Shown here: piece after piece, positions 1-64,000 of the stretch | Position numbering within the stretch: position 1 is the stretch's first letter | Layout of the letters: each line of letters begins with the position of its first letter | The notes under the pieces: generated by a model | The model's database searches: none | The model's input: the letters and a program-made list of their open reading frames with translations, nothing else | What the model was told of the DNA's origin: nothing | Made by a program: the position numbers and the translations under genes | Assembly: GCA_029938635.1 (NCBI GenBank) | Contig: JAOZUQ010000001.1 | Span: forward strand, 113,568 to 177,567 | Reading direction: 5' to 3' | From: Candidatus Aminicenantota bacterium | Lineage (GTDB): Bacteria > Acidobacteriota > Aminicenantia > UBA2199 | Length of the DNA stretch: 64,000 nt

Positions 1-744
1 CTGAAACACTTCCTTGCATCTGAAGTTCAATTTTTCAAACACAATCCCCACAACCTCAAAATGATCAACGAAATACTTGACATAGGGGACAGAGATATAA
101 AAAGTATCATGACACCGAGAGTTGATATAATTGCCCTTGAGATCACGGAAAACATTGATAATTTTAAAAAGATCATAATCGAAAAAGAGATCACAAAAAT
201 ACCTCTATACAAAGACAGCCTTGATAATATAGTTGCAATTATTTATCTGAAAAAAATATTTCCCTCTTTTATAACAAAAGGGGTCAACAAAACAAAGCTC
301 AGTGACCTGGCCGTGAAGCCTTTTTTTATATCAGAATATTCCTCAATAAATTATATCCTCAAAGAGTTTAGAAAGAACAGTCAGGATCTGGCTGTTGTGC
401 TTGATGAGTACGGCATAACGATTGGAGTTGTTACCCTTAATGATATTTTCAGGGAGATCCTGGGTGAGTTTGATATCGGAAAAAGCTCTATTGCCCAGCC
501 GGAGAAAGGGCTCTTCCTGATCAGGGGTGAGCTTCCTGTTGATGAGGTTAACGATCAGTTAAATATTGAGTTGCCGATGAAAAAAGATTTCACAACCATC
601 TCAGGACTCTTCACCTATTTTTTCGGAAGACTCCCAAAAAAGGGAAGCAGGATAAATATCGGAAACTGTATCCTGGAAGTGGAAAAGATGGGAGACAGGA
701 AGATTGTGGAGATTAGTTTAAAGAAATCGTCCCCTTCAAATTAG
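1..744 (+). CDS. CorC/HlyC family CBS-domain protein (partial, 5' end outside window)
   Basis: Frame is open from base 1 (LKHFLASEVQFFKHNPHNLKMINEILDIGDRDIKSIMTPRVDI); 'IMTPR' CBS start, 'VVLDEYGITIGVVTLNDIFREILGE' and a C-terminal CorC/HlyC-type domain. Confidence 0.9.
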   Translation: MKHFLASEVQFFKHNPHNLKMINEILDIGDRDIKSIMTPRVDIIALEITENIDNFKKIIIEKEITKIPLYKDSLDNIVAIIYLKKIFPSFITKGVNKTKLSDLAVKPFFISEYSSINYILKEFRKNSQDLAVVLDEYGITIGVVTLNDIFREILGEFDIGKSSIAQPEKGLFLIRGELPVDEVNDQLNIELPMKKDFTTISGLFTYFFGRLPKKGSRINIGNCILEVEKMGDRKIVEISLKKSSPSN

Positions 745-793
745 ATCACCCTTTACCTGCATCAGGATATCGAATATAATCAATGTCGGAATT

Positions 794-1249
794 ATGGAAT
801 ACAAGAATATTGCGGTTAACAAAAAAGCTTTTCATGAATATGAGATCATTGAAAAGATTGAAGCCGGCATTTCTCTACTCGGAAGTGAAGTTAAATCTGC
901 AAGAGAAGGGAAAGTAAATATAAAAGATGCTTATGTGGACCTCAGATCCGGTGAAGCGATTTTATTAAATGCTCATATCAGTATGTACACAAATGCCGGG
1001 ATAAATAATCATGAACCCCTGAGGAACAGAAAGCTGCTTTTACACCGGCAGGAATTAAAAAAATATATAAAAAAAACAACACAAAGGGGCTTTACAGTTA
1101 TCCCCCTCAGAATGTATTTCACAAAAAAAGGGCTGATCAAGGTCGAGATCGCACTTGCCAGAGGAAAACACTCCTACGATAAAAAACAACAATTGAAAGA
1201 AAGGGATCAGAAACGTGACATGGCCCGTGAACTTAAAAATTACAAATAA
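794..1249 (+). CDS. smpB: SsrA-binding protein SmpB
   Basis: NKKAFHEYEIIEKIEAGISLLGSEVKSAREGKVNIKDAYV...ARGKHSYDKKQQLKERD. Confidence 0.97.
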   Translation: MEYKNIAVNKKAFHEYEIIEKIEAGISLLGSEVKSAREGKVNIKDAYVDLRSGEAILLNAHISMYTNAGINNHEPLRNRKLLLHRQELKKYIKKTTQRGFTVIPLRMYFTKKGLIKVEIALARGKHSYDKKQQLKERDQKRDMARELKNYK

Positions 1250-1251
1250 TC

Positions 1252-1914
1252 TTAAACATAAGGAGTATTGAATCTGTTTTTGTAAGCTCCATTCTTTTTA
1301 AGCATTCCGTTCCAGTAGAGATTATTCAGCCCGATCAGCGACATAAACCTGTACACTCCTCTTGAAAATGGAGAAAGACGTTCCGGACTTGCCAGTTTCT
1401 TTAATAGTCCCGGATCCAGCGACTTTGTTCCGGCAAACTGCTCGCCGATCTGATTAAAAAGGAGCCTGGATTTTCTGGTCATCATCTGAGGCATTATTCG
1501 CAACCCCTCACTCCCCCCCTTGACTATGGTTCCCAAATAATCCGCACCCAGTTTTGCCGTTAGTTTTTTCAGATACCTTTCAACACCTCTCGAGTGGCAG
1601 GCCTCCGGGAATCCTGAATGGACTAGAAAAAGGAGGGATTTACCCGACATTGAACCCTGATAATCCGCAAGTTTGTCAATGAATTTCTTAACAATACCCG
1701 GCATTGCATCTGTATACAACGGAAAAGCCAGAAGGACCGTTTCAGACCGTTTTAAGATTTCGATCATATCCGGATGTTTATCCTGATCCTTTATGTAATG
1801 GACATTCACATCTCCCGATGTATCTTTAAGGAAACCCTCTTTGAACCAATTGATCAGAATTTCGCTATTCCCTTTTGAACCACGGGTAGAACCGTTAAAT
1901 ACTGTTAATTTCAT
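1252..1914 (-). CDS. Flavodoxin-like NAD(P)H-dependent oxidoreductase
   Basis: N-terminal 'LTVFNGSTRGSKGNSEILINWF' flavin-phosphate-loop pattern; 'LLAFPLYTDAMPGIVKKFIDKL'. Confidence 0.75.
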   Translation of the reverse strand: MKLTVFNGSTRGSKGNSEILINWFKEGFLKDTSGDVNVHYIKDQDKHPDMIEILKRSETVLLAFPLYTDAMPGIVKKFIDKLADYQGSMSGKSLLFLVHSGFPEACHSRGVERYLKKLTAKLGADYLGTIVKGGSEGLRIMPQMMTRKSRLLFNQIGEQFAGTKSLDPGLLKKLASPERLSPFSRGVYRFMSLIGLNNLYWNGMLKKNGAYKNRFNTPYV

Positions 1915-2440
1915 TGACTACCTCCATGACTGTAGCAGAAGTATCTCTGAACATCTTTAATTCAGTTTTAAAATTCAGTGCATATCTCTGAAACAAATGT
2001 TCAATAATATCCCTGTCTTCCAGATCTAAATCTCCGGAATCCTCAAGGATCAATCCGAGCCAGGGATATTTCAGGTATCTCTTCTGATGATGACACTCAT
2101 TCTGAACCAGCATGATATATGGGTGGACCAGAGGAATTGTTCTGTCCATAGCCATTTTCATAGTGCCGTTCACATAACCCAAGACAGGTTTTGCAACAAA
2201 TAAGGTCAGATCAGATTGGATTATCCCTTCCAGAACCCGGGCCATATCATCACGGATCAGACATTCTCCGGGGGTTTTCACCCAGCATCCCCAGCATCCG
2301 ATACACGATTTGATCTCCATTTGGGTCAGATCAAAATCTTTAAGGTGGTGCCCCTGACCGGCAAGCTGACTGCTCATTGCTTCCTTAAAGTCCCTCACTG
2401 AGGAACTCCCTGACACCGCTGAAATTGTTGTAATTCTCAT
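1895..2440 (-). CDS. NADPH-dependent FMN reductase / iron-sulfur flavoprotein-like
   Basis: 'ITTISAVSGSSSVRDFKEAMSSQL' and 'CIGCWGCWVKTPGECLIRDDM' Cys motif. Confidence 0.75.
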   Translation of the reverse strand: MRITTISAVSGSSSVRDFKEAMSSQLAGQGHHLKDFDLTQMEIKSCIGCWGCWVKTPGECLIRDDMARVLEGIIQSDLTLFVAKPVLGYVNGTMKMAMDRTIPLVHPYIMLVQNECHHQKRYLKYPWLGLILEDSGDLDLEDRDIIEHLFQRYALNFKTELKMFRDTSATVMEVVNEINSI

Positions 2441-3042
2441 TTCCTTTTCCCCTCATCTATAAGTTTTTTAAATAATTCCGGATCTTTTTGATATATGGTC
2501 GAACTTATCACATCTCCACCTGTCTTGCCCAACAGATCAATAATAAACTCATCACTCTCATTTTCGATGTATCCGGTTGAGATCAGAGTTGCCAGTCCAT
2601 GGGTGAAGATCCACATTTTCCGGAGGATATCCTTCCGTTCTTCATCATTAACCAATTGTGAGATTTGATCTTTTTTCATTTGCAGATCGGTGGAATAGTG
2701 AAACCGCTCAAGCATCTCTTTGAATTTATCCGACTCCAGAAAAAGGACCCTGTATAATTTTCGGTATTCCCGGGCAAAAAATACGATCCCGATCCCGATG
2801 TTCAGGAACAGGTTATCTGTATATTCTTTCTCTGTATAGGAGATCAGAATGTCTATTACTCTGGAGATCAGGCTGGCCTCAAGTTCCGGCATCGATCTGA
2901 AGGTGGAATACACAGGAGTGGTTGAACAACCCAGTTCCCTTGCAATCCTTCGAACCGATAATTTATCCAATCCTTCGCGATTAGCAATACTCAGAGCTCC
3001 GTTTAATATCTCCTCACGTCCATATTTTTCTTTTGGCGGCAT
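2437..3042 (-). CDS. TetR/AcrR family transcriptional regulator
   Basis: N-terminal HTH 'REEILNGALSIANREGLDKLSVRRIARELGCSTTPVYSTFRSMPEL'. Confidence 0.92.
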   Translation of the reverse strand: MPPKEKYGREEILNGALSIANREGLDKLSVRRIARELGCSTTPVYSTFRSMPELEASLISRVIDILISYTEKEYTDNLFLNIGIGIVFFAREYRKLYRVLFLESDKFKEMLERFHYSTDLQMKKDQISQLVNDEERKDILRKMWIFTHGLATLISTGYIENESDEFIIDLLGKTGGDVISSTIYQKDPELFKKLIDEGKRK

Positions 3043-3060
3043 TATTCATTTCTCCACAAT

Positions 3061-3088
3061 ATAACATCTGTTATATAACAACTGTTAT
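3061..3088. promoter_or_regulatory. Twin tandem 14-bp palindromes, candidate TetR operator
   Basis: ATAACA-TC-TGTTAT (3061-3074) directly followed by ATAACA-AC-TGTTAT (3075-3088), 19 bp upstream of the TetR start. Confidence 0.8.
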
Positions 3089-3163
3089 TTTACTGGAATA
3101 TTTACAAAAAGCAACCATTTTTATTAAATTTGTTTAAAAATATTTTTTAGTGAACCTCTTCCT

Positions 3164-3877
3164 TTAAACCATGCTCAGGAAGAGGAAGGAGAAGCCGGAG
3201 ATAACAAGGGCTTTGAATATCAGGTAAATCACAGAAATAGTCATCGACTTTTTAATATCAAGTTTTGAAAAATATGCTATTCCGAGTGCAATTGCAATTG
3301 TATACCATACTGAGAAAATATCAAATCTGGATACAAATATATGGATGAATGATTTTGCATCCCCGCCTGTAAAAAAAACAGCCGGAGAAAGAATTCCCAA
3401 CAATTTAACATTAAATATGAGAGAAACCGTTTCGACCATCTTGGGAAAAACTATATCAATTAGTGACGCACCTGTAGCAATAGCAAAATAATTTATATAC
3501 AAACCTTCTGCTCCACCTATCCCGAAGAAAAGGTATGTGAAGAATGCACCAACCCCGATTACAATAAAAATGAATACCAGTTCGGGGATAAGGACGAACA
3601 TTTTCTGACCGAATGATAATGACTGGAAATCAAAATTCTGATCCTGGAAATAATCGGCCAGATTTGAATCCTGCAGCATTTCCGACATCTGATCCGCTGC
3701 ATATGGAAATGTCACAAAACTTAGTATCATAACGGTCAGCAGGATGAAAACAAAATAGGGAATCCATTTTTTGTTTTCCATTAAATTACCAAGTGAAGGG
3801 CCGGGGGTTCTGATTATTCCATCCAACCCGGAAAAAAGTGAATTAATTTTTTCAATCATTTTCTGATTATACCGCAT
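3164..3877 (-). CDS. Yip1-like multi-pass membrane protein
   Basis: Several hydrophobic segments; overall pattern resembles YIP1-domain proteins. Confidence 0.55.
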   Translation of the reverse strand: MRYNQKMIEKINSLFSGLDGIIRTPGPSLGNLMENKKWIPYFVFILLTVMILSFVTFPYAADQMSEMLQDSNLADYFQDQNFDFQSLSFGQKMFVLIPELVFIFIVIGVGAFFTYLFFGIGGAEGLYINYFAIATGASLIDIVFPKMVETVSLIFNVKLLGILSPAVFFTGGDAKSFIHIFVSRFDIFSVWYTIAIALGIAYFSKLDIKKSMTISVIYLIFKALVISGFSFLFLSMV

Positions 3878-3984
3878 TTTATTTATTTATCACAATTCCC
3901 GGAATATCTTTTTTAAGCTCTTCAATGTTTCAAAATATATAGAAAAGGTGATATTATATTTCCCGGAAATAAGGAGTAATAAAA

Positions 3985-5169
3985 ATGAACAAAATAGAAG
4001 AAATTCTTAAGCTGGCTGAAAAATACAGGGATTTTACGGCTGAAAAATTGTCCGATTTAGTTAAAGCTGTATCGATGAGTGGAGATGAAAAGAAGGCTGC
4101 GGATGTCCTTGCCGGACAAATGAGGGATGCCGGCTTTGATGAAGTATCCATTGACCCACTCGGAAATGTAATAGGCAGGATCGGGTCAGGGGAAAAGATA
4201 CTGGCTTTCGATGCTCATATTGATACCGTTGATACAGGAAACAGAGACAATTGGAAATTCGATCCGTATTCAGGAGAGATTAAGGATGGTTTTGTTCATG
4301 GAAGAGGAACTGTTGATCAGAAAGGGGGAGCCGCATCATTTATAACTGCAGGAAAGATAATCAAAGAACTCGGTATCAGAGATGACCTCACTATATATTT
4401 TGTCGGCAGCGTAATGGAAGAAGATTGTGACGGACTCTGCTGGAAATATATTGTTGAAGAGGATGGAATAAAACCTGACCTGGTAATAAGTACAGAACCG
4501 ACCAATCTTAATGTTTATAGAGGGCATCGGGGAAGGATGGAGATAAATGTTAGTTTCAAAGGCGTTTCTTCCCACGGCTCAGCTCCGGAGAGAGGAAAAA
4601 ATGCAATTTATATGGGATCAAAAGTTGCATTGGAAATAGAAAAATTAAATGAAAAACTTAAAGATGACAGCTTCCTGGGAAAAGGCAGTATCACTATTTC
4701 AGAATTTATTTCGGGAAGCCCCTCATTATGCGCAGTTGCAGATTTTGCAAGGTTACACATAGACCGGAGGCTGACATGGGGAGAGACCGAAGAGATAGCT
4801 ATCGCTGAGATAGAAAAAATTATTGAAGGGATGGATGCAAAAGTTACGATCCCGTTCTATGAAGGAGAAGCATATACCGGGCTTAAATATGGAATGAAAA
4901 AATATTATCCCACCTGGATGATGCCGGAAGACAACGAAATGGTTGTTAAAGGTGTTGAAACATTCTCAGACCTCTTCGGAGAGAAACCGGAAACAGGGAG
5001 ATGGACTTTCTCTACTAACGGCGTAACCATTAAAGGACTGTTCAATATACCGGTTATTGGATTCGGGCCCGGAGATGAGAAACTTGCTCACGCACCGAAT
5101 GAGATGATTCCTGTAGAGGATTTAGTAAAAGCATCCGCATTCTATGCCGGATTTGCGTACAAAATGTAA
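3985..5169 (+). CDS. ygeY: YgeY-type M20 family metallohydrolase
   Basis: M20 motifs 'FDAHIDTVDTG', 'HGRGTVDQKGG', 'VMEEDCDGLCW'; directly followed by ygeW and ygfK. Confidence 0.88.
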   Translation: MNKIEEILKLAEKYRDFTAEKLSDLVKAVSMSGDEKKAADVLAGQMRDAGFDEVSIDPLGNVIGRIGSGEKILAFDAHIDTVDTGNRDNWKFDPYSGEIKDGFVHGRGTVDQKGGAASFITAGKIIKELGIRDDLTIYFVGSVMEEDCDGLCWKYIVEEDGIKPDLVISTEPTNLNVYRGHRGRMEINVSFKGVSSHGSAPERGKNAIYMGSKVALEIEKLNEKLKDDSFLGKGSITISEFISGSPSLCAVADFARLHIDRRLTWGETEEIAIAEIEKIIEGMDAKVTIPFYEGEAYTGLKYGMKKYYPTWMMPEDNEMVVKGVETFSDLFGEKPETGRWTFSTNGVTIKGLFNIPVIGFGPGDEKLAHAPNEMIPVEDLVKASAFYAGFAYKM

Positions 5170-5177
5170 ATGGAGAT

Positions 5178-6371
5178 ATGATAATGCCGGAAAAATTATT
5201 AAGAGAGATCAAAGATTTAAAGACAAAATTATACGGGAAAGATTTTCTTCTCACATGGGAGAAAGACAGGCAGGAACTTGAGCAGGTATTGCTGATGGCT
5301 GATGCTCTCAGGATACTTCGGGGAAAAAACATATCAACAAGATGTTTTGATTCCGGACTCGCTGTTTCATTGTTCCGCGACAACTCAACCAGGACAAGGT
5401 TCTCTTTCGCTTCTGCTGCCAACCTTCTCGGGCTTGAGATCCAGGACCTGGATGAGCAAAAATCTCAAATTGCTCATGGTGAGACGGTAAGAGAAACTGC
5501 GAATATGATCTCATTTTTGACTGAAGTGATAGGGATCAGAGATGACATTTTTCTCGGAGAAGGCAATAAATTTATGAGGGAGGTTGGAGAAGCGCTTGAT
5601 GAAGGTTTTGGCAGGGAAGTACTCCCTCAACGCCCGGGTATCGTAAACCTCCAATGTGATATAGATCATCCGACCCAGTCTATGGCAGATCTCTTTCATT
5701 TAAAGAACCATTTCGGTTCACTCGATTCACTGAAAGGGAAAAAAATAGCAATGACATGGGCATACTCACCTTCGTACGGGAAACCACTATCAGTCCCGCA
5801 GGGGATAATCGGCCTTATGTCCAGATTCGGCATGGAAGTTTCGCTCGCCTTTCCCAAAGGATACGATCTTATCCCTGAAGTAGTGAAGACTGCATCGGAA
5901 AATGCAGAAAAATCCGGTGGAAGCTTTACAATTTCGGATTCAATGGATGAAGCTTTCCGGGATGCTGATATAGTTTATCCGAAGAGCTGGGCTCCATGGA
6001 CTACAATGGAGAGGAGGACAGAACTTTTAAAAAAGAGTGATTCAAAGGGGCTGGAGCTGCTCGAAAAAGAGAGCCTTGAGAATAACAGAAAATACATGGA
6101 TTGGGAGTGTAATTCCGAAAGGATAAAGAGCACGAAGGATGGAGAAGCATTATATATGCATTGCCTTCCGGCAGATATTACCGGGGTGTCATGTAAAAAT
6201 GGTGAAGTTGATGCTGAAGTTTTCGAAAAGTACAGGAAAGATACATATATAGAAGCCGGGTATAAACCCTACATAATTGCAGCAATGATAATGGCAAACA
6301 AATTCAAAGACCCGTCAGAAGTTCTTAATGGATTTATCAGAAGAGGAGCAGATAGAAGGATAGAGGGATAA
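5178..6371 (+). CDS. ygeW: YgeW-type knotted carbamoyltransferase
   Basis: 'FRDNSTRTRFSFASAANLLG' carbamoyltransferase STRTR motif, 'MHCLPADITGVSC'; neighbours ygeY and ygfK. Confidence 0.9.
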   Translation: MIMPEKLLREIKDLKTKLYGKDFLLTWEKDRQELEQVLLMADALRILRGKNISTRCFDSGLAVSLFRDNSTRTRFSFASAANLLGLEIQDLDEQKSQIAHGETVRETANMISFLTEVIGIRDDIFLGEGNKFMREVGEALDEGFGREVLPQRPGIVNLQCDIDHPTQSMADLFHLKNHFGSLDSLKGKKIAMTWAYSPSYGKPLSVPQGIIGLMSRFGMEVSLAFPKGYDLIPEVVKTASENAEKSGGSFTISDSMDEAFRDADIVYPKSWAPWTTMERRTELLKKSDSKGLELLEKESLENNRKYMDWECNSERIKSTKDGEALYMHCLPADITGVSCKNGEVDAEVFEKYRKDTYIEAGYKPYIIAAMIMANKFKDPSEVLNGFIRRGADRRIEG

Positions 6372-9300
6372 TGACAATTCCTTCCGGGAAAAGCTCAGAC
6401 AGATTCACCCCTTTACCGATCGGCAAACTATATTCCTGGATAAAACATGAACTGTCTGCAGATTCAATTTTCGGTATCCCCCGCGAGTTATTCTTCCGGC
6501 CGTCAACAGAAAACAATTTCCATTTAAGCAGATTCGGGAAATTATTAGAAACTCCGGTAGGGCTTGCAGCAGGGCCCCATACACAACTTGCACAAAATAT
6601 TATTTCAGGGTGGCTTACCGGAGCCAGATATATCGAATTAAAAACAATACAGAACCTTGATCAGATAGAAGTTACCAAACCATGTATCGACATGAGAGAT
6701 GAAGGATACAATTGTGAGTGGTCACAGGAATTAAATATCGACCAGTCATTTTCAGAATATCTGAAAGCATGGATACTAATACATTTTCTTAAGAATGAAT
6801 TAAACATTGGAAGTGGTGAAGAACAGGGATTTATCTTCAATATGAGTGCCGGCTACGACCTGACCGGGATCAAAGGGAAAAAGGTAAGTGGCTTCCTGGA
6901 AAAGATGAGGAATTCTGCAGAACACAAAAAACTTCTTATTGAAGAGTTATCCGAGCACTTTCCGGACATTAGCAAACTAAAGATCCCTGATGAAATATCT
7001 GATAACATAACCATATCGACAATGCACGGGACCCCTCCGGCAGAGATCGAAAAGATCGGAAGATATTTCATCGAAGAAGAGGGCCTGAATACAACAATAA
7101 AACTTAATCCAACACTTCTGGGCCGGAATAAGGTAAGGGAGATAATCAATAATAACCTGGGTTACGATGTTGAGATCCCCGATTCAGCATTTGAACACGA
7201 TATTGAATATAAGGATGCACTCGAGCTTGTCAGGAACCTCAAGGATATCTCAGGAAAGAGAGGATTGTTCTTCGGACTTAAATTAACAAATACACTTGAA
7301 TGCATCAACCAGGGAGATATATTCCCGGAAAAAGAGAATATGGCCTACATGAGCGGTAGGGCACTCCATCCGATTTCGGTCAATATTGCTTCTAAGTTCA
7401 GAAATGACATTGAAGATATAGACATCTCATTCTCAGCAGGAGCTGATGCATTCAACATTACAGATATACTATCATGCAACCTTATGCCGGTAACCGTATC
7501 CTCCGATATTCTTAAGCCGGGAGGCTATGGCAGAATAAGACAATACATTGAGAAAATTGAGGAAGCAGTTTCCGCTTCCAAAGGCAGAACAATAGAAGAT
7601 TTTATAAAAAACAAAAGCGGGGACATCAAAAATACACCCGTGAAAGCAGCACTTATCAATTTAAACTCTTATGCAGAAAATATTGTAAGTTCAAAAGAAT
7701 ATAAAAAAGATGGGTTTAAGAAAAAAGACACAAAAACTATCAGAAAACTGGACTTGTTCGACTGTATTAAAGCTCCATGTACAGATTCATGCGGAACATC
7801 CCAGGATGTCCCGGAGTATTTATATCTGACCTCAAAAAGAAAATTCGATGAGGCTTTTGAAACCGTGATAAAAACTAATTCCTTTCCCAATACGACCGGG
7901 ATGGTTTGTGATCATTTATGCCAGGTGAAATGCACCCGCTCCAATTATGACAATCCACTGAAAATAAGGGAAGTGAAACGATTCCTGGCTGAAAATTACG
8001 GGAATAATATTAAGCGGACCGGGAATCTCCCACAAAAGGGGACAGGTACTATTGCAATAATAGGAGCAGGCCCGTCAGGTTTATCTTGTGCAAGATATCT
8101 TTCAGAAGCAGGTTTTCAGGTAAAAATATATGAGAAAAACGATAACCCGGGTGGGATGATAGAAAAAGTGATCCCTGATTTCAGACAGGGAAGTAATGCT
8201 CTGGCTAAGGATATATCCAGGATCACAGATCCGAATATAGAAATTCTATATAACAATTATATTGACCCGGAAGAATTTAAAAAATTGAGCAAAGAAAATA
8301 GTTTTGTGTATATTTCCACCGGAGCTCCGGAAAGTATCAGGCTTGATATCGTGGGAATCGATTCTCCGGGTGTTTTAGATCCACTCCTATTCCTTTCTGA
8401 AGTGAAATCGGGAAACAAAGTTGAGATCGGGAAGAAAGTCGCAGTGATTGGCGGTGGTAATACAGCAATAGATTCAGCCAGAACCGCACTAAGAGTTGCC
8501 GGCAAAAATGCTGAAGTTACAATCCTTTACAGGAGGACAAAAAAAGAGATGCCTGCTGATAGTGCTGAAGTGATCTCTGCACTTGAGGAAGGGGTAAACC
8601 TGATCGAGCTTATTGCACCGGAAAGTGTCATCCAAAACAGAGAAGAGAGAGCTTCTGGATTAAGGTGTTTTCGTACCCTTCTTGGGGAAGCTGACAGCAA
8701 AGGGAGAAAATATCCTGAAAAGATAGACAATTCCGGACTGGACCTCATGTTTGACACCATCATGCCGGCAGTAGGCCAGAGGCCCGAGCCTGCTCTCTTT
8801 GATAAAGGAACTCTCGATCTGAAACGATCAGGGAGACTTTTCAGGGATGGTAACATATTTGCCGGAGGAGACGTGGGGCCGGGCACATCGACAATTGTAA
8901 ATGCTGTAGGTGACGGTAAAGCAGCAGCTGAAATTATTATTAGAGAATCAGGAATTGATCTTACGGACATTAACACTGATCAAAATAGAGAAACACCCTT
9001 AAATGAACTTCGGTTGAAAAAAGCTGTAAGGAAATTTGGTGAACCGCTTAAGGAACTTCCTCCGGAAGAAAGGCTCATAACAGGCCCGGCAATAGCAGCC
9101 ATGACCCATGATGAAGCAGTAGCAGAATCATCAAGATGTCTTCTATGCGATGAACTATGTGACATTTGTGTTTTCGTTTGCCCTAACAGAGCTAATATTT
9201 CATATAGTGGCGATTTGTTTTCAATAAATATACCTGTATTCGGAAAAACAGCAAACGGGATAGAAGTAATCGGAAAAGAAAATTTCTCCATAAAACAGCA

Positions 9301-9691
9301 AAATCAGGTCATGAATATTACCGACCTCTGCAACCATTGCGGAAATTGTACAACCTTTTGCCCCACTTCCGGAAGGCCCTTTATGGACAAACCGAGGATC
9401 GCTATATCAGAAGAGAGTTTCAAAGATGATAATAACGTATATTTGATCTCAAGAGAAAACAAAATAAAAAAGATCATTCACAAAAAAGATTCCGGAAAAA
9501 CCTCATACCATACTGAAAACGGGCTTTCCTTTTATTCTTCTGAAAATATTACTCTTTCATTCAAAATGGAGGAACAGGATATATCCGAAATTAGAATTAA
9601 GTATAACACCGGAGTTTTACCGGATTTTAAAAACATTATGACTTTGAAATACCTTCTGGATAACATCCCGGATCATCTGCCCATCTCCTGA
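6371..9691 (+). CDS. ygfK: YgfK-type putative oxidoreductase (DHOD-like barrel + GltD-like FAD/NAD module + Fe-S domain)
   Basis: 1106 aa; 'GTIAIIGAGPSGLSCARYLSEAGFQVKIYEKNDNPGG', 'VAVIGGGNTAIDSARTALR', C-terminal 'CNHCGNCTTFCPTSGRP'. Confidence 0.9.
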   Translation: MTIPSGKSSDRFTPLPIGKLYSWIKHELSADSIFGIPRELFFRPSTENNFHLSRFGKLLETPVGLAAGPHTQLAQNIISGWLTGARYIELKTIQNLDQIEVTKPCIDMRDEGYNCEWSQELNIDQSFSEYLKAWILIHFLKNELNIGSGEEQGFIFNMSAGYDLTGIKGKKVSGFLEKMRNSAEHKKLLIEELSEHFPDISKLKIPDEISDNITISTMHGTPPAEIEKIGRYFIEEEGLNTTIKLNPTLLGRNKVREIINNNLGYDVEIPDSAFEHDIEYKDALELVRNLKDISGKRGLFFGLKLTNTLECINQGDIFPEKENMAYMSGRALHPISVNIASKFRNDIEDIDISFSAGADAFNITDILSCNLMPVTVSSDILKPGGYGRIRQYIEKIEEAVSASKGRTIEDFIKNKSGDIKNTPVKAALINLNSYAENIVSSKEYKKDGFKKKDTKTIRKLDLFDCIKAPCTDSCGTSQDVPEYLYLTSKRKFDEAFETVIKTNSFPNTTGMVCDHLCQVKCTRSNYDNPLKIREVKRFLAENYGNNIKRTGNLPQKGTGTIAIIGAGPSGLSCARYLSEAGFQVKIYEKNDNPGGMIEKVIPDFRQGSNALAKDISRITDPNIEILYNNYIDPEEFKKLSKENSFVYISTGAPESIRLDIVGIDSPGVLDPLLFLSEVKSGNKVEIGKKVAVIGGGNTAIDSARTALRVAGKNAEVTILYRRTKKEMPADSAEVISALEEGVNLIELIAPESVIQNREERASGLRCFRTLLGEADSKGRKYPEKIDNSGLDLMFDTIMPAVGQRPEPALFDKGTLDLKRSGRLFRDGNIFAGGDVGPGTSTIVNAVGDGKAAAEIIIRESGIDLTDINTDQNRETPLNELRLKKAVRKFGEPLKELPPEERLITGPAIAAMTHDEAVAESSRCLLCDELCDICVFVCPNRANISYSGDLFSINIPVFGKTANGIEVIGKENFSIKQQNQVMNITDLCNHCGNCTTFCPTSGRPFMDKPRIAISEESFKDDNNVYLISRENKIKKIIHKKDSGKTSYHTENGLSFYSSENITLSFKMEEQDISEIRIKYNTGVLPDFKNIMTLKYLLDNIPDHLPIS

Positions 9692-9765
9692 TATCGACCG
9701 GAAAATAATATCTGATCGCATCTTCCCATTTTGATTTAAAGGGAATAGTGTAATAAAATTACTTT

Positions 9766-11829
9766 ATGAAGAAATCCCTGCTACAATTACTTCTTTTGTC
9801 ACTTCTGATCTCATGTGGGAATGAGATCGAACATAAACAGGTTTTCCTTCCTGACACAATTGATGGAGTGACATGCTTCCTTTTATCTGATCATACGAAG
9901 GAGGATCATTTCACAGGGAGTTGGGAAGCTCCTTTGCTCTCAGGAAAAAAGAAAAAAAAATCCAGAAGGCCCGGCAAAAGGGCAGGTAAACTGAAATTCA
10001 TTTCTCTGAAAAAAGAAAAATACATTCTCGATACAAACTTCTTCTCTCCGGACAACCAGATATCTATTTCATTAGGCAACTCCCGGATCAAACTGGAAGG
10101 ACAAAAAAAGTTTTTAAGTGAAAAATTGATAAGAGAGGGAGAAAATTTCATCTCTTTTTTTCCAAAGAGAGGGATGAAATTAAATAATATATCCGTCTTT
10201 CCAAAAAGGATCCTGAGGACGAAAAACTATCAGGAGTTGATTAAAGATGAAAGAACGCTTTTTCTCCCAGGATCACTAAGATATTTTATCAAACCCGAAA
10301 ATAATGAATATTTAAATTTAAAACTGGATCTGCAGGGGAGAGAGAGTACAGAGCTGAAAATCCTTTTGTCGGGTGAGAATAAAAAAAAAGAATTCAGAAA
10401 AAAAATAAAAAACGGGGTTAATTTCACTATCAGGTTGTTACAGGGAGAATTTCAGGAGGTCCTGATCTCATTCCCGGGTCTTAAGAATGGATATTTAACA
10501 GTATCTGAAAGCTTTATTGTTCATAAAACAGATATCAAAAAAAAAGATGAGGACAGGATAAATAAGATCAGAGATCTGGTGAGAGGCAAGAACCTGCTCT
10601 TTATACTTCTGGATGCAACAAGAAATGACCGTACAGGATATAACGGATATACCAGAAGGGCCACTCCGAATATTGATAAATTTGCGATCAACTCTCTGGT
10701 TTTCTCAAATTGTTATTCAGAAGCTTCATACACACTGGCTTCCACCGGAACTCTTCTCACAGGTCTGCCTCCTGATTATCATGGTGTAATTTCAAGTTTT
10801 TATTCATCTCTGAACAAAAGAGTAAAAACATTGGCAGAAATGTTCCTGGCAAAAGATTATTTTACAGGTGCAATTTCTGCAAACCCCAATTTCGGAAAGG
10901 CATATAAATTTGATAAGGGATTTACAAAATTTGACGAATTGTTTTTAAATAATCCGGTTGTACAGGCAGAAGAATTTCTGGACCCGTTCAAAAAAATGCT
11001 CGACAATTCCGGAGACAATCCATTCTTTGTATATCTTCATTTACGTGAACCTCATGATCCGTTTGCAATGCCGCCTCCGTTTCTGACCAAATTCCAGAAT
11101 GAGTTTCAGACAACACCAGAAAAAATTCTTTCTATTTATATGGCTTCAGAAGGAAAATATAAGGGTAAAAAGGAGATCAGTATACTTCTCGGCAAACTTT
11201 ATGACGGAAATCTTGCTTACGGCGACATGGTGTTCGGAAAGATCCTTGACATCCTGAAGCGGAGAGGTCTCACTTCAGATACAATTGTTGTTTTTCTGTC
11301 AGATCATGGAGAGGCTATAGGAGAGCACGGAGTTTATGGCCACGGGCATGTACTCTATCAGCAAAGTATGAGGATCCCTCTTGTAATAAAGATCCCGGGA
11401 CTTAAAGGAGAGACATATAATTCACAGGTAATCACATCTGATCTTGTACGAACTTTATCAGATATTTTCAAGCTCCCCTATCTTTATAAAATGAACTCTT
11501 ACGGCAGGAATTTGCTGATTCAGGGAAAAAAGAGAAAACTTTTTGTCAGATCAATAAATGCGTACAATTATCCGGGATATATGGTCCAGCAATATCCGTA
11601 TAAACTTATAATACACTTCCCATACAACGATAAAACCATGGAGCTTTTTAACATCGAGACCGATCCGGGGGAAAATCATGAAATTAAAAACAGACCCCTG
11701 ATAAAAAAGACTTTATTGTTCTATTTGTTCAATCACCTGAGATTAGCTTCAAAAATAAAACAGGGAATTGTAAATCCGGAGCTTAGAAAAAAAGATATTG
11801 AATCTCTCGAATCACTGGGATATTTATAA
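9766..11829 (+). CDS. Sulfatase / alkaline phosphatase-superfamily hydrolase, predicted lipoprotein
   Basis: Lipobox-like 'LLLSLLISCGNE'; 'LLFILLDATRNDRTGYNG', 'HLREPHDPF', 'IVVFLSDHGEAIGEHGVYGHG'. Confidence 0.85.
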   Translation: MKKSLLQLLLLSLLISCGNEIEHKQVFLPDTIDGVTCFLLSDHTKEDHFTGSWEAPLLSGKKKKKSRRPGKRAGKLKFISLKKEKYILDTNFFSPDNQISISLGNSRIKLEGQKKFLSEKLIREGENFISFFPKRGMKLNNISVFPKRILRTKNYQELIKDERTLFLPGSLRYFIKPENNEYLNLKLDLQGRESTELKILLSGENKKKEFRKKIKNGVNFTIRLLQGEFQEVLISFPGLKNGYLTVSESFIVHKTDIKKKDEDRINKIRDLVRGKNLLFILLDATRNDRTGYNGYTRRATPNIDKFAINSLVFSNCYSEASYTLASTGTLLTGLPPDYHGVISSFYSSLNKRVKTLAEMFLAKDYFTGAISANPNFGKAYKFDKGFTKFDELFLNNPVVQAEEFLDPFKKMLDNSGDNPFFVYLHLREPHDPFAMPPPFLTKFQNEFQTTPEKILSIYMASEGKYKGKKEISILLGKLYDGNLAYGDMVFGKILDILKRRGLTSDTIVVFLSDHGEAIGEHGVYGHGHVLYQQSMRIPLVIKIPGLKGETYNSQVITSDLVRTLSDIFKLPYLYKMNSYGRNLLIQGKKRKLFVRSINAYNYPGYMVQQYPYKLIIHFPYNDKTMELFNIETDPGENHEIKNRPLIKKTLLFYLFNHLRLASKIKQGIVNPELRKKDIESLESLGYL

Positions 11830-11842
11830 AGATTGAGAATAT

Positions 11843-12640
11843 ATGAAAAAAAATTTCAGGGAATACAGAACACTCGGTAAGACCGGGCTTGAAGTCAGCA
11901 GGCTTGGTATCGCTTCCGCATACGGACTGCCCACTGTAGCGATAGAGAAAGGGTTTTATGAATACGGGATAAATTATTTCCTGTGGAGCTCCCCTAAAAA
12001 CAAAAAGATGGGGACAGCATTAAAGAACATATGTAAAAAGGATAGAGAAAAAGTGGTTACGGTCTTTCAATCCTACGATCATTCCGGCATCCTCACTCCC
12101 CGTTCTGTTGAGAAAGGGCTGAAGATACTGGGAACAGACTACACAGATGTGCTTCTCCTCGGCTGGTACAATTATCTTCCAAAAAGAGTGCTCGAAAAAG
12201 CTATGCTTCTGAAGAAAGAAGGGAAGATACGGTTCATAGCACTATCGGGACACAACCGCAAATTATTCGGGAAACTTGCATCCGATCCGGATTGCCCGAT
12301 TGATATTTTAATGTTCAGGTATAATGCAGTTCATACAGGCGCGGAGAGAGATATTTTCCCCAATATTCCGGAAAAAGATGCACCCGGTGTTACGATCTAC
12401 ACCTCAACAGCCTGGAGGAAACTTCTGAATCCAAAAAAAATGCCTTCAGGCGAATCACCTCTGACAGCTGCAGAATGTTACAAATTCGTCCTGTCTCATC
12501 CGAAAACAGATCTCTGTTTTACAGCTCCTTCTACTCAGGAACAACTCGATGAGAATATGATAGCACTTGATGATGGTCCCCTGTCTGAGGAAGAGATGAA
12601 TCGGATTCGCAGGATCGGAAAATTCATATATAAAAAATAA
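11843..12640 (+). CDS. Aldo/keto reductase-family protein (catalytic tetrad apparently absent)
   Basis: 'YRTLGKTGLEVSRLGIASAYG...YGINYFLW...' AKR N-terminal pattern; GKIRFIALSGHNR. Confidence 0.75.
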   Translation: MKKNFREYRTLGKTGLEVSRLGIASAYGLPTVAIEKGFYEYGINYFLWSSPKNKKMGTALKNICKKDREKVVTVFQSYDHSGILTPRSVEKGLKILGTDYTDVLLLGWYNYLPKRVLEKAMLLKKEGKIRFIALSGHNRKLFGKLASDPDCPIDILMFRYNAVHTGAERDIFPNIPEKDAPGVTIYTSTAWRKLLNPKKMPSGESPLTAAECYKFVLSHPKTDLCFTAPSTQEQLDENMIALDDGPLSEEEMNRIRRIGKFIYKK

Positions 12641-12654
12641 GGGAGATAAACCTG

Positions 12655-13074
12655 ATGTCAAAACTTATAAGATTTGGAGTTTCACTTAGTTCTGATCTGC
12701 TTAAACAATTTGATAAACTGATCGACCTAAAAGGATATAAGAACAGATCCGAGGCTATAAGGGACCTGATAAGGGAAGAACTTATCTCGGAAGAATGGAA
12801 AGAGGAGGGGAGGGAAACCGTCGGAGTTTTCAGCCTGGTTTATGATCACCACAGGAATGATCTATCACAGGTTATAAACAATATACAGCATGATAATCTT
12901 GACATAATCCGCTCTTCAACCCATGTTCATATTGATCATAAAAACTGCCTGGAAGTAATAATTCTCAAAGGAAAAAGCAGTGAGATCAAAAAGCTGACAG
13001 ACCGCCTTACAAGCACTAAAGGTATTAAGCATGGAAAGCTTATTATGACATCGACCGGATCAGATCTCACCTGA
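12655..13074 (+). CDS. nikR: Nickel-responsive regulator NikR
   Basis: Ribbon-helix-helix N-terminus 'LIRFGVSLSSDLLKQFDKLIDLKGYKNRSEAIRDLIREEL' plus Ni-site 'STHVHIDHKNCLEV'. Confidence 0.95.
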   Translation: MSKLIRFGVSLSSDLLKQFDKLIDLKGYKNRSEAIRDLIREELISEEWKEEGRETVGVFSLVYDHHRNDLSQVINNIQHDNLDIIRSSTHVHIDHKNCLEVIILKGKSSEIKKLTDRLTSTKGIKHGKLIMTSTGSDLT

Positions 13075-13082
13075 AATTCCTG

Positions 13083-13802
13083 TTATCTGTATATATACGG
13101 GACTTCCAGTGAATTGCTTTCCATCAGGTTTTTATCAGAAAGTATTTTCTTCGATCCCCCTATGGCTTTGATAATACTATTATTCAGAATCATAACATTG
13201 TCACAAATCTCTCCGATCATATTCAGGTCGTGACTTACTATAAGTTTCGTCCCTTTAAAATCCTGAATTAATCCGGCCAGCTCTTTTCTCCCTCCGGGAT
13301 CAAGTTCATTTGAAGGTTCATCCAGAAGAAGTATTTCCGGACTACGGGCAAATGCGGCTGCCAGACAGACTCTTTTTTTTTGACCGAGGCTCAAATGATG
13401 ACTGCTTCTCAACTCGAATCCGTCAAGCCCGGCTGAATTGAGGGACTTCTTCACGATATCATTAATTTCTTCTTCCGAGTATCCGAGCTTGTTAAGCCCG
13501 AAAGAGATGTCTTCCTCAACATGCGGCATGAAGAGTTGATCATCCGGATTTTGAAAAACAAAACTTATTTTCTTTCTGATATCATTTATATTCTTCTCTG
13601 ATTTAATTTCTCCATTGATAATTATCTCACCACTATTGTTAATAAGGCCTGACAACGCAAGCAGGAGTGTCGTTTTCCCGGCTCCATTAGGCCCGATAAT
13701 TCCCAGGGATTCACCTTCTGCAACTTTAAAGGAAATATTTTTAAAAACTTCAATTCCATCAGGATATGTATAACTTATGTTCTTCACTTCTACAATCGTC
13801 AC
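13083..13802 (-). CDS. cbiO: ECF transporter ATPase (CbiO type)
   Basis: Walker A 'GPNGAGKTTLLLALSG', signature 'LSLGQKKRV', Walker B 'ILLLDEPSNELDP'. Confidence 0.92.
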   Translation of the reverse strand: MTIVEVKNISYTYPDGIEVFKNISFKVAEGESLGIIGPNGAGKTTLLLALSGLINNSGEIIINGEIKSEKNINDIRKKISFVFQNPDDQLFMPHVEEDISFGLNKLGYSEEEINDIVKKSLNSAGLDGFELRSSHHLSLGQKKRVCLAAAFARSPEILLLDEPSNELDPGGRKELAGLIQDFKGTKLIVSHDLNMIGEICDNVMILNNSIIKAIGGSKKILSDKNLMESNSLEVPYIYR

Positions 13803-14434
13803 TGCAATCCTCCATTTCCATCATATCCTCTCATCAGCATTGCATGATATACTCTTTCAGCCCTCTCATAGCTTTTAATGAACAGGATCGCAAGTATCTG
13901 ACTGTATATTTTGAATATCCCGGACCCTCCGGTGCCACCTGACCTCAGCTTCACAGCTCTTATCATTTTTTCCATCTCTCCCGTCAACAGGAAAAAATAC
14001 CTGTACATAAATGAGAGGATCATGATCATTATCCGGGGAAAATGCCATCGGGAAAGGGTTTTCATAATATCTGAAAATCTTGTGACCGATACCAGAAGCA
14101 CCAGAGAAAAAATACTTAAAAATGACCTGACCGAAAGTATCAGCGAGTGACTCAGCCCGGATTCCATAAATATAGAGTTAAGTACTATTACCGGGATGAT
14201 CAGCGGCAGGATAACAAGTGTCCTCTTTACAACATGTTTAACCGGGACACGCGAGAAAATCAAGATGATTATCAGAAGTAGTAACAGAGGGAGTGCTGAA
14301 AATGATATATAGTCACCGGGCAATATAGTAAGAATAAGAACAAGTAAGATAACAAATAAAATTTTAACACCCGGGGATAACCTGTGGACAGGAGTGTCAA
14401 GCCCGCTGAAGTGATCCCAGAATGAGTGCCTCAT
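13799..14434 (-). CDS. cbiQ: ECF transporter transmembrane component (CbiQ type)
   Basis: Multi-TM; 'SPGVKILFVILLVLIL' and 'MIRAVKLRSGG' coupling-helix pattern; between cbiO and cbiM. Confidence 0.88.
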   Translation of the reverse strand: MRHSFWDHFSGLDTPVHRLSPGVKILFVILLVLILTILPGDYISFSALPLLLLLIIILIFSRVPVKHVVKRTLVILPLIIPVIVLNSIFMESGLSHSLILSVRSFLSIFSLVLLVSVTRFSDIMKTLSRWHFPRIMIMILSFMYRYFFLLTGEMEKMIRAVKLRSGGTGGSGIFKIYSQILAILFIKSYERAERVYHAMLMRGYDGNGGLQ

Positions 14435-15051
14435 ATTTTTTTCAACTCCAACAGGCCAGGTTTTAATTTTTTGATCATACCCAGAATCAGTACAGTTATA
14501 AAACCTTCACCAACCCCCGCAAACAAATGAGATGAAAGCATAGCTATCATCCCTGCCTTCAGCGGTATCGTTCCGGAGACTATTAATTCCACCGCACAAA
14601 TTGCAGCAGCAATAAATACTGCCGAAAATGCCGCTATAAATGCTCCTGAAATATACAACTTATTAGAAAATATCTTGAAAATATAATAACCAAGAACGGC
14701 CTGGATAACTGCAATATTCATAATATTCGCACCTGCGGTAATTATTCCTCCATGCTGAAATAGAAACGCCTGAAGCAGAACTGCTGAAGTAGTTATCAGA
14801 AATCCCGATAAAGGGCCGAGAAGTATTGATATCAAAACTGCACCTGTAAGGTGAACCGATGTCCCTCCGAAAACCGGAAAACTTAATAATTGAGCAGTGA
14901 AAACAAAAGCGGCAGACAATCCCATGAGAGGTATCCTCTCAGGTCTTATCTCTTTATCCAGTTTTTTTACCGAAATATATAAAAGAGAAGCTGATACGGC
15001 ACTCGTTGATATTAAAACAGGAAGCGAGAGGAATCCATCAGGAATGTGCAT
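14431..15051 (-). CDS. cbiM: Ni/Co ECF transporter substrate-binding component CbiM
   Basis: N-terminal 'MHIPDGFLSLPV' characteristic of CbiM/NikM. Confidence 0.95.
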   Translation of the reverse strand: MHIPDGFLSLPVLISTSAVSASLLYISVKKLDKEIRPERIPLMGLSAAFVFTAQLLSFPVFGGTSVHLTGAVLISILLGPLSGFLITTSAVLLQAFLFQHGGIITAGANIMNIAVIQAVLGYYIFKIFSNKLYISGAFIAAFSAVFIAAAICAVELIVSGTIPLKAGMIAMLSSHLFAGVGEGFITVLILGMIKKLKPGLLELKKI

Positions 15052-15502
15052 CCAAGCTCCTCTTCCGGTCTCTTCTGGCTAAAGCAAAAAAGAGAACCCC
15101 TGTCAGACCGAATATCACCATGATACCTGATAATATCTTAATTCTTCTACCCACAGGTTTTTCAATTGCCTCATCCTGAACTATAGAGGAACCATTAATA
15201 ATGACATATTTTGTCCCTCCATGTCCGGTCCCGTCATTGACAACCACCTTCCATTTCCCATCCGCATCAGGGAAGAAAAGGAAACGCCCGTTCCTGTCTG
15301 TTACTCCGACCTGGAACAGCTCATAACCATTTTCAGGTGAATATATAATCACATCTGCATGTGAAATCGGGTCACCGGAATCATATCTTGCCTCGATGCC
15401 GGTCCCGCCATTTATCAATACGATATCAACTCCATGCGAAAATAGGGATAATGGAAATAAAAGAGCGGCAAAAACAATAATTGATAAGAATAATCTATTC
15501 AT
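15038..15502 (-). CDS. NikL-like additional component of Ni ECF transporter
   Basis: Signal peptide, 'LFSHGVDIVLINGGTGIEARYDSGDPISHADVIIYSPE...VGVTDRNGRFLFFPDADGKWKVVVNDGTGH', one C-terminal TM; overlaps cbiM. Confidence 0.75.
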   Translation of the reverse strand: MNRLFLSIIVFAALLFPLSLFSHGVDIVLINGGTGIEARYDSGDPISHADVIIYSPENGYELFQVGVTDRNGRFLFFPDADGKWKVVVNDGTGHGGTKYVIINGSSIVQDEAIEKPVGRRIKILSGIMVIFGLTGVLFFALARRDRKRSLDAHS

Positions 15503-15590
15503 CTTTCCTCATACAAATCCAGTGTTACCATTTTTGTAATCGTAGCACACGAAAAACCCAAATTCAACTCCCTCAAAAAATGCAACATCC

Positions 15591-15763
15591 GGGGACGGTT
15601 CCATTTTTGTGTACAATATATTACAGGCGTAGCCATCCATCGGCTGTTGCGGCCACCTTGTATGTTAGATTATTAAATTAGTTTTACTTAATTTAATAGC
15701 TTGGGGCCGCTGATAATATCGAAAGCCAAAACTGAGTTGTCTATAAAAAAGAGAACCGTCCCC
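15591..15763. repeat. Nested palindromic (foldback) element with 11-bp terminal inverted repeats
   Basis: GGGGACGGTTC (15591-15601) / GAACCGTCCCC (15753-15763); inner GCGGCC/GGCCGC; innermost TATTAAATTA (15671-15680) / TAATTTAATA (15689-15698). Carries GGCGTAGCCATCCATC...ATAATATCGAAAGCCAAAA. Confidence 0.8.
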
Positions 15764-15824
15764 AAATTATGTAGACAATATGGTATGGAAGAGGGCATGG
15801 GTTTTGTGGTATAATTTTAAAGTT

Positions 15825-15908
15825 GCCGAAGTGGCGGAATTGGTAGACGCGCAAGTTTCAGGTATTTGTGAGAGCAATCTTGTGGGGGTTCGAGTCCCCC
15901 CTTCGGCA
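15825..15908 (+). tRNA. tRNA-Leu (anticodon CAG)
   Basis: Acceptor GCCGAAG/CTTCGGC, D-arm GCGGAATTGGTAGACGC, anticodon loop TTCAGGT (CAG at 15859-15861), long variable arm, T-arm GGGGGTTCGAGTCCCCC; no encoded CCA. Confidence 0.95.
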
Positions 15909-15930
15909 CACTTAATCAAATCCAGATCAT

Positions 15931-16548
15931 ATGAATACCAAAAAAGGAAAAATTGCTATTCTCCTCTCCGGCAGGGGTTCAAATTTTGAGGCCATTTATA
16001 AAAATTCAATCATCGGGGATTCCCCTTTTGAGATCGCTGTAGTTGTGAGTGATAAGAGAAAAGCAAAGGGATTAAAAACAGCAGATGATCTCGGGATACC
16101 AGCCTATTTTATAAGGCCCCGTGATTTTTCTTCAAAAGATGAATATGAAAAAAATCTAATTGAACTTTTCGAAAAATTCAAAATCGACCTGGTCTGCCTC
16201 GCAGGATTCATGAGGATCATTTCTCCTATTCTCATTAAAAAATATCCCAACAGAATAATCAACATCCATCCTTCACTCCTCCCTTTATTCCCGGGACTTG
16301 ATGCCCAGAAACAGGCACTCGAAGCAGGAGCTGAATTAAGCGGCTGTACAGTTCACTTCGTAGATGAAGGTGTAGATTCCGGCCCGGCCATAATGCAGGC
16401 AAGCGTGGGGATTAAAAAAAACGATTCGGAAGAGTCCCTCAGTAAAAGAATCCTCATAGAAGAACACAGGATCTATTCTGAAGTTATAAGGCTCTATTTT
16501 CGCAATAAATTGAAAATAGAAGGGAGAAGGGTTAAAATTCTCACATGA
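15931..16548 (+). CDS. purN: Phosphoribosylglycinamide formyltransferase
   Basis: 'IAILLSGRGSNFEAIYKNS', 'DLVCLAGFMRIISPILI', 'IINIHPSLLPLFPG', 'SGCTVHFVDEGVDSGPAIMQ'. Confidence 0.96.
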   Translation: MNTKKGKIAILLSGRGSNFEAIYKNSIIGDSPFEIAVVVSDKRKAKGLKTADDLGIPAYFIRPRDFSSKDEYEKNLIELFEKFKIDLVCLAGFMRIISPILIKKYPNRIINIHPSLLPLFPGLDAQKQALEAGAELSGCTVHFVDEGVDSGPAIMQASVGIKKNDSEESLSKRILIEEHRIYSEVIRLYFRNKLKIEGRRVKILT

Positions 16549-17096
16549 AAAAATTATTGATAATATTTTTTTTAATTCCACTCTTTCTAGCCCCTGCTAC
16601 AGAATTCTCACTTGAAAGGGCAAAAAGGATTGACGGATACCTGAAAAGAATATCTGCAAAAAAAACAGAAAGTGTAATCCTTAAAAATATAACATTCTCA
16701 CAAAGGGACCTTAATTCCTATCTTAATCTCATTTACACCAGAAAATATGCAAGGGAAGTAAAGTATATAAAACTGGAATTCGGCAAGAACAATTATGTAG
16801 GCGGCAATATGAAAATTGTACTTAAAGGGGAAAAATATGAGAAGATCCCATCCTTCCTTAAAGATTTTGAGATAGATTTCGAAGGAAAGGTTTTCTGCAG
16901 TAATTACAGAATGAGATATGATTTTGAAAAAGTAAGGATAAATGGAACTTCATTCTCACCTGAAATTCTTGATGAGGCTTTCGGTGCAGCTCAGACCGGT
17001 TATAAGATCAAAAAATCAATGTTCGACTGGTTCAGGCTGCTTCCGGGAATTAAAAATATAAAAACAGACCATAAGAAACTGATAATATTCTATTGA
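16545..17096 (+). CDS. Hypothetical exported protein
   Basis: N-terminal signal peptide 'MKKLLIIFFLIPLFLAPATE'; between purN and recG with overlapping junctions. Confidence 0.6.
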   Translation: MKKLLIIFFLIPLFLAPATEFSLERAKRIDGYLKRISAKKTESVILKNITFSQRDLNSYLNLIYTRKYAREVKYIKLEFGKNNYVGGNMKIVLKGEKYEKIPSFLKDFEIDFEGKVFCSNYRMRYDFEKVRINGTSFSPEILDEAFGAAQTGYKIKKSMFDWFRLLPGIKNIKTDHKKLIIFY

Positions 17097-19117
17097 TACC
17101 GTTTCTAGATTCCTCTCCCCGGATAATCAAAGGGGTAGGTGACAAATATCTCGAGATTCTTAACAGGTACAGATATAACAGTGTTTATGACCTGATCACT
17201 CATTTCCCCGAGCATTATATCGACACATCAGATACAGACAATATAATTGAAGACGGGATCGAGAAGGTCTACCTGCTAAATATTAAAAGTTCCAATCTTT
17301 ACAGAAACTACCGGAGAAGGCTTTCGATCATCAATATTTCAGGAACCATCGGAGAAGTCCCTGTGGACATGGCAATATTCAACAAACCCTATATGATGGA
17401 GCTGATCAGATCCTCTGATAAATTGAGAGTGTACGGGAAAGTTCTGGTTAAAGGAATAAAGAACAAGATCGAGAATCCGAGAATATTGAAAGATGAAGAG
17501 GGGATCATTCCGGTTTATAAAAATATCGGAAGCATTAGTGGTGGAGCCGTTAAAAATTTCATTGAAAATGTTTTTATTCAAAAAGAAATTTCAGATGATA
17601 TTCTGCCGGTCCATCTTGTAAAGGAGTACGGATTCGAGCCATTTTGGGGATCACTTGAGAAGATCCATTCTCCTGATTCTGCCGAGCACAAATTTGAAAG
17701 TATCAGGGAAAGGTTCATTTATACCGAATTTCTTTTTTTTCAACTTGAGATCGCTTATATCAGAGAAAGGTCGGGAAAGATCAAAAGGGGGAGGAAGTAT
17801 CTCATTCACGATCCGGAAAAAACAATAAGGGATCATGTCAATTTTCAACTGACCTCAGACCAGAAGAAAGCTGTTGAAAATATTATGTCCGACCTGAGCG
17901 GTAATTTTACAATGCAGAGGATCCTTCTTGGTGATGTCGGATCAGGCAAGACCATTATCTCCTTCATTTTTCTGCTATTTGCTGTACAAAACGGTTATCA
18001 GGGAGCTTTCCTTGCCCCAACCGAGATATTGATCAGCCAGCATTTCGAAAATGCTGCAGGATTCTTCAAGGGAATAAATATTGCCATTCTGACCGGAAGC
18101 ACTTCATCTTCGGAAAGAAAGAAAATAATCAGTGACCTTCAAAGTGGTAAGATCCAGTTAATATTCGGCACACACTCTTTAATAAATGACAAAATAATCT
18201 TCCATAATCTTTCAGCAATAGTTATCGACGAACAGCACCGTTTCGGTGTAGCTCAAAGAGCAGCTTTATTCTACAAAGGAGAGAAAGCCGACCTGATGGT
18301 CACAACTGCCACACCGATCCCAAGGACCCTCCTCCTTTCTCTCTACAAGGACCTTGATGTCAGTGAGATAAGATCCATGCCTGAGGGGAGACTCCCGATC
18401 GAAACTCTTATCCTGAAGCAGGAAATCCGCGAACAATTCTATTCAGAAATAAAAAGAAGGGCAGAAGGGGGAGAAAAAGTTTTCATAGTCCTTCCCCTGA
18501 TCTCCGAATCCACCCGATTCAAAAATCTCAGATCTCTGGAAAGAGAAGCCCCTTTCTTTAAAAAAATATTCAAAGGGGTCACTTTTGGTGTGATTTCGGG
18601 AAAGGTTGACACGGAGGAGAGGAGTTCAGTGTTTCGTAAATTTTCTGATGGGGACATAAGAATACTTATATCAACGACTGTTATAGAAGTGGGAATTGAC
18701 ATCCGTGATGCAACAATAATGGTTATTGAAGATGCAGACAAGTTCGGCCTCAGCCAGCTGCATCAATTAAGAGGACGGGTTGGACGTGGGGACAAAAAGT
18801 CATTCTGTTATCTCTTCCCCTCATCCAGGATAACAAGTACCGGCAGTGAAAGGCTCAGGATCATAAAGGAGACCTCTAACGGATTTGAGATAGCGGAGAA
18901 AGACCTTGGCATGAGGGGGGGCGGAAATATAGCAGGGACAGAACAATCCGGATATCTCGATTTCCGGATCTCAGATATCAGAGAATATCCGGAACTCTAT
19001 TTCAGAGCAAGCAGAGACGCGGCAGCTCTTATAAAAAACAAAACACTTCATAATATCCATATAACAAAAAAACTTGAACTGATCGAAAAGAGGTTGAAAA
19101 AAATTAGTTTCAGTTAA
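17093..19117 (+). CDS. recG: ATP-dependent DNA helicase RecG (TTG start)
   Basis: 'LLGDVGSGKTIISFIFLLFAVQNGYQGAFLAPTEILI', 'VIDEQHRFGVAQRAAL', 'TATPIPRTLLLSLYKDLDVSEI', 'QLHQLRGRVGRG'. TTG start overlaps the upstream TGA. Confidence 0.97.
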   Translation: MIPFLDSSPRIIKGVGDKYLEILNRYRYNSVYDLITHFPEHYIDTSDTDNIIEDGIEKVYLLNIKSSNLYRNYRRRLSIINISGTIGEVPVDMAIFNKPYMMELIRSSDKLRVYGKVLVKGIKNKIENPRILKDEEGIIPVYKNIGSISGGAVKNFIENVFIQKEISDDILPVHLVKEYGFEPFWGSLEKIHSPDSAEHKFESIRERFIYTEFLFFQLEIAYIRERSGKIKRGRKYLIHDPEKTIRDHVNFQLTSDQKKAVENIMSDLSGNFTMQRILLGDVGSGKTIISFIFLLFAVQNGYQGAFLAPTEILISQHFENAAGFFKGINIAILTGSTSSSERKKIISDLQSGKIQLIFGTHSLINDKIIFHNLSAIVIDEQHRFGVAQRAALFYKGEKADLMVTTATPIPRTLLLSLYKDLDVSEIRSMPEGRLPIETLILKQEIREQFYSEIKRRAEGGEKVFIVLPLISESTRFKNLRSLEREAPFFKKIFKGVTFGVISGKVDTEERSSVFRKFSDGDIRILISTTVIEVGIDIRDATIMVIEDADKFGLSQLHQLRGRVGRGDKKSFCYLFPSSRITSTGSERLRIIKETSNGFEIAEKDLGMRGGGNIAGTEQSGYLDFRISDIREYPELYFRASRDAAALIKNKTLHNIHITKKLELIEKRLKKISFS

Positions 19118-19124
19118 AACAGGG

Positions 19125-20081
19125 CTAACTCTTTTTTATTACTACAAAACTTATGTCATCCGAAGGGTCAGCAAAATCCTGCATATCATCAAGGATCCTG
19201 TGATAGATCTCTTTTGATGAAAGTTCTTTCACTTCTCTTACGATCGTTTCCAGCCTCTCTTCAAAATAAAGGAGATCCATATCAATACCATGCTCCATAA
19301 GGCCGTCAGTGAAAAGTATCAGAATATCACCAGTCCCCATCAGGTGAATTTTATTCACCGAATATCTCTTTTTAAATCCCAGACGACTCTTACTTCTGCT
19401 GGAATCAACATCTACAACTGACGGCAGAGTCCCCACGGGAGGAAAAGACAAAGCCTTCTTTGAACAAACCTTCATAAGCTTATCAAACTTATTTGAAAAA
19501 ACTACGGGCGACGGATGCCCTGCATTTATGAAACGGAAAGTTCCGTCTGAAGAGATCTCTCCATAGATCATCGTTATAAATTTTGAAAAAGCTGAAGATT
19601 TATAGAACCTTGAATTTAATATTTCAAAAAGTTCACTTGTCACTTCTCCGAAGGTCTTCAATTCATACAAAACACCTACCATAAATGCCTGATGAAGCAT
19701 AGCAGCCATTGAAGCATCGGTCAGCTTGTGTCCTGAGACATCCGCAATAAGAATTCCGGCCTTATTTTTGAGGCATTTCAATCTTTCAGCAACCTTAACT
19801 TCACCATTCTCTAAAGCATCATGTATCCTGACATCGAGATCATACCTTTTATTAAAATCGATATATATTATGTGATCTCCGCCCGCTATCCCGTTCATAG
19901 GCATGGAACCTCCGAAAATATCAATACTCTCTAACGCCGGGAGTTCACCTGAAGAAGGTTTTATCGCTCCAACGATCTCATTTAGATTTTCGAGCTCCTC
20001 CTTCATGAAAGCGAGGCTTTTTTCCGATAATATTTTCTTCCTTTTTTTACTTTTTTCAGAACTTTCACTCATCATTAACAC
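19125..20081 (-). CDS. SpoIIE/RsbU-type PP2C phosphatase
   Basis: 'GGDHIIYIDF', 'GILIADVSGHKLTDASMAAMLHQAF', 'FRFINAGHPSPVVF', 'LILFTDGLMEH'. Confidence 0.9.
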   Translation of the reverse strand: MLMMSESSEKSKKRKKILSEKSLAFMKEELENLNEIVGAIKPSSGELPALESIDIFGGSMPMNGIAGGDHIIYIDFNKRYDLDVRIHDALENGEVKVAERLKCLKNKAGILIADVSGHKLTDASMAAMLHQAFMVGVLYELKTFGEVTSELFEILNSRFYKSSAFSKFITMIYGEISSDGTFRFINAGHPSPVVFSNKFDKLMKVCSKKALSFPPVGTLPSVVDVDSSRSKSRLGFKKRYSVNKIHLMGTGDILILFTDGLMEHGIDMDLLYFEERLETIVREVKELSSKEIYHRILDDMQDFADPSDDISFVVIKKS

Positions 20082-21477
20082 CTTTCATCTCTTTTTTATC
20101 ATTTATCCGGACCTTTTTCCACTTTCCAGGCAAATACCATATTAAAATAATAAAAAACGCAAAAATATTTGAGAAGAACATTCCCCACCACACCCCGTTA
20201 TGGGCCCCGGGATTCCCCGGCCCTTTGAGCATAACAAATGAGATCAAATATACGATTGGGATCCTGAACATCCATATACGAAGAATATTCGATACCATTA
20301 CCGGAATTGTATATCCGGAACCCTGAAATGCTCCGTTAAGGACAGAACCCAGAGCAAAAAACAAAACTGATGGAGATATAATAAGAAACATGGACGAACT
20401 GATATTTTCAACCAGCTTATCACCGGGAATAAAAAAGGCTGTAAAATATTTACCATAAAAAGTGGATAAAATAATAAAGGGGGTCAATATGAGGAGCATT
20501 AGTTTTAACCCTGTCAATACAGATAACGAGGCCCTCCTGACATCACCTGCACCAAGGCTTTGTCCGACAATAGCGGTAACCGCAGAAGCGATCGCCATTG
20601 CAGGCATTGTGTACAAGTGGACAATCCTTGACATGATACCGTAAGCAGAGATCACAGCCGTACCGAACTGATTTACAAAACCGATCAGAACAATGAACCC
20701 GATTGATGCTCCGGCCATTCCGAAAGCAGCAGGAACCCCGGTTCGCATTATCATTCTGATTATCTTCTTATCCGGGATCAGCATTCTTAATGAGATTTTC
20801 AATCCACGTTTTCCTGAAAACAGGATATATAATCCGGCGGCCGATGCTATTGCTCTTGAGCCGACAGTCACCAGAGCTGCACCATTAACACCGAGAGCGG
20901 GAAGACCGAAGTACCCGAAGATAAAAACAGGATCCAGAATTATATTTATTAATGCCGAGAACAATTCGATTTTCAATGGAGTTCTGGTATCTCCATACCC
21001 GTTAAAAACAGAATAAAAAACAAAGAACGGAAAAGCTAACGGCATCCCGACAAGGGAGATACGGAAATATGAAACGGTCTGGACAAATGTGTCCTCCGGT
21101 GTTTTCAGAAGTTTGAAGATCTCATTGCTGAAAGGTAATAACAATACAACTGCGGCTATGGAGATCACACTCATGATAAAAAGGAGATTACCGGATACTT
21201 TGTTGGCGCTATCCTTCTCCTTCGCTCCGATATATTGTGAAACGAGCGATGTACCAGCCACAGAGAAACCTATTCCAAGTCCGATCAGCAGGAATAATAT
21301 GAAGAATGAGATCACAGGCGCAGATATTGCACTCCTGCCCAACCTTCCCAGCCAATAAGTATCTGCAAGGTTATACAGCATTTGTACCGCTGAACCGATC
21401 GCAATCGGCATTCCCAGCCTGAAGATGATCTTTTTGAGATCACCTGTAAGCAGATCGATCTTATATTCTTTTTTCAT
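20065..21477 (-). CDS. MATE family efflux transporter
   Basis: 'LGMPIAIGSAVQMLYNLADTYWLGRLGRSAISA', repeated 12-TM MATE pattern. Confidence 0.95.
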   Translation of the reverse strand: MKKEYKIDLLTGDLKKIIFRLGMPIAIGSAVQMLYNLADTYWLGRLGRSAISAPVISFFILFLLIGLGIGFSVAGTSLVSQYIGAKEKDSANKVSGNLLFIMSVISIAAVVLLLPFSNEIFKLLKTPEDTFVQTVSYFRISLVGMPLAFPFFVFYSVFNGYGDTRTPLKIELFSALINIILDPVFIFGYFGLPALGVNGAALVTVGSRAIASAAGLYILFSGKRGLKISLRMLIPDKKIIRMIMRTGVPAAFGMAGASIGFIVLIGFVNQFGTAVISAYGIMSRIVHLYTMPAMAIASAVTAIVGQSLGAGDVRRASLSVLTGLKLMLLILTPFIILSTFYGKYFTAFFIPGDKLVENISSSMFLIISPSVLFFALGSVLNGAFQGSGYTIPVMVSNILRIWMFRIPIVYLISFVMLKGPGNPGAHNGVWWGMFFSNIFAFFIILIWYLPGKWKKVRINDKKEMKGVNDE

Positions 21478-21518
21478 ATTTTATCGTAACAGGAACATAC
21501 GAATCTTATCCGGTAAAG

Positions 21519-22376
21519 TTATTGAATCTCAGAATAAGGAACCCGGATCAGCTCAAATTCACCATTTATTATTATAATCTTGAGAAAATACCTGATCAAT
21601 ACAAACACTTGATAGAGTATAAACACAAAAATCATCCCTAGGAAATCTTCTGCAACACTCATGAACAATTTAAAAATAATATAAAGTACTCCGGTCGAAA
21701 TAAAATAAAAGAGGAAGAGAAGGAGGATGTTTTTTTTGTTCTTAAAAACAAACCTGACCCCTTCCCTGAACGAGAAGAAAAAATTTCTTCCATCCTTAAG
21801 CCTGATTATCCGCGAATAATCATATATAGCAACAGAAAACACAAGCAGGATCATAGCAATAATGAAAAATATAACTATGAATATCCCGAATAGAGTTTCA
21901 TTCAATGATCTCTCCAAAGTCATCCAGAAAGCAAAAACCAGAAACGCCATTGGGATAAGTGCGAGGGCAAAATTAATAACATTTATTAAAAACACCTTCA
22001 GAAACCTGAAAAAATTGTCAATTGATGCTGATAAAAGTGTGAAAAATGTAGCTTTTTCCTCTTCCATCATAACTGAAAATATGCCGGCAGAAATAAACAC
22101 TGATGTAATGATATACAGGATCCCAAAATAAAAACATATAGATACAAGCAATGTAAAGCTCCCGGGGAAGTTATTAAATATATCCAGCAGAGCAGTAAAT
22201 AATCCGTACATTCCAATCTTTTCTGCTATCATCGATTTCCCTGCAGAGATCACAAATACCATATAAAAACCAAAGTAGATAATAAGTGAGATCAACATAT
22301 TATAAAACCATGCATATGCGGCGAGTTTTATACTCCTGAGATTAAAACCTCTTCCGATTATTTTTAATATGTTCAT
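21519..22376 (-). CDS. Multi-pass membrane protein of unknown function
   Basis: Hydrophobic segments throughout; no family recognised with confidence. Confidence 0.6.
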   Translation of the reverse strand: MNILKIIGRGFNLRSIKLAAYAWFYNMLISLIIYFGFYMVFVISAGKSMIAEKIGMYGLFTALLDIFNNFPGSFTLLVSICFYFGILYIITSVFISAGIFSVMMEEEKATFFTLLSASIDNFFRFLKVFLINVINFALALIPMAFLVFAFWMTLERSLNETLFGIFIVIFFIIAMILLVFSVAIYDYSRIIRLKDGRNFFFSFREGVRFVFKNKKNILLLFLFYFISTGVLYIIFKLFMSVAEDFLGMIFVFILYQVFVLIRYFLKIIIINGEFELIRVPYSEIQ

Positions 22377-22377
22377 T

Positions 22378-24315
22378 TTAAAGTATAAGAGAGGCTAAAA
22401 CATTCTGGAAATAGAATCCGAATTTAACCGCAAGTCTCCTTAATACACTATTCTCTTTCTTCAAAACCTTTGAATTATTAACCAGATTTATATCCAGGAG
22501 TATCTTGACTCCGGGATCAACAATAGCAAAATCCACAGGCGATTCATCAATGAATACAACCGTCTTCCATTTCTCATTCTTTTCCCAGAAAAGTTTTATC
22601 TCCTTCCCGCCCTTTAGTATGACCGAGAGCTCAACAGGCCAATAACCGCTCTTCCTCACAAAAACCACTTCATTCTTATATTTCCCACTCTTCCCGATCC
22701 GGTCAGATCTGACAGAGTATACTGCTGTATCAAGATCCCTGTCCGTTCCGACAAACTGATCGAATGCCCAGGCATAATCTCCGTTAAAAAAATTATTGAA
22801 CTCCGACTTAAAGATAACGGTATTATGATGGCTGAATTTTATTTTGTCGAAATAATAGCGTAAGAATCCCATGAACTTTTCTTCCCCGATTATATTCTTA
22901 AGACTTCTGAGTAATAGTGAAACTTTTGAATACATATTACCGACAAAAAATTTATTATTAATTATGTTCCAGGAAAGATACTTCGATCTTTCGAGAGGGG
23001 ACAGATTTATATAAGCCCTTCTTTTTATCTCCCAATCGAATATTCTTAAATATAGTGAATTGAGAAGTAAGTTCCTCTTTTCAAAATATTTGTCCATTAT
23101 CTCCATCTCATAAAATACGGCAATACCTTCATCCAGCCAGGGTTCCTTAAAGCCGTCACTCCCGGCCACTCCATACCAGAACTGGCGGGAAATACCATGA
23201 ATTACTGCAAGTTCAGAATATTTTAGAGATGCAGGAAGGATTTTCAGATAAGCTGCAGTCAAAATTGTGGGATATGCATGTCCGGCTGAATTGAATCCCT
23301 GAAGAGGCGGATCAATTACTGTTAAGGTTCTGTATGGATAAGATGCAAGATTCTCTTCGAAATATTTCAATGCGAATTTTACTATATTAAGATATCTCTC
23401 CTTAGCCGATCTGTTTCGGTGTGATAAAAGAAGAATTATATCTGTATCAAAATCATTCCCTTTCAATCTTATTTTGTCCCTGACCTCAATAAAATTCGGA
23501 TATGCAGCCCACGCAAAATCCTGAACATTATCCTGTGTAAATTCAAAAACCATTAATTTATCATTAAGCCTTTCACCGGAAATCTTCTCACCTGTTGCTC
23601 CCACTATGAAATTGTCCGGAATTGTTATTCTTACGTGATAGTTACTGAACTCCGAAAAGAACGCGGGCATTCTGTGCAATTGGTGCCCGGCCCACTCCCC
23701 GTTGCTTCGGAGAACGCATACCCTGGGATACCAGTGTGCCATGAAAATATATTTCCCGGATTGTCCGGTTTTATAAAAAATATCGGGGATCTTCAATTTA
23801 AATTCCGCTTTTATCCAGATTGTCTGCCCCGGCTGCACAGGTTTCTTCAGGCTAAAATCAACATTAGTCCTGTCATCTGCATTTTTGTCATCCGGGCTCA
23901 GATAGGTCAGGACACCGGTTATATTTTCATTCCTGTTTATAATTTCTATCTTTTTAACTTCAATATTTCCAAAATTATATTCTTTTAGTTTCTCTTTGGA
24001 AGCTTTGAATATAGAGGTCTCGTTAAAGAAAGTGGATTTCGGATTACCGAAAGCATTGTAGAAAAGGTTCAATCTCAGAGAATTTACATCTATACCGGTC
24101 CTGTTGGTCCACCTGATTATCTCGACCCCTTCCAACTCCCTTTTCCCCGGGAATATTCTTGCATTTATCTGATATTTCGTCCTGTTTTCCCCACCGGATA
24201 ACTCCTGATACTCTTTCAGATCCCTGCTCTCATGATCTTCTTTTGTAACAATTTCGCCTGTAATGTGCAGAGCTGCAAAGATGTAGAATATTATAATATA
24301 TTTGATATGCCTCAT
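22378..24315 (-). CDS. M1 peptidase-fold protein, probably catalytically inactive
   Basis: M1-like N-terminal domain and 'VIHGISRQFWYGVAGSDGFKEPWLDEGIAVFYE', aligning to canonical VxHExxHQWWG...WLxEG. Confidence 0.8.
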   Translation of the reverse strand: MRHIKYIIIFYIFAALHITGEIVTKEDHESRDLKEYQELSGGENRTKYQINARIFPGKRELEGVEIIRWTNRTGIDVNSLRLNLFYNAFGNPKSTFFNETSIFKASKEKLKEYNFGNIEVKKIEIINRNENITGVLTYLSPDDKNADDRTNVDFSLKKPVQPGQTIWIKAEFKLKIPDIFYKTGQSGKYIFMAHWYPRVCVLRSNGEWAGHQLHRMPAFFSEFSNYHVRITIPDNFIVGATGEKISGERLNDKLMVFEFTQDNVQDFAWAAYPNFIEVRDKIRLKGNDFDTDIILLLSHRNRSAKERYLNIVKFALKYFEENLASYPYRTLTVIDPPLQGFNSAGHAYPTILTAAYLKILPASLKYSELAVIHGISRQFWYGVAGSDGFKEPWLDEGIAVFYEMEIMDKYFEKRNLLLNSLYLRIFDWEIKRRAYINLSPLERSKYLSWNIINNKFFVGNMYSKVSLLLRSLKNIIGEEKFMGFLRYYFDKIKFSHHNTVIFKSEFNNFFNGDYAWAFDQFVGTDRDLDTAVYSVRSDRIGKSGKYKNEVVFVRKSGYWPVELSVILKGGKEIKLFWEKNEKWKTVVFIDESPVDFAIVDPGVKILLDINLVNNSKVLKKENSVLRRLAVKFGFYFQNVLASLIL

Positions 24316-25301
24316 TTTTCTTTAAGCTTCTTCTCCCAGTCCCAGGCATTTTTAATAATAAGCTCAAGATCATCTGATTCCGGGACCCAATTTAATTCTT
24401 CCCTTATCCTTGATGAATCTGCTGTCAATTCCGGTGCGTCTCCTGCCCTTCTCGGAGCATCTTCCACATTAAAGTTTATGCCTGTTATCTTTTTAACAGC
24501 TTCAATAACTTCCCTGACGCTGCTCCCCTTCCCGTATCCGCAGTTCAGGATCCTGCTATCCTTTCTCTCTTTCAGAAAATCAAGTGATAAAAGATGGGCC
24601 TTAGAAAGATCATCGACATGAATATAATCTCTGACTGCTGTCCCGTCCGCCGTATCATAATCTGTCCCGAACACTTTTAATGAAGGATTCTCACCAAGAG
24701 CAGCTCTCAGTGCAAGGGTGATCAGGTGTGTAGGTTTTTTATAATTTTGTCCTATCCTTACTTTTTTATCCGACCCGGCTACATTGAAATATCTGAGAGC
24801 AATATAGTTGAAATTTTCATTTGCATCTGCGGTATCCTTTAACACCATTTCGGTAAACAATTTAGAATTTCCGTAAGGATTTATCGGTTTTAACGGTGAA
24901 AACTCGGTTGCAGGGATAACATCCGGCATTCCGTAGACGGCAGCAGTGGAAGAGAACACAAAGTTCTCTATCCCGCATTTAACACAATTCCTTATCAGCT
25001 TGAAAGATTTTACAGAATTATTGTAATAATATTTTAACGGGTCACTGACCGATTCCTCTACTTGAATAAATGCAGCAAAATGGATAACACTTTTGATGTT
25101 ATATTCACTTATCACACGGGAGAGGAGTTCGTCATCCTCGATATCCCCTTCAACGAAATCACCACAGAGGATGTAATCTTTGTTCCCCATCGACAGATTG
25201 TCGACAATAACCGGGTTGTACCCGTTCTCTCCGAGGTCTCTTACTATATGACTACCAATATATCCGGCACCACCTGTAACAAGCACATTTTCTTTTCCCA
25301 T
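24312..25301 (-). CDS. galE: UDP-glucose 4-epimerase
   Basis: 'VTGGAGYIGSHIVRDL', 'YYNNSV', 'FSSTAAVYG', 'PINPYGNSK', 'ALRYFNVAG', 'RDYIHVDDLSKAHL'. Confidence 0.96.
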   Translation of the reverse strand: MGKENVLVTGGAGYIGSHIVRDLGENGYNPVIVDNLSMGNKDYILCGDFVEGDIEDDELLSRVISEYNIKSVIHFAAFIQVEESVSDPLKYYYNNSVKSFKLIRNCVKCGIENFVFSSTAAVYGMPDVIPATEFSPLKPINPYGNSKLFTEMVLKDTADANENFNYIALRYFNVAGSDKKVRIGQNYKKPTHLITLALRAALGENPSLKVFGTDYDTADGTAVRDYIHVDDLSKAHLLSLDFLKERKDSRILNCGYGKGSSVREVIEAVKKITGINFNVEDAPRRAGDAPELTADSSRIREELNWVPESDDLELIIKNAWDWEKKLKEK

Positions 25302-25358
25302 TGAAAGAATATTTTACTCTAACAGGGAGCAACAATCAACCGTTTTCCCCTCACCCCA

Positions 25359-25381
25359 TCCCTCTCCCAGAGGGAGAAGGA
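25359..25381. repeat. REP-like palindrome
   Basis: TCCCTCTCCCAGAGGGAGAAGGA forms an imperfect hairpin (CTCCC-AGA-GGGAG core), preceded by CCCCTCACCCCA. Confidence 0.8.
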
Positions 25382-25407
25382 GTTAAAATAGGATCAGCCG
25401 TGGACAT

Positions 25408-25510
25408 GTATTGCTTTTACGGGACTGGCAGCCTGAGTCCGTCAATATCGGACGGAAGGCGGGCGTCCAGAAAAATACCAGCAGGATTTTGCGGTAGTAA
25501 AAGTAAATAC
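25408..25510. repeat. Type-B palindromic element (hairpin with AATATCG loop)
   Basis: Ends GTATTGCTTTTAC / GTAAAAGTAAATAC; core hairpin TCCGTC-AATATCG-GACGGA (25438-25456); shares TTTTGCGGTAG..AAAAGTAA.TACGG with 49625-49653. Confidence 0.7.
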
Positions 25511-25559
25511 GGCCAGAGGCATATCTGAACCCCTTGAACCAACGTTTACAGTGGAAATA

Positions 25560-26585
25560 CTATTTCAGGTCGTGGACATAAAGCTCCCAGACCTCTTCAT
25601 CAACATCATCGACAAGCTGGTATAGCTTTCCATCCTTTATGGTATAGGGGTAAAGATCTCTTGCTGTTGCTTCCGGAATCTGAAGATAGATATTATCCTT
25701 AAGAAGCTTCCAGTTAAGGTCATACACTTCAAACTCTGTCTTACCGTCCGGCCCCGGATATCCATTAACATAAAGTTTTTCATCAACAACATCCATACCC
25801 CTGATGACCGGAAAGGTTGATGGAAACTGGAATTGAGCTTTAACTGCTTCATAAAAATTCTTAGTCTGAGGATCTGTTCTGAAATATTCGTGATACCTCT
25901 TTATATCCGAGTCTCTGACCTTCAGTTTTTTCAATCCGCATTTAAGTTCTTTCTTAATATCTCCATTATGATCAAAGATCAGCACATATCCTTCCCTCTC
26001 TCCGGTTATGAATATTTGATTTTTATATAATCTGAACCATGCTCCCCATGTCCTCAGAGGATTAAGTTTTCTCCCCTGCTGAAAGAACTGAGGCTCTTTA
26101 TATACCTGTTTGATCTTTTTCATTTCAGAATCATAAAGTTCAACAGTTGAATAATTTATTTTCTTCTTTTTGTCCTGGTAACCACTATAAGAAACAAATT
26201 TTTCTCCGAAAGGTTTATAAACATTTGCAAGTCCGGCACCTTTCGGCCTCTTCTCACTTAAAAACTTTCCATTCCTAGTATAATAGGAAATCTTCATATG
26301 ACTTCCGATGACTATCTTGTCAGGATTTTCCGGATCTTTCTGGATCCTGATGTATTGCGAGAACTCCTGCGGCCCATCTCCCTTTTTTCCGAATTTGGTT
26401 ATTAAACTGAAATCTTTTTGTGAATAAACATAAACGGTCGGGAACTCAGTAATAAGGATCTGCCCGCCATCAACTACAATATTTCCGGGCTTATTGATCT
26501 CAGCCAGTTCTACACCATTTTCTCCTCCGGAAATAAATGGTGATAACAGAGTTAAAGAGAATAAAACGATCAGATGTTTTTTCAT
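25560..26585 (-). CDS. Secreted 6-bladed beta-propeller-like protein
   Basis: Signal peptide 'MKKHLIVLFSLTLLSPFISGG'; 'FGKKGDGPQEFSQYIRIQ', 'VVDEKLYVNGYPGPDG'. Confidence 0.7.
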   Translation of the reverse strand: MKKHLIVLFSLTLLSPFISGGENGVELAEINKPGNIVVDGGQILITEFPTVYVYSQKDFSLITKFGKKGDGPQEFSQYIRIQKDPENPDKIVIGSHMKISYYTRNGKFLSEKRPKGAGLANVYKPFGEKFVSYSGYQDKKKKINYSTVELYDSEMKKIKQVYKEPQFFQQGRKLNPLRTWGAWFRLYKNQIFITGEREGYVLIFDHNGDIKKELKCGLKKLKVRDSDIKRYHEYFRTDPQTKNFYEAVKAQFQFPSTFPVIRGMDVVDEKLYVNGYPGPDGKTEFEVYDLNWKLLKDNIYLQIPEATARDLYPYTIKDGKLYQLVDDVDEEVWELYVHDLK

Positions 26586-26591
26586 AAAATC

Positions 26592-26635
26592 CTCCTTACA
26601 ATATAACTAACGTATAGAAAAGAAATTTGTTTAGA
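26592..26635. promoter_or_regulatory. Short intergenic gap between the sdhB 3' end and the propeller gene start
   Basis: AT-rich spacer containing a Shine-Dalgarno-like TCCTCC complement near 26587-26592; promoter not resolved. Confidence 0.2.
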
Positions 26636-27343
26636 TCAGATAGAATTTTCTACTATTTTCACCTTCAGGCGGGAGAGATATTCCGTTATCTTGATATCCT
26701 TGGGACATGCTTCCATACAATTGAAAATAGTATGACATCTCCATATCCCATTCTTATCATTTACTATATCCATCCTGTCATTTGCCCCGTCATCCCTGGT
26801 ATCAAAGATGAATCTATACGCCCTGAGCAAAGCTGCGGGTCCCAGATAATCTTCATTCCCCCACAGGCTCGGGCAGGATGAGGTACAGGCTCCACAGAGA
26901 ATACACGTCACCGATTCTCTGATGTGTTCAAATTCCTCTGGAGATTGTGTAAATTCCTTGTCCGGAAGAGGTTTGTCAACAATCAGATAAGGTTTCACCT
27001 TTTTTAATTTTTCAAAGAAAAGATCCATATCAACTACCAGATCTTTAATTATTGAAAATCCGGGAAGCGGTTCGATCTTTATTTTCCCTTTGAACTTGTG
27101 AATAGGTGTCTCACATGCAAGAATATTCTGGCCGTTCACCTTCATTGCGCAGGAACCGCAAATTGCGCTTCTGCAAGATCTCCGGTATGCTAGCGAACCA
27201 TCAATCTTCCAGTGGATTTCATTCAGAACATCGAGAATTGTGGAATCAGAATCATATTCACCTGTATAATCAACCCAATGCGGTTTTTTATCATTTGCTG
27301 GATCGTATCTTAAAATTTTTATTACTCTTTTCTCTTTTGACAT
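26636..27343 (-). CDS. sdhB: Succinate dehydrogenase/fumarate reductase iron-sulfur subunit
   Basis: 'CRSAICGSCAMKVNGQNILAC', 'CILCGACTSSCPS', 'CHTIFNCMEACPKDI'. Confidence 0.96.
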   Translation of the reverse strand: MSKEKRVIKILRYDPANDKKPHWVDYTGEYDSDSTILDVLNEIHWKIDGSLAYRRSCRSAICGSCAMKVNGQNILACETPIHKFKGKIKIEPLPGFSIIKDLVVDMDLFFEKLKKVKPYLIVDKPLPDKEFTQSPEEFEHIRESVTCILCGACTSSCPSLWGNEDYLGPAALLRAYRFIFDTRDDGANDRMDIVNDKNGIWRCHTIFNCMEACPKDIKITEYLSRLKVKIVENSI

Positions 27344-27354
27344 CTGATAGCTCC

Positions 27355-29091
27355 TTAATATTTTCTTTCAAGCGGCGGGAATCTGTCCATGTAAATGATC
27401 GCTTTTCTTGTATGATCAAGCTTTACACCCTTAGCTGTTTTCCATGCAAAAGTATGCTTCATCCATTTCTTGTCATCACGTTTCGGATGATCTGTCCTGA
27501 AGTGAGCGCCTCTCGATTCTTTCCTCGCAATTGCTCCTTCGATCATAACCTCTGAAAAACTCAAAAGATTTCCGACCTCGAATGCTTCGAAAAGATCCAT
27601 ATTGTAAGCATCACCCTTATCATCAATTGTAACCTTTTTATATCTTGCCTGAAGCTCTTTGATGACCTTCATGAGTTTCTTCATATCCTTCTCATTCCTG
27701 TAAACTCCGGCATACTTAGTCATATTCTCCTGAAGTTCTTCTTTGAGAACTGAATGGCGCTCCTTCCCCTTTCCTTCCATTAATGCCGATACTTTCCCTC
27801 TGGCATTATCGGTTTCATTTGCAGGAAGATTTTCCAGCCCGTTATTTTTCACGAATTCAGACATTGAGGTCCCTGCGACTCTTCCGAATGTCGCTGCTTC
27901 CTGTAGAGAATTTGTCCCGAGTCTGTTTGCACCATGAAGAGACAGGCATGAGGTCTCGCCTGCAGTATAAAGGCCGACAACAATGTCACCCTTCGGATTT
28001 TTCAAAACTTCGGTGTTTATATTTGCCGGAATTCCGCCCATCGAATAGTGTGCTGTCGGTTGAATGGGAACCGGCTCATTGATCATATCAACCTTAAGAT
28101 AGTTAATAGCAAGATCTCTTACCTGAGGTAATCTTTTTATGATCTTCTCTTCACCAAGATGCCTCATGTCGAGGTAAACGTAATCATCTCCATTACCCCC
28201 ACGGCCTTCATTTATTTCCGTCTGTTCAGATCTGGAGACAACATCTCTCGGTGCGAGCTCCATTTTTTCTTTTGCATATTTTTCCATGAACCTTTCGCCT
28301 TTTCCGTTAGTAAGATAACCACCTTCTCCACGACAGGCCTCAGACATCAATATTCCATGTTTAAAAAGACCGGTAGGATGGAATTGGACAAACTCCATAT
28401 CTTCGAGAGGAAGTCCGTTCTCAAGGATCAGGCCGAGGCTGTCTCCTGTATTGGCATGGGCATTGGAAGTAACCTTAAATGCCCTTCCGTATCCCCCGGT
28501 AGCAAGAAGGACAGCTTTTGCATGAAACGTATGGAGCCCTCCGTTTCTGATATCCCAGGCAACAACCCCTCTTGAAATATTCTTTTCCACCAGTAGTGAG
28601 AAAACCTGGAACTCATTATAAAAATGGACATTGTATTTGAGACATTGTTCATATAATGTGTGAAGGAGAACATGCCCGGTTATATCTGCCGAAAAGCATG
28701 CCCTCGGCTTCTGATGGCCACCGAAAGCCCTCTGGTTTATCCTTCCATCCTCGGTTCTGGAGAAAGGAACACCCATATGTTCAAATTCATAAACAGTTTT
28801 TTTTGCTTCACTGACGAAAAATTCGATTATATTCTGATCACCGAGCCAGTCACTCCCCTTTACTGTATCAAACATATGTAATTCTTCTGAATCATCTGTA
28901 GTATTTGCCAGGGATGCCGCAATCCCTCCCTGAGCCGCACCCGAATGTGACCTTGTCGGATACACTTTTGTAAGAACAGCTACTTCATGTCCATCCCTTG
29001 CAAGTTCCAGAGCTGCTCTCAGACCAGCCAGTCCGGCACCAACAACAATTGCATCCATCCTGTGATATTTTTTTGCTTCTTCTATGTTCAT
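27355..29091 (-). CDS. sdhA: Succinate dehydrogenase/fumarate reductase flavoprotein subunit
   Basis: '[16 protein letters not shown]', '[18 protein letters not shown]', 'QFHPTGL', '[11 protein letters not shown]', 'HYSMGGI', '[15 protein letters not shown]'. Confidence 0.97.
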
Positions 29092-29453
29092 AATTTCGCT
29101 CCAGCTTTAAAAATGGTAAGCATCCCGACGAACATCAGGATGACTCCGAGCATTACCAGAACAGAAAACACAAATATCCTGGTGCCCTTCTTCTTCATAT
29201 AATCTTCCGCAACCATCCATATCCCGTTGATCCCGTGATACAAAGCCGTTAAAAGAAAGAGAAATTGTATCAGATTGAACCAGGGTGCTTTCATCTTTTC
29301 AATTATATCTACATACTTTACTACCCCATGCCCAATAAAATGGTAAGTCACATAATGTGCCATCAGTAGTACGAATAATACGACAGCCGAGAGTCTCTGA
29401 AACAACCAGATGATCCCGCCGCTTTTTGAAGTTTCTTTAAAATTCTTGTCCAT
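29088..29453 (-). CDS. sdhD: Succinate dehydrogenase membrane anchor subunit (SdhD-like)
   Basis: Three TM segments, '[20 protein letters not shown]', '[14 protein letters not shown]'; upstream of sdhA. Confidence 0.85.
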
Positions 29454-29462
29454 TACATCCTC

Positions 29463-29834
29463 CTACATGTGGGAAATGATCAAGTATCCACCGGCAACCC
29501 AGAGTGCAAATGCAATAAAGATCATTATGTAAAAAAGTTTTTTATGATTAAGTGATCCTTTCCAGAAGTCAACAATTACAACCCTTATACCGTTGAAAGC
29601 ATGAAATAATATAACTCCCCACAGCCCTATCTCCAGCAATTTAAACAAAGGGGATGCAAGAACTCCCATCACCCTGTTGAAACCTTCCGGCCCTTTTGAA
29701 ATAGTGCTGATAACCCATATGTGAGCTGAAAGATAAAAAATAAGAGCAAGGCCTGAAAGACGATGAAGTATCCATGCCCAGGACCCTGTGAATTTGTAAT
29801 AACTTAGATCAAAGAACTTTTTATCCTTGTACAA
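29463..29834 (-). CDS. sdhC: Succinate dehydrogenase cytochrome b556 subunit (SdhC-like)
   Basis: 'WAWILHRLSGLALIFYLSAHIWVIS', 'LFHAFNGIRVVIVD'; first gene of the sdh operon. Confidence 0.87.
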   Translation of the reverse strand: MYKDKKFFDLSYYKFTGSWAWILHRLSGLALIFYLSAHIWVISTISKGPEGFNRVMGVLASPLFKLLEIGLWGVILFHAFNGIRVVIVDFWKGSLNHKKLFYIMIFIAFALWVAGGYLIISHM

Positions 29835-29933
29835 TTTTGCCTCCTCCGTACAGAATTATGATTTTTAATTCTAATACGTAGAAGTACTTACTTCAACAAA
29901 AAAATTGATTTTTTTTTGAAAAAGGACTAACCT

Positions 29934-31097
29934 TTGGAAATGGATGAAAGGGAGAAATACAAAAGCAATTTCAAAGCACCTGAATTCCTGGCATTCGATC
30001 GTCTGATCAAAGATAATCAGTGGTTGATCAAAATCAGATTCTTTTACACCATTTTCGTTTCTGTCTTCTTCATAATACTCAATCTTGCAAATGAGACCGA
30101 CACGGTCAGGCTCAGAGACCTCTCATTGCTCCTCAGTCTGATGGTGATCGGTAATATCCTTTTCAATATAACCCTAAAGAAAGTGATAAGAAAGAAACTT
30201 GAGAACCTGGATTACAAAAGCCTCCAGTCACTTGCAACCGTCCAGATTGATTTTGATTTTGTTCTCCTGTCAATAATTGTCTTCATTTCAGGAGGTGTGA
30301 ACAGCCCTGTCATGATCCTGTACATCTTCTACATTATGATATCCACATTTATTGTGACCCATGATAAAGCCATCAGGAATACTTCAATAGCAATAATTCT
30401 GGTATCTTTAATATTTTTTATAGACAACTCATTCGAGATCAAACAAAGGCTTCCGGTCATGATCTCATATGATTTAATCCTGCTGCTCGCATTTTTTATC
30501 TCCTCCCATCTTTCACTGAACCTTAGAGAGAACAGGGAGATACTCCAGGAACTCCTGAAGAAAACAAGAGACCTCTCGATCAGGGACGGCCTGACAGGCC
30601 TTTTAAATCAGACCCATTTTTTCCAGATGATGGAGGATCACCTGAAAAAAGCGAAAAGATATAACGAAGTGTTCTCCGTCCTTTTATTCGATATAGATAA
30701 TTTCAAGAACTATAATGATAACAATGGACATATTAACGGTTCCAGCGTGATAAGAAGGATCGGTCATATTGTCACAGATACTTTCAGGACTTTCGATATC
30801 TCAGCCAGATATGGTGGTGATGAATATGTTATCTTTCTCCCCAACACTGACAAAATAGGATCGTTTCTGGCAGGGGACAGGCTGAGGGAAAGAATTGAAA
30901 GATCAAAATTCCCGGGAATGGAGAAGCAGCCGCAAGGGAGCGTAACGATCTCCATGGGGATATCATCTTTCCCCGAGGATGGTGAAACCAGAGAAGAGGT
31001 CCTCAATATGGCAGACAAGGCACTCTATTATTCCAAAGAGAATGGGAAGAACCGGGTAACTTTGTTTAAAAAAGAGATCCTTACCGGAGAAGAGTGA
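29934..31097 (+). CDS. Membrane-anchored GGDEF diguanylate cyclase
   Basis: Several N-terminal TMs; 'RDGLTGLLNQTHF', 'FDIDNFKNYND', 'ARYGGDEYVIFLP' with upstream RTFD I-site. Confidence 0.92.
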   Translation: MEMDEREKYKSNFKAPEFLAFDRLIKDNQWLIKIRFFYTIFVSVFFIILNLANETDTVRLRDLSLLLSLMVIGNILFNITLKKVIRKKLENLDYKSLQSLATVQIDFDFVLLSIIVFISGGVNSPVMILYIFYIMISTFIVTHDKAIRNTSIAIILVSLIFFIDNSFEIKQRLPVMISYDLILLLAFFISSHLSLNLRENREILQELLKKTRDLSIRDGLTGLLNQTHFFQMMEDHLKKAKRYNEVFSVLLFDIDNFKNYNDNNGHINGSSVIRRIGHIVTDTFRTFDISARYGGDEYVIFLPNTDKIGSFLAGDRLRERIERSKFPGMEKQPQGSVTISMGISSFPEDGETREEVLNMADKALYYSKENGKNRVTLFKKEILTGEE

Positions 31098-31155
31098 CCC
31101 CCGTTTCTCCGCTTTATAATTGACATTTTTTACATATTATTATAAACTTTCCAGT

Positions 31156-32175
31156 ATGTGGATTAGCAAAAGAGATACGGAAATACTGGCTACACTGGTT
31201 AATTTATACAGTAATACCAGACTTCCGGTCAGTTCTGCACAATTATCAGGCTATCTCCCTTTCTCCTGCTCCCTTATAAGAAAAGAGCTGCAGAAACTTG
31301 AAGCAAACGGACTCATAGAGAAGAGCAGCAGCTCTTCAGGAAGAACACCATCCGACAGAGGTATTAAGATGTATCTGAGAGGGCTTGATAAAATGGTCGA
31401 AACCGGCCCTCTCTCTCCGGAATTTCTGAAGGCAACCGGAAAGGACTTCAGTGACCTCTCCACAAAAAGTGCCGATCTCCTTTCACGGGAGTCAGATCAT
31501 ATAGGCTTTGTTTATTTTGATTCTATTTTCGATCTTGAGTTTAAAAGCTTAAAACTGATAAAGATCGATTCATATAAAATAATGATGATCCTGAGAGGAA
31601 GCAACCAGTGGATATTTTCAAAAATCTTTATAACAAACAGGAATTATTCAGAAGCTGAACTAAAAAACTGGGAGCAGATTCTGAACAAAGAGTTCTCACA
31701 CCGTTCCCTGAACAGGGTTTTTAAGATAATAAGGAACAGGCTTTTCAAGGACAAGGAAAGGTATATAAATGTTTACCGGGGTATCTATAATCTCCTCGGG
31801 ACTGAGGACCTTATGACTGCCGATCTTTTCTACAACGGCACTCTGAACCTTCTCAACTCCCGTGTGACAGATACAGAGACCCTGAAAAAAATAATCCGCA
31901 CACTCGAGGAAAAAGAGAGATTTGCAAAGTTCCTCAAGGATATTCTGAACGAAAAGGACAGGAATCCGGTTATCGCATTCGGAGGGGAGTCGGGTATATC
32001 TGAATTTGAAGAGCTTATTCTGATAATTTCAAACTTTTACTGGTCGGAAAACCCAATAGGGAAACTGGGTATAATCGGCCCTAAATTTACAAGATACTCT
32101 GAAACTATAAACAGGGTAAAACATTTTTCAAGTCATATTAGTACAATATTGTCTGAAAACCCCATGGAGGCATAA
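31156..32175 (+). CDS. hrcA: Heat-inducible transcription repressor HrcA (likely start 31156)
   Basis: 'SKRDTEILATLVNLYSNTRLPVSSAQLSGYLPFSCSLIRKELQKLEANGLI...SSSGRTPSDRGIKMYL'; precedes grpE-dnaK-dnaJ. Track start 31120 adds 12 unlikely residues. Confidence 0.9.
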   Translation: MWISKRDTEILATLVNLYSNTRLPVSSAQLSGYLPFSCSLIRKELQKLEANGLIEKSSSSSGRTPSDRGIKMYLRGLDKMVETGPLSPEFLKATGKDFSDLSTKSADLLSRESDHIGFVYFDSIFDLEFKSLKLIKIDSYKIMMILRGSNQWIFSKIFITNRNYSEAELKNWEQILNKEFSHRSLNRVFKIIRNRLFKDKERYINVYRGIYNLLGTEDLMTADLFYNGTLNLLNSRVTDTETLKKIIRTLEEKERFAKFLKDILNEKDRNPVIAFGGESGISEFEELILIISNFYWSENPIGKLGIIGPKFTRYSETINRVKHFSSHISTILSENPMEA

Positions 32176-32817
32176 ATGAGTGTTGATGATAATGAACTGG
32201 ATATTGGTTATGTTCCTGATGACCCTGATTTCGGGAAAGATGAGAGAGTTCAGAAGAAACCAGTTGAAAAGAGAGTAGATCAAAAGAAAAAAGCCCAGGT
32301 AAGAAAATCCATCGCCAAACTGAAGGTTCAGGAAAAGGTCATTGAGAAACTAACCACCGAAAGGGATGAGTTTAAAGATAAGTTTCTTCGGAATATGGCA
32401 GAAATAGATAATTTCAGAAAGAGGGTAAAAAAAGAGAAAGAAGAACATCAAAAATATGCTTTGGGAGATTTTCTCAAAGAGCTTTTAGTAATAACCGACA
32501 ACCTTGAGAGAGCCCTGAAGGTCAAAGATGGCGAATCCAGGGAAAATTCGATAGTTTCCGGTGTCGAAATGATCTACAGGCAATTAATAGAAATACTGAA
32601 CAAGAATGGAGTGAAAGAGATCGAAGCAATGAACACACCCTTTGATCCCAATATTCACCAGGCTCTTTCCAAAGAAGAGGCTGATTTTGTCTCAGGACCA
32701 ACAATAGTAGAAGTTTATCAGAAAGGATTCACGTATAACGACAAATTGCTGAGGCCGACTCTGGCCAAAGTTGCAATTCCGCCGGAACCGATTATCCAGA
32801 CCGATACTCAGGAATAA
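32176..32817 (+). CDS. grpE: Nucleotide exchange factor GrpE
   Basis: 'RNMAEIDNFRKRVKKEKEEHQKYALGDFLKELLVITDNLERAL', 'ALSKEEADFVSGPTIVEVYQKGFTYNDKLLRPTLAKVA'. Confidence 0.96.
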   Translation: MSVDDNELDIGYVPDDPDFGKDERVQKKPVEKRVDQKKKAQVRKSIAKLKVQEKVIEKLTTERDEFKDKFLRNMAEIDNFRKRVKKEKEEHQKYALGDFLKELLVITDNLERALKVKDGESRENSIVSGVEMIYRQLIEILNKNGVKEIEAMNTPFDPNIHQALSKEEADFVSGPTIVEVYQKGFTYNDKLLRPTLAKVAIPPEPIIQTDTQE

Positions 32818-32821
32818 AAAA

Positions 32822-34636
32822 ATGGCTAAAAATATCGGGATTGATCTTGGTACAACAAATTCATGTATTAGTTTCTTCGAAGGTTCAGTACCTGAGATCA
32901 TCCCAAATCCGGAAGGATCAAGGGTCATTCCCTCTATAATATCGCTCAATAAAAACAAAAAACCGATCTTCGGCAATATCGCAAAGAGACAATTCCTTTC
33001 AGACCCTGAAAATACGATCTGGGGAGTTAAGAGGATCATAGGGAGAAAATTCGATTCTCCGGAGATCGACAAGATAAGAAGCACAGCTGCTTATAACATT
33101 GTTGAAGCTGAAAACGGTGATGCCCATATAGATTTCAACGGAGAGATCTGCACTCCGGAGGAGATCTCTGCAATGTTCCTGAGGTACCTGAAGGGGATAG
33201 CAGAAGATTACCTTGGTGAAAATGTGGGAAAGGTTGTTATCACGGTTCCGGCATTTTTTAATGATGCACAACGATTGGCAACCAAGAACGCCGGTGAAAT
33301 AGCCGGACTTGAAATTTCCAGGATCATCAACGAGCCGACATCTGCACTTATCGCATACAGGGACAAGATTAATAAAGATGGCTATTATGCCGTTTATGAC
33401 CTTGGGGGCGGTACTTTTGATATTTCTATCATAGAAGTCAAAGATGAGATATTCAAGGTAGTATCAACTCTGGGAGACACTTTCCTCGGAGGAAATGATT
33501 TTGATGCTACTGTTTCGGACTGGATCCTCTCAGAGATCAAAAAGGAGATAAACACTGACCTTTCCGGCAATATGGACAGCATGCAGAGGATAACCCAGGC
33601 GGCCGAGAAAGCAAAGATCGAACTATCTTTTAACTCGGAAACACAAATATCCATCCCTTACCTCTTCCACTCAAAGAAGGGGGGGAATTACCATTTCCAG
33701 AAAAATCTGGACAGAGAAAAACTTGAACTACTTACATCGAAACTGGTGGCAAAGACTATAAAACTTGTCAAGGATTCTATGGGTGAGATCGATCTGGAAC
33801 CTGACCAGATTGAAAAAGTACTTCTTGTCGGAGGCCAGAGCAGAATGCCGATGGTCTCCCGTTTTCTGACCGAACTTTTCTCAAAAGAGCCAAAATTCGA
33901 TCTGAATCCGGAGGAGGTTGTTTCTATCGGTGCAGCAATGCAGTCCGAACTTCTGCATGGAAGGATAAGAGACCTGTTACTCCTGGATGTTACCCCTTTG
34001 TCCCTCGGGCTTGAAACAAAGGGAGATAAATTTACGAAACTTATTGACAAGAATTCTTCAATACCGATAAAGAAATCGATGATATTCACCACAATAAGCG
34101 ATAACCAGCAGACAGTTAAAATTCACATCCTTCAGGGAGAGAGAGAGATCGCATCTGAAAATAAGCCTCTCGGAGACTTTAACCTGATCGGGATCCCGCT
34201 ATCTCCGAAAGGGTTACCGCAGATCGAAGTAACATTCGAGATAGATGCAAACGGCTTGGTCAAAGTATCAGCAATTGACCTGCAAACCGGATTATCACAG
34301 AGCATGAATGTTCTGCCTGCAAGCGGATTATCACCTGAGAAAATAAAACAATTGATCGAGGAAGCAAAAGAGTTTGAGATAAAGGACCGGGAAACTATCA
34401 GACTTAACCAGACTGTCGCTAATATTGAAGAAGAAAAAGAGACAATAAAATTCTTCATGGAGCGGTATGAAGACAAGCTTACCGAAAAAGAGATCGGGGA
34501 GATCGATATCCTGATGACCCAGATAGAAGAGGTCCTGGAGGAAAAGGACATCCCAACAATGACCGGTATGCTGATGAAAACTATTGATATCAGAAAAAGA
34601 ATAAACAACCTGCTCATATCTGATTTTGAGGAATAA
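32822..34636 (+). CDS. dnaK: Chaperone DnaK (Hsp70); likely start 32822
   Basis: 'MAKNIGIDLGTTNSCISFFEG', 'VITVPAFFNDAQRLATKNAGEIAGLEISRIINEPTSALIAY', 'DLGGGTFDISI', 'VLLVGGQSRMPMV'. Confidence 0.97.
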   Translation: MAKNIGIDLGTTNSCISFFEGSVPEIIPNPEGSRVIPSIISLNKNKKPIFGNIAKRQFLSDPENTIWGVKRIIGRKFDSPEIDKIRSTAAYNIVEAENGDAHIDFNGEICTPEEISAMFLRYLKGIAEDYLGENVGKVVITVPAFFNDAQRLATKNAGEIAGLEISRIINEPTSALIAYRDKINKDGYYAVYDLGGGTFDISIIEVKDEIFKVVSTLGDTFLGGNDFDATVSDWILSEIKKEINTDLSGNMDSMQRITQAAEKAKIELSFNSETQISIPYLFHSKKGGNYHFQKNLDREKLELLTSKLVAKTIKLVKDSMGEIDLEPDQIEKVLLVGGQSRMPMVSRFLTELFSKEPKFDLNPEEVVSIGAAMQSELLHGRIRDLLLLDVTPLSLGLETKGDKFTKLIDKNSSIPIKKSMIFTTISDNQQTVKIHILQGEREIASENKPLGDFNLIGIPLSPKGLPQIEVTFEIDANGLVKVSAIDLQTGLSQSMNVLPASGLSPEKIKQLIEEAKEFEIKDRETIRLNQTVANIEEEKETIKFFMERYEDKLTEKEIGEIDILMTQIEEVLEEKDIPTMTGMLMKTIDIRKRINNLLISDFEE

Positions 34637-34637
34637 A

Positions 34638-35750
34638 ATGGCAAAAAGGGATTATTATGAAGTTCTGGGAGTATCGAAAAATTCAACCCAGGCAGAGATA
34701 AAAAAAAAATATCGACAGATAGCAATGAAATACCACCCCGACAGGAATCAGGATGATAAAGATGCTGAGGAAACGTTTAAAGAGGCATCAGAAGCATATT
34801 CTGTCCTCGGAAACGAAGAGAAAAAACTTAAATATGATCAATTCGGATTCAATGGCCTCAACTCACAAGGGCAGGGATTTTCTGATTTTTCTTTCTTCTC
34901 CGATTCGATATTTTCAGATTTTGAAGATATTCTGGGAGATGTTTTCGGTTTTGGAAGCAGGTCCTCTTCAAGGAACAGGCAGAACATGCCGAGAAGAGGT
35001 GCGGATATCGGTGTTGAGACTACCATAACTCTTGAAGACTCATTCCACGGGATCGAAAAAGAGATAGCAATAGAGCGTGAAGTTAGTTGTTCGGCCTGCA
35101 ACGGTTCCGGAAGTGAGCCCGGCACTTCACCTGAGACCTGCAAACAATGCGGCGGCCAGGGAAATGTGAGAAGAAGTCAGGGTTTCTTTTCCATCTCAAC
35201 ACCTTGCCATGCATGCAGGGGGAAAGGGACGATAATTGTCCACCCATGCAATACATGTTCCGGGACAGGCCGTGAAAAGATGGAAAAAGATATTAAGATC
35301 AATATACCTGCAGGAGTCGATAGTGGAAACAGGCTGAGAATTTCCGACGAAGGCGATGGCGGCCATATGAACGGAAGGGCCGGGGACCTCTATATTCTCA
35401 TAAACGTTAAGAATGATGAAAATTTCAGCAGAGAGGGGTTGGACCTCATATACGATATGGAAATAACTTTTTCCCAGGCTGCACTCGGTGAAGATATATC
35501 TATTAATGCATTTCACGGAAAAGAAAAAATAAAGATCCCGGCCGAAATCCAGAGCGGGAAGATCATGAAGATCAAGAATAAAGGGTTTAAAAATCTAAAT
35601 GGCTGGGGAAAGGGAGATCTTCTGATAGTGATAAACGTAAAAACCCCGACAAAACTTTCAAAAAAGGAGAAAGAACTTTTCAGGGAACTGAAAAAGATCG
35701 AAACGGCAAAGAAAACCGGATCTGAAAAGAAGAATCCCCTGTCCAACTGA
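34638..35750 (+). CDS. dnaJ: Chaperone DnaJ; likely start 34638
   Basis: J domain 'RDYYEVLGVSKNSTQAEIKKKYRQIAMKYHPDRN' with HPD, and four CxxCxGxG zinc motifs. Confidence 0.97.
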   Translation: MAKRDYYEVLGVSKNSTQAEIKKKYRQIAMKYHPDRNQDDKDAEETFKEASEAYSVLGNEEKKLKYDQFGFNGLNSQGQGFSDFSFFSDSIFSDFEDILGDVFGFGSRSSSRNRQNMPRRGADIGVETTITLEDSFHGIEKEIAIEREVSCSACNGSGSEPGTSPETCKQCGGQGNVRRSQGFFSISTPCHACRGKGTIIVHPCNTCSGTGREKMEKDIKINIPAGVDSGNRLRISDEGDGGHMNGRAGDLYILINVKNDENFSREGLDLIYDMEITFSQAALGEDISINAFHGKEKIKIPAEIQSGKIMKIKNKGFKNLNGWGKGDLLIVINVKTPTKLSKKEKELFRELKKIETAKKTGSEKKNPLSN

Positions 35751-36448
35751 TGAGACCCAGAAGGTTCTATTCAGATAAAAAGTCTGTGTCGGGACATATC
35801 GAGATAGTATCTGATGAGCTTTTCCACCTTCGCAAAGTTCTGAGAAGCAAGCCCGGAGATCCTGTAGAAGTATTTAACGGGCAAGGGACACTTTTTTCGG
35901 GAAAGATCGAAACCATAGGAAAGTCAAAGGCAATTGTAAAGATCGAAAAAGAGATAGTTAAAGAGAGACCTCCGGTAAATATCATGATCGCACCTTCCCT
36001 GCTGAAAAAAAAACCGATGAGCCTGATGATAGAAAAACTTACCGAGATGGGAGTTGATGAGATACGCCCTGTAATCTTTTCCAGGACGGAAGCAGCACTA
36101 AGTGAATCATCCATAAAAAAATGGGAAAAACTTGCAATAGAGTCACTTAAGGTCAACGACAATCTGTGGGCGACCAGGATCTATCCCCCATGTAAAATGG
36201 AGGAAATTATTAGCGGATCTGAAAACATTAAAAATAGAATACTTCTGGACATAGAGGGGGAAAAAGTAACTATAAAAGATGAAGGCCCTTTCCTCTGTGT
36301 TGTAGGCCCCCCGGGAGATTTCACAAATGAAGAGAGGGAAATGTTTATTAACTCGGGATTTACACCTGTAAATATAAATGATTCTGTTTTGAAAGTGGAG
36401 ACTGCAGCTTTTTCTGCAGTTTCAATATTGAAATATTTAACAAGATAG
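35750..36448 (+). CDS. rsmE: 16S rRNA m3U1498 methyltransferase RsmE
   Basis: 'RRFYSDKKSVSGHIEIVSDELFHLRKVLRSKPGDPVEVFNGQG', 'KLTEMGVDEIRPVIFSRTEA', 'VVGPPGDFTNEE', 'VLKVETAAFSAVSIL'. Confidence 0.95.
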   Translation: MRPRRFYSDKKSVSGHIEIVSDELFHLRKVLRSKPGDPVEVFNGQGTLFSGKIETIGKSKAIVKIEKEIVKERPPVNIMIAPSLLKKKPMSLMIEKLTEMGVDEIRPVIFSRTEAALSESSIKKWEKLAIESLKVNDNLWATRIYPPCKMEEIISGSENIKNRILLDIEGEKVTIKDEGPFLCVVGPPGDFTNEEREMFINSGFTPVNINDSVLKVETAAFSAVSILKYLTR

Positions 36449-36486
36449 AGATAATATATATATACTTGTAACTGGAGGAAAACCAA

Positions 36487-37431
36487 TTGATAGAGATCAA
36501 AGGTACTTTAGGAAAGTATAAGATTAAAAAAAAGCTTGGAAGTGGCGGATTCGGTACCGTCTACCTTGCCGAGGATACTTTTCTAAAGAGCGACAGGGCC
36601 CTCAAGATTCCCCATGGGATCGGCTCCCAGAAAGACAAACTTTTGAAAGAATCAATGGTTCAAACCAAACTTCTTGACCATCCGAACATTGTAAAACTCC
36701 TGACAGTAGACATGATTGACGGCAATGTCATAATGGTAATGGAATATGTCAATGGTACAAATCTCGAAAAGATAATTGACGATAAAGTAAAACTCAGTGT
36801 AAAAGTTTCACTGGCATATTTCCGCCAGATCCTCTCTGCATTAGGATATGCACACGAGAATAAAATACTCCACAGGGATATCAGGCCGTCAAATATAATG
36901 ATCGACAAAAAAAATAATGTTAAGATAACCGATTTCGGAACCGCCACCTTCCTCGAAGAGAGTCGTTATGCGACAACTAAGATCGGATCTCCACCATATA
37001 TGGCACCCGAACATTTCGAGGGGAAGACCGTATTTGCATCTGACATTTATTCCTCCGGATGTCTGTTCTATGAGATGATAACAGGATTCCCTCCCATAGT
37101 CCTTGCAAATCCGATGGAGATATATAAGAGGGCTAAGGCAGGGGATTTCCCGTCTCTTATAAAAAAGATGCCCACAATCTCACCTGAACTCAGTGAAATA
37201 ATAATGAGAACCCTCTCCCCGGCAGTTTCTAACAGATATAAGAATACCGGGGCCATCCTTGCCGACCTCGATTCACTGGAGCAGAAAAAAACAGGGGATC
37301 CTTCCGAAATAAGTGATATAAAGAAAAGGATTGCGGCAAGAGATGAGAGGACAGATCATGTATGCTGGAGCTGCAGGAAGACGATCCCCCAAAAAGTAGA
37401 AAAATGTATCTATTGCGGCGCCGACCAGTAG
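36487..37431 (+). CDS. Hanks-type Ser/Thr protein kinase with C-terminal zinc ribbon (TTG start)
   Basis: 'LGSGGFGTVYLAED', 'ILHRDIRPSNIMI', 'KITDFGTA', 'YMAPEHF'; C-terminal 'CWSCRKTIPQKVEKCIYCGADQ'; GGAGG at 36475-36479. Confidence 0.95.
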   Translation: MIEIKGTLGKYKIKKKLGSGGFGTVYLAEDTFLKSDRALKIPHGIGSQKDKLLKESMVQTKLLDHPNIVKLLTVDMIDGNVIMVMEYVNGTNLEKIIDDKVKLSVKVSLAYFRQILSALGYAHENKILHRDIRPSNIMIDKKNNVKITDFGTATFLEESRYATTKIGSPPYMAPEHFEGKTVFASDIYSSGCLFYEMITGFPPIVLANPMEIYKRAKAGDFPSLIKKMPTISPELSEIIMRTLSPAVSNRYKNTGAILADLDSLEQKKTGDPSEISDIKKRIAARDERTDHVCWSCRKTIPQKVEKCIYCGADQ

Positions 37432-37437
37432 ATAATG

Positions 37438-38850
37438 TCAGGTCACATTAAGGAACTTAAGCATATTTGTTGCACCCTTCATTGGAGTTTCCCCGGCGAC
37501 AACAAGGAGAGTATCTCCCTTTTTAAGATAGCCGTCAGCTTTAAGTTCCTGCTCCCCTTTAATTATCATATCATCTGTCTTTGATGTGAATTTTATAAGA
37601 CGCGGAGAAATACCCCAGAATGCAGCCATTCTGTTCCTGATCCCCGGATCGGGAGTGAATGCAAAGACCGGGCACGGAGGCCTGTATTTGGATAATAAAA
37701 GTGCTGTACTTCCCGACCAGGAAAATACCATCAATGCCTTAACATCCATATCGAAAGCCATTTCGGCAGCTCCTTTCGCTATCGCTTCCGTATGCTGCAG
37801 TTCATAATCATCTTTTTCGATCGCATACGGGTAAAGCCTGGAACCTTCGGTAGTACCTGCGATCCTCTCCATTATGTTCACGGCTTTAACAGGATATTTC
37901 CCGACCGCCGTCTCGCCGGAGAGCATTACACAATCGGACCCATCAAGGATAGCATTCGAAACATCCGATGCTTCGGCACGGGTCGGCCTCGGGCTTGATA
38001 TCATAGACTCAAGCATCTGGGTAGCAGTGATCACAAGTTTGTTCTCCCTGTTGGCGAGGAGAATAAGTTCTTTTTGAATGATAGGAACCTTCTCGGGAAG
38101 AACTTCTACACCGAGGTCCCCCCTCGCTATCATTATCCCGTCAAAAACATCGACGATCTCAATTATATTATCAAGGGCCCGGGGCCTCTCGATCTTGGCA
38201 ATAACGGGAATATCTGCAGAATATGTTTTCAACATCTTCCTTACAGGGACTATATTTTCGGGTGAATCTACAAAGCTCATTGCAATAAGATCCACCCCTT
38301 CTCCGATACTGAATTTAAGATCTTCCCTGTCCTTTTTTGTAAAAACCGGAATTGAAAGTCCCGAAGAGGGCAGGTTAATCCCTTTCTTTGATTTCACAAC
38401 ACCGGGAGTTACAACTTTACAATCAACCGAGTTGCTTTTTACTTCTGTTACTTTCAGTTCTATATTCCCGTCATCGATCAGGATAGGGTCCCCTTTTTTT
38501 ACGATCTCAGGAAGCATAGTGAAATCTGTATAGATAGTCCCATCCCCTTTACGGGTCCCAAACGAAACAACTTTATTCTTTATCAGTTCAACCGGTTCAT
38601 CCAGTTCACCCACCCTGATCTTCGGGCCGCTCAGATCAGCAAGAATTGCTGTCGGGATACCGGTATTTTTCGCTGCTGTTCTTATATTCTTTATTGATCT
38701 TTTGTGAGTTTCAAAATCGCCATGGGAGAAGTTCAGGCGGGCAACCGACATTCCACCCTTAAGCATTTTTTCAAGAACTTCGACACTTTCCGAGGAGGGA
38801 CCTATAGTGCATATTATCTTTGTGAATTTTTTTTTATCCTGTGTTTTCAT
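37438..38850 (-). CDS. pyk: Pyruvate kinase
   Basis: 'KIICTIGPSSESVEVLEKMLKGGMSVARLNFSHG', 'IMIARGDLGVEVLPEKVPIIQK', 'ATQMLESMISSPRPTRAEASDVSNAILDGSDCVMLSGETA'. Confidence 0.98.
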   Translation of the reverse strand: MKTQDKKKFTKIICTIGPSSESVEVLEKMLKGGMSVARLNFSHGDFETHKRSIKNIRTAAKNTGIPTAILADLSGPKIRVGELDEPVELIKNKVVSFGTRKGDGTIYTDFTMLPEIVKKGDPILIDDGNIELKVTEVKSNSVDCKVVTPGVVKSKKGINLPSSGLSIPVFTKKDREDLKFSIGEGVDLIAMSFVDSPENIVPVRKMLKTYSADIPVIAKIERPRALDNIIEIVDVFDGIMIARGDLGVEVLPEKVPIIQKELILLANRENKLVITATQMLESMISSPRPTRAEASDVSNAILDGSDCVMLSGETAVGKYPVKAVNIMERIAGTTEGSRLYPYAIEKDDYELQHTEAIAKGAAEMAFDMDVKALMVFSWSGSTALLLSKYRPPCPVFAFTPDPGIRNRMAAFWGISPRLIKFTSKTDDMIIKGEQELKADGYLKKGDTLLVVAGETPMKGATNMLKFLNVT

Positions 38851-38950
38851 ACTTTGCCCCTCCGTAAGGCCGGTTTAACCCGATTTTATCTGAAAATTAT
38901 AATTAGTCAACAATTGGATCAAACAGTGAAACAATATATAATATAGTTTA

Positions 38951-40984
38951 ATGGATATAAAGATAAAAATAGAGGAGATCTCGGCAAAACTGCTGAAATA
39001 TCAATACCACTATTATGTTCTTGCCGATCCCATTGTCTCCGATAATGAATATGACAGGCTTTTCGACCAACTCCTCGATATTGAGAAAAAATATCCGGAA
39101 CTCACACAGAAAAATTCTCCGACAAAGAGGGTGGGATCAGATCTCGACAACACTTTTGCCGAAATGGAACATTCCGTTTCTGTCCTCAGCCTCGACAAGG
39201 AGTACACCGGGGAAGGGATTACAAAATGGGTGGATAAGATCTCTGCCGGCAGTGATATGAAGGCGGAGTATGTGGTCGAAGAGAAACTCGACGGTGCATC
39301 GATCGTCCTCTACTATAAAAAAGGTATCCTTGAAACAGCTTTGACCAGAGGTGACGGGGTCAGGGGAAATGTGGTGACCGAGAATGTGAGAACCATAGGC
39401 CAGATCCCCCTTGTTCTCCCGGAGGAAATTGACATAGCGGTCAGGGGCGAAATATTTATAAAAAAAAGTGAATTTGAAAGATTCAATAAAAAATTTGAAA
39501 ACAAATATTCCAATCCCAGAAATCTGGCAGCGGGATCATTAAGGAACCTGAGGTCGTCAATCGTGGCCGGGGTTCCTCTCAATATGTTCGCTTATGAAGG
39601 ATATTATAAGAACGGCAAAGGACATGTGGAAATTTTATCCGATCTGAAGGCTTTGAATTTTCCGGTAAACAAAAATCTCGCCCTATTTTCAGGAGATAAA
39701 AATTTCCTTGATCAAATGAAAAAAGAGCTCCCCGGGATCACAACAGGATCTGTTGATAAAATTTTTGATTATATAGAAAATCATACAAAAGAGAGGGATA
39801 AGCTCGATTATGATATCGACGGACTCGTGATAAAGGTGAACGGGATAGCCCTGAGAGAAGAGCTCGGGGAAACATCGCATCATCCGAGATGGGCGATAGC
39901 TTATAAATTTGATTCACCGGCTGCTGAAACAATATTGGAAGATATAGCTATCCAGGTCGGCAGGAACGGAAGGGTCAGCCCGGTAGCTATTCTTGCTCCT
40001 GTGCAGATAGCAGGAAGTATCGTAGCGAGAGCAACACTACACAATCAGGAGTATATAGATATTCTAGAATTGGGAATCGGGGACAGGGTCTCGATCTCAA
40101 AGCGGGGGGATATAATCCCGGCGGTGGAGAGGGTGATAGAGAAGGATGAAAAAGATCCTTCCATTTATAAAATAAGGTCCGATTGTCCTTTCTGCGGGAC
40201 AGAATTCGTCAAGGACGGGGCACACCATTTTTGTAAGAATACCGAATGTCCGGAGAGGCTCAGGCGGTCGATAGTTTTTTTTGTAGCAAAGGGGCAGATG
40301 GATATAGATACCCTGGGGGAAAAGACTATAGAGTTCCTCCTGGAAAAGGGATTTATTAAAAGCATTCCTGATATTTATTCTTTTGATCAAAACAAACTTC
40401 TCGGTGAAGAGGGATTCAAAGAGAAGAAGATAGATAATATTAAAAACAGTATTGAAGAGAGTAAAGGGAACGATTTTGCCACGGTTTTCACTGCCCTCGG
40501 ATTTGAGGGGATAGGAAAGGTAGCAGTATCCGATCTGATAAAGAACGGCTTTGATTCCTTCGATAAGATAAGGGAAGCTGCGGAGACCGGTGATATTGAA
40601 CTATTTTCAGATATCCCGGGATTCGGAGATATCACAGCTCGGTTTTTGATAGAACATTTTTCAGATAAAGATAAATTAAAACTTATAGACGACCTTGCAG
40701 ATGCCGGATTAAGAATGAGAGCCGAAGAGAGAAAAAATCCTGAAGAGGAACAGGTGTTCGCCGGGGATATCTGGGTGATCACGGGAAGTTTTGAAAATTT
40801 TAATCCGAGATCTATTGCAGCTGAGGAAATAGAGAAGAGGGGCGGAAAAGTAACAAATACCGTCACCTCAAAGACAACTCATCTCCTGGCCGGGCCGGGA
40901 GCAGGATCAAAACTGGACAAAGCGGAAAAACTCAAAATAAAAATAATTAATGAAAAAACATTTATAAAATTGCTGAAACCATGA
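38951..40984 (+). CDS. ligA: NAD-dependent DNA ligase
   Basis: 'VEEKLDGASIVLYY', 'RGDGVRGNVVTENVRTI', zinc finger 'CPFCGTEF...CKNTECPERL', C-terminal BRCT domain. Confidence 0.98.
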   Translation: MDIKIKIEEISAKLLKYQYHYYVLADPIVSDNEYDRLFDQLLDIEKKYPELTQKNSPTKRVGSDLDNTFAEMEHSVSVLSLDKEYTGEGITKWVDKISAGSDMKAEYVVEEKLDGASIVLYYKKGILETALTRGDGVRGNVVTENVRTIGQIPLVLPEEIDIAVRGEIFIKKSEFERFNKKFENKYSNPRNLAAGSLRNLRSSIVAGVPLNMFAYEGYYKNGKGHVEILSDLKALNFPVNKNLALFSGDKNFLDQMKKELPGITTGSVDKIFDYIENHTKERDKLDYDIDGLVIKVNGIALREELGETSHHPRWAIAYKFDSPAAETILEDIAIQVGRNGRVSPVAILAPVQIAGSIVARATLHNQEYIDILELGIGDRVSISKRGDIIPAVERVIEKDEKDPSIYKIRSDCPFCGTEFVKDGAHHFCKNTECPERLRRSIVFFVAKGQMDIDTLGEKTIEFLLEKGFIKSIPDIYSFDQNKLLGEEGFKEKKIDNIKNSIEESKGNDFATVFTALGFEGIGKVAVSDLIKNGFDSFDKIREAAETGDIELFSDIPGFGDITARFLIEHFSDKDKLKLIDDLADAGLRMRAEERKNPEEEQVFAGDIWVITGSFENFNPRSIAAEEIEKRGGKVTNTVTSKTTHLLAGPGAGSKLDKAEKLKIKIINEKTFIKLLKP

Positions 40985-41176
40985 TATGATTCGACCTTGA
41001 TATTTTTTTTGTTCAACGTTTAACAAAACAAAAAAATTAAATGAATTTTATTATGACACATTGTTTACTAATAACTTTAGTTCTTACCTTCAGCATCTTT
41101 AGCAAAGCAAAAATAAATTTATTAACATTAACCCCCGAATCTGCTCTTACCTTCGGAAGGGCTGGAAAGAGATAAA

Positions 41177-41878
41177 ATGAAGATCTGGAAATATTTGCTC
41201 ATATTAGCAATGACTACATTTATTGTTTATTGTTTAGCAGGTGAAAAAGAAACCTTCGTATTATGTCTCGGTGACAGTATCACGGATAGCGAATGGGGAA
41301 ATTACCCGACACACCTGAACAAATTATTTGTAAAAAGAGATGTAGCATATACCGCGATTTCGCGTGGAATACCAGGAAATACTTCGGGAGAATATTTAGA
41401 GTTCTTTTCGAAGTCAAAAATGATGAAAAAATTCAGGCCTAAAGTAATCGTTATAATGCTCGGTACAAATGATGTCAGGATCGATCATGACAGAACTTCG
41501 ACAAAAAAATTCAAAAAAAATATGTCGGAAATTATAAATATAATCAAGGCATTTGAAAAAAAGGAAAAGTATAAAATAGATGTATATCTCTGCACGATCC
41601 CGCCGATCTTCACCACCGATCTCAATACATTTACCAAAGAATCAGCAATAAGGGTAAATGAGGAAATCGTTCCGGCTATTGAAGAGTTATCGGTTGAACA
41701 CGATCTGGAATTGATCGACCTCCACTCGGTCTTTGAAAGGAACAAGGACCTCCTCCCAGGAATCCACCCGTCCCCGGGCGGCTACTACAAGATAGGCAAA
41801 GTAATATTCAACCGGATCATGCGCGACTCCCGGACAAGCATCCTGCCATGCAGCGGAGACACCTGCAATATAAATTAG
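41177..41878 (+). CDS. SGNH/GDSL-type hydrolase with signal peptide
   Basis: 'VLCLGDSITDS', 'VIMLGTNDVR', 'GIHPSPGGYYKIG'. Confidence 0.9.
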   Translation: MKIWKYLLILAMTTFIVYCLAGEKETFVLCLGDSITDSEWGNYPTHLNKLFVKRDVAYTAISRGIPGNTSGEYLEFFSKSKMMKKFRPKVIVIMLGTNDVRIDHDRTSTKKFKKNMSEIINIIKAFEKKEKYKIDVYLCTIPPIFTTDLNTFTKESAIRVNEEIVPAIEELSVEHDLELIDLHSVFERNKDLLPGIHPSPGGYYKIGKVIFNRIMRDSRTSILPCSGDTCNIN

Positions 41879-41960
41879 CCTGAAGTTGCAGGAATAACAT
41901 CAGAAGCTAAACCTGGCCTACAGCCATCAGCTTTCAGCTCCAGCAAAAACAAAATTTTAT

Positions 41961-42060
41961 GTAGGGGCGACTCCCCGTCACACTCTCTAAAGCACTGGTG
42001 ATTCTATGGTCGCCCATATTTACAAGAATTATAGAACAGGATAGACGCGAGGCCTACCCC
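41961..42060. repeat. Degenerate GTAGGGGCGAC / GTCGCCC inverted repeat
   Basis: GTAGGGGCGAC (41961-41971), GTCGCCC (42009-42015) and GGCCTACCCC (42051-42060) in a non-coding gap. Confidence 0.55.
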
Positions 42061-42094
42061 TTGTACTGAATATTTCAAGATTCGGGCAGGCTAC

Positions 42095-42127
42095 AATCAT
42101 GGCAATCATGTGAATCATGGTTCAGAC
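42095..42127. repeat. 9-bp tandem repeat x3 with TCAGAC tail
   Basis: AATCATGGC-AATCATGTG-AATCATGGT followed by TCAGAC. Confidence 0.8.
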
Positions 42128-42790
42128 TATAATTTCACAAAATACAGAAGATTCATCCACTTCATATACCTTTGCCTGCAAATCCAGGCTTGAGGCCATT
42201 TTCATGAAGTCTTTTTCAGTATATGTTGTTGCCATGAATCCATCTTCACAGACTATATTTCCATTCCCGGTTTTTTTTTGATCAATCTTCCCTATCAACC
42301 CGAGATCAGCCTGTACTTCGAACCATTCAAGCCTGGTTTCCCAGATCTTTTCCGAATAACTTGAAAAGAGGATAGAACCTCCACTCCGGGTTACCCTGAC
42401 CGTTTCACTGATCAATTTTTCCGGATCCGACTTGAATGCGGATATCCCGTTCTGGACACAGATGACAAGATCAAAAATATCATCTTTGAATTTCAGGTCA
42501 GCCGCATCCATAACAAAGAATTCCATATTTGATCTTCCTCTGCAAATTTCTCCGGCAAGTTCTATATTATCTTCCGAAATATCGATCCCGGTCACTTTCC
42601 CGGCCTTGTCAGCCAGCCTTACCGCTACCCTTCCATAACCGCATCCCAGATCCAGAACCGATGAACCTTCCTGCGCCTTATCCAGAACATGAAGGATCTC
42701 GGCCTCAAGGAATTGCTTTATCCTTGGTGTAGAAACCTCATAACACTTCACAAGCCGGGCTGAATTTAATGATTTTGAATAATAGTCCAT
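42122..42790 (-). CDS. Class I SAM-dependent methyltransferase
   Basis: 'SSVLDLGCGYGRVAVRLADKAGKVTGIDISEDNI', 'DLVICVQNGISAF'. Confidence 0.92.
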   Translation of the reverse strand: MDYYSKSLNSARLVKCYEVSTPRIKQFLEAEILHVLDKAQEGSSVLDLGCGYGRVAVRLADKAGKVTGIDISEDNIELAGEICRGRSNMEFFVMDAADLKFKDDIFDLVICVQNGISAFKSDPEKLISETVRVTRSGGSILFSSYSEKIWETRLEWFEVQADLGLIGKIDQKKTGNGNIVCEDGFMATTYTEKDFMKMASSLDLQAKVYEVDESSVFCEIIV

Positions 42791-42799
42791 AAAATAAAA

Positions 42800-45700
42800 T
42801 TATTTACCGATGACTTCAGGCACTGTTTCCAGGTTGTAATCTATGTGATCTTCAGGTAATAATTTTATAACCTCATCAACCAGCTCTCTTAATTCGACAA
42901 TATAATAGTTTGCTACATTAATATTCTTTTCAATATCATCAATGCTGATAATAAAACGGAGCTGGGTGCCGTCTTTTACCCCTTTGTAATAATAATTCTC
43001 TTTAAATTCATCCAATGGGAATCCCGAGAGAAACTCTTTTATCCCCGATGACTCTTCATGGGTTAGAACCCGATTAATAAGTGTATAGTCCTTCTGATTT
43101 AGCACAATAGATGATTCACTCATCAATTGTTCATGGGTAACAATAATCCTGATGTTCTCCCGCCCGAAATAATATTTAATGATCTCGATCTTAAACTTTT
43201 TAATATCTTTATTCATATTTTCTGCCTCTCTGTTCTCTAATCTATGCTTGTCCTTTTCCTTACTTTCACGGTACATATCCGCCACGTTATCTATCTTCGG
43301 AGATCTTTTGACCGCCTTCCAATCAAATTTTTCATCAAATGGGTCAAGCGCTTTTTGAGGCTCGAAAATCCTACTATCAACTGCTATAGCATCATAAGGT
43401 TTGTAATCTGGAGTATCTGTGAAAAAATCAGCCAGATCAGTAGCTCCGGCATCATACTGATTTAAGTACGGAAGGGCCAGAATATTCCAGAATGTCTTGA
43501 ACAAACTGCCGAAACTATAATGAACATGACTTACATAATCCCTTTTTACCCATGGGGAAACAATCATAAGCAAACTGCGGTGAGCATCAATATGATCTAC
43601 ACCATTTTGTGCATCATCTTCTGTTATGACGATCAACATACTTTTCCAATAAGGTGTCCTTGAAAGATATTCCACAATACGGCCGACAGCCAGATCATTA
43701 TCCGCCATATAACTCTCGCGGAAAGGGTAACCTGCATCAGGGCGATCGCCTGCTCCATGGTCATTTGGAATGATCACCGTAATAAATTCCGGCATTGTAT
43801 CACTGCCTGTAATCCATTTTTTATCAAACTCCTTTATAAACTGATCTATTCTGAATTGATCAGGAATTGCCATATTATATGTCGGGTACATTCTGGAAGT
43901 ACGTTCAAAAAGGGGCTGCGGAACCGGATAATTTATATAATGTTTAATTCCTGTATATTTATACTCAACCTTATAAAGTCCCGGTTCGAACATTATGCTG
44001 AAGCCGAAATTATAGAACCGGACATCATGACGTTCCAGATGATCCCACATGGACCCTGCTTCATTATAATCTTCCGGATAAATTGCACCGGCAGTCCCAT
44101 TCATCCCAAACACCCCAGGTGCCTTCGAATTTTCCCGATAATTACGATTATTGCCATAACTGGCTGCAGTTGACGTTTCACACCACTCATTCGGGTATGT
44201 GTTTACCAGCCAGCGGTGTCCATCAGCAGACACATCAGAATCGACATAAAAATTATCTGAAATGGCAAACTGCCCGGCGAGTGCCAGATGATTGGGCATA
44301 ACCACAGCATTGGAAACAGAGCTTGTCTTATCTCTGTTTGAAAACGTCGCACCTTTTCCATATCTTGCCAACGACGGATCACCTTCAGTATTTTTTATCT
44401 GCCCGAAAACTTCATCATAGGTTCTGTTTTCCTTTGAAATAAAAACAATGTGATGAATAGGGCTGATCTTTTCTCCGGGGAATAATGGAATTGGATTGCT
44501 CTTCCTACTTTTAAAAACCGGATCATCGGCTTTTCTGAATTTAAAATTATTCGAAATGACCTGTGCAGTCAATTTTTTCAATTGTTGATCATCAGGAATC
44601 TCCACTACCTGAATGGTCCCTTTCATTAAGGAACCGATGTAACTTCCCTCCGGTCCCCTTTCAAAAGCTGCCCCCCCGTTCGGACCGCTCCCATATCCCT
44701 TTGCATTGGCGATAATCAGATATTTTCCGTTTTTGCTGACTTCGACCTTTGAGGGAAACCAGCCCGTCGGAATATGACCTAGAACTTTCAGATCTACAGC
44801 ATTTATAACTGCAACTGCATTTATTCCCGACTCTGCAACATATAACCTTTTCCTGTCCGGACTTAACGCCAGGCCGAAAGGGATTACCCCCCTGAACTGT
44901 TTTATCCGGTTTTCAGGTTTAAGATATATAGTGTCGACCACATTATCTTCTTTCAAAGAAATTACAGAGATACTATCATTTGTACCATTGCTGACAAATA
45001 CATATTTATCATTTGCAACAATTGAGTTGGGACTGGATCCTCCAACTGCCGGGATCCCCTCTACTAATGCGCCCACCAAATGTCCGGTTTTTATTCTGCC
45101 AACAACTACCGGATCTGTTTTAGACTTAAGATCAATAACAAAAACAGAGAACGCCTCAATAGCATTCGGATCACCAAGGCCGGGAATTGACACCGACTCA
45201 TTTTGTATCCCCTCAATCATCTCTTTTGAACCATAGGGGAAAGGGGGGAAATCTATTGGTTTTACTTTAGATCTATCCCCCGATCCCCCTCTTATCAGAG
45301 AATATTCAAACATTCCAACATTGGCTACATAAATTTTTCTCTCATCAGGAGAGAGACAGATACCGAACGGGTAACGTCCCACAGGGACAGAGTGTTTCAG
45401 AGTTCCGGCAATTGTGTCTATAACAACCACTCTGAATCCAATCTGATCCACTGCATAGAGAGTTTTGCCATCCTTTGTTAATTTCAGGTCACCTATATAT
45501 CCATGTGAATAATCTACTTTCTCAGAAATATAAGAACAGTCTATAACACCCGTCCTCTCCCCGGAATTGACATCGAACAAATATATCCTGTTTGCCTGCC
45601 CACCTGCAACATAAATTGTTTTATTGTCAGGTGATATTGCCAGACCCATAAACACAGAGGCCAATACTCCCTTATCGGAAGAAGGACCGGGCGGTATCTG

Positions 45701-46015
45701 CTTTACTTCAGGATGTGATGATAAAATATTTCGGACAATGGTAATTGATAGTGGATCTACCCCGGAATTTGAAGTGACTACAGTTTGCCCGTCCGGACTG
45801 AGAGTCAATCCATAAGGATGAGGTGCAGTTATTATACTTTTCCCTGAGGGGGTAATATATCTGCCATTAGGGATCACCGTTCTTCCGTTCTTATTGATAT
45901 TTGTAAATTCATCTCCTGCAGGTGCTGATATTATCCATAAACCCTTATGCTTTGAATTATCCTGCAGACAACTCAACGTTAAAAACACCATTATCAGAAG
46001 TACAATTTTTTTCAT
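42800..46015 (-). CDS. YVTN-type beta-propeller / phosphoesterase fusion lipoprotein with extra C-terminal domain
   Basis: Lipobox 'MVFLTLSC'; repeated 'LSPDGQTV/AISPDNKTIYVAGG' blades; 'HIVFISKENRTYDEVFGQI' and 'ITEDDAQNGVDHIDAHRS' phosphoesterase motifs. Confidence 0.88.
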   Translation of the reverse strand: MKKIVLLIMVFLTLSCLQDNSKHKGLWIISAPAGDEFTNINKNGRTVIPNGRYITPSGKSIITAPHPYGLTLSPDGQTVVTSNSGVDPLSITIVRNILSSHPEVKQIPPGPSSDKGVLASVFMGLAISPDNKTIYVAGGQANRIYLFDVNSGERTGVIDCSYISEKVDYSHGYIGDLKLTKDGKTLYAVDQIGFRVVVIDTIAGTLKHSVPVGRYPFGICLSPDERKIYVANVGMFEYSLIRGGSGDRSKVKPIDFPPFPYGSKEMIEGIQNESVSIPGLGDPNAIEAFSVFVIDLKSKTDPVVVGRIKTGHLVGALVEGIPAVGGSSPNSIVANDKYVFVSNGTNDSISVISLKEDNVVDTIYLKPENRIKQFRGVIPFGLALSPDRKRLYVAESGINAVAVINAVDLKVLGHIPTGWFPSKVEVSKNGKYLIIANAKGYGSGPNGGAAFERGPEGSYIGSLMKGTIQVVEIPDDQQLKKLTAQVISNNFKFRKADDPVFKSRKSNPIPLFPGEKISPIHHIVFISKENRTYDEVFGQIKNTEGDPSLARYGKGATFSNRDKTSSVSNAVVMPNHLALAGQFAISDNFYVDSDVSADGHRWLVNTYPNEWCETSTAASYGNNRNYRENSKAPGVFGMNGTAGAIYPEDYNEAGSMWDHLERHDVRFYNFGFSIMFEPGLYKVEYKYTGIKHYINYPVPQPLFERTSRMYPTYNMAIPDQFRIDQFIKEFDKKWITGSDTMPEFITVIIPNDHGAGDRPDAGYPFRESYMADNDLAVGRIVEYLSRTPYWKSMLIVITEDDAQNGVDHIDAHRSLLMIVSPWVKRDYVSHVHYSFGSLFKTFWNILALPYLNQYDAGATDLADFFTDTPDYKPYDAIAVDSRIFEPQKALDPFDEKFDWKAVKRSPKIDNVADMYRESKEKDKHRLENREAENMNKDIKKFKIEIIKYYFGRENIRIIVTHEQLMSESSIVLNQKDYTLINRVLTHEESSGIKEFLSGFPLDEFKENYYYKGVKDGTQLRFIISIDDIEKNINVANYYIVELRELVDEVIKLLPEDHIDYNLETVPEVIGK

Positions 46016-46230
46016 TTATTCCCCATCCAGTGCAATAATTATACCTATAATAGAAATTAATAGAAGAGGGGATGGAATCACCAACGCCTAGTGATATATT
46101 TTTTTGTTTTTGGCTGGGACTAAGCACTTTTTAAATGGGTCAGACACAATTGTTCGCCTGAAATAAAAAAATGATTATAATTCATCTTTTTGTTAAAGAA
46201 TTACGTATATATTATATGACGGAGGGAAAT

Positions 46231-46566
46231 ATGGAGATAACAAAAAGAAATAATGGAGATATTACAATACTTGATCTGGACGGAAAATTACTTACAGGAA
46301 ATGATGTAGGATATTACAGAGATGTATTCGACACATTGATAAAAGGCGGAGAATCAAAGGTTATATTAAATTTTGCAAATCTCAGCATGATGGACTCAAC
46401 TGGATTGGGGGAACTTACCCGGTCTTATACAAAAGCAAAGAATAATGGCGGAATGGTAAAACTGGTAAACATGACCGCAAGGATCAAGGATATCCTGTAT
46501 GTCACAAAACTGATAACAGTTTTTGACACCTACGAGAATGAGGAAGATGCCGTTAACAGTTTTTAA
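46231..46566 (+). CDS. STAS-domain anti-sigma factor antagonist (likely start 46231)
   Basis: 'ILDLDGKLLTGNDVGYYRDVFDTLI', 'NFANLSMMDSTGLGELTRSYT'; GGAGGG at 46221-46226 supports start at 46231 rather than 46171. Confidence 0.92.
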   Translation: MEITKRNNGDITILDLDGKLLTGNDVGYYRDVFDTLIKGGESKVILNFANLSMMDSTGLGELTRSYTKAKNNGGMVKLVNMTARIKDILYVTKLITVFDTYENEEDAVNSF

Positions 46567-46591
46567 TAGTTAATAATTCTGAATTCCGGAT

Positions 46592-46765
46592 CTATTTTCC
46601 GAGGAATTTTTGAACTTTTTGTGACGATGCTCCTGCAAACTTTACTGCTGCTACCAGGCTTCCTTCCTCAACTCCGAAAAATTCACTCCACTCTTTTACA
46701 TCTTGCGGATCATTAATATTAATTTCTTTTCCTTCTTTAATCTGCATTACTTTGTCTTCTGACAT
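46592..46765 (-). CDS. DUF3606-like 57-aa protein (absent from supplied ORF track)
   Basis: Own translation: MSEDKVMQIKEGKEININDPQDVKEWSEFFGVEEGSLVAAVKFAGASSQKVQKFLGK; AGGAG 7 nt upstream of ATG. Confidence 0.8.
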   Translation of the reverse strand: MSEDKVMQIKEGKEININDPQDVKEWSEFFGVEEGSLVAAVKFAGASSQKVQKFLGK

Positions 46766-46825
46766 AATTCACTCCTATTATCATTTTGTTCTGGTTTTTA
46801 TATTTAGAATGCCTCTTTTTCAAAA

Positions 46826-46845
46826 ACATCCGATATAACGGATGT
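46826..46845. promoter_or_regulatory. Perfect 7-bp dyad upstream of the DUF3606-like gene
   Basis: ACATCCG-ATATAA-CGGATGT, 60 bp upstream of the start codon. Confidence 0.5.
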
Positions 46846-47038
46846 GAAGTCATGTCTTTTTCAAACCGGACTATAAACTCATCCAATTTATTTTAAAATG
46901 TAAAATACATCAACTTTAAACATAATGCAACTCAAAAAATAAAAAAAATTTTTCTGATCCTGCTACTCAATAGCAAAACACCGAAACGCCACATCTTGGC
47001 AACCAAAATGAGTGATATTTATTTAGAAGAAAGATTAA

Positions 47039-47170
47039 GGCGTAGCCATCTATCTGCACTCGTGGGCCTGGAGGGGTGACTCGCTAATATCGAGAACCCC
47101 GAGGCCGGGCAGCATAGCCGTATGAGAGCATACGGCGCGGGAGCGAAGTAGATGATGGCGAAAGCCAAAA
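47039..47170 (+). repeat. Type-A palindromic element, copy 2
   Basis: GGCGTAGCCATCTATC...GATGATGGCGAAAGCCAAAA; hairpins GGCCT/AGGCC + GGGGT/ACCCC + CTCG/CGAG (47065-47106) and GCCGTATG-AGAG-CATACGGC (47117-47136). Confidence 0.85.
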
Positions 47171-47179
47171 ATATTTATT

Positions 47180-47878
47180 TTATTTAAAGAATATTTTCAG
47201 ATTAAGCATCATCTTACGAAATTTAATAAAAGGGATCACAATAGCCGGGGACGAATATCTGGCAGGTTTTTTCTTCATAGATTTCATAATATGTTTTACA
47301 GCTTTTTTAACCGGCATTATGAAAGGTTTCACATCACCCTTTGCCATCTTCGTATTAACAAAGCCGAACCGGACATTAGTTATCTTCACAGGAGTGTCTT
47401 CCAATGCAAGGGCCATACTTTCCAGATAGCTGGTAAACCCTGCCTTCGATGCATGATAGGCCGGACTGTCATACGAGTGCATCTCATCTGCAAAACTTGA
47501 AAGGCCTATAAAATGGCCTTTGCCATTCTCTTCCATCGCCGGGATCACAACAGAGACAGTTCTCACCATCCCCATCAAATTTATATCAAGGGTCTTGATA
47601 TCCATATCCATATCATCCAGATCCAGTAATTCTCCTATCCCCGGACAATAGATACAAAGGTCAGGCGGGCCTTCTTTCTTAACTATTTTTTTCAACTTGA
47701 TTACATATTCATTATCGGTAACATCACACACAATATGATTGTAGGATGAATTTTTGACTGGTGATCTGCTCCTTGAAAATCCATTGACTATCCATCCATC
47801 TTGTAATAATTTTTTGGTAATAGCCAGCCCGATACCATCCGAATTCCCGATAATTATTGCCTTTCTATTCATAAACAT
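47180..47878 (-). CDS. Short-chain dehydrogenase/reductase
   Basis: 'AIIIGNSDGIGLAITKKLLQDGWIVNGFSRS', 'YHASKAG'. Confidence 0.92.
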   Translation of the reverse strand: MFMNRKAIIIGNSDGIGLAITKKLLQDGWIVNGFSRSRSPVKNSSYNHIVCDVTDNEYVIKLKKIVKKEGPPDLCIYCPGIGELLDLDDMDMDIKTLDINLMGMVRTVSVVIPAMEENGKGHFIGLSSFADEMHSYDSPAYHASKAGFTSYLESMALALEDTPVKITNVRFGFVNTKMAKGDVKPFIMPVKKAVKHIMKSMKKKPARYSSPAIVIPFIKFRKMMLNLKIFFK

Positions 47879-47888
47879 CCCTCAACTT

Positions 47889-48398
47889 TTACCATTTTCC
47901 TGCATAGGATAATGAATTGCCTGACAGGTGTTTATGATAATTAAATTTAAGGCCGAGTATCTGTCTCAAATGAAGATAATCGTGGGCAAGCCAGTTGGAG
48001 AGGAACATCTTCGCTGTCATTTTTCCGAACACAGGGTGGTCATGTGCGTTATCCCATGAGGGATTTACTAAACTACGTATCCATTCGATCGACCATTCTC
48101 TCTCCATCAGAAATTTTTCCACCGTGTTATTAAAGTCCTGTTCAATATATTTTCTATCTGCTACCCATCCCGGGGGATCGATCGGGCTTAGTGACTTTTC
48201 CGGATCTTCCATTACCGATTTTATTCTTGCTCTGAAATCTTCCTTCTCCTCATCATAAAGATGGCAGGCCACCTCCAGGAGGCACCATTTCCCGGGTTCA
48301 GGTTTCCACAAATATTCTTCTCTGGTCAATCCGGAAAAAAGTTTTTTGAAAATATCCTTGTTCATAGAAAATTCATCAACAATTCTTACTATGTCCAT
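47889..48398 (-). CDS. DinB-like protein
   Basis: 'WKPEPGKWCLLEVACHLYDEEKEDFRARI', 'SNWLAHDYLHLRQI' DinB-fold His pattern. Confidence 0.85.
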   Translation of the reverse strand: MDIVRIVDEFSMNKDIFKKLFSGLTREEYLWKPEPGKWCLLEVACHLYDEEKEDFRARIKSVMEDPEKSLSPIDPPGWVADRKYIEQDFNNTVEKFLMEREWSIEWIRSLVNPSWDNAHDHPVFGKMTAKMFLSNWLAHDYLHLRQILGLKFNYHKHLSGNSLSYAGKW

Positions 48399-48428
48399 TA
48401 GGCTTTTCCCCTTTTTCAGGTGATAAAT

Positions 48429-49181
48429 CTATTTCTTTGTCTTGATATAAATATGTTTTATATGTCTCTTCCCGCTGTCTCTTTCATCAACAAGAAAATA
48501 TTTTTTTAAAGATTTTATCAATGGTGTCAATTTCGAGAAGCCATAATTCCTGGGGTCAAAATCAGGTTTCTTCTTAATAATCAGGGAACCAACCTCGGCT
48601 AAAAATGCCCACCCGTCATCATCAGCTATATCATCAACTGAAGAAACGATTAATTGAATAAATTTATTATCTATCGGCTCTACTTCATCTCCCTGTGAAG
48701 GTGCTGTCTTTGTAGAAGTTTGCTGTTTGCTCCCCTTTTTACGACTGATTATTTCAATATAAATAAACTTATCACATGCCACTATGAAAGGCTTCGGAGT
48801 CTTTTTTTCACCTATCCCGATCACGACCTTCCCCGATTCTCTTAACCTTGTTGCCAGTCTTGTGAAATCACTGTCACTTGAGACAAGGCAGAATCCATCC
48901 ACTTTTTGACTATGCAGAATATCCATTGCATCAATTATCATTGCAGAGTCGGTTGCATTTTTCCCGACCGTATAACTATATTGCTGGATCGGAGTTATCG
49001 CATGCTCAAGTAGTGATTTTTTCCAGCCCGAAACTGTCGGCTTCGTCCAGTCGCCATATATCCTTTTAATCGTCGGCACTCCCAATTTTGCGATCTCATC
49101 AAGCATCTCTTTTATATTTGAATACGGTATATTATCGGCATCAATAAGTACTGCCAAGTTTAAATCATTTTTTTCTCTCAT
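48429..49181 (-). CDS. NYN (LabA/PIN-like) domain protein with C-terminal OST-HTH/LOTUS-like domain
   Basis: 'AVLIDADNIPYSNIKEMLDEIAKLG', 'ATDSAMIIDAMDILHSQKVDGFCLVSSDSDFTRLATRLRESGKVVIGIG', C-terminal 'NYGFSKLTPLIKSLKKYFLVDE'. Confidence 0.92.
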   Translation of the reverse strand: MREKNDLNLAVLIDADNIPYSNIKEMLDEIAKLGVPTIKRIYGDWTKPTVSGWKKSLLEHAITPIQQYSYTVGKNATDSAMIIDAMDILHSQKVDGFCLVSSDSDFTRLATRLRESGKVVIGIGEKKTPKPFIVACDKFIYIEIISRKKGSKQQTSTKTAPSQGDEVEPIDNKFIQLIVSSVDDIADDDGWAFLAEVGSLIIKKKPDFDPRNYGFSKLTPLIKSLKKYFLVDERDSGKRHIKHIYIKTKK

Positions 49182-49354
49182 ATTATCCCCCTTACTGTAA
49201 CTAAATAGTAGATCAATTACACAAATATGATATCACATTCAAATGATTTATTGTTGATTCGGCTTTCATAAATAACTGTGTATTATTTATCTGTGAAATA
49301 GTGGCTTTTCCCGTAATTACTTTTGGAGTTAAGGAATTTACAAATATCATTCAG

Positions 49355-49487
49355 TTTTGGCTTTCGCCATCATCCACATCGCTCCGCTACGGATATTCTC
49401 ATCCGCTTAACGCTGCTTGTCCCCGGGGTGATCGATATTAACGAGTCACCCCTGAGGTGCCCGCTTATGCAGATGGATGGCTACGCC
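49355..49487 (-). repeat. Type-A palindromic element, copy 3 (inverted relative to copy 2)
   Basis: TTTTGGCTTTCGCCATCATCC...GATGGATGGCTACGCC; hairpins GGGGTGATCG/CGAGTCACCCC and CGGAT-ATTCTC-ATCCG. Confidence 0.85.
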
Positions 49488-49542
49488 TGAAACTCCCTGC
49501 TGGCAAAAACCATTTCTTTTATTCCCAAGACAAGTGGCGCTT

Positions 49543-49663
49543 CCGTGTTTTACTTTTGCGGGGCCAAATCCGAAGTCTCGCTAATATCGAACTGAGGATT
49601 TTCGCCCAGCGAAAAATGATAAGCATTTTTGCGGTAGCCAAAAGTAATTACGGAAAAAGCCAC
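49543..49663. repeat. Type-B palindromic element, copy 2
   Basis: CCGTGTTTTACTTTTGCGGGG...TTTTTGCGGTAGCCAAAAGTAATTACGG with core AGTCTCGCTAATATCGAACT. Confidence 0.7.
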
Positions 49664-49759
49664 GCAAACTAAATCGCAGTTGTGAATGAACAAAATGAAA
49701 AAATTTAGACTTAGAAATAAAAAACGATTATTATATAAGAATGAAGGATAATGTAACAA

Positions 49760-50800
49760 ATGGGGAATAAAATGAAAACCCTGGAAATAAATGGAAACAC
49801 CGGTAATTCAACGATCTATATTAATAAGCCTTTCACATATGCGAAAAAATTATTAAAAGGGGAAAGGATCATTATCATTACCGATGAAAATGTCAAAGGC
49901 CTGTATGAAGATAAATTTCCTTCAGGGGATATCATAACGATCGGAAAGGGAGAGGGGATCAAAACCCTTCAGACTGTGGAAGATATTTATAAGAAACTAA
50001 TGGACCTGGAATTCGACCGTTCCGGCTTCATCCTCGGCATCGGCGGCGGGATCGTTTGCGATGTAGCAGGCTTCGCTGCATCCACATATATGCGGGGGGT
50101 CAGATTCGGTTTTATTGCTTCCACACTCCTTGCACAGGTCGATGCTTCTGTCGGTGGAAAGAACGGTGTCAATCTTGAAGGCCATAAAAATATGGTAGGG
50201 GTTTTCAGCCAACCCGAATTTGTTTTATGTGATCCGGAGATGCTTAAAACCCTTCCTGCAAAGGAATTGAAGAACGGATTTGCTGAGATCACCAAACATG
50301 CTTTAATAGGCGACCGGAATTTATTCGAATTCATGGAGCAGAATCATAAAAGTGCACTAGGGCTGGATCCCGATGTGATCGGCAGGTTGACCCATGACTC
50401 TCTTGTCCTGAAATCAGGAATAGTCAACAGAGATGAGAAAGAAAAGGGCGAAAGACGTAAACTCAATTTCGGACACACGATTGCTCATGCATTGGAAAAA
50501 ACCATGAATCTGAGTCACGGTGAAGCTGTTTCTGTCGGAATGGGCATATCGGCTAAACTATCGGTAAAGATGAGTGACCTGTCAGCTGAAGGGGAAAAAA
50601 GGATCTATGAGTTATTTAAAAAATTCGATCTGAATCAGAATATAAAAATTTCATGCAGCGGGATCAAGAAGGCTGTCAGGAGAGACAAGAAAAGAGAAGG
50701 GGATAATATAAATTTCATTTTGTTAAAAAAGATTGGAGAGGCAATTATTGAAAAGATCCCGATAAAAGTTCTTGAGGGAGTAATCGATGATATGTGTTAG
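49760..50800 (+). CDS. aroB: 3-dehydroquinate synthase
   Basis: 'ILGIGGGIVCDVAGFAASTYMRGVRFGFIASTLLAQVDASVGGKNGVNLEGHKNMVGVFSQP', 'LNFGHTIAHALE'. Confidence 0.97.
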   Translation: MGNKMKTLEINGNTGNSTIYINKPFTYAKKLLKGERIIIITDENVKGLYEDKFPSGDIITIGKGEGIKTLQTVEDIYKKLMDLEFDRSGFILGIGGGIVCDVAGFAASTYMRGVRFGFIASTLLAQVDASVGGKNGVNLEGHKNMVGVFSQPEFVLCDPEMLKTLPAKELKNGFAEITKHALIGDRNLFEFMEQNHKSALGLDPDVIGRLTHDSLVLKSGIVNRDEKEKGERRKLNFGHTIAHALEKTMNLSHGEAVSVGMGISAKLSVKMSDLSAEGEKRIYELFKKFDLNQNIKISCSGIKKAVRRDKKREGDNINFILLKKIGEAIIEKIPIKVLEGVIDDMC

Positions 50801-51446
50801 TATCGGTAAAATTAACTATCCGGACCTGTTGTTTCTATTGAACAATGAACAACTTGTTGAGATACGGCTGGATATGAATGATTTTTCTGATGATGAAATC
50901 AGAACGATCTTCTCAAGTACGGCAAAAACCATTGCCACCTGCAGGCCGGGAACATTTACGGAAACCGAAAGGATCGAAAAGTTAAAAACATGCATCAAAG
51001 CGGGAGCATCTTATGTCGATCTGGAATTAGGAACAGACGAAGAATACCTTAAGGAGCTAAGAACACTTTCCGGGGAAAATGAATGTAAGATCATTATTTC
51101 CTGTCACGATCAAAAAAAAACTCCATCTATATCCGAATTGAAAAAAATATATGAATCATGCTCGGAGAAAGGAGCAGATATTGTCAAGATCGCATGTAAT
51201 ATTATCTCGGGAAGTGATAATGCCAGATTGTTGTCACTTTACGATTTTGAGGATCTTTCTGAAAAAATCCCGCTGATCGCAATCGGGATGGGAGAAAAAG
51301 GGAAGATAACAAGACTTGCCGTACCACTACTCGGAGCCCCCTTTACATATGCATCATTAAATGATGGAAAGGAAACTGCAAAAGGCCAGATCAGCAAATC
51401 CATTCTGAAAGAAATATATAAATTGATCACAGATGAAAATAATTAA
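50787..51446 (+). CDS. aroD: Type I 3-dehydroquinate dehydratase
   Basis: 'ASYVDLELGTDEEYLKEL', 'IIISCHDQKKTP', 'ADIVKIACNI', 'IGMGEKGKITRL'. Confidence 0.95.
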   Translation: MICVSIGKINYPDLLFLLNNEQLVEIRLDMNDFSDDEIRTIFSSTAKTIATCRPGTFTETERIEKLKTCIKAGASYVDLELGTDEEYLKELRTLSGENECKIIISCHDQKKTPSISELKKIYESCSEKGADIVKIACNIISGSDNARLLSLYDFEDLSEKIPLIAIGMGEKGKITRLAVPLLGAPFTYASLNDGKETAKGQISKSILKEIYKLITDENN

Positions 51447-52521
51447 TACATTTGCCGTTGCAGGTTATCCTGTTGCTCATAGCAAAAGCCCCATCATTTT
51501 TAACACCCTTTTCTCTTCTATGGATATTCATGCATATTACTCCCGGCTCTCTGCAAAGTCAGGTGAAGAGGTTTCCGATATGCTCAAACACCTTGGATTG
51601 TCCGGTATGAATGTTACATCACCCTTGAAAAATGAAATGCTGCTCCTGTCAGAAGAACGGGATGAACCATCAGGTATTATCGGAGGTGTGAATACCCTGG
51701 TAAATGTGAATGGAACTTTAAAGGGGTATAACACTGATCCCTTTGGAGTATCAGAAACACTTATTGAGAAAGAAATTGAAATCAGCGGCAAAAAATGCCT
51801 AGTACTGGGGGCCGGGAGCGCAGGAAGAGCGGCCGTTTATGCTCTCACTCAACTTGGCGGCCAGGTTACAATTATGAACAGAACATTCAAAAAAGCGCAT
51901 ATTCTTGCCGGTGATATGGATTGTGAGGTTGTCGTTTTTGAAAAACTGCAATCAGAAATATTTAAGTGCGATCTCCTGATCTCAACCATAATATCCGGAT
52001 CCGAATTAATTAAAAAAGGGTGGTTGAAAAAAGAGACGATAGTTTTTGATGCTTTATACAGATCATCAACTTTGACTGAAACTGCATCCTCGGCCGGCTG
52101 CAGAGTGATCAGAGGAGAGAAATGGCTTTTAAATCAGGCGATACCGGCCTTTAAAATATTTACAGGAAAAGATGTAAGCAAAAAAGAGAAAGATAAACTT
52201 TCCAGGATTCTGGACAAAACTGAAACCGGCACTTCCGAAATTATACTTATGGGAAAAGGAAGTTCAAAGAGAGACATAAAAAATAAACTCGAAGAATCTT
52301 TTAAAAACGAACAAATAGAAATCATTACAGATCCGGATGAAAGTAAAATAAAAGGTGAAAAATACAAATTAAAAAAGAGGCCTCTCCGCATCCTTATATA
52401 TTCCGGTTCGATAAAAAAAGAGAAAGAACTTTTCCCATTCTCAGATCTGGTGATCTGGGGAAAGGGCGGGATCGATGATACGGTAGAAAGGATAATAAGG
52501 GAGATCGAATATGTCCTCTGA
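51433..52521 (+). CDS. aroE: Shikimate dehydrogenase with ~95-aa C-terminal extension
   Basis: 'VAGYPVAHSKSPIIFNTLF', 'GMNVTSPLKNEML', 'GGVNTLV', 'KGYNTDPFG', 'LVLGAGSAGRAAVYAL'; extra C-terminal segment from about residue 267. Confidence 0.95.
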   Translation: MKIINTFAVAGYPVAHSKSPIIFNTLFSSMDIHAYYSRLSAKSGEEVSDMLKHLGLSGMNVTSPLKNEMLLLSEERDEPSGIIGGVNTLVNVNGTLKGYNTDPFGVSETLIEKEIEISGKKCLVLGAGSAGRAAVYALTQLGGQVTIMNRTFKKAHILAGDMDCEVVVFEKLQSEIFKCDLLISTIISGSELIKKGWLKKETIVFDALYRSSTLTETASSAGCRVIRGEKWLLNQAIPAFKIFTGKDVSKKEKDKLSRILDKTETGTSEIILMGKGSSKRDIKNKLEESFKNEQIEIITDPDESKIKGEKYKLKKRPLRILIYSGSIKKEKELFPFSDLVIWGKGGIDDTVERIIREIEYVL

Positions 52522-53794
52522 CCTCAGGATCAGACAATCTACTGTTAGTGGGAATATTAAGATCCCGGGATCAAAATCCCATACAATACGGGCAATGATC
52601 ATCGCCGGGCTTGCTGATGGGGAATCTCTGATCAGAGCACCTCTTCTCGCCGGGGACACCCTCTCCTGCCTGAAAGCTCTTGAAGAGATGGGGATCACTT
52701 TTATCAGCAAATCAGGAGAACATTCTCACTTAAAAATAAAAGGCTCAGGTGGAAAATTCAGAGAAACGGGAAAGGTAATTAATGTCTGCAATTCGGGGAC
52801 CTCATTGAGGATCCTGACTGCTATCGGAGCTTTATCAGATAAAACCATCAAATTTGACGGAGATGATTCTGTCAGGAAAAGACCTATGCAGCCTCTCCTT
52901 TCAGCACTATACGATATCGGTGCAAAAGTAGAGTCAAACAACGGGCATGCTCCTCTCGCGATCTCAGGCCCTCTTAAAGGGGGGAAAACAATGACAGACG
53001 GGATAAGCTCACAATTCCTGACAGCCCTCCTTCTCGCATGTCCGTTGGCTGATGGAGATACAGAGATAGATGTTATTGATCTTCATGAAAAACCTTATAT
53101 TGAAATGACCCTCAAATGGCTTGATGAGCAAAATATAATTTATACGAACAGGAATTTTGAACACTTTACAATTAAGGGCGGGCAGTTTTATAAACCATTC
53201 TCCACGACTATCCCAGGTGATTTTTCGTCTGCTACTTTTCCCCTTATCGCAGCGGTCGCAACAGGAAGCAAAATAACAATAGAGGGCCTTGATTTTAATG
53301 ATTCGCAGGGAGATAAACGTGTATTTAAGATCATTGAATCAATGGGGGCTTCGATCAGTCATGAAAAAGAAGGAGTAATTGTGGCGGGTACCCAACTCAA
53401 AGGAATGGAGCTCGACCTGAACGATATTCCTGACGCTCTCCCTGCACTGGCCATAGCCGGCTGTGTTGCTGAGGGGGAGACAAAACTTCTTAATGTGGAA
53501 CAGGCGCGCTTGAAGGAGAGTGACAGGATCAGGGCGATCTGTGTTGAATTGAGAAAAATGGGGGCAAAGATACACGAGTTGGATCACGGACTGGTAATTG
53601 AAAAAAGTCAATTAACCGGGACCGAGGTTAAAGGTTATGGAGATCACAGGATAGTAATGGCCCTTAGCATTGCAGGAATGATCGCATCCGGAGAAACTCT
53701 GATCCATGATGGTGCCGAGTCCATTCAGGTAACATATCCGTTTTTTGTTGAAGACTTTAAAAAACTTGGGGCTGATATAAGCATAATTAAATGA
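52511..53794 (+). CDS. aroA: 3-phosphoshikimate 1-carboxyvinyltransferase (EPSP synthase)
   Basis: 'GNIKIPGSKSHTIRAMIIAGLADGES', 'NSGTSLRILTAIGAL', 'RPMQPLL', 'RLKESDRIRAI', 'YGDHRIVMALSIAG'. Confidence 0.97.
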   Translation: MSSDLRIRQSTVSGNIKIPGSKSHTIRAMIIAGLADGESLIRAPLLAGDTLSCLKALEEMGITFISKSGEHSHLKIKGSGGKFRETGKVINVCNSGTSLRILTAIGALSDKTIKFDGDDSVRKRPMQPLLSALYDIGAKVESNNGHAPLAISGPLKGGKTMTDGISSQFLTALLLACPLADGDTEIDVIDLHEKPYIEMTLKWLDEQNIIYTNRNFEHFTIKGGQFYKPFSTTIPGDFSSATFPLIAAVATGSKITIEGLDFNDSQGDKRVFKIIESMGASISHEKEGVIVAGTQLKGMELDLNDIPDALPALAIAGCVAEGETKLLNVEQARLKESDRIRAICVELRKMGAKIHELDHGLVIEKSQLTGTEVKGYGDHRIVMALSIAGMIASGETLIHDGAESIQVTYPFFVEDFKKLGADISIIK

Positions 53795-53828
53795 ATTTTC
53801 AGATCATTAATAACTTTAGGAGATTACA

Positions 53829-55145
53829 ATGTTAGGATGCAGCTATGGAAAATTATTCAAAACAACAGTAGCAGGAGGATCATACCAGGAAGGATTATCC
53901 ATTAACATTCAGGGTGTTCCCCCCGGATACCTTATTACGGAAGAAGAGATATACAGGGAATTAATGCTGCGGAAACCGGGACAGGGGGAATTAACATCTC
54001 CCCGCCGTGAAGCAGATGTTCCGATAATCTATAGTGGGGTCAATGCTGCTGATACAATGCCCGGATTTTCTAATGAGGGGCTGACGAACGGTACTCCTCT
54101 GGTGATCCTTATACCCAATGTGGACAGACATTTTGAACATATCGAACAATACAGGAGCACTAACCGGACACCAAGGCCCGGACATGCTTCATATGCATCC
54201 TATAAGAAATATGGAGAAAATGATGACTCAATAGGAGCCGGATTTTTCAGCGGCCGGTACACATCAACCATAGTCGCTGCAGGAGTAGTAGCAAAGAAGA
54301 TCCTTGGCGATCATGGAATAATAGTCACAGCTTATGTTAAAGAAGCGGCCGGAATATCAATGCCCAATATGGATATTGAAAAGATCAGAAGAGCAGGTGA
54401 AAAGTACAGAGAAGCGAGAAAAGAGATAGACCCGATATATAGAGAGATCTTTAAGAATGCCCTCTTTAAAAAGGGTATGCGGTTCTTTGAAAAAACATCA
54501 ATATTATCCGAACTGGAAAAAAAGATACCTGCAATTCCGAGACCATCTTATGACGAAAATGAGATAAAGGAAAGATATGAAATTCATCCTGAACTTTTCT
54601 GCCCACATGTTGAGACAGCTGATGCAATGACGGCAGAGATCATGAAGATAGCACGGGAAGGTGATTCCTCCGGAGGTATTATTGAGGTGGTTATCACCGG
54701 TGTTCCTCCAGGTGTCGGAGAGCCGGTATTCAGAAAACTTGACGGGGAACTTGCGGGCTTGATGAACATAGGGGCGGTAAAAGCAGTCGAGATTGGATCG
54801 GGAATTCAGGCTGCAACCATGAAAGGATCTGAATCAAATGATCAGATCAGAGCAGAGCAGGATAATATTATTTTCAACTCCAACAATGCCGGTGGCATTA
54901 CAGGAGGATTGAGTACGGGTCAGGACATTATTGCCCGTGTCGCAGTAAAACCAACCCCGACAATAGCAAAAGATCAGAAAACAATTGACAAAATAAGCCT
55001 GGAAAATAAAACCCTCTCAGCAGTAACAAGGAGGGATCCGACGATAGTTGCAAGGATCTGGCCTGTAATCGAAGCCTATACATCAATGGTGATCCTCAAC
55101 TCATACATGCACCACATGGCCTACCAGGCAATGAAAAAAAAATAA
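53829..55145 (+). CDS. aroC: Chorismate synthase
   Basis: '[45 protein letters not shown]', 'RPGHASY', '[17 protein letters not shown]', '[19 protein letters not shown]'. Confidence 0.96.
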
Positions 55146-55164
55146 TCAGGATGTAGTAATCCTG

Positions 55165-55836
55165 TCAAATTTTAAAAAAGTTTTCCTTCTCAGTACCACA
55201 GAGGGGACATTTCCAGTCATCAGGGAGGTCTTCGAATTTCACCCCTTCCTTTTCTTCATCATAGATATATCCACATGCAGCACATTTATATATTGCCCCT
55301 TTTCCAACAGTGCCCTCTTCATCTGACTCTTCAACATATGTAGGAGCATTTTTCGGAGCTTTCCCCTTTTTCTCTTTCCGGTAGAAGTCGTAGGTAATTG
55401 GTATCGCACTTTCATCAACAGTTTGAGCATCAACAAGTTCACCAATGAAGAGCCAATGGGAACCGACATCAAATTTGTCTGTAACTTTGCATTCAATATA
55501 GACAATACAGTCATCTAATATGATCGGAGTCCCGGTCTCCCCATATTTGATATTCATCCCTTCCAGTTTGTTAAGATCTCTGCCACTTTTGTATCCGAGG
55601 ATACCGAACAACTCGGAGTCAGTGTCCTGATGCAGGATAGACACGGAAAAATTCCCGTGCTTTTCGATAATCTCAGCGGTATAGTTATCTTTGTTACATC
55701 CCAGTGCGAATTTTGCCGGGTTTGATGATACCTGAAAAACAGTGTTTGATATGAAACCGTTCCCCTGGCCCTTATCTCCCGAACAAACAGCATAAAGCCC
55801 GTAAGTTATCTTGAACAATATTTCATAATTTTTCAT
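55165..55836 (-). CDS. Flavin reductase-like protein with C-terminal rubredoxin domain
   Basis: FMN-binding split-barrel-type N-terminus plus '[38 protein letters not shown]'. Confidence 0.93.
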
Positions 55837-55860
55837 TTTATCTCCATTTGTTTTATTGGA

Positions 55861-56307
55861 TCAGAATATCCAATGCATCGATTTTGCAAATGCATATTCG
55901 AGTCCGTTGTTATCATGAACACTTGCTGTAAAGAAAAGCTGCCGGCCCTTTGTTTCCACAAGTTTTCCAAGGACATAGACAAATTTTATTTCAGGAAGAA
56001 TTGTCCTCCTGTATTTTACCTCAATATTCCGTGTAAAACTGGGGGGAGCAACAAGCATACTGAGAGGCCCGATCGTGTTGTCAACTGCTGCTGCAATGAT
56101 GCCCCCCTGCATGGTTCCGTATGGATTCAATTGCTCCTTAAGTACAGGGAATCTGTTCTCAAGAGTTGAATTCTTTTCATCAAAATGGAGGAACTCACCC
56201 AGCATTGCCTTAAATACAGGCGGAGGGACCATAACTTTATCTTTCATCTCACCCACTTTCTCTTCAAAAATGCGTTTAACATTTTCCGGTATATCTTTAT
56301 GTGTCAT
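55861..56307 (-). CDS. PaaI-like hotdog-fold thioesterase
   Basis: 'LNPYGTMQGGIIAAAVDNTIGPLSML', 'NIEVKYRRTI'. Confidence 0.85.
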   Translation of the reverse strand: MTHKDIPENVKRIFEEKVGEMKDKVMVPPPVFKAMLGEFLHFDEKNSTLENRFPVLKEQLNPYGTMQGGIIAAAVDNTIGPLSMLVAPPSFTRNIEVKYRRTILPEIKFVYVLGKLVETKGRQLFFTASVHDNNGLEYAFAKSMHWIF

Positions 56308-56337
56308 AACAACCTCATCACCCTTTTTATATTTTTT

Positions 56338-56643
56338 TCATAACCAGAGATATTTTTTCAAATTGATCCTGTTGTTCCTGTCAAACTCAATCCCTTCACC
56401 CTTCAATCTGTACATTTGTTCTTCAAATCCATATCCTTCAGGGAGCGATATTTTACCTGAACTGTTAATGACCCTGTGCCAGGGGAGACTCTCTTTCTCA
56501 GACATCGAATTAAGGATCCAGGATATCTGCCTGGCCCCATTGGGTTTTCCGGCCATAAAAGCTACCTGTCCATATGTAACGACCTTTCCTTCGGGAATAC
56601 TTTTTATTATTGAAACTACTTTTTTTGTGAAATCTTCAACCAC
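56338..56643 (-). CDS. Alkyltransferase-like protein (MGMT family, PWHRV)
   Basis: 'IPEGKVVTYGQVAFMAGKPNGARQISWIL...LPWHRVINSSGKISL': active-site Cys replaced by Trp. Confidence 0.93.
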   Translation of the reverse strand: MVEDFTKKVVSIIKSIPEGKVVTYGQVAFMAGKPNGARQISWILNSMSEKESLPWHRVINSSGKISLPEGYGFEEQMYRLKGEGIEFDRNNRINLKKYLWL

Positions 56644-56646
56644 TAT

Positions 56647-57204
56647 TTATTTTTCCCGCAAATATTTATAAAACTTCCTGACCATATCTTCCTGTTCTTC
56701 CGTCTCGATCGAACCTGGCCGAAGATCCCTGATCTTTTTTATCGCATCTTCAGAGCCTGACCCTTTATAAACAAGATATGCAGCAAGAAAAGTACCAGTC
56801 CTCCCTTTCCCTGCATAACAATGTACAGCCACTCTTCCTCCCGCCGACATCTCCCGGTCAGCACTGAGGCAAAATTTATTCAGTTGTTCAATAGTTGGAG
56901 CATGAAAATCCTTTACAGGATAGTGAAGGGACCTGATACTCTCATCTCTCATCAGGTCCAGGTCCGGAGTCTTGAGTGTAAGGGATACGAGGAGAGTTAT
57001 CCCCATTTCTTTAAGAAATTTTATATCATCAACCTCTGGCTCAAAAACACCGGGGAAAGGCATCCCGCTCAATTTTTTTTCTATTACCCAGGAGAATCCA
57101 TCATTTACATAGTTTTTCATAATCATTTCATTTGATCCATAATTAAAGAATAGTGAGGCCAGAACAAAAAACAGTACAACTAATAGCTTTGATCTCATTC
57201 TCAA
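56647..57204 (-). CDS. Dual-specificity/PTP-like phosphatase with N-terminal signal/anchor
   Basis: 'VAVHCYAGKGRTGTFLAAYLVY' HCxxGxxR(T) motif. Confidence 0.9.
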   Translation of the reverse strand: MRMRSKLLVVLFFVLASLFFNYGSNEMIMKNYVNDGFSWVIEKKLSGMPFPGVFEPEVDDIKFLKEMGITLLVSLTLKTPDLDLMRDESIRSLHYPVKDFHAPTIEQLNKFCLSADREMSAGGRVAVHCYAGKGRTGTFLAAYLVYKGSGSEDAIKKIRDLRPGSIETEEQEDMVRKFYKYLREK

Positions 57205-57234
57205 TTGTCTAATTTATAACACATTTTTATTATA

Positions 57235-57882
57235 TCATTTTGTTTTGTACATCAATACTATATCATCTACAGGGAATACCAATTTCGAATTAATCTGTTT
57301 TGAGATCCATCTAAAAACCGCCTCCGAATAGAAACATATGTGGGTTGTGTCATTCTTATAACTCCATGAAGAAAATTTACTTTTTTTTAAGGGGAGAAAT
57401 TTTGTCATGATCCCGATTACTCCACCCGGATTCAAACAATCCCACAACATTCTCAATTCTTTTTCGGGATTTTTCAGATGCTCCAAAACTTCTACAATAG
57501 TTATAAAATCATATTTTTTATTTAATACAGACCTGTCGGGAGCATAATAAACATCATAAACTGAAATATTATAGCCTCTCTCTGTGAACAATTCCGCAAG
57601 GACTGGTTCCGGCCCCGACCCGAAATCAAGGCCTGTGCTTTCTTTGCTTACAATATTACTTATAACTTTATAAAATCTGTTTAGAAAGTTAAGATACCCC
57701 TTATTATCAATAGTGTTCTCATGAAGATCGTACCTGGACATCTCCTCTTCTTCTGACAAGTGATATCTCTTCGGTACTGAAACAAGACCGCAATCTTCAC
57801 ACAAAAAGAACTCTCTTTTTTTATCGGTGTGGAATAGCTTTGTACCATGGAAGTGACATAAAGGGCAGGCCGGATTATCCAC
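57235..57882 (-). CDS. Zinc-ribbon class I methyltransferase
   Basis: 'CPLCHFHGTKLFHTDKKREFFLCEDCGLV', 'TGLDFGSGPEPVLAELF', 'DFITIVEVLEHLKNPEKEL'. Confidence 0.88.
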   Translation of the reverse strand: MDNPACPLCHFHGTKLFHTDKKREFFLCEDCGLVSVPKRYHLSEEEEMSRYDLHENTIDNKGYLNFLNRFYKVISNIVSKESTGLDFGSGPEPVLAELFTERGYNISVYDVYYAPDRSVLNKKYDFITIVEVLEHLKNPEKELRMLWDCLNPGGVIGIMTKFLPLKKSKFSSWSYKNDTTHICFYSEAVFRWISKQINSKLVFPVDDIVLMYKTK

Positions 57883-57891
57883 TGATGACCA

Positions 57892-58824
57892 TCAATTCAG
57901 TTTTGAATTGATCCAATCTGAGATATCGGTAAAAACTTCTTTCCTGTTTATCTCGTGCAGCATCTCATGCCTTCCCTTCTCATAAAACTTATACTCAACA
58001 TCTTTAATTCCCGCTTCTTTGAATGAGCTGATCACTTTCTCAACTCCTTTCAGGTCTTCTCCAAGCGGATCTTTTTTCCCGGAGATCAACATAATAGGTA
58101 TTTCATTTGGAATTGATCGGAAGTTCTCCTTTTTATTGACCTTCTTAAGCCCGGTGAAAAGATAAACAAAAAAGCCTGAAGTAAATATACCTCCACAATA
58201 TTCATCATTTATATATTTATCTACTTCACTTTCATCACTGGTCAGCCAGTCAAATTTGGTCCTTGCCGGTTCGAATTGTTTATTGTAAGATCCAAATACG
58301 GACTTATCAAGTATCCTGTCCCGATGACGTCTTCCCAGAAGTTTGCTGAAAAGTTTTGCAGCAAGAATCCCCATGCTTCCCTTGATCCCGGGATCTCCTG
58401 CAGTCCCCGTCAGGATCACTCCATCTACTTTACTTCCATCCCTTGCAATATAGTCGCGGGCAAGAAAAGATCCCATGCTTTGCCCCTGGAGAAATACCAC
58501 TATTCCGGGATGTGTATCTCTGATCTTTTCCGTAAGCAGAAACATATCACTTACAACAAAGTCCCACCCGTCCTCATCAGGAAAATATCCGACATTTTCA
58601 AGTGACCCTGCTGTTTTTCCATGTCCTCTGTGGTCATTGGCATAAACACCGATCCCTATTGAATTCATGTATTCTGCGTACCTTTTATACCTGCCTGCAT
58701 GTTCCGCCATTCCATGCGATATTTGAACAATACATTTTAGCTTTTTCTTCTCATCAGGCAACCATCTGTAAACAAAGATTCTCTTCCCGTCCTCCGCCTC
58801 AATTGTAAATTTATCTTCAGTCAT
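57892..58824 (-). CDS. Alpha/beta hydrolase (monoacylglycerol lipase-like)
   Basis: 'IVQISHGMAEHAGRYKRYAEYMNSIGIGVYANDHRGHGKT', 'VFLQGQSMGSFLARDY'. Confidence 0.93.
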   Translation of the reverse strand: MTEDKFTIEAEDGKRIFVYRWLPDEKKKLKCIVQISHGMAEHAGRYKRYAEYMNSIGIGVYANDHRGHGKTAGSLENVGYFPDEDGWDFVVSDMFLLTEKIRDTHPGIVVFLQGQSMGSFLARDYIARDGSKVDGVILTGTAGDPGIKGSMGILAAKLFSKLLGRRHRDRILDKSVFGSYNKQFEPARTKFDWLTSDESEVDKYINDEYCGGIFTSGFFVYLFTGLKKVNKKENFRSIPNEIPIMLISGKKDPLGEDLKGVEKVISSFKEAGIKDVEYKFYEKGRHEMLHEINRKEVFTDISDWINSKLN

Positions 58825-58851
58825 AATTCCTCCGGTTCTGAATTTTTAATT

Positions 58852-59652
58852 TCATATATTTACTACCATCTTTGAAAGTATCTCTTTGACAAGCTTCGCT
58901 GCGAGAGCCGAAGTTATTCCACTGACATCTCTTCCCGGATTATACTCTACAATATCTCCACCAATAACAGGGACATTAATATTATCGATAATATCAACAA
59001 CCTGCCTTGAGGAGAGCCCCCCCGGTTCATGATGTGACACTCCGGGAGCAAACGCAGGGTCAATCCCGTCAAGATCGACCGATATATAGACCGGATTTGA
59101 AAAATCCGGAACATCTGACACAGAAAATTCCTTCATTGCAATGGTCTCCACTCCAAATTTTTCCGCCTGTTCTCTCTGATGGGTGTTTATGGTCCTGATT
59201 CCTACCTGGACAAGCCTGGCAGCCAGTTTTTCCTCCATTATCCGGGCAAACGGGCATGCATGGGACAGGCGGTCACCCGCAAGTTCATCATAAAGGTCAG
59301 GATGAGCATCGATATGCAGTATCTCAATACCGGAATAATATCCGGAACATGCTTTGACAAGAGGATATGTAATAGAGTGATCACCTCCTAAGGCAAGTAT
59401 ACTATCGCCTTTCCGGAGAAACTTATCAGCAATATTAACTACATCAGAGAGTTCCTTTACACTAAAATCACCCCTGTCAATAATATTTTCATTTCTTATA
59501 TCCACACCATTCTCTGCAAATGAATTGATTGCATAAGAATTTAAACTTTCACGGATCAGAGGCGGGGCTTTTGCACACCCTTTTAAAAAAGATGATTTTT
59601 CATCAAATGGAATTCCGATAAGAGATATTGTTTTCTTTTTAGTTTTGTCCAT
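58852..59652 (-). CDS. Ureohydrolase family protein (agmatinase/arginase fold)
   Basis: 'LGGDHSITYPLV', 'LHIDAHPDLYDE', 'ISVDLDGIDPAFAPGVSHHEPGGLSSRQV'. Confidence 0.92.
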   Translation of the reverse strand: MDKTKKKTISLIGIPFDEKSSFLKGCAKAPPLIRESLNSYAINSFAENGVDIRNENIIDRGDFSVKELSDVVNIADKFLRKGDSILALGGDHSITYPLVKACSGYYSGIEILHIDAHPDLYDELAGDRLSHACPFARIMEEKLAARLVQVGIRTINTHQREQAEKFGVETIAMKEFSVSDVPDFSNPVYISVDLDGIDPAFAPGVSHHEPGGLSSRQVVDIIDNINVPVIGGDIVEYNPGRDVSGITSALAAKLVKEILSKMVVNI

Positions 59653-59653
59653 T

Positions 59654-61264
59654 TTACCTGAATTCTCCTGAAATTAAAGAGTTGTACTCCTCCCCGTCTA
59701 TTACAGCTTCAATGATCAGCGGACCTGAACTTTCAAATCCTGCATCGATAGCTGAACTCAACTCTTCCCTGTTTCCGGCCATTTTTACCGGAACACCGAA
59801 AAATGTATTCTCATTGATGAGATCACCATCATATAGTTTTACTCCATAATTAGTTACTCCGTGGTTATCCTGCTTCACCCTTATCAAACTCAATTCCCTG
59901 TCTGCCAGAACAAGAAAAACAACATTCAGGCCAAGCCTTCTTGCAGTTACTATCTCTCCCGCCATCATCATAAAACCACCGTCACCTGTCACACAGACAA
60001 CTTTTCTGTCTGGTAGAATTAGTTTTGCCGCAATAGCTGCCGGGATCCCGAACCCCATCGATGACCATCCGTTTGTCATGATCATCATCCCGGGATCTTC
60101 AACATCCCAGATCTGCCCTATCAAGTGAGTATGTGCGCCGACATCACAGGTCATTATTCCATCCTGAGGTAGTTTTTCCCTCAATATTCGGAGTGCTGCT
60201 ATCGGCCCCAACGAATCCCCGTTTAGTTCCGGAGGATTCAATAACATCTCTTTAATTCTCCTTATTTCTTCAAAATCCCACTCTGTCTTTACCGGATCAA
60301 GTGTAGATATATGGTCGAGGGCTTTGCCTATATCGCCTTTTATATCACAGATAAGATCGGTCTCTTCTGAAACATCTGCAAAAGATGTATCAATATTTAT
60401 TAAAGGAACATCCGGCATCCAATCCTCAAATCCGAATTCTACCGGATCATATCCTATCCCTATGACAAGATCTGATTTATTGTATATCTCCTTCAATTGT
60501 CTGCTCATTGCATGAAAAAGGACTCCGGAATAACACTCATGATCATGTGGGATCAGCCCTTTTGCCATTGGAGTAAGGAGAACAGGAATATGATGGAGGC
60601 TCACCAGTTTTCTAAGCTTTTCTCCTAATTTCAGTCTTGAAGCGGTAAGCCCTGCAGCAAAAATCGGCCTTTGTGAACTTTTCAGAATATTTTCTAATAT
60701 CTTCAGCTTCCGGGGATTCGGATCATCGGGTTCAATATTTTTCGAAATCCGGGAGGCTGAAGCTGAACCAACTGTTTTTTTTTCTGAACTTGACAAGATC
60801 CCGACATGAACAGGGCCGGGAACCTCAGATAATGAAGTTTCAAAAGCATCATCCATACTCTCCTTCACACGATCATTATCGAGCCGGAAGGTCCATTTGG
60901 TGATCCCCTTGAAAAGAGATTGATGATCTATATTCATCTGAACCCGCCTGTCCAATTGATCATCATTAAATTCAGAAGTGAAAGCAATTATTGCAGACCT
61001 GTCAAGAAAAGCACACCCGACACCCGTACTGAGATTTGTAGCACCGGGACCGTAAGTTGCATAGCACACTCCGGGAATTCCTGTTATTCGGAAACAAACA
61101 TCAGCCATGATCCCTGCACTTGATTCATTTGCAACCAGGACAAATTCTATCCCGTTAATTCTCATCGCCTCCATATAAGGGATCCAGGAACCGCCTTCGA
61201 TCCCGAACACATACTTTATCCCTTTTCCCTTTAAGGTATTGATAAGTTCTTTTACCATATCCAT
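59654..61264 (-). CDS. Thiamine-diphosphate-dependent enzyme (acetolactate synthase-like)
   Basis: 'VLVANESSAGIMADVCFRITGIPGVCYATYGPGATNL', 'VVCVTGDGGFMMMAGEIVTARRLGLNVVFLVLADRELSLI'. Confidence 0.92.
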   Translation of the reverse strand: MDMVKELINTLKGKGIKYVFGIEGGSWIPYMEAMRINGIEFVLVANESSAGIMADVCFRITGIPGVCYATYGPGATNLSTGVGCAFLDRSAIIAFTSEFNDDQLDRRVQMNIDHQSLFKGITKWTFRLDNDRVKESMDDAFETSLSEVPGPVHVGILSSSEKKTVGSASASRISKNIEPDDPNPRKLKILENILKSSQRPIFAAGLTASRLKLGEKLRKLVSLHHIPVLLTPMAKGLIPHDHECYSGVLFHAMSRQLKEIYNKSDLVIGIGYDPVEFGFEDWMPDVPLINIDTSFADVSEETDLICDIKGDIGKALDHISTLDPVKTEWDFEEIRRIKEMLLNPPELNGDSLGPIAALRILREKLPQDGIMTCDVGAHTHLIGQIWDVEDPGMMIMTNGWSSMGFGIPAAIAAKLILPDRKVVCVTGDGGFMMMAGEIVTARRLGLNVVFLVLADRELSLIRVKQDNHGVTNYGVKLYDGDLINENTFFGVPVKMAGNREELSSAIDAGFESSGPLIIEAVIDGEEYNSLISGEFR

Positions 61265-61277
61265 CTGTATAACTATA

Positions 61278-62774
61278 TCAGATCGAACTGAAGGATCTCC
61301 TTACTGCTTCTTTCCAGCCTTTATATAGTTCTTCCCTCTTTTTTTTACCCATTTTCGGAGAGAATGTCTTCGAACATTTCCAGTTCTTTTCAATTTCATT
61401 TTTATCTTTCCAAAATCCCACCGCAAGGCCTGCGAGATATGCTGCCCCCAGAGCAGTTGTCTCAACAACAGAGGGGCGAAGAGTCTTGACTCCGAGAATA
61501 TCCGCCTGGAAATTCATCAGGAAATTATTCCATGAAGCTCCTCCGTCAACTTTCAGGGCCTTGATTCCTATCCCAGAATCATCCTTCATTGCATCAAGTA
61601 TATCTCTGGTCTGATATGCAATTGATTCAAGTGTAGCCCTGATAATATGATGATTATTTGTTCCCCTTGTTATTCCCGTAATAACACCTTTTGCTCCCAT
61701 ATCCCAATAAGGGGCACCCAGTCCGGTAAACGCAGGAACAACATAAACTCCATCGGTATCACCTACTTTTAACGCAAAATCTTCACTTTCTGATGCCTCC
61801 CTGATCAGCTTAATCTCGTCACGGAGCCATTGAACAGAGGCTCCGGCTATGAACACACTCCCTTCAAGAGCATACTCCACCTCTCCATCCAATCCCCAGG
61901 CGATCGTAGTGAGTAATTTATTCTTCGAACGTACTAATTTGTCTCCTGTATTCATCAGCATAAAACAGCCGGTACCGTATGTGTTTTTCACCATCCCCTT
62001 TTTAAAGCAGGCCTGGCCGAATAAAGCTGCCTGCTGGTCCCCGGCAATACCTGATACCGGGATGGATCTTCCCAGGATTTCAGGTGAGGTATAACCATAA
62101 ATCCCGCTTGAGGGCATTACAGAAGGCAGTATGCTGAAGGGGATATCAAGTTTTTTCAAAATTTCCCTGTCCCACTCAAGATTTTTTATATTGTACATCA
62201 TAGTCCGGGAAGCATTTGAAAAATCTGTTGCATGAGTTTTCCCTTCTGTAAGATTCCAGAGTATCCATGTATCAATAGTTCCAAACAGAAGATCCCCTTT
62301 CTCTGCTTTTCTCCTGGCACCTCTGACATTATCAAGGATCCATTTTATCTTCGTTGCAGAGAAATATGCATCAATTACAAGCCCCGTATTCTCTTCAATA
62401 TAATTTTCAAAATCTTTATCGCCGGACAACTCCTCACAAATATCTGCAGTTCTCCGGCATTGCCATACTATCGCATTGTATACCGGTTTTCCACTCTTCC
62501 TGTCCCACAAAACAGTTGTTTCCCTCTGATTAGTAATCCCCACGGATACAATATCATCAATATCTATAAAGCTGGATTCGAGAGCTTCTTTTGCCACTCC
62601 CACTTGTGTTCCCCAGATCTCCATCGGGTCATGTTCCACCCACCCGGGCCTCGGGAATATCTGACGGAACTCTTTCTGGGAAGTTCCGGCAATTTCCCCT
62701 CTCTTATTGAATATTATTGCACGTGAACTTGTTGTCCCCTGATCAAGAGCTAATATATACTTTTTTTTGGACAT
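61278..62774 (-). CDS. glpK: Glycerol kinase
   Basis: '[22 protein letters not shown]', '[16 protein letters not shown]', '[31 protein letters not shown]', '[15 protein letters not shown]'. Confidence 0.98.
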
Positions 62775-62796
62775 AACTCCATAACCCCCTGAATTT

Positions 62797-63393
62797 TCAA
62801 ATCAATGCTCCGGACGGATACTTCCAGAAAAGAAATGAATCATAATAGGAATGATCTTTTTTATAGAAAGGGACCATTACCAGGCCGGTTTCTCTACTTT
62901 TAACTTCAATATTTAAAAATTCCACTTCAATTTTCTTAGAATACTCTTTCATAAGGTAAATATAGGGATAGTTCAAAGCATCTCCGAGCCCTCTGTCTGC
63001 CGGAAAAACAGGGATGTCAAGTTTCTCTCCGTATTGAGGTTTTATTTCCTTTTGTAAATAGTACAAACCGATATCCCCGAAATAGTTAATATTCTTTATA
63101 AAAAAAGCAGGGATATAGAAATCATCCTCACCCTCCAGTCTGCTCACATCTGAGGTGTTTTCAACAATAAAATCACATTTTATATGCCAGAACGGGAAAT
63201 ATTCCATCGGGAAATCCTGTTCTTTCTCAGGTATGGCAAATTTCAGGTCATAGCATGTTCTTGTTTTTCCACTGATATCACATCCTCTAGAACAGGAGAG
63301 ACAAAAAAAAACAATACTGTTATTTCTTCCGGAAAGATTCCGGGAACACTTATCACATTTCAATTTAATATTATCAACCATCGTCAGATTCAT
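62797..63393 (-). CDS. Hypothetical zinc-ribbon protein
   Basis: N-terminal '[31 protein letters not shown]'; '[12 protein letters not shown]' motif; overlaps the upstream CDS. Confidence 0.55.
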
Positions 63394-64000
63394 TTATAGT
63401 AAAAATAACTTCTACTTTATTTATTAAGCCTCGAAGAAATTTCATAAGGTTGTTCTCCGAATAATTTATAAGCCGGTTTTCAACCTCATCCTTTCTTATA
63501 GATACTATCTCTCTGAATGCGAACATTTCCCAGAAGAACGGGACCAGCAGGCTGCTGACCATTAATGTGATGAATGCACCGAACAGCAAAAATCCTATCG
63601 CAAAGCCCCCTACCTGCACTCCCTGTTTTTGCCCCATCATGACTAAAAGGAGAAATTTTGACCCTCTTGCGAAAAGAGTAGCGAGACTGAATATTCCGAT
63701 TATTGAGAAGAATAGTTTTTTTCTGTGATCTTTGATAGCCTGGATCTTAATCGGTGTTCCGTCAATAGCTGAAATATAACTTTTAAATACAATCCCGCTA
63801 TAACTGTAGTTTATCTCCCAGACAGGGAAATATATTATCCTTATATGTTTCTCAATAACCATCTGCTCCTCAAGACTCTCTTTTTCACCTAAGTGGAAAT
63901 CAGGTTTCAGAGGAAGCACAATCCCTCTCTTTCTCATCTCTGTAACATTAAATTCCGCCTGATCAGCATTGATAAGGCTCTCTTCAATAATAAAGCCTTC
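63374..64000 (-). CDS. Hypothetical membrane protein (partial, 5' end outside window)
   Basis: Two TM segments; 'IIYFPVWEINYSYSG'; frame open past 63937 to the edge (EGFIIEESLINADQAEFNVTEMRKRG...). Confidence 0.65.
   Translation of the reverse strand, partial: EGFIIEESLINADQAEFNVTEMRKRGIVLPLKPDFHLGEKESLEEQMVIEKHIRIIYFPVWEINYSYSGIVFKSYISAIDGTPIKIQAIKDHRKKLFFSIIGIFSLATLFARGSKFLLLVMMGQKQGVQVGGFAIGFLLFGAFITLMVSSLLVPFFWEMFAFREIVSIRKDEVENRLINYSENNLMKFLRGLINKVEVIFTINESDDG

Follow-up and report, generated by a model that had tools for sequence, protein, structure and literature searches.

Small intergenic repeats with a conserved three-stem fold in one family of Candidatus Aminicenantes

Hairpins scattered through the genome of a Candidatus Aminicenantes bacterium are parts of a previously unlisted family of non-coding mobile repeats about 130 letters long. 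The three-stem shape of these repeats and two of their loop motifs are kept despite changes in the letters, and selection seems to act on the shape as such. With a probability that we would put at about 0.6, they form a superfamily of small non-autonomous intergenic mobile elements (core of ~130 nt), belonging to one Candidatus Aminicenantes family, in which it is the folded single strand that is selected.

An initial annotation of the 64-kb window (that is, the whole stretch of DNA analysed) had listed four loci with hairpins around an AATAT loop. The hairpin sequences it quoted are all present at their positions and the hairpins are real, but each one is only a part of a three-helix unit of ~130 nt, and instead of a single set of hairpins the four loci comprise two copies each of two subfamilies. 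A fifth, degenerate copy had been missed. Moreover, the hairpin at 25438-25456 was rightly placed but read in another register, since the alignment favours GTCCG-TCAATAT-CGGAC over TCCGTC-AATATCG-GACGGA. The copies and related features of the window are as follows.

47037-47170, plus strand: complete subfamily 1 copy with outer stem, hairpin 1 and hairpin 2 (blastn against its own genome; covariance model R1, 146.7 bits; RNA fold z-score -4.4)
47080-47094, plus strand: apex of hairpin 1 in that copy, CTCG-CTAATAT-CGAG (sequence; alignment A1)
47117-47136, plus strand: hairpin 2 of the same copy, GCCGTATG-AGAG-CATACGGC (sequence and fold)
49355-49489, minus strand: complete subfamily 1 copy (blastn; covariance model R1, 137.4 bits)
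49390-49405, minus strand: its hairpin 2, CGGAT-GAGAAT-ATCCG on the minus strand (sequence; forward reading CGGAT-ATTCTC-ATCCG)
49425-49452, minus strand: its hairpin 1, GGGGTGA-C-TCG-TTAATAT-CGA-TCACCCC (sequence; alignment A1)
49534-49664, plus strand: complete subfamily 2 copy (covariance model, 142.4 bits; fold z-score -3.2 for 49540-49665)
near 49573-49592: AGTCTCGCTAATATCGAACT hairpin within that copy (sequence)
25395-25523, plus strand: complete subfamily 2 copy (covariance model, 113.8 bits)
25438-25456: TCCGTCAATATCGGACGGA hairpin within that copy (sequence)
15624-15731, plus strand: degenerate subfamily 1 copy, hairpin 1 mostly replaced by an A+T-rich hairpin (covariance model R1, 24.9 bits)
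15591-15763: GGGGACGG...CCGTCCCC arms around the degenerate copy, sequences that form the ends of RAYT-like Y1 transposase elements in the host genus
49301-49326, minus strand: lone 3' arm of subfamily 2, forming an inverted repeat with 49638-49663
49342-49353, minus strand: AAATATCATTCA end motif adjoining the 49355-49489 copy and recurring at the ends of such repeats

The motif CGNNAATATCG is found five times in the window where 0.38 occurrences would be expected, and none of 100 shuffles reaches five; four of the occurrences are the loci listed initially, and the fifth (32971-32981) lies inside a coding sequence.

Both subfamilies have a common architecture, in which an outer stem closes a junction bearing hairpin 1 and hairpin 2 (RNAalifold and single-sequence folding). 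The apex of hairpin 1 reads TCG-NNAATAT-CG in both, within a loop region that includes a bulged C (C-TCG-NNAATAT-CGA), and the usual loop of hairpin 2 is UGAG[A/C]ACA. Top-strand fold z-scores lie mostly between -2.3 and -7.7, with one truncated copy at -0.3, and in all 33 copies tested the strand carrying AATATCG is more stable than its complement. On that strand, G-U combinations occupy 81 cells of the covariance-model alignment and A-C combinations 16, a measure that leans on the model. Across the other genera of the family the stem sequences are different, but most groups retain both loop motifs: G015 and G019 have the bulged C and TCG-NNAATAT-CGA in hairpin 1, G009 has a shorter version of them, and UGAG(A/C)ACA or a near variant is often retained in hairpin 2. 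The hairpin 1 loop is not kept in G003 and G005, nor is either loop in the single G026 copy. In G015, three loci (L175, L205 and L214) hold 258-264-bp variants of the core in which additional hairpins are inserted between hairpins 1 and 2.

The two subfamilies are barely alignable by sequence, yet each is found by the structure of the other. Covariance model R1, built on subfamily 1, detects subfamily 2 at E-values of 3e-10 to 3e-4, and model R2, built on subfamily 2, detects subfamily 1 at 1e-8 to 2e-4. Sequence-only HMMs nearly fail at the same task: with that of subfamily 1, two subfamily 2 copies score ~25 bits and none of the others exceeds 16, and with that of subfamily 2 the copies of subfamily 1 score at most 10.7 bits. 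The extra bits of the covariance models come from base pairing. In the two-subfamily model alignment 94.7% of the cells are paired (36-47% in slid controls) and 24 of 33 pairs have changed on both sides. The wider-family alignment gives 88.9% and 29 of 33, counts that lean towards the model to which this alignment was fitted; slid controls across both model alignments range from 36 to 52%. A sequence-only alignment of all groups still shows 73% of cells paired against 35-52% when slid, with only subfamily 2 staying in register.

The test suggested with the initial annotation, in which copies are collected, structurally aligned and scored for covariation, was run with a home-made substitute for R-scape; its input was 41 non-redundant rows, and simulating alignments on a tree provided its null. 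In the two-set test at E<=0.05, 10 of the 33 structure pairs covary by a G-test with APC and 15 by a pairing score, and over the 41 rows no significant pair falls outside the structure. Under the stricter one-set test nothing is significant by the G-test and three pairs are by the pairing score, all of them inside the structure. The outcome named with the initial annotation as refuting a selected structure did not arise; the proposal is upheld by two-sided changes that keep pairing, by the cross-detection of subfamilies with structure models and by covariation above the phylogenetic null in a model-fitted alignment.

The host genome (G000; 3.05 Mb in 137 contigs) contains, by blastn and covariance models, ~15 full or near-full copies of subfamily 1, 14 of subfamily 2 and several fragments; some 30 of these copies and fragments lie beyond the window. 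They are intergenic, often found at contig ends and often neighbouring one another. By blastn, subfamily 1 is limited to the host genus (3 of 60 genomes, its own included), whereas the combined model R3 recovers members in eight further genomes of the host's taxonomic family, for a total of six genera: G015 (26), G019 (3), G009 (1), G003 (8), G005 (1) and G026 (1), plus G001 and G002. R3 was applied to 142 genomes of the class, under stricter filters outside this family, and found no member in any other family. A pattern search of genome contigs for spread outside the family had a single true match, itself a Candidatus Aminicenantes record (L062); at L063 and L064 the pattern matched with no element around it. 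A phage origin was considered and rejected: the core patterns of subfamily 1, subfamily 2 and G015 gave zero or chance matches in viral contigs, and the viral-contig matches L065 and L066 have no element around them.

The core encodes no protein and occurs as many short interspersed copies, and comparisons with sister genomes show sites that lack it. The intergenic site orthologous to that of the 25395 window copy is empty in the sister species G001 (C65) when the joined flanks are compared, as is the G002 site (C25) corresponding to the copy at C48:88941, with flanks 85% identical. In G001, moreover, the site of the C98 copy holds a GGGGACGG palindrome instead, the C37 site has other sequence and the C104:25493 site has an apparent truncated remnant. 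What surrounds the core depends on the genome. In G015 and G019 it sits inside elements of 202-264 bp with CCWWAATYCACC inverted ends, and identical 4-bp flanks are seen in 6 of the 15 elements whose two ends are resolved, or in 5 of 12 when just the core-bearing elements are counted. Three elements of G015 (L206, L207 and L210) have the same CCWWAATYCACC ends around other palindromes, of the GTAGGGGCAACC... type, without the core, which therefore appears to be cargo in these two genomes. The eight G003 copies have just the core in common, and in G003 and the host genus we found no terminal inverted repeat that recurs consistently outside the outer stem, and no recognisable target duplication. 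Pattern searches of these fragmented genomes showed no autonomous partner with CAAATATCATTCA ends in the host genome or CCWWAATYCACC ends in G015 and G019.

Other repeats are interlaced with the core. A third one (~190 nt), which has AAATATCATTC and GAATGATATTT as its borders and hairpins of its own, immediately adjoins at least nine copies or fragments on their 5' side (upstream of the core in L006, L002, L005, L004, L010, L019, L037, L042 and L022). Two host-genome loci, C12:12-111 (L018) and C67:3480-3574 (L014), have a common junction where GAGCCGAAGGCAGTCGAGTGATGAATGAGACTGTA runs directly into the core's second half, which suggests a chimeric or duplicated breakpoint.

Strand-specific folding together with fixed loops suggests that something reads one strand alone. 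The reader would most likely be a transposase acting in trans on the folded strand as single-stranded DNA; the stems would then drift with compensation while the loop and junction bases stay fixed, and in some genera the core would also spread as cargo of other transposons. We consider single-stranded DNA more likely than RNA, a choice made on the transposon-like spread and the presence of Y1 genes in all eight of the carriers that were tested. Of the two alternatives left by the initial annotation, an RNA or a transposase/recombinase DNA hairpin, it is the transposon hairpin that the mobility of the element fits.

As for the enzyme, a Y1/RAYT-type HUH transposase would be the leading candidate, though a tentative one that we rate below even odds. 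RAYT-like Y1 genes of ~300 aa lie between GGGGACGG and CCGTCCCC arms at L068, L070, L073 and L074 (G000 and G001), and arms of this Y1 type enclose two core copies, that at 15591-15763 of the window and L062. All eight carriers tested have Y1 genes, but so do 11 of the 13 tested family genomes without an R3 copy; the genes are about as common there, and their presence does not discriminate. Moreover, the Y1 genes of the host genus carry ends unlike those of the repeat, which counts against this enzyme: in G000-G002 they have GGGGACGG ends or none, and no core was found by motif around them at the 12 loci examined. The 4-bp duplications of G015 and G019 point to a DDE-type transposase there and likewise count against a Y1 enzyme. 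No fixed 5' flank was seen at insertions in the host genus and G003, and orientation relative to GC skew (9:20) shows no significant replication-strand preference, its direction being opposite to a simple preference for the lagging template.

The main rival remains a structured non-coding RNA gene, trans-acting or protein-bound, travelling as cargo of different transposons, whose stems would covary through the function of the RNA. The strand-specific stability and the G-U excess would be explained in this way, as would the conservation of the loops and the bulged C beside variable stems, and the finding of one core in differing mobile contexts. We nevertheless regard such a gene as unlikely, because the copies are numerous and some of them truncated, their orientation to genes is inconsistent, there is no excess of promoters or terminators around the window copies, and Rfam 15 offers no match, either at the gathering score or at a relaxed E-value over the elements, a result that also led us to discard a known RNA family. 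A stretch adjoining one subfamily 1 copy (L009, 1718-1824) gives a sub-threshold match to the SAM riboswitch (30 bits for a gathering score of 44.4, E 0.004). A distinctly improbable variant would make the repeat a bacterial analogue of SINEs, a structured RNA gene turned into a mobile module and moved by several unrelated transposition systems, with loops binding a host or transposon protein and selection on the RNA fold.

Rather improbable as well, and already weakened, is an ordinary MITE of a DDE transposase, with an unselected fold and palindromes arising as by-products of inverted repeats and nesting. The inverted-repeat ends and 4-bp duplications of G015 and G019 speak for it, and nested repeats are rich in palindromes; however, it leaves aside that cross-detection of the subfamilies depends on structure, that the internal hairpins change on both sides and covary beyond the tree null, and that the core lies within elements with unrelated ends and has no common flanks in G003. 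Very improbable, finally, is a cis-acting DNA or mRNA element (terminator, mRNA stabiliser or nucleoid-protein site) kept for the benefit of the host, like some REP and ERIC functions. Strong hairpins and intergenic placement would suit it, but orthologous sites are empty and a preferred position or orientation is absent: 15 copies are tandem-antisense to genes, 8 tandem-sense, 10 divergent and 7 convergent. This lack of a consistent preference speaks against a role as leader or terminator, and a cis-regulatory leader was rejected for having no orientation bias. Integron attC sites or dif-like arrays were also rejected, as inspection by eye revealed no R-box and no recombinase context.

Taken as mobile elements whose folded strand is selected, the repeats are small non-autonomous bacterial mobile repeats set apart by a fold that outlasts sequence similarity. 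ERIC/IRU, Correia/NEMIS and RUP are bacterial MITEs of ~100-200 nt, intergenic, non-autonomous, imperfectly palindromic and interspersed (PMC2229807). Our repeats resemble ERIC, Correia and RUP in size, intergenic position, lack of autonomy, imperfect palindromes, a predicted RNA or DNA fold and interspersed copies. They differ in that a single three-helix fold, covarying and with conserved loops, unites subfamilies of dissimilar sequence, and in that the same core has unrelated flanks or lies within elements of other ends. Short, non-coding and multi-copy as MITEs are, they show MITE ends and duplications in part of the family only. REPs are single hairpins of 20-40 nt with GTAG/CGTC tags (PMC3733652, PMC8266576). 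Our repeats resemble REP/BIME/REPIN and RAYT systems in being hairpin repeats between genes, in having carriers with RAYT-like Y1 genes and in two copies that lie between Y1-type ends, but here an outer stem bears two hairpins in a unit of ~130 nt, the foot has no fixed tag, and no Y1 gene was seen flanked by the repeat. In IS200/IS605 palindrome-associated elements, mobilised by Y1 enzymes and inserting 3' of a fixed tetranucleotide, a folded single strand is a possible substrate. A folded strand may serve likewise here, and no common duplication is recognised at the core boundary in G003 and the host genus, although distinct hairpins for the left and the right end are absent, neither a cleavage nor a target motif was identified, and no TnpA/TnpB copy with these ends was found. 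With the structured RNAs of Rfam 15 the repeats have in common covarying helices, G-U pairs and conserved loops, and they differ in matching none and in their transposon-like spread.

Most small bacterial mobile repeats have been defined by sequence, whereas those described here are visible across genera only by their fold. This suggests that folding is the selected property, and that methods based on sequence undercount such families. The ~80 natural variants now available, with compensated stems and fixed loops, could help to identify the protein that reads the fold and to separate a role as RNA from one as single-stranded DNA.
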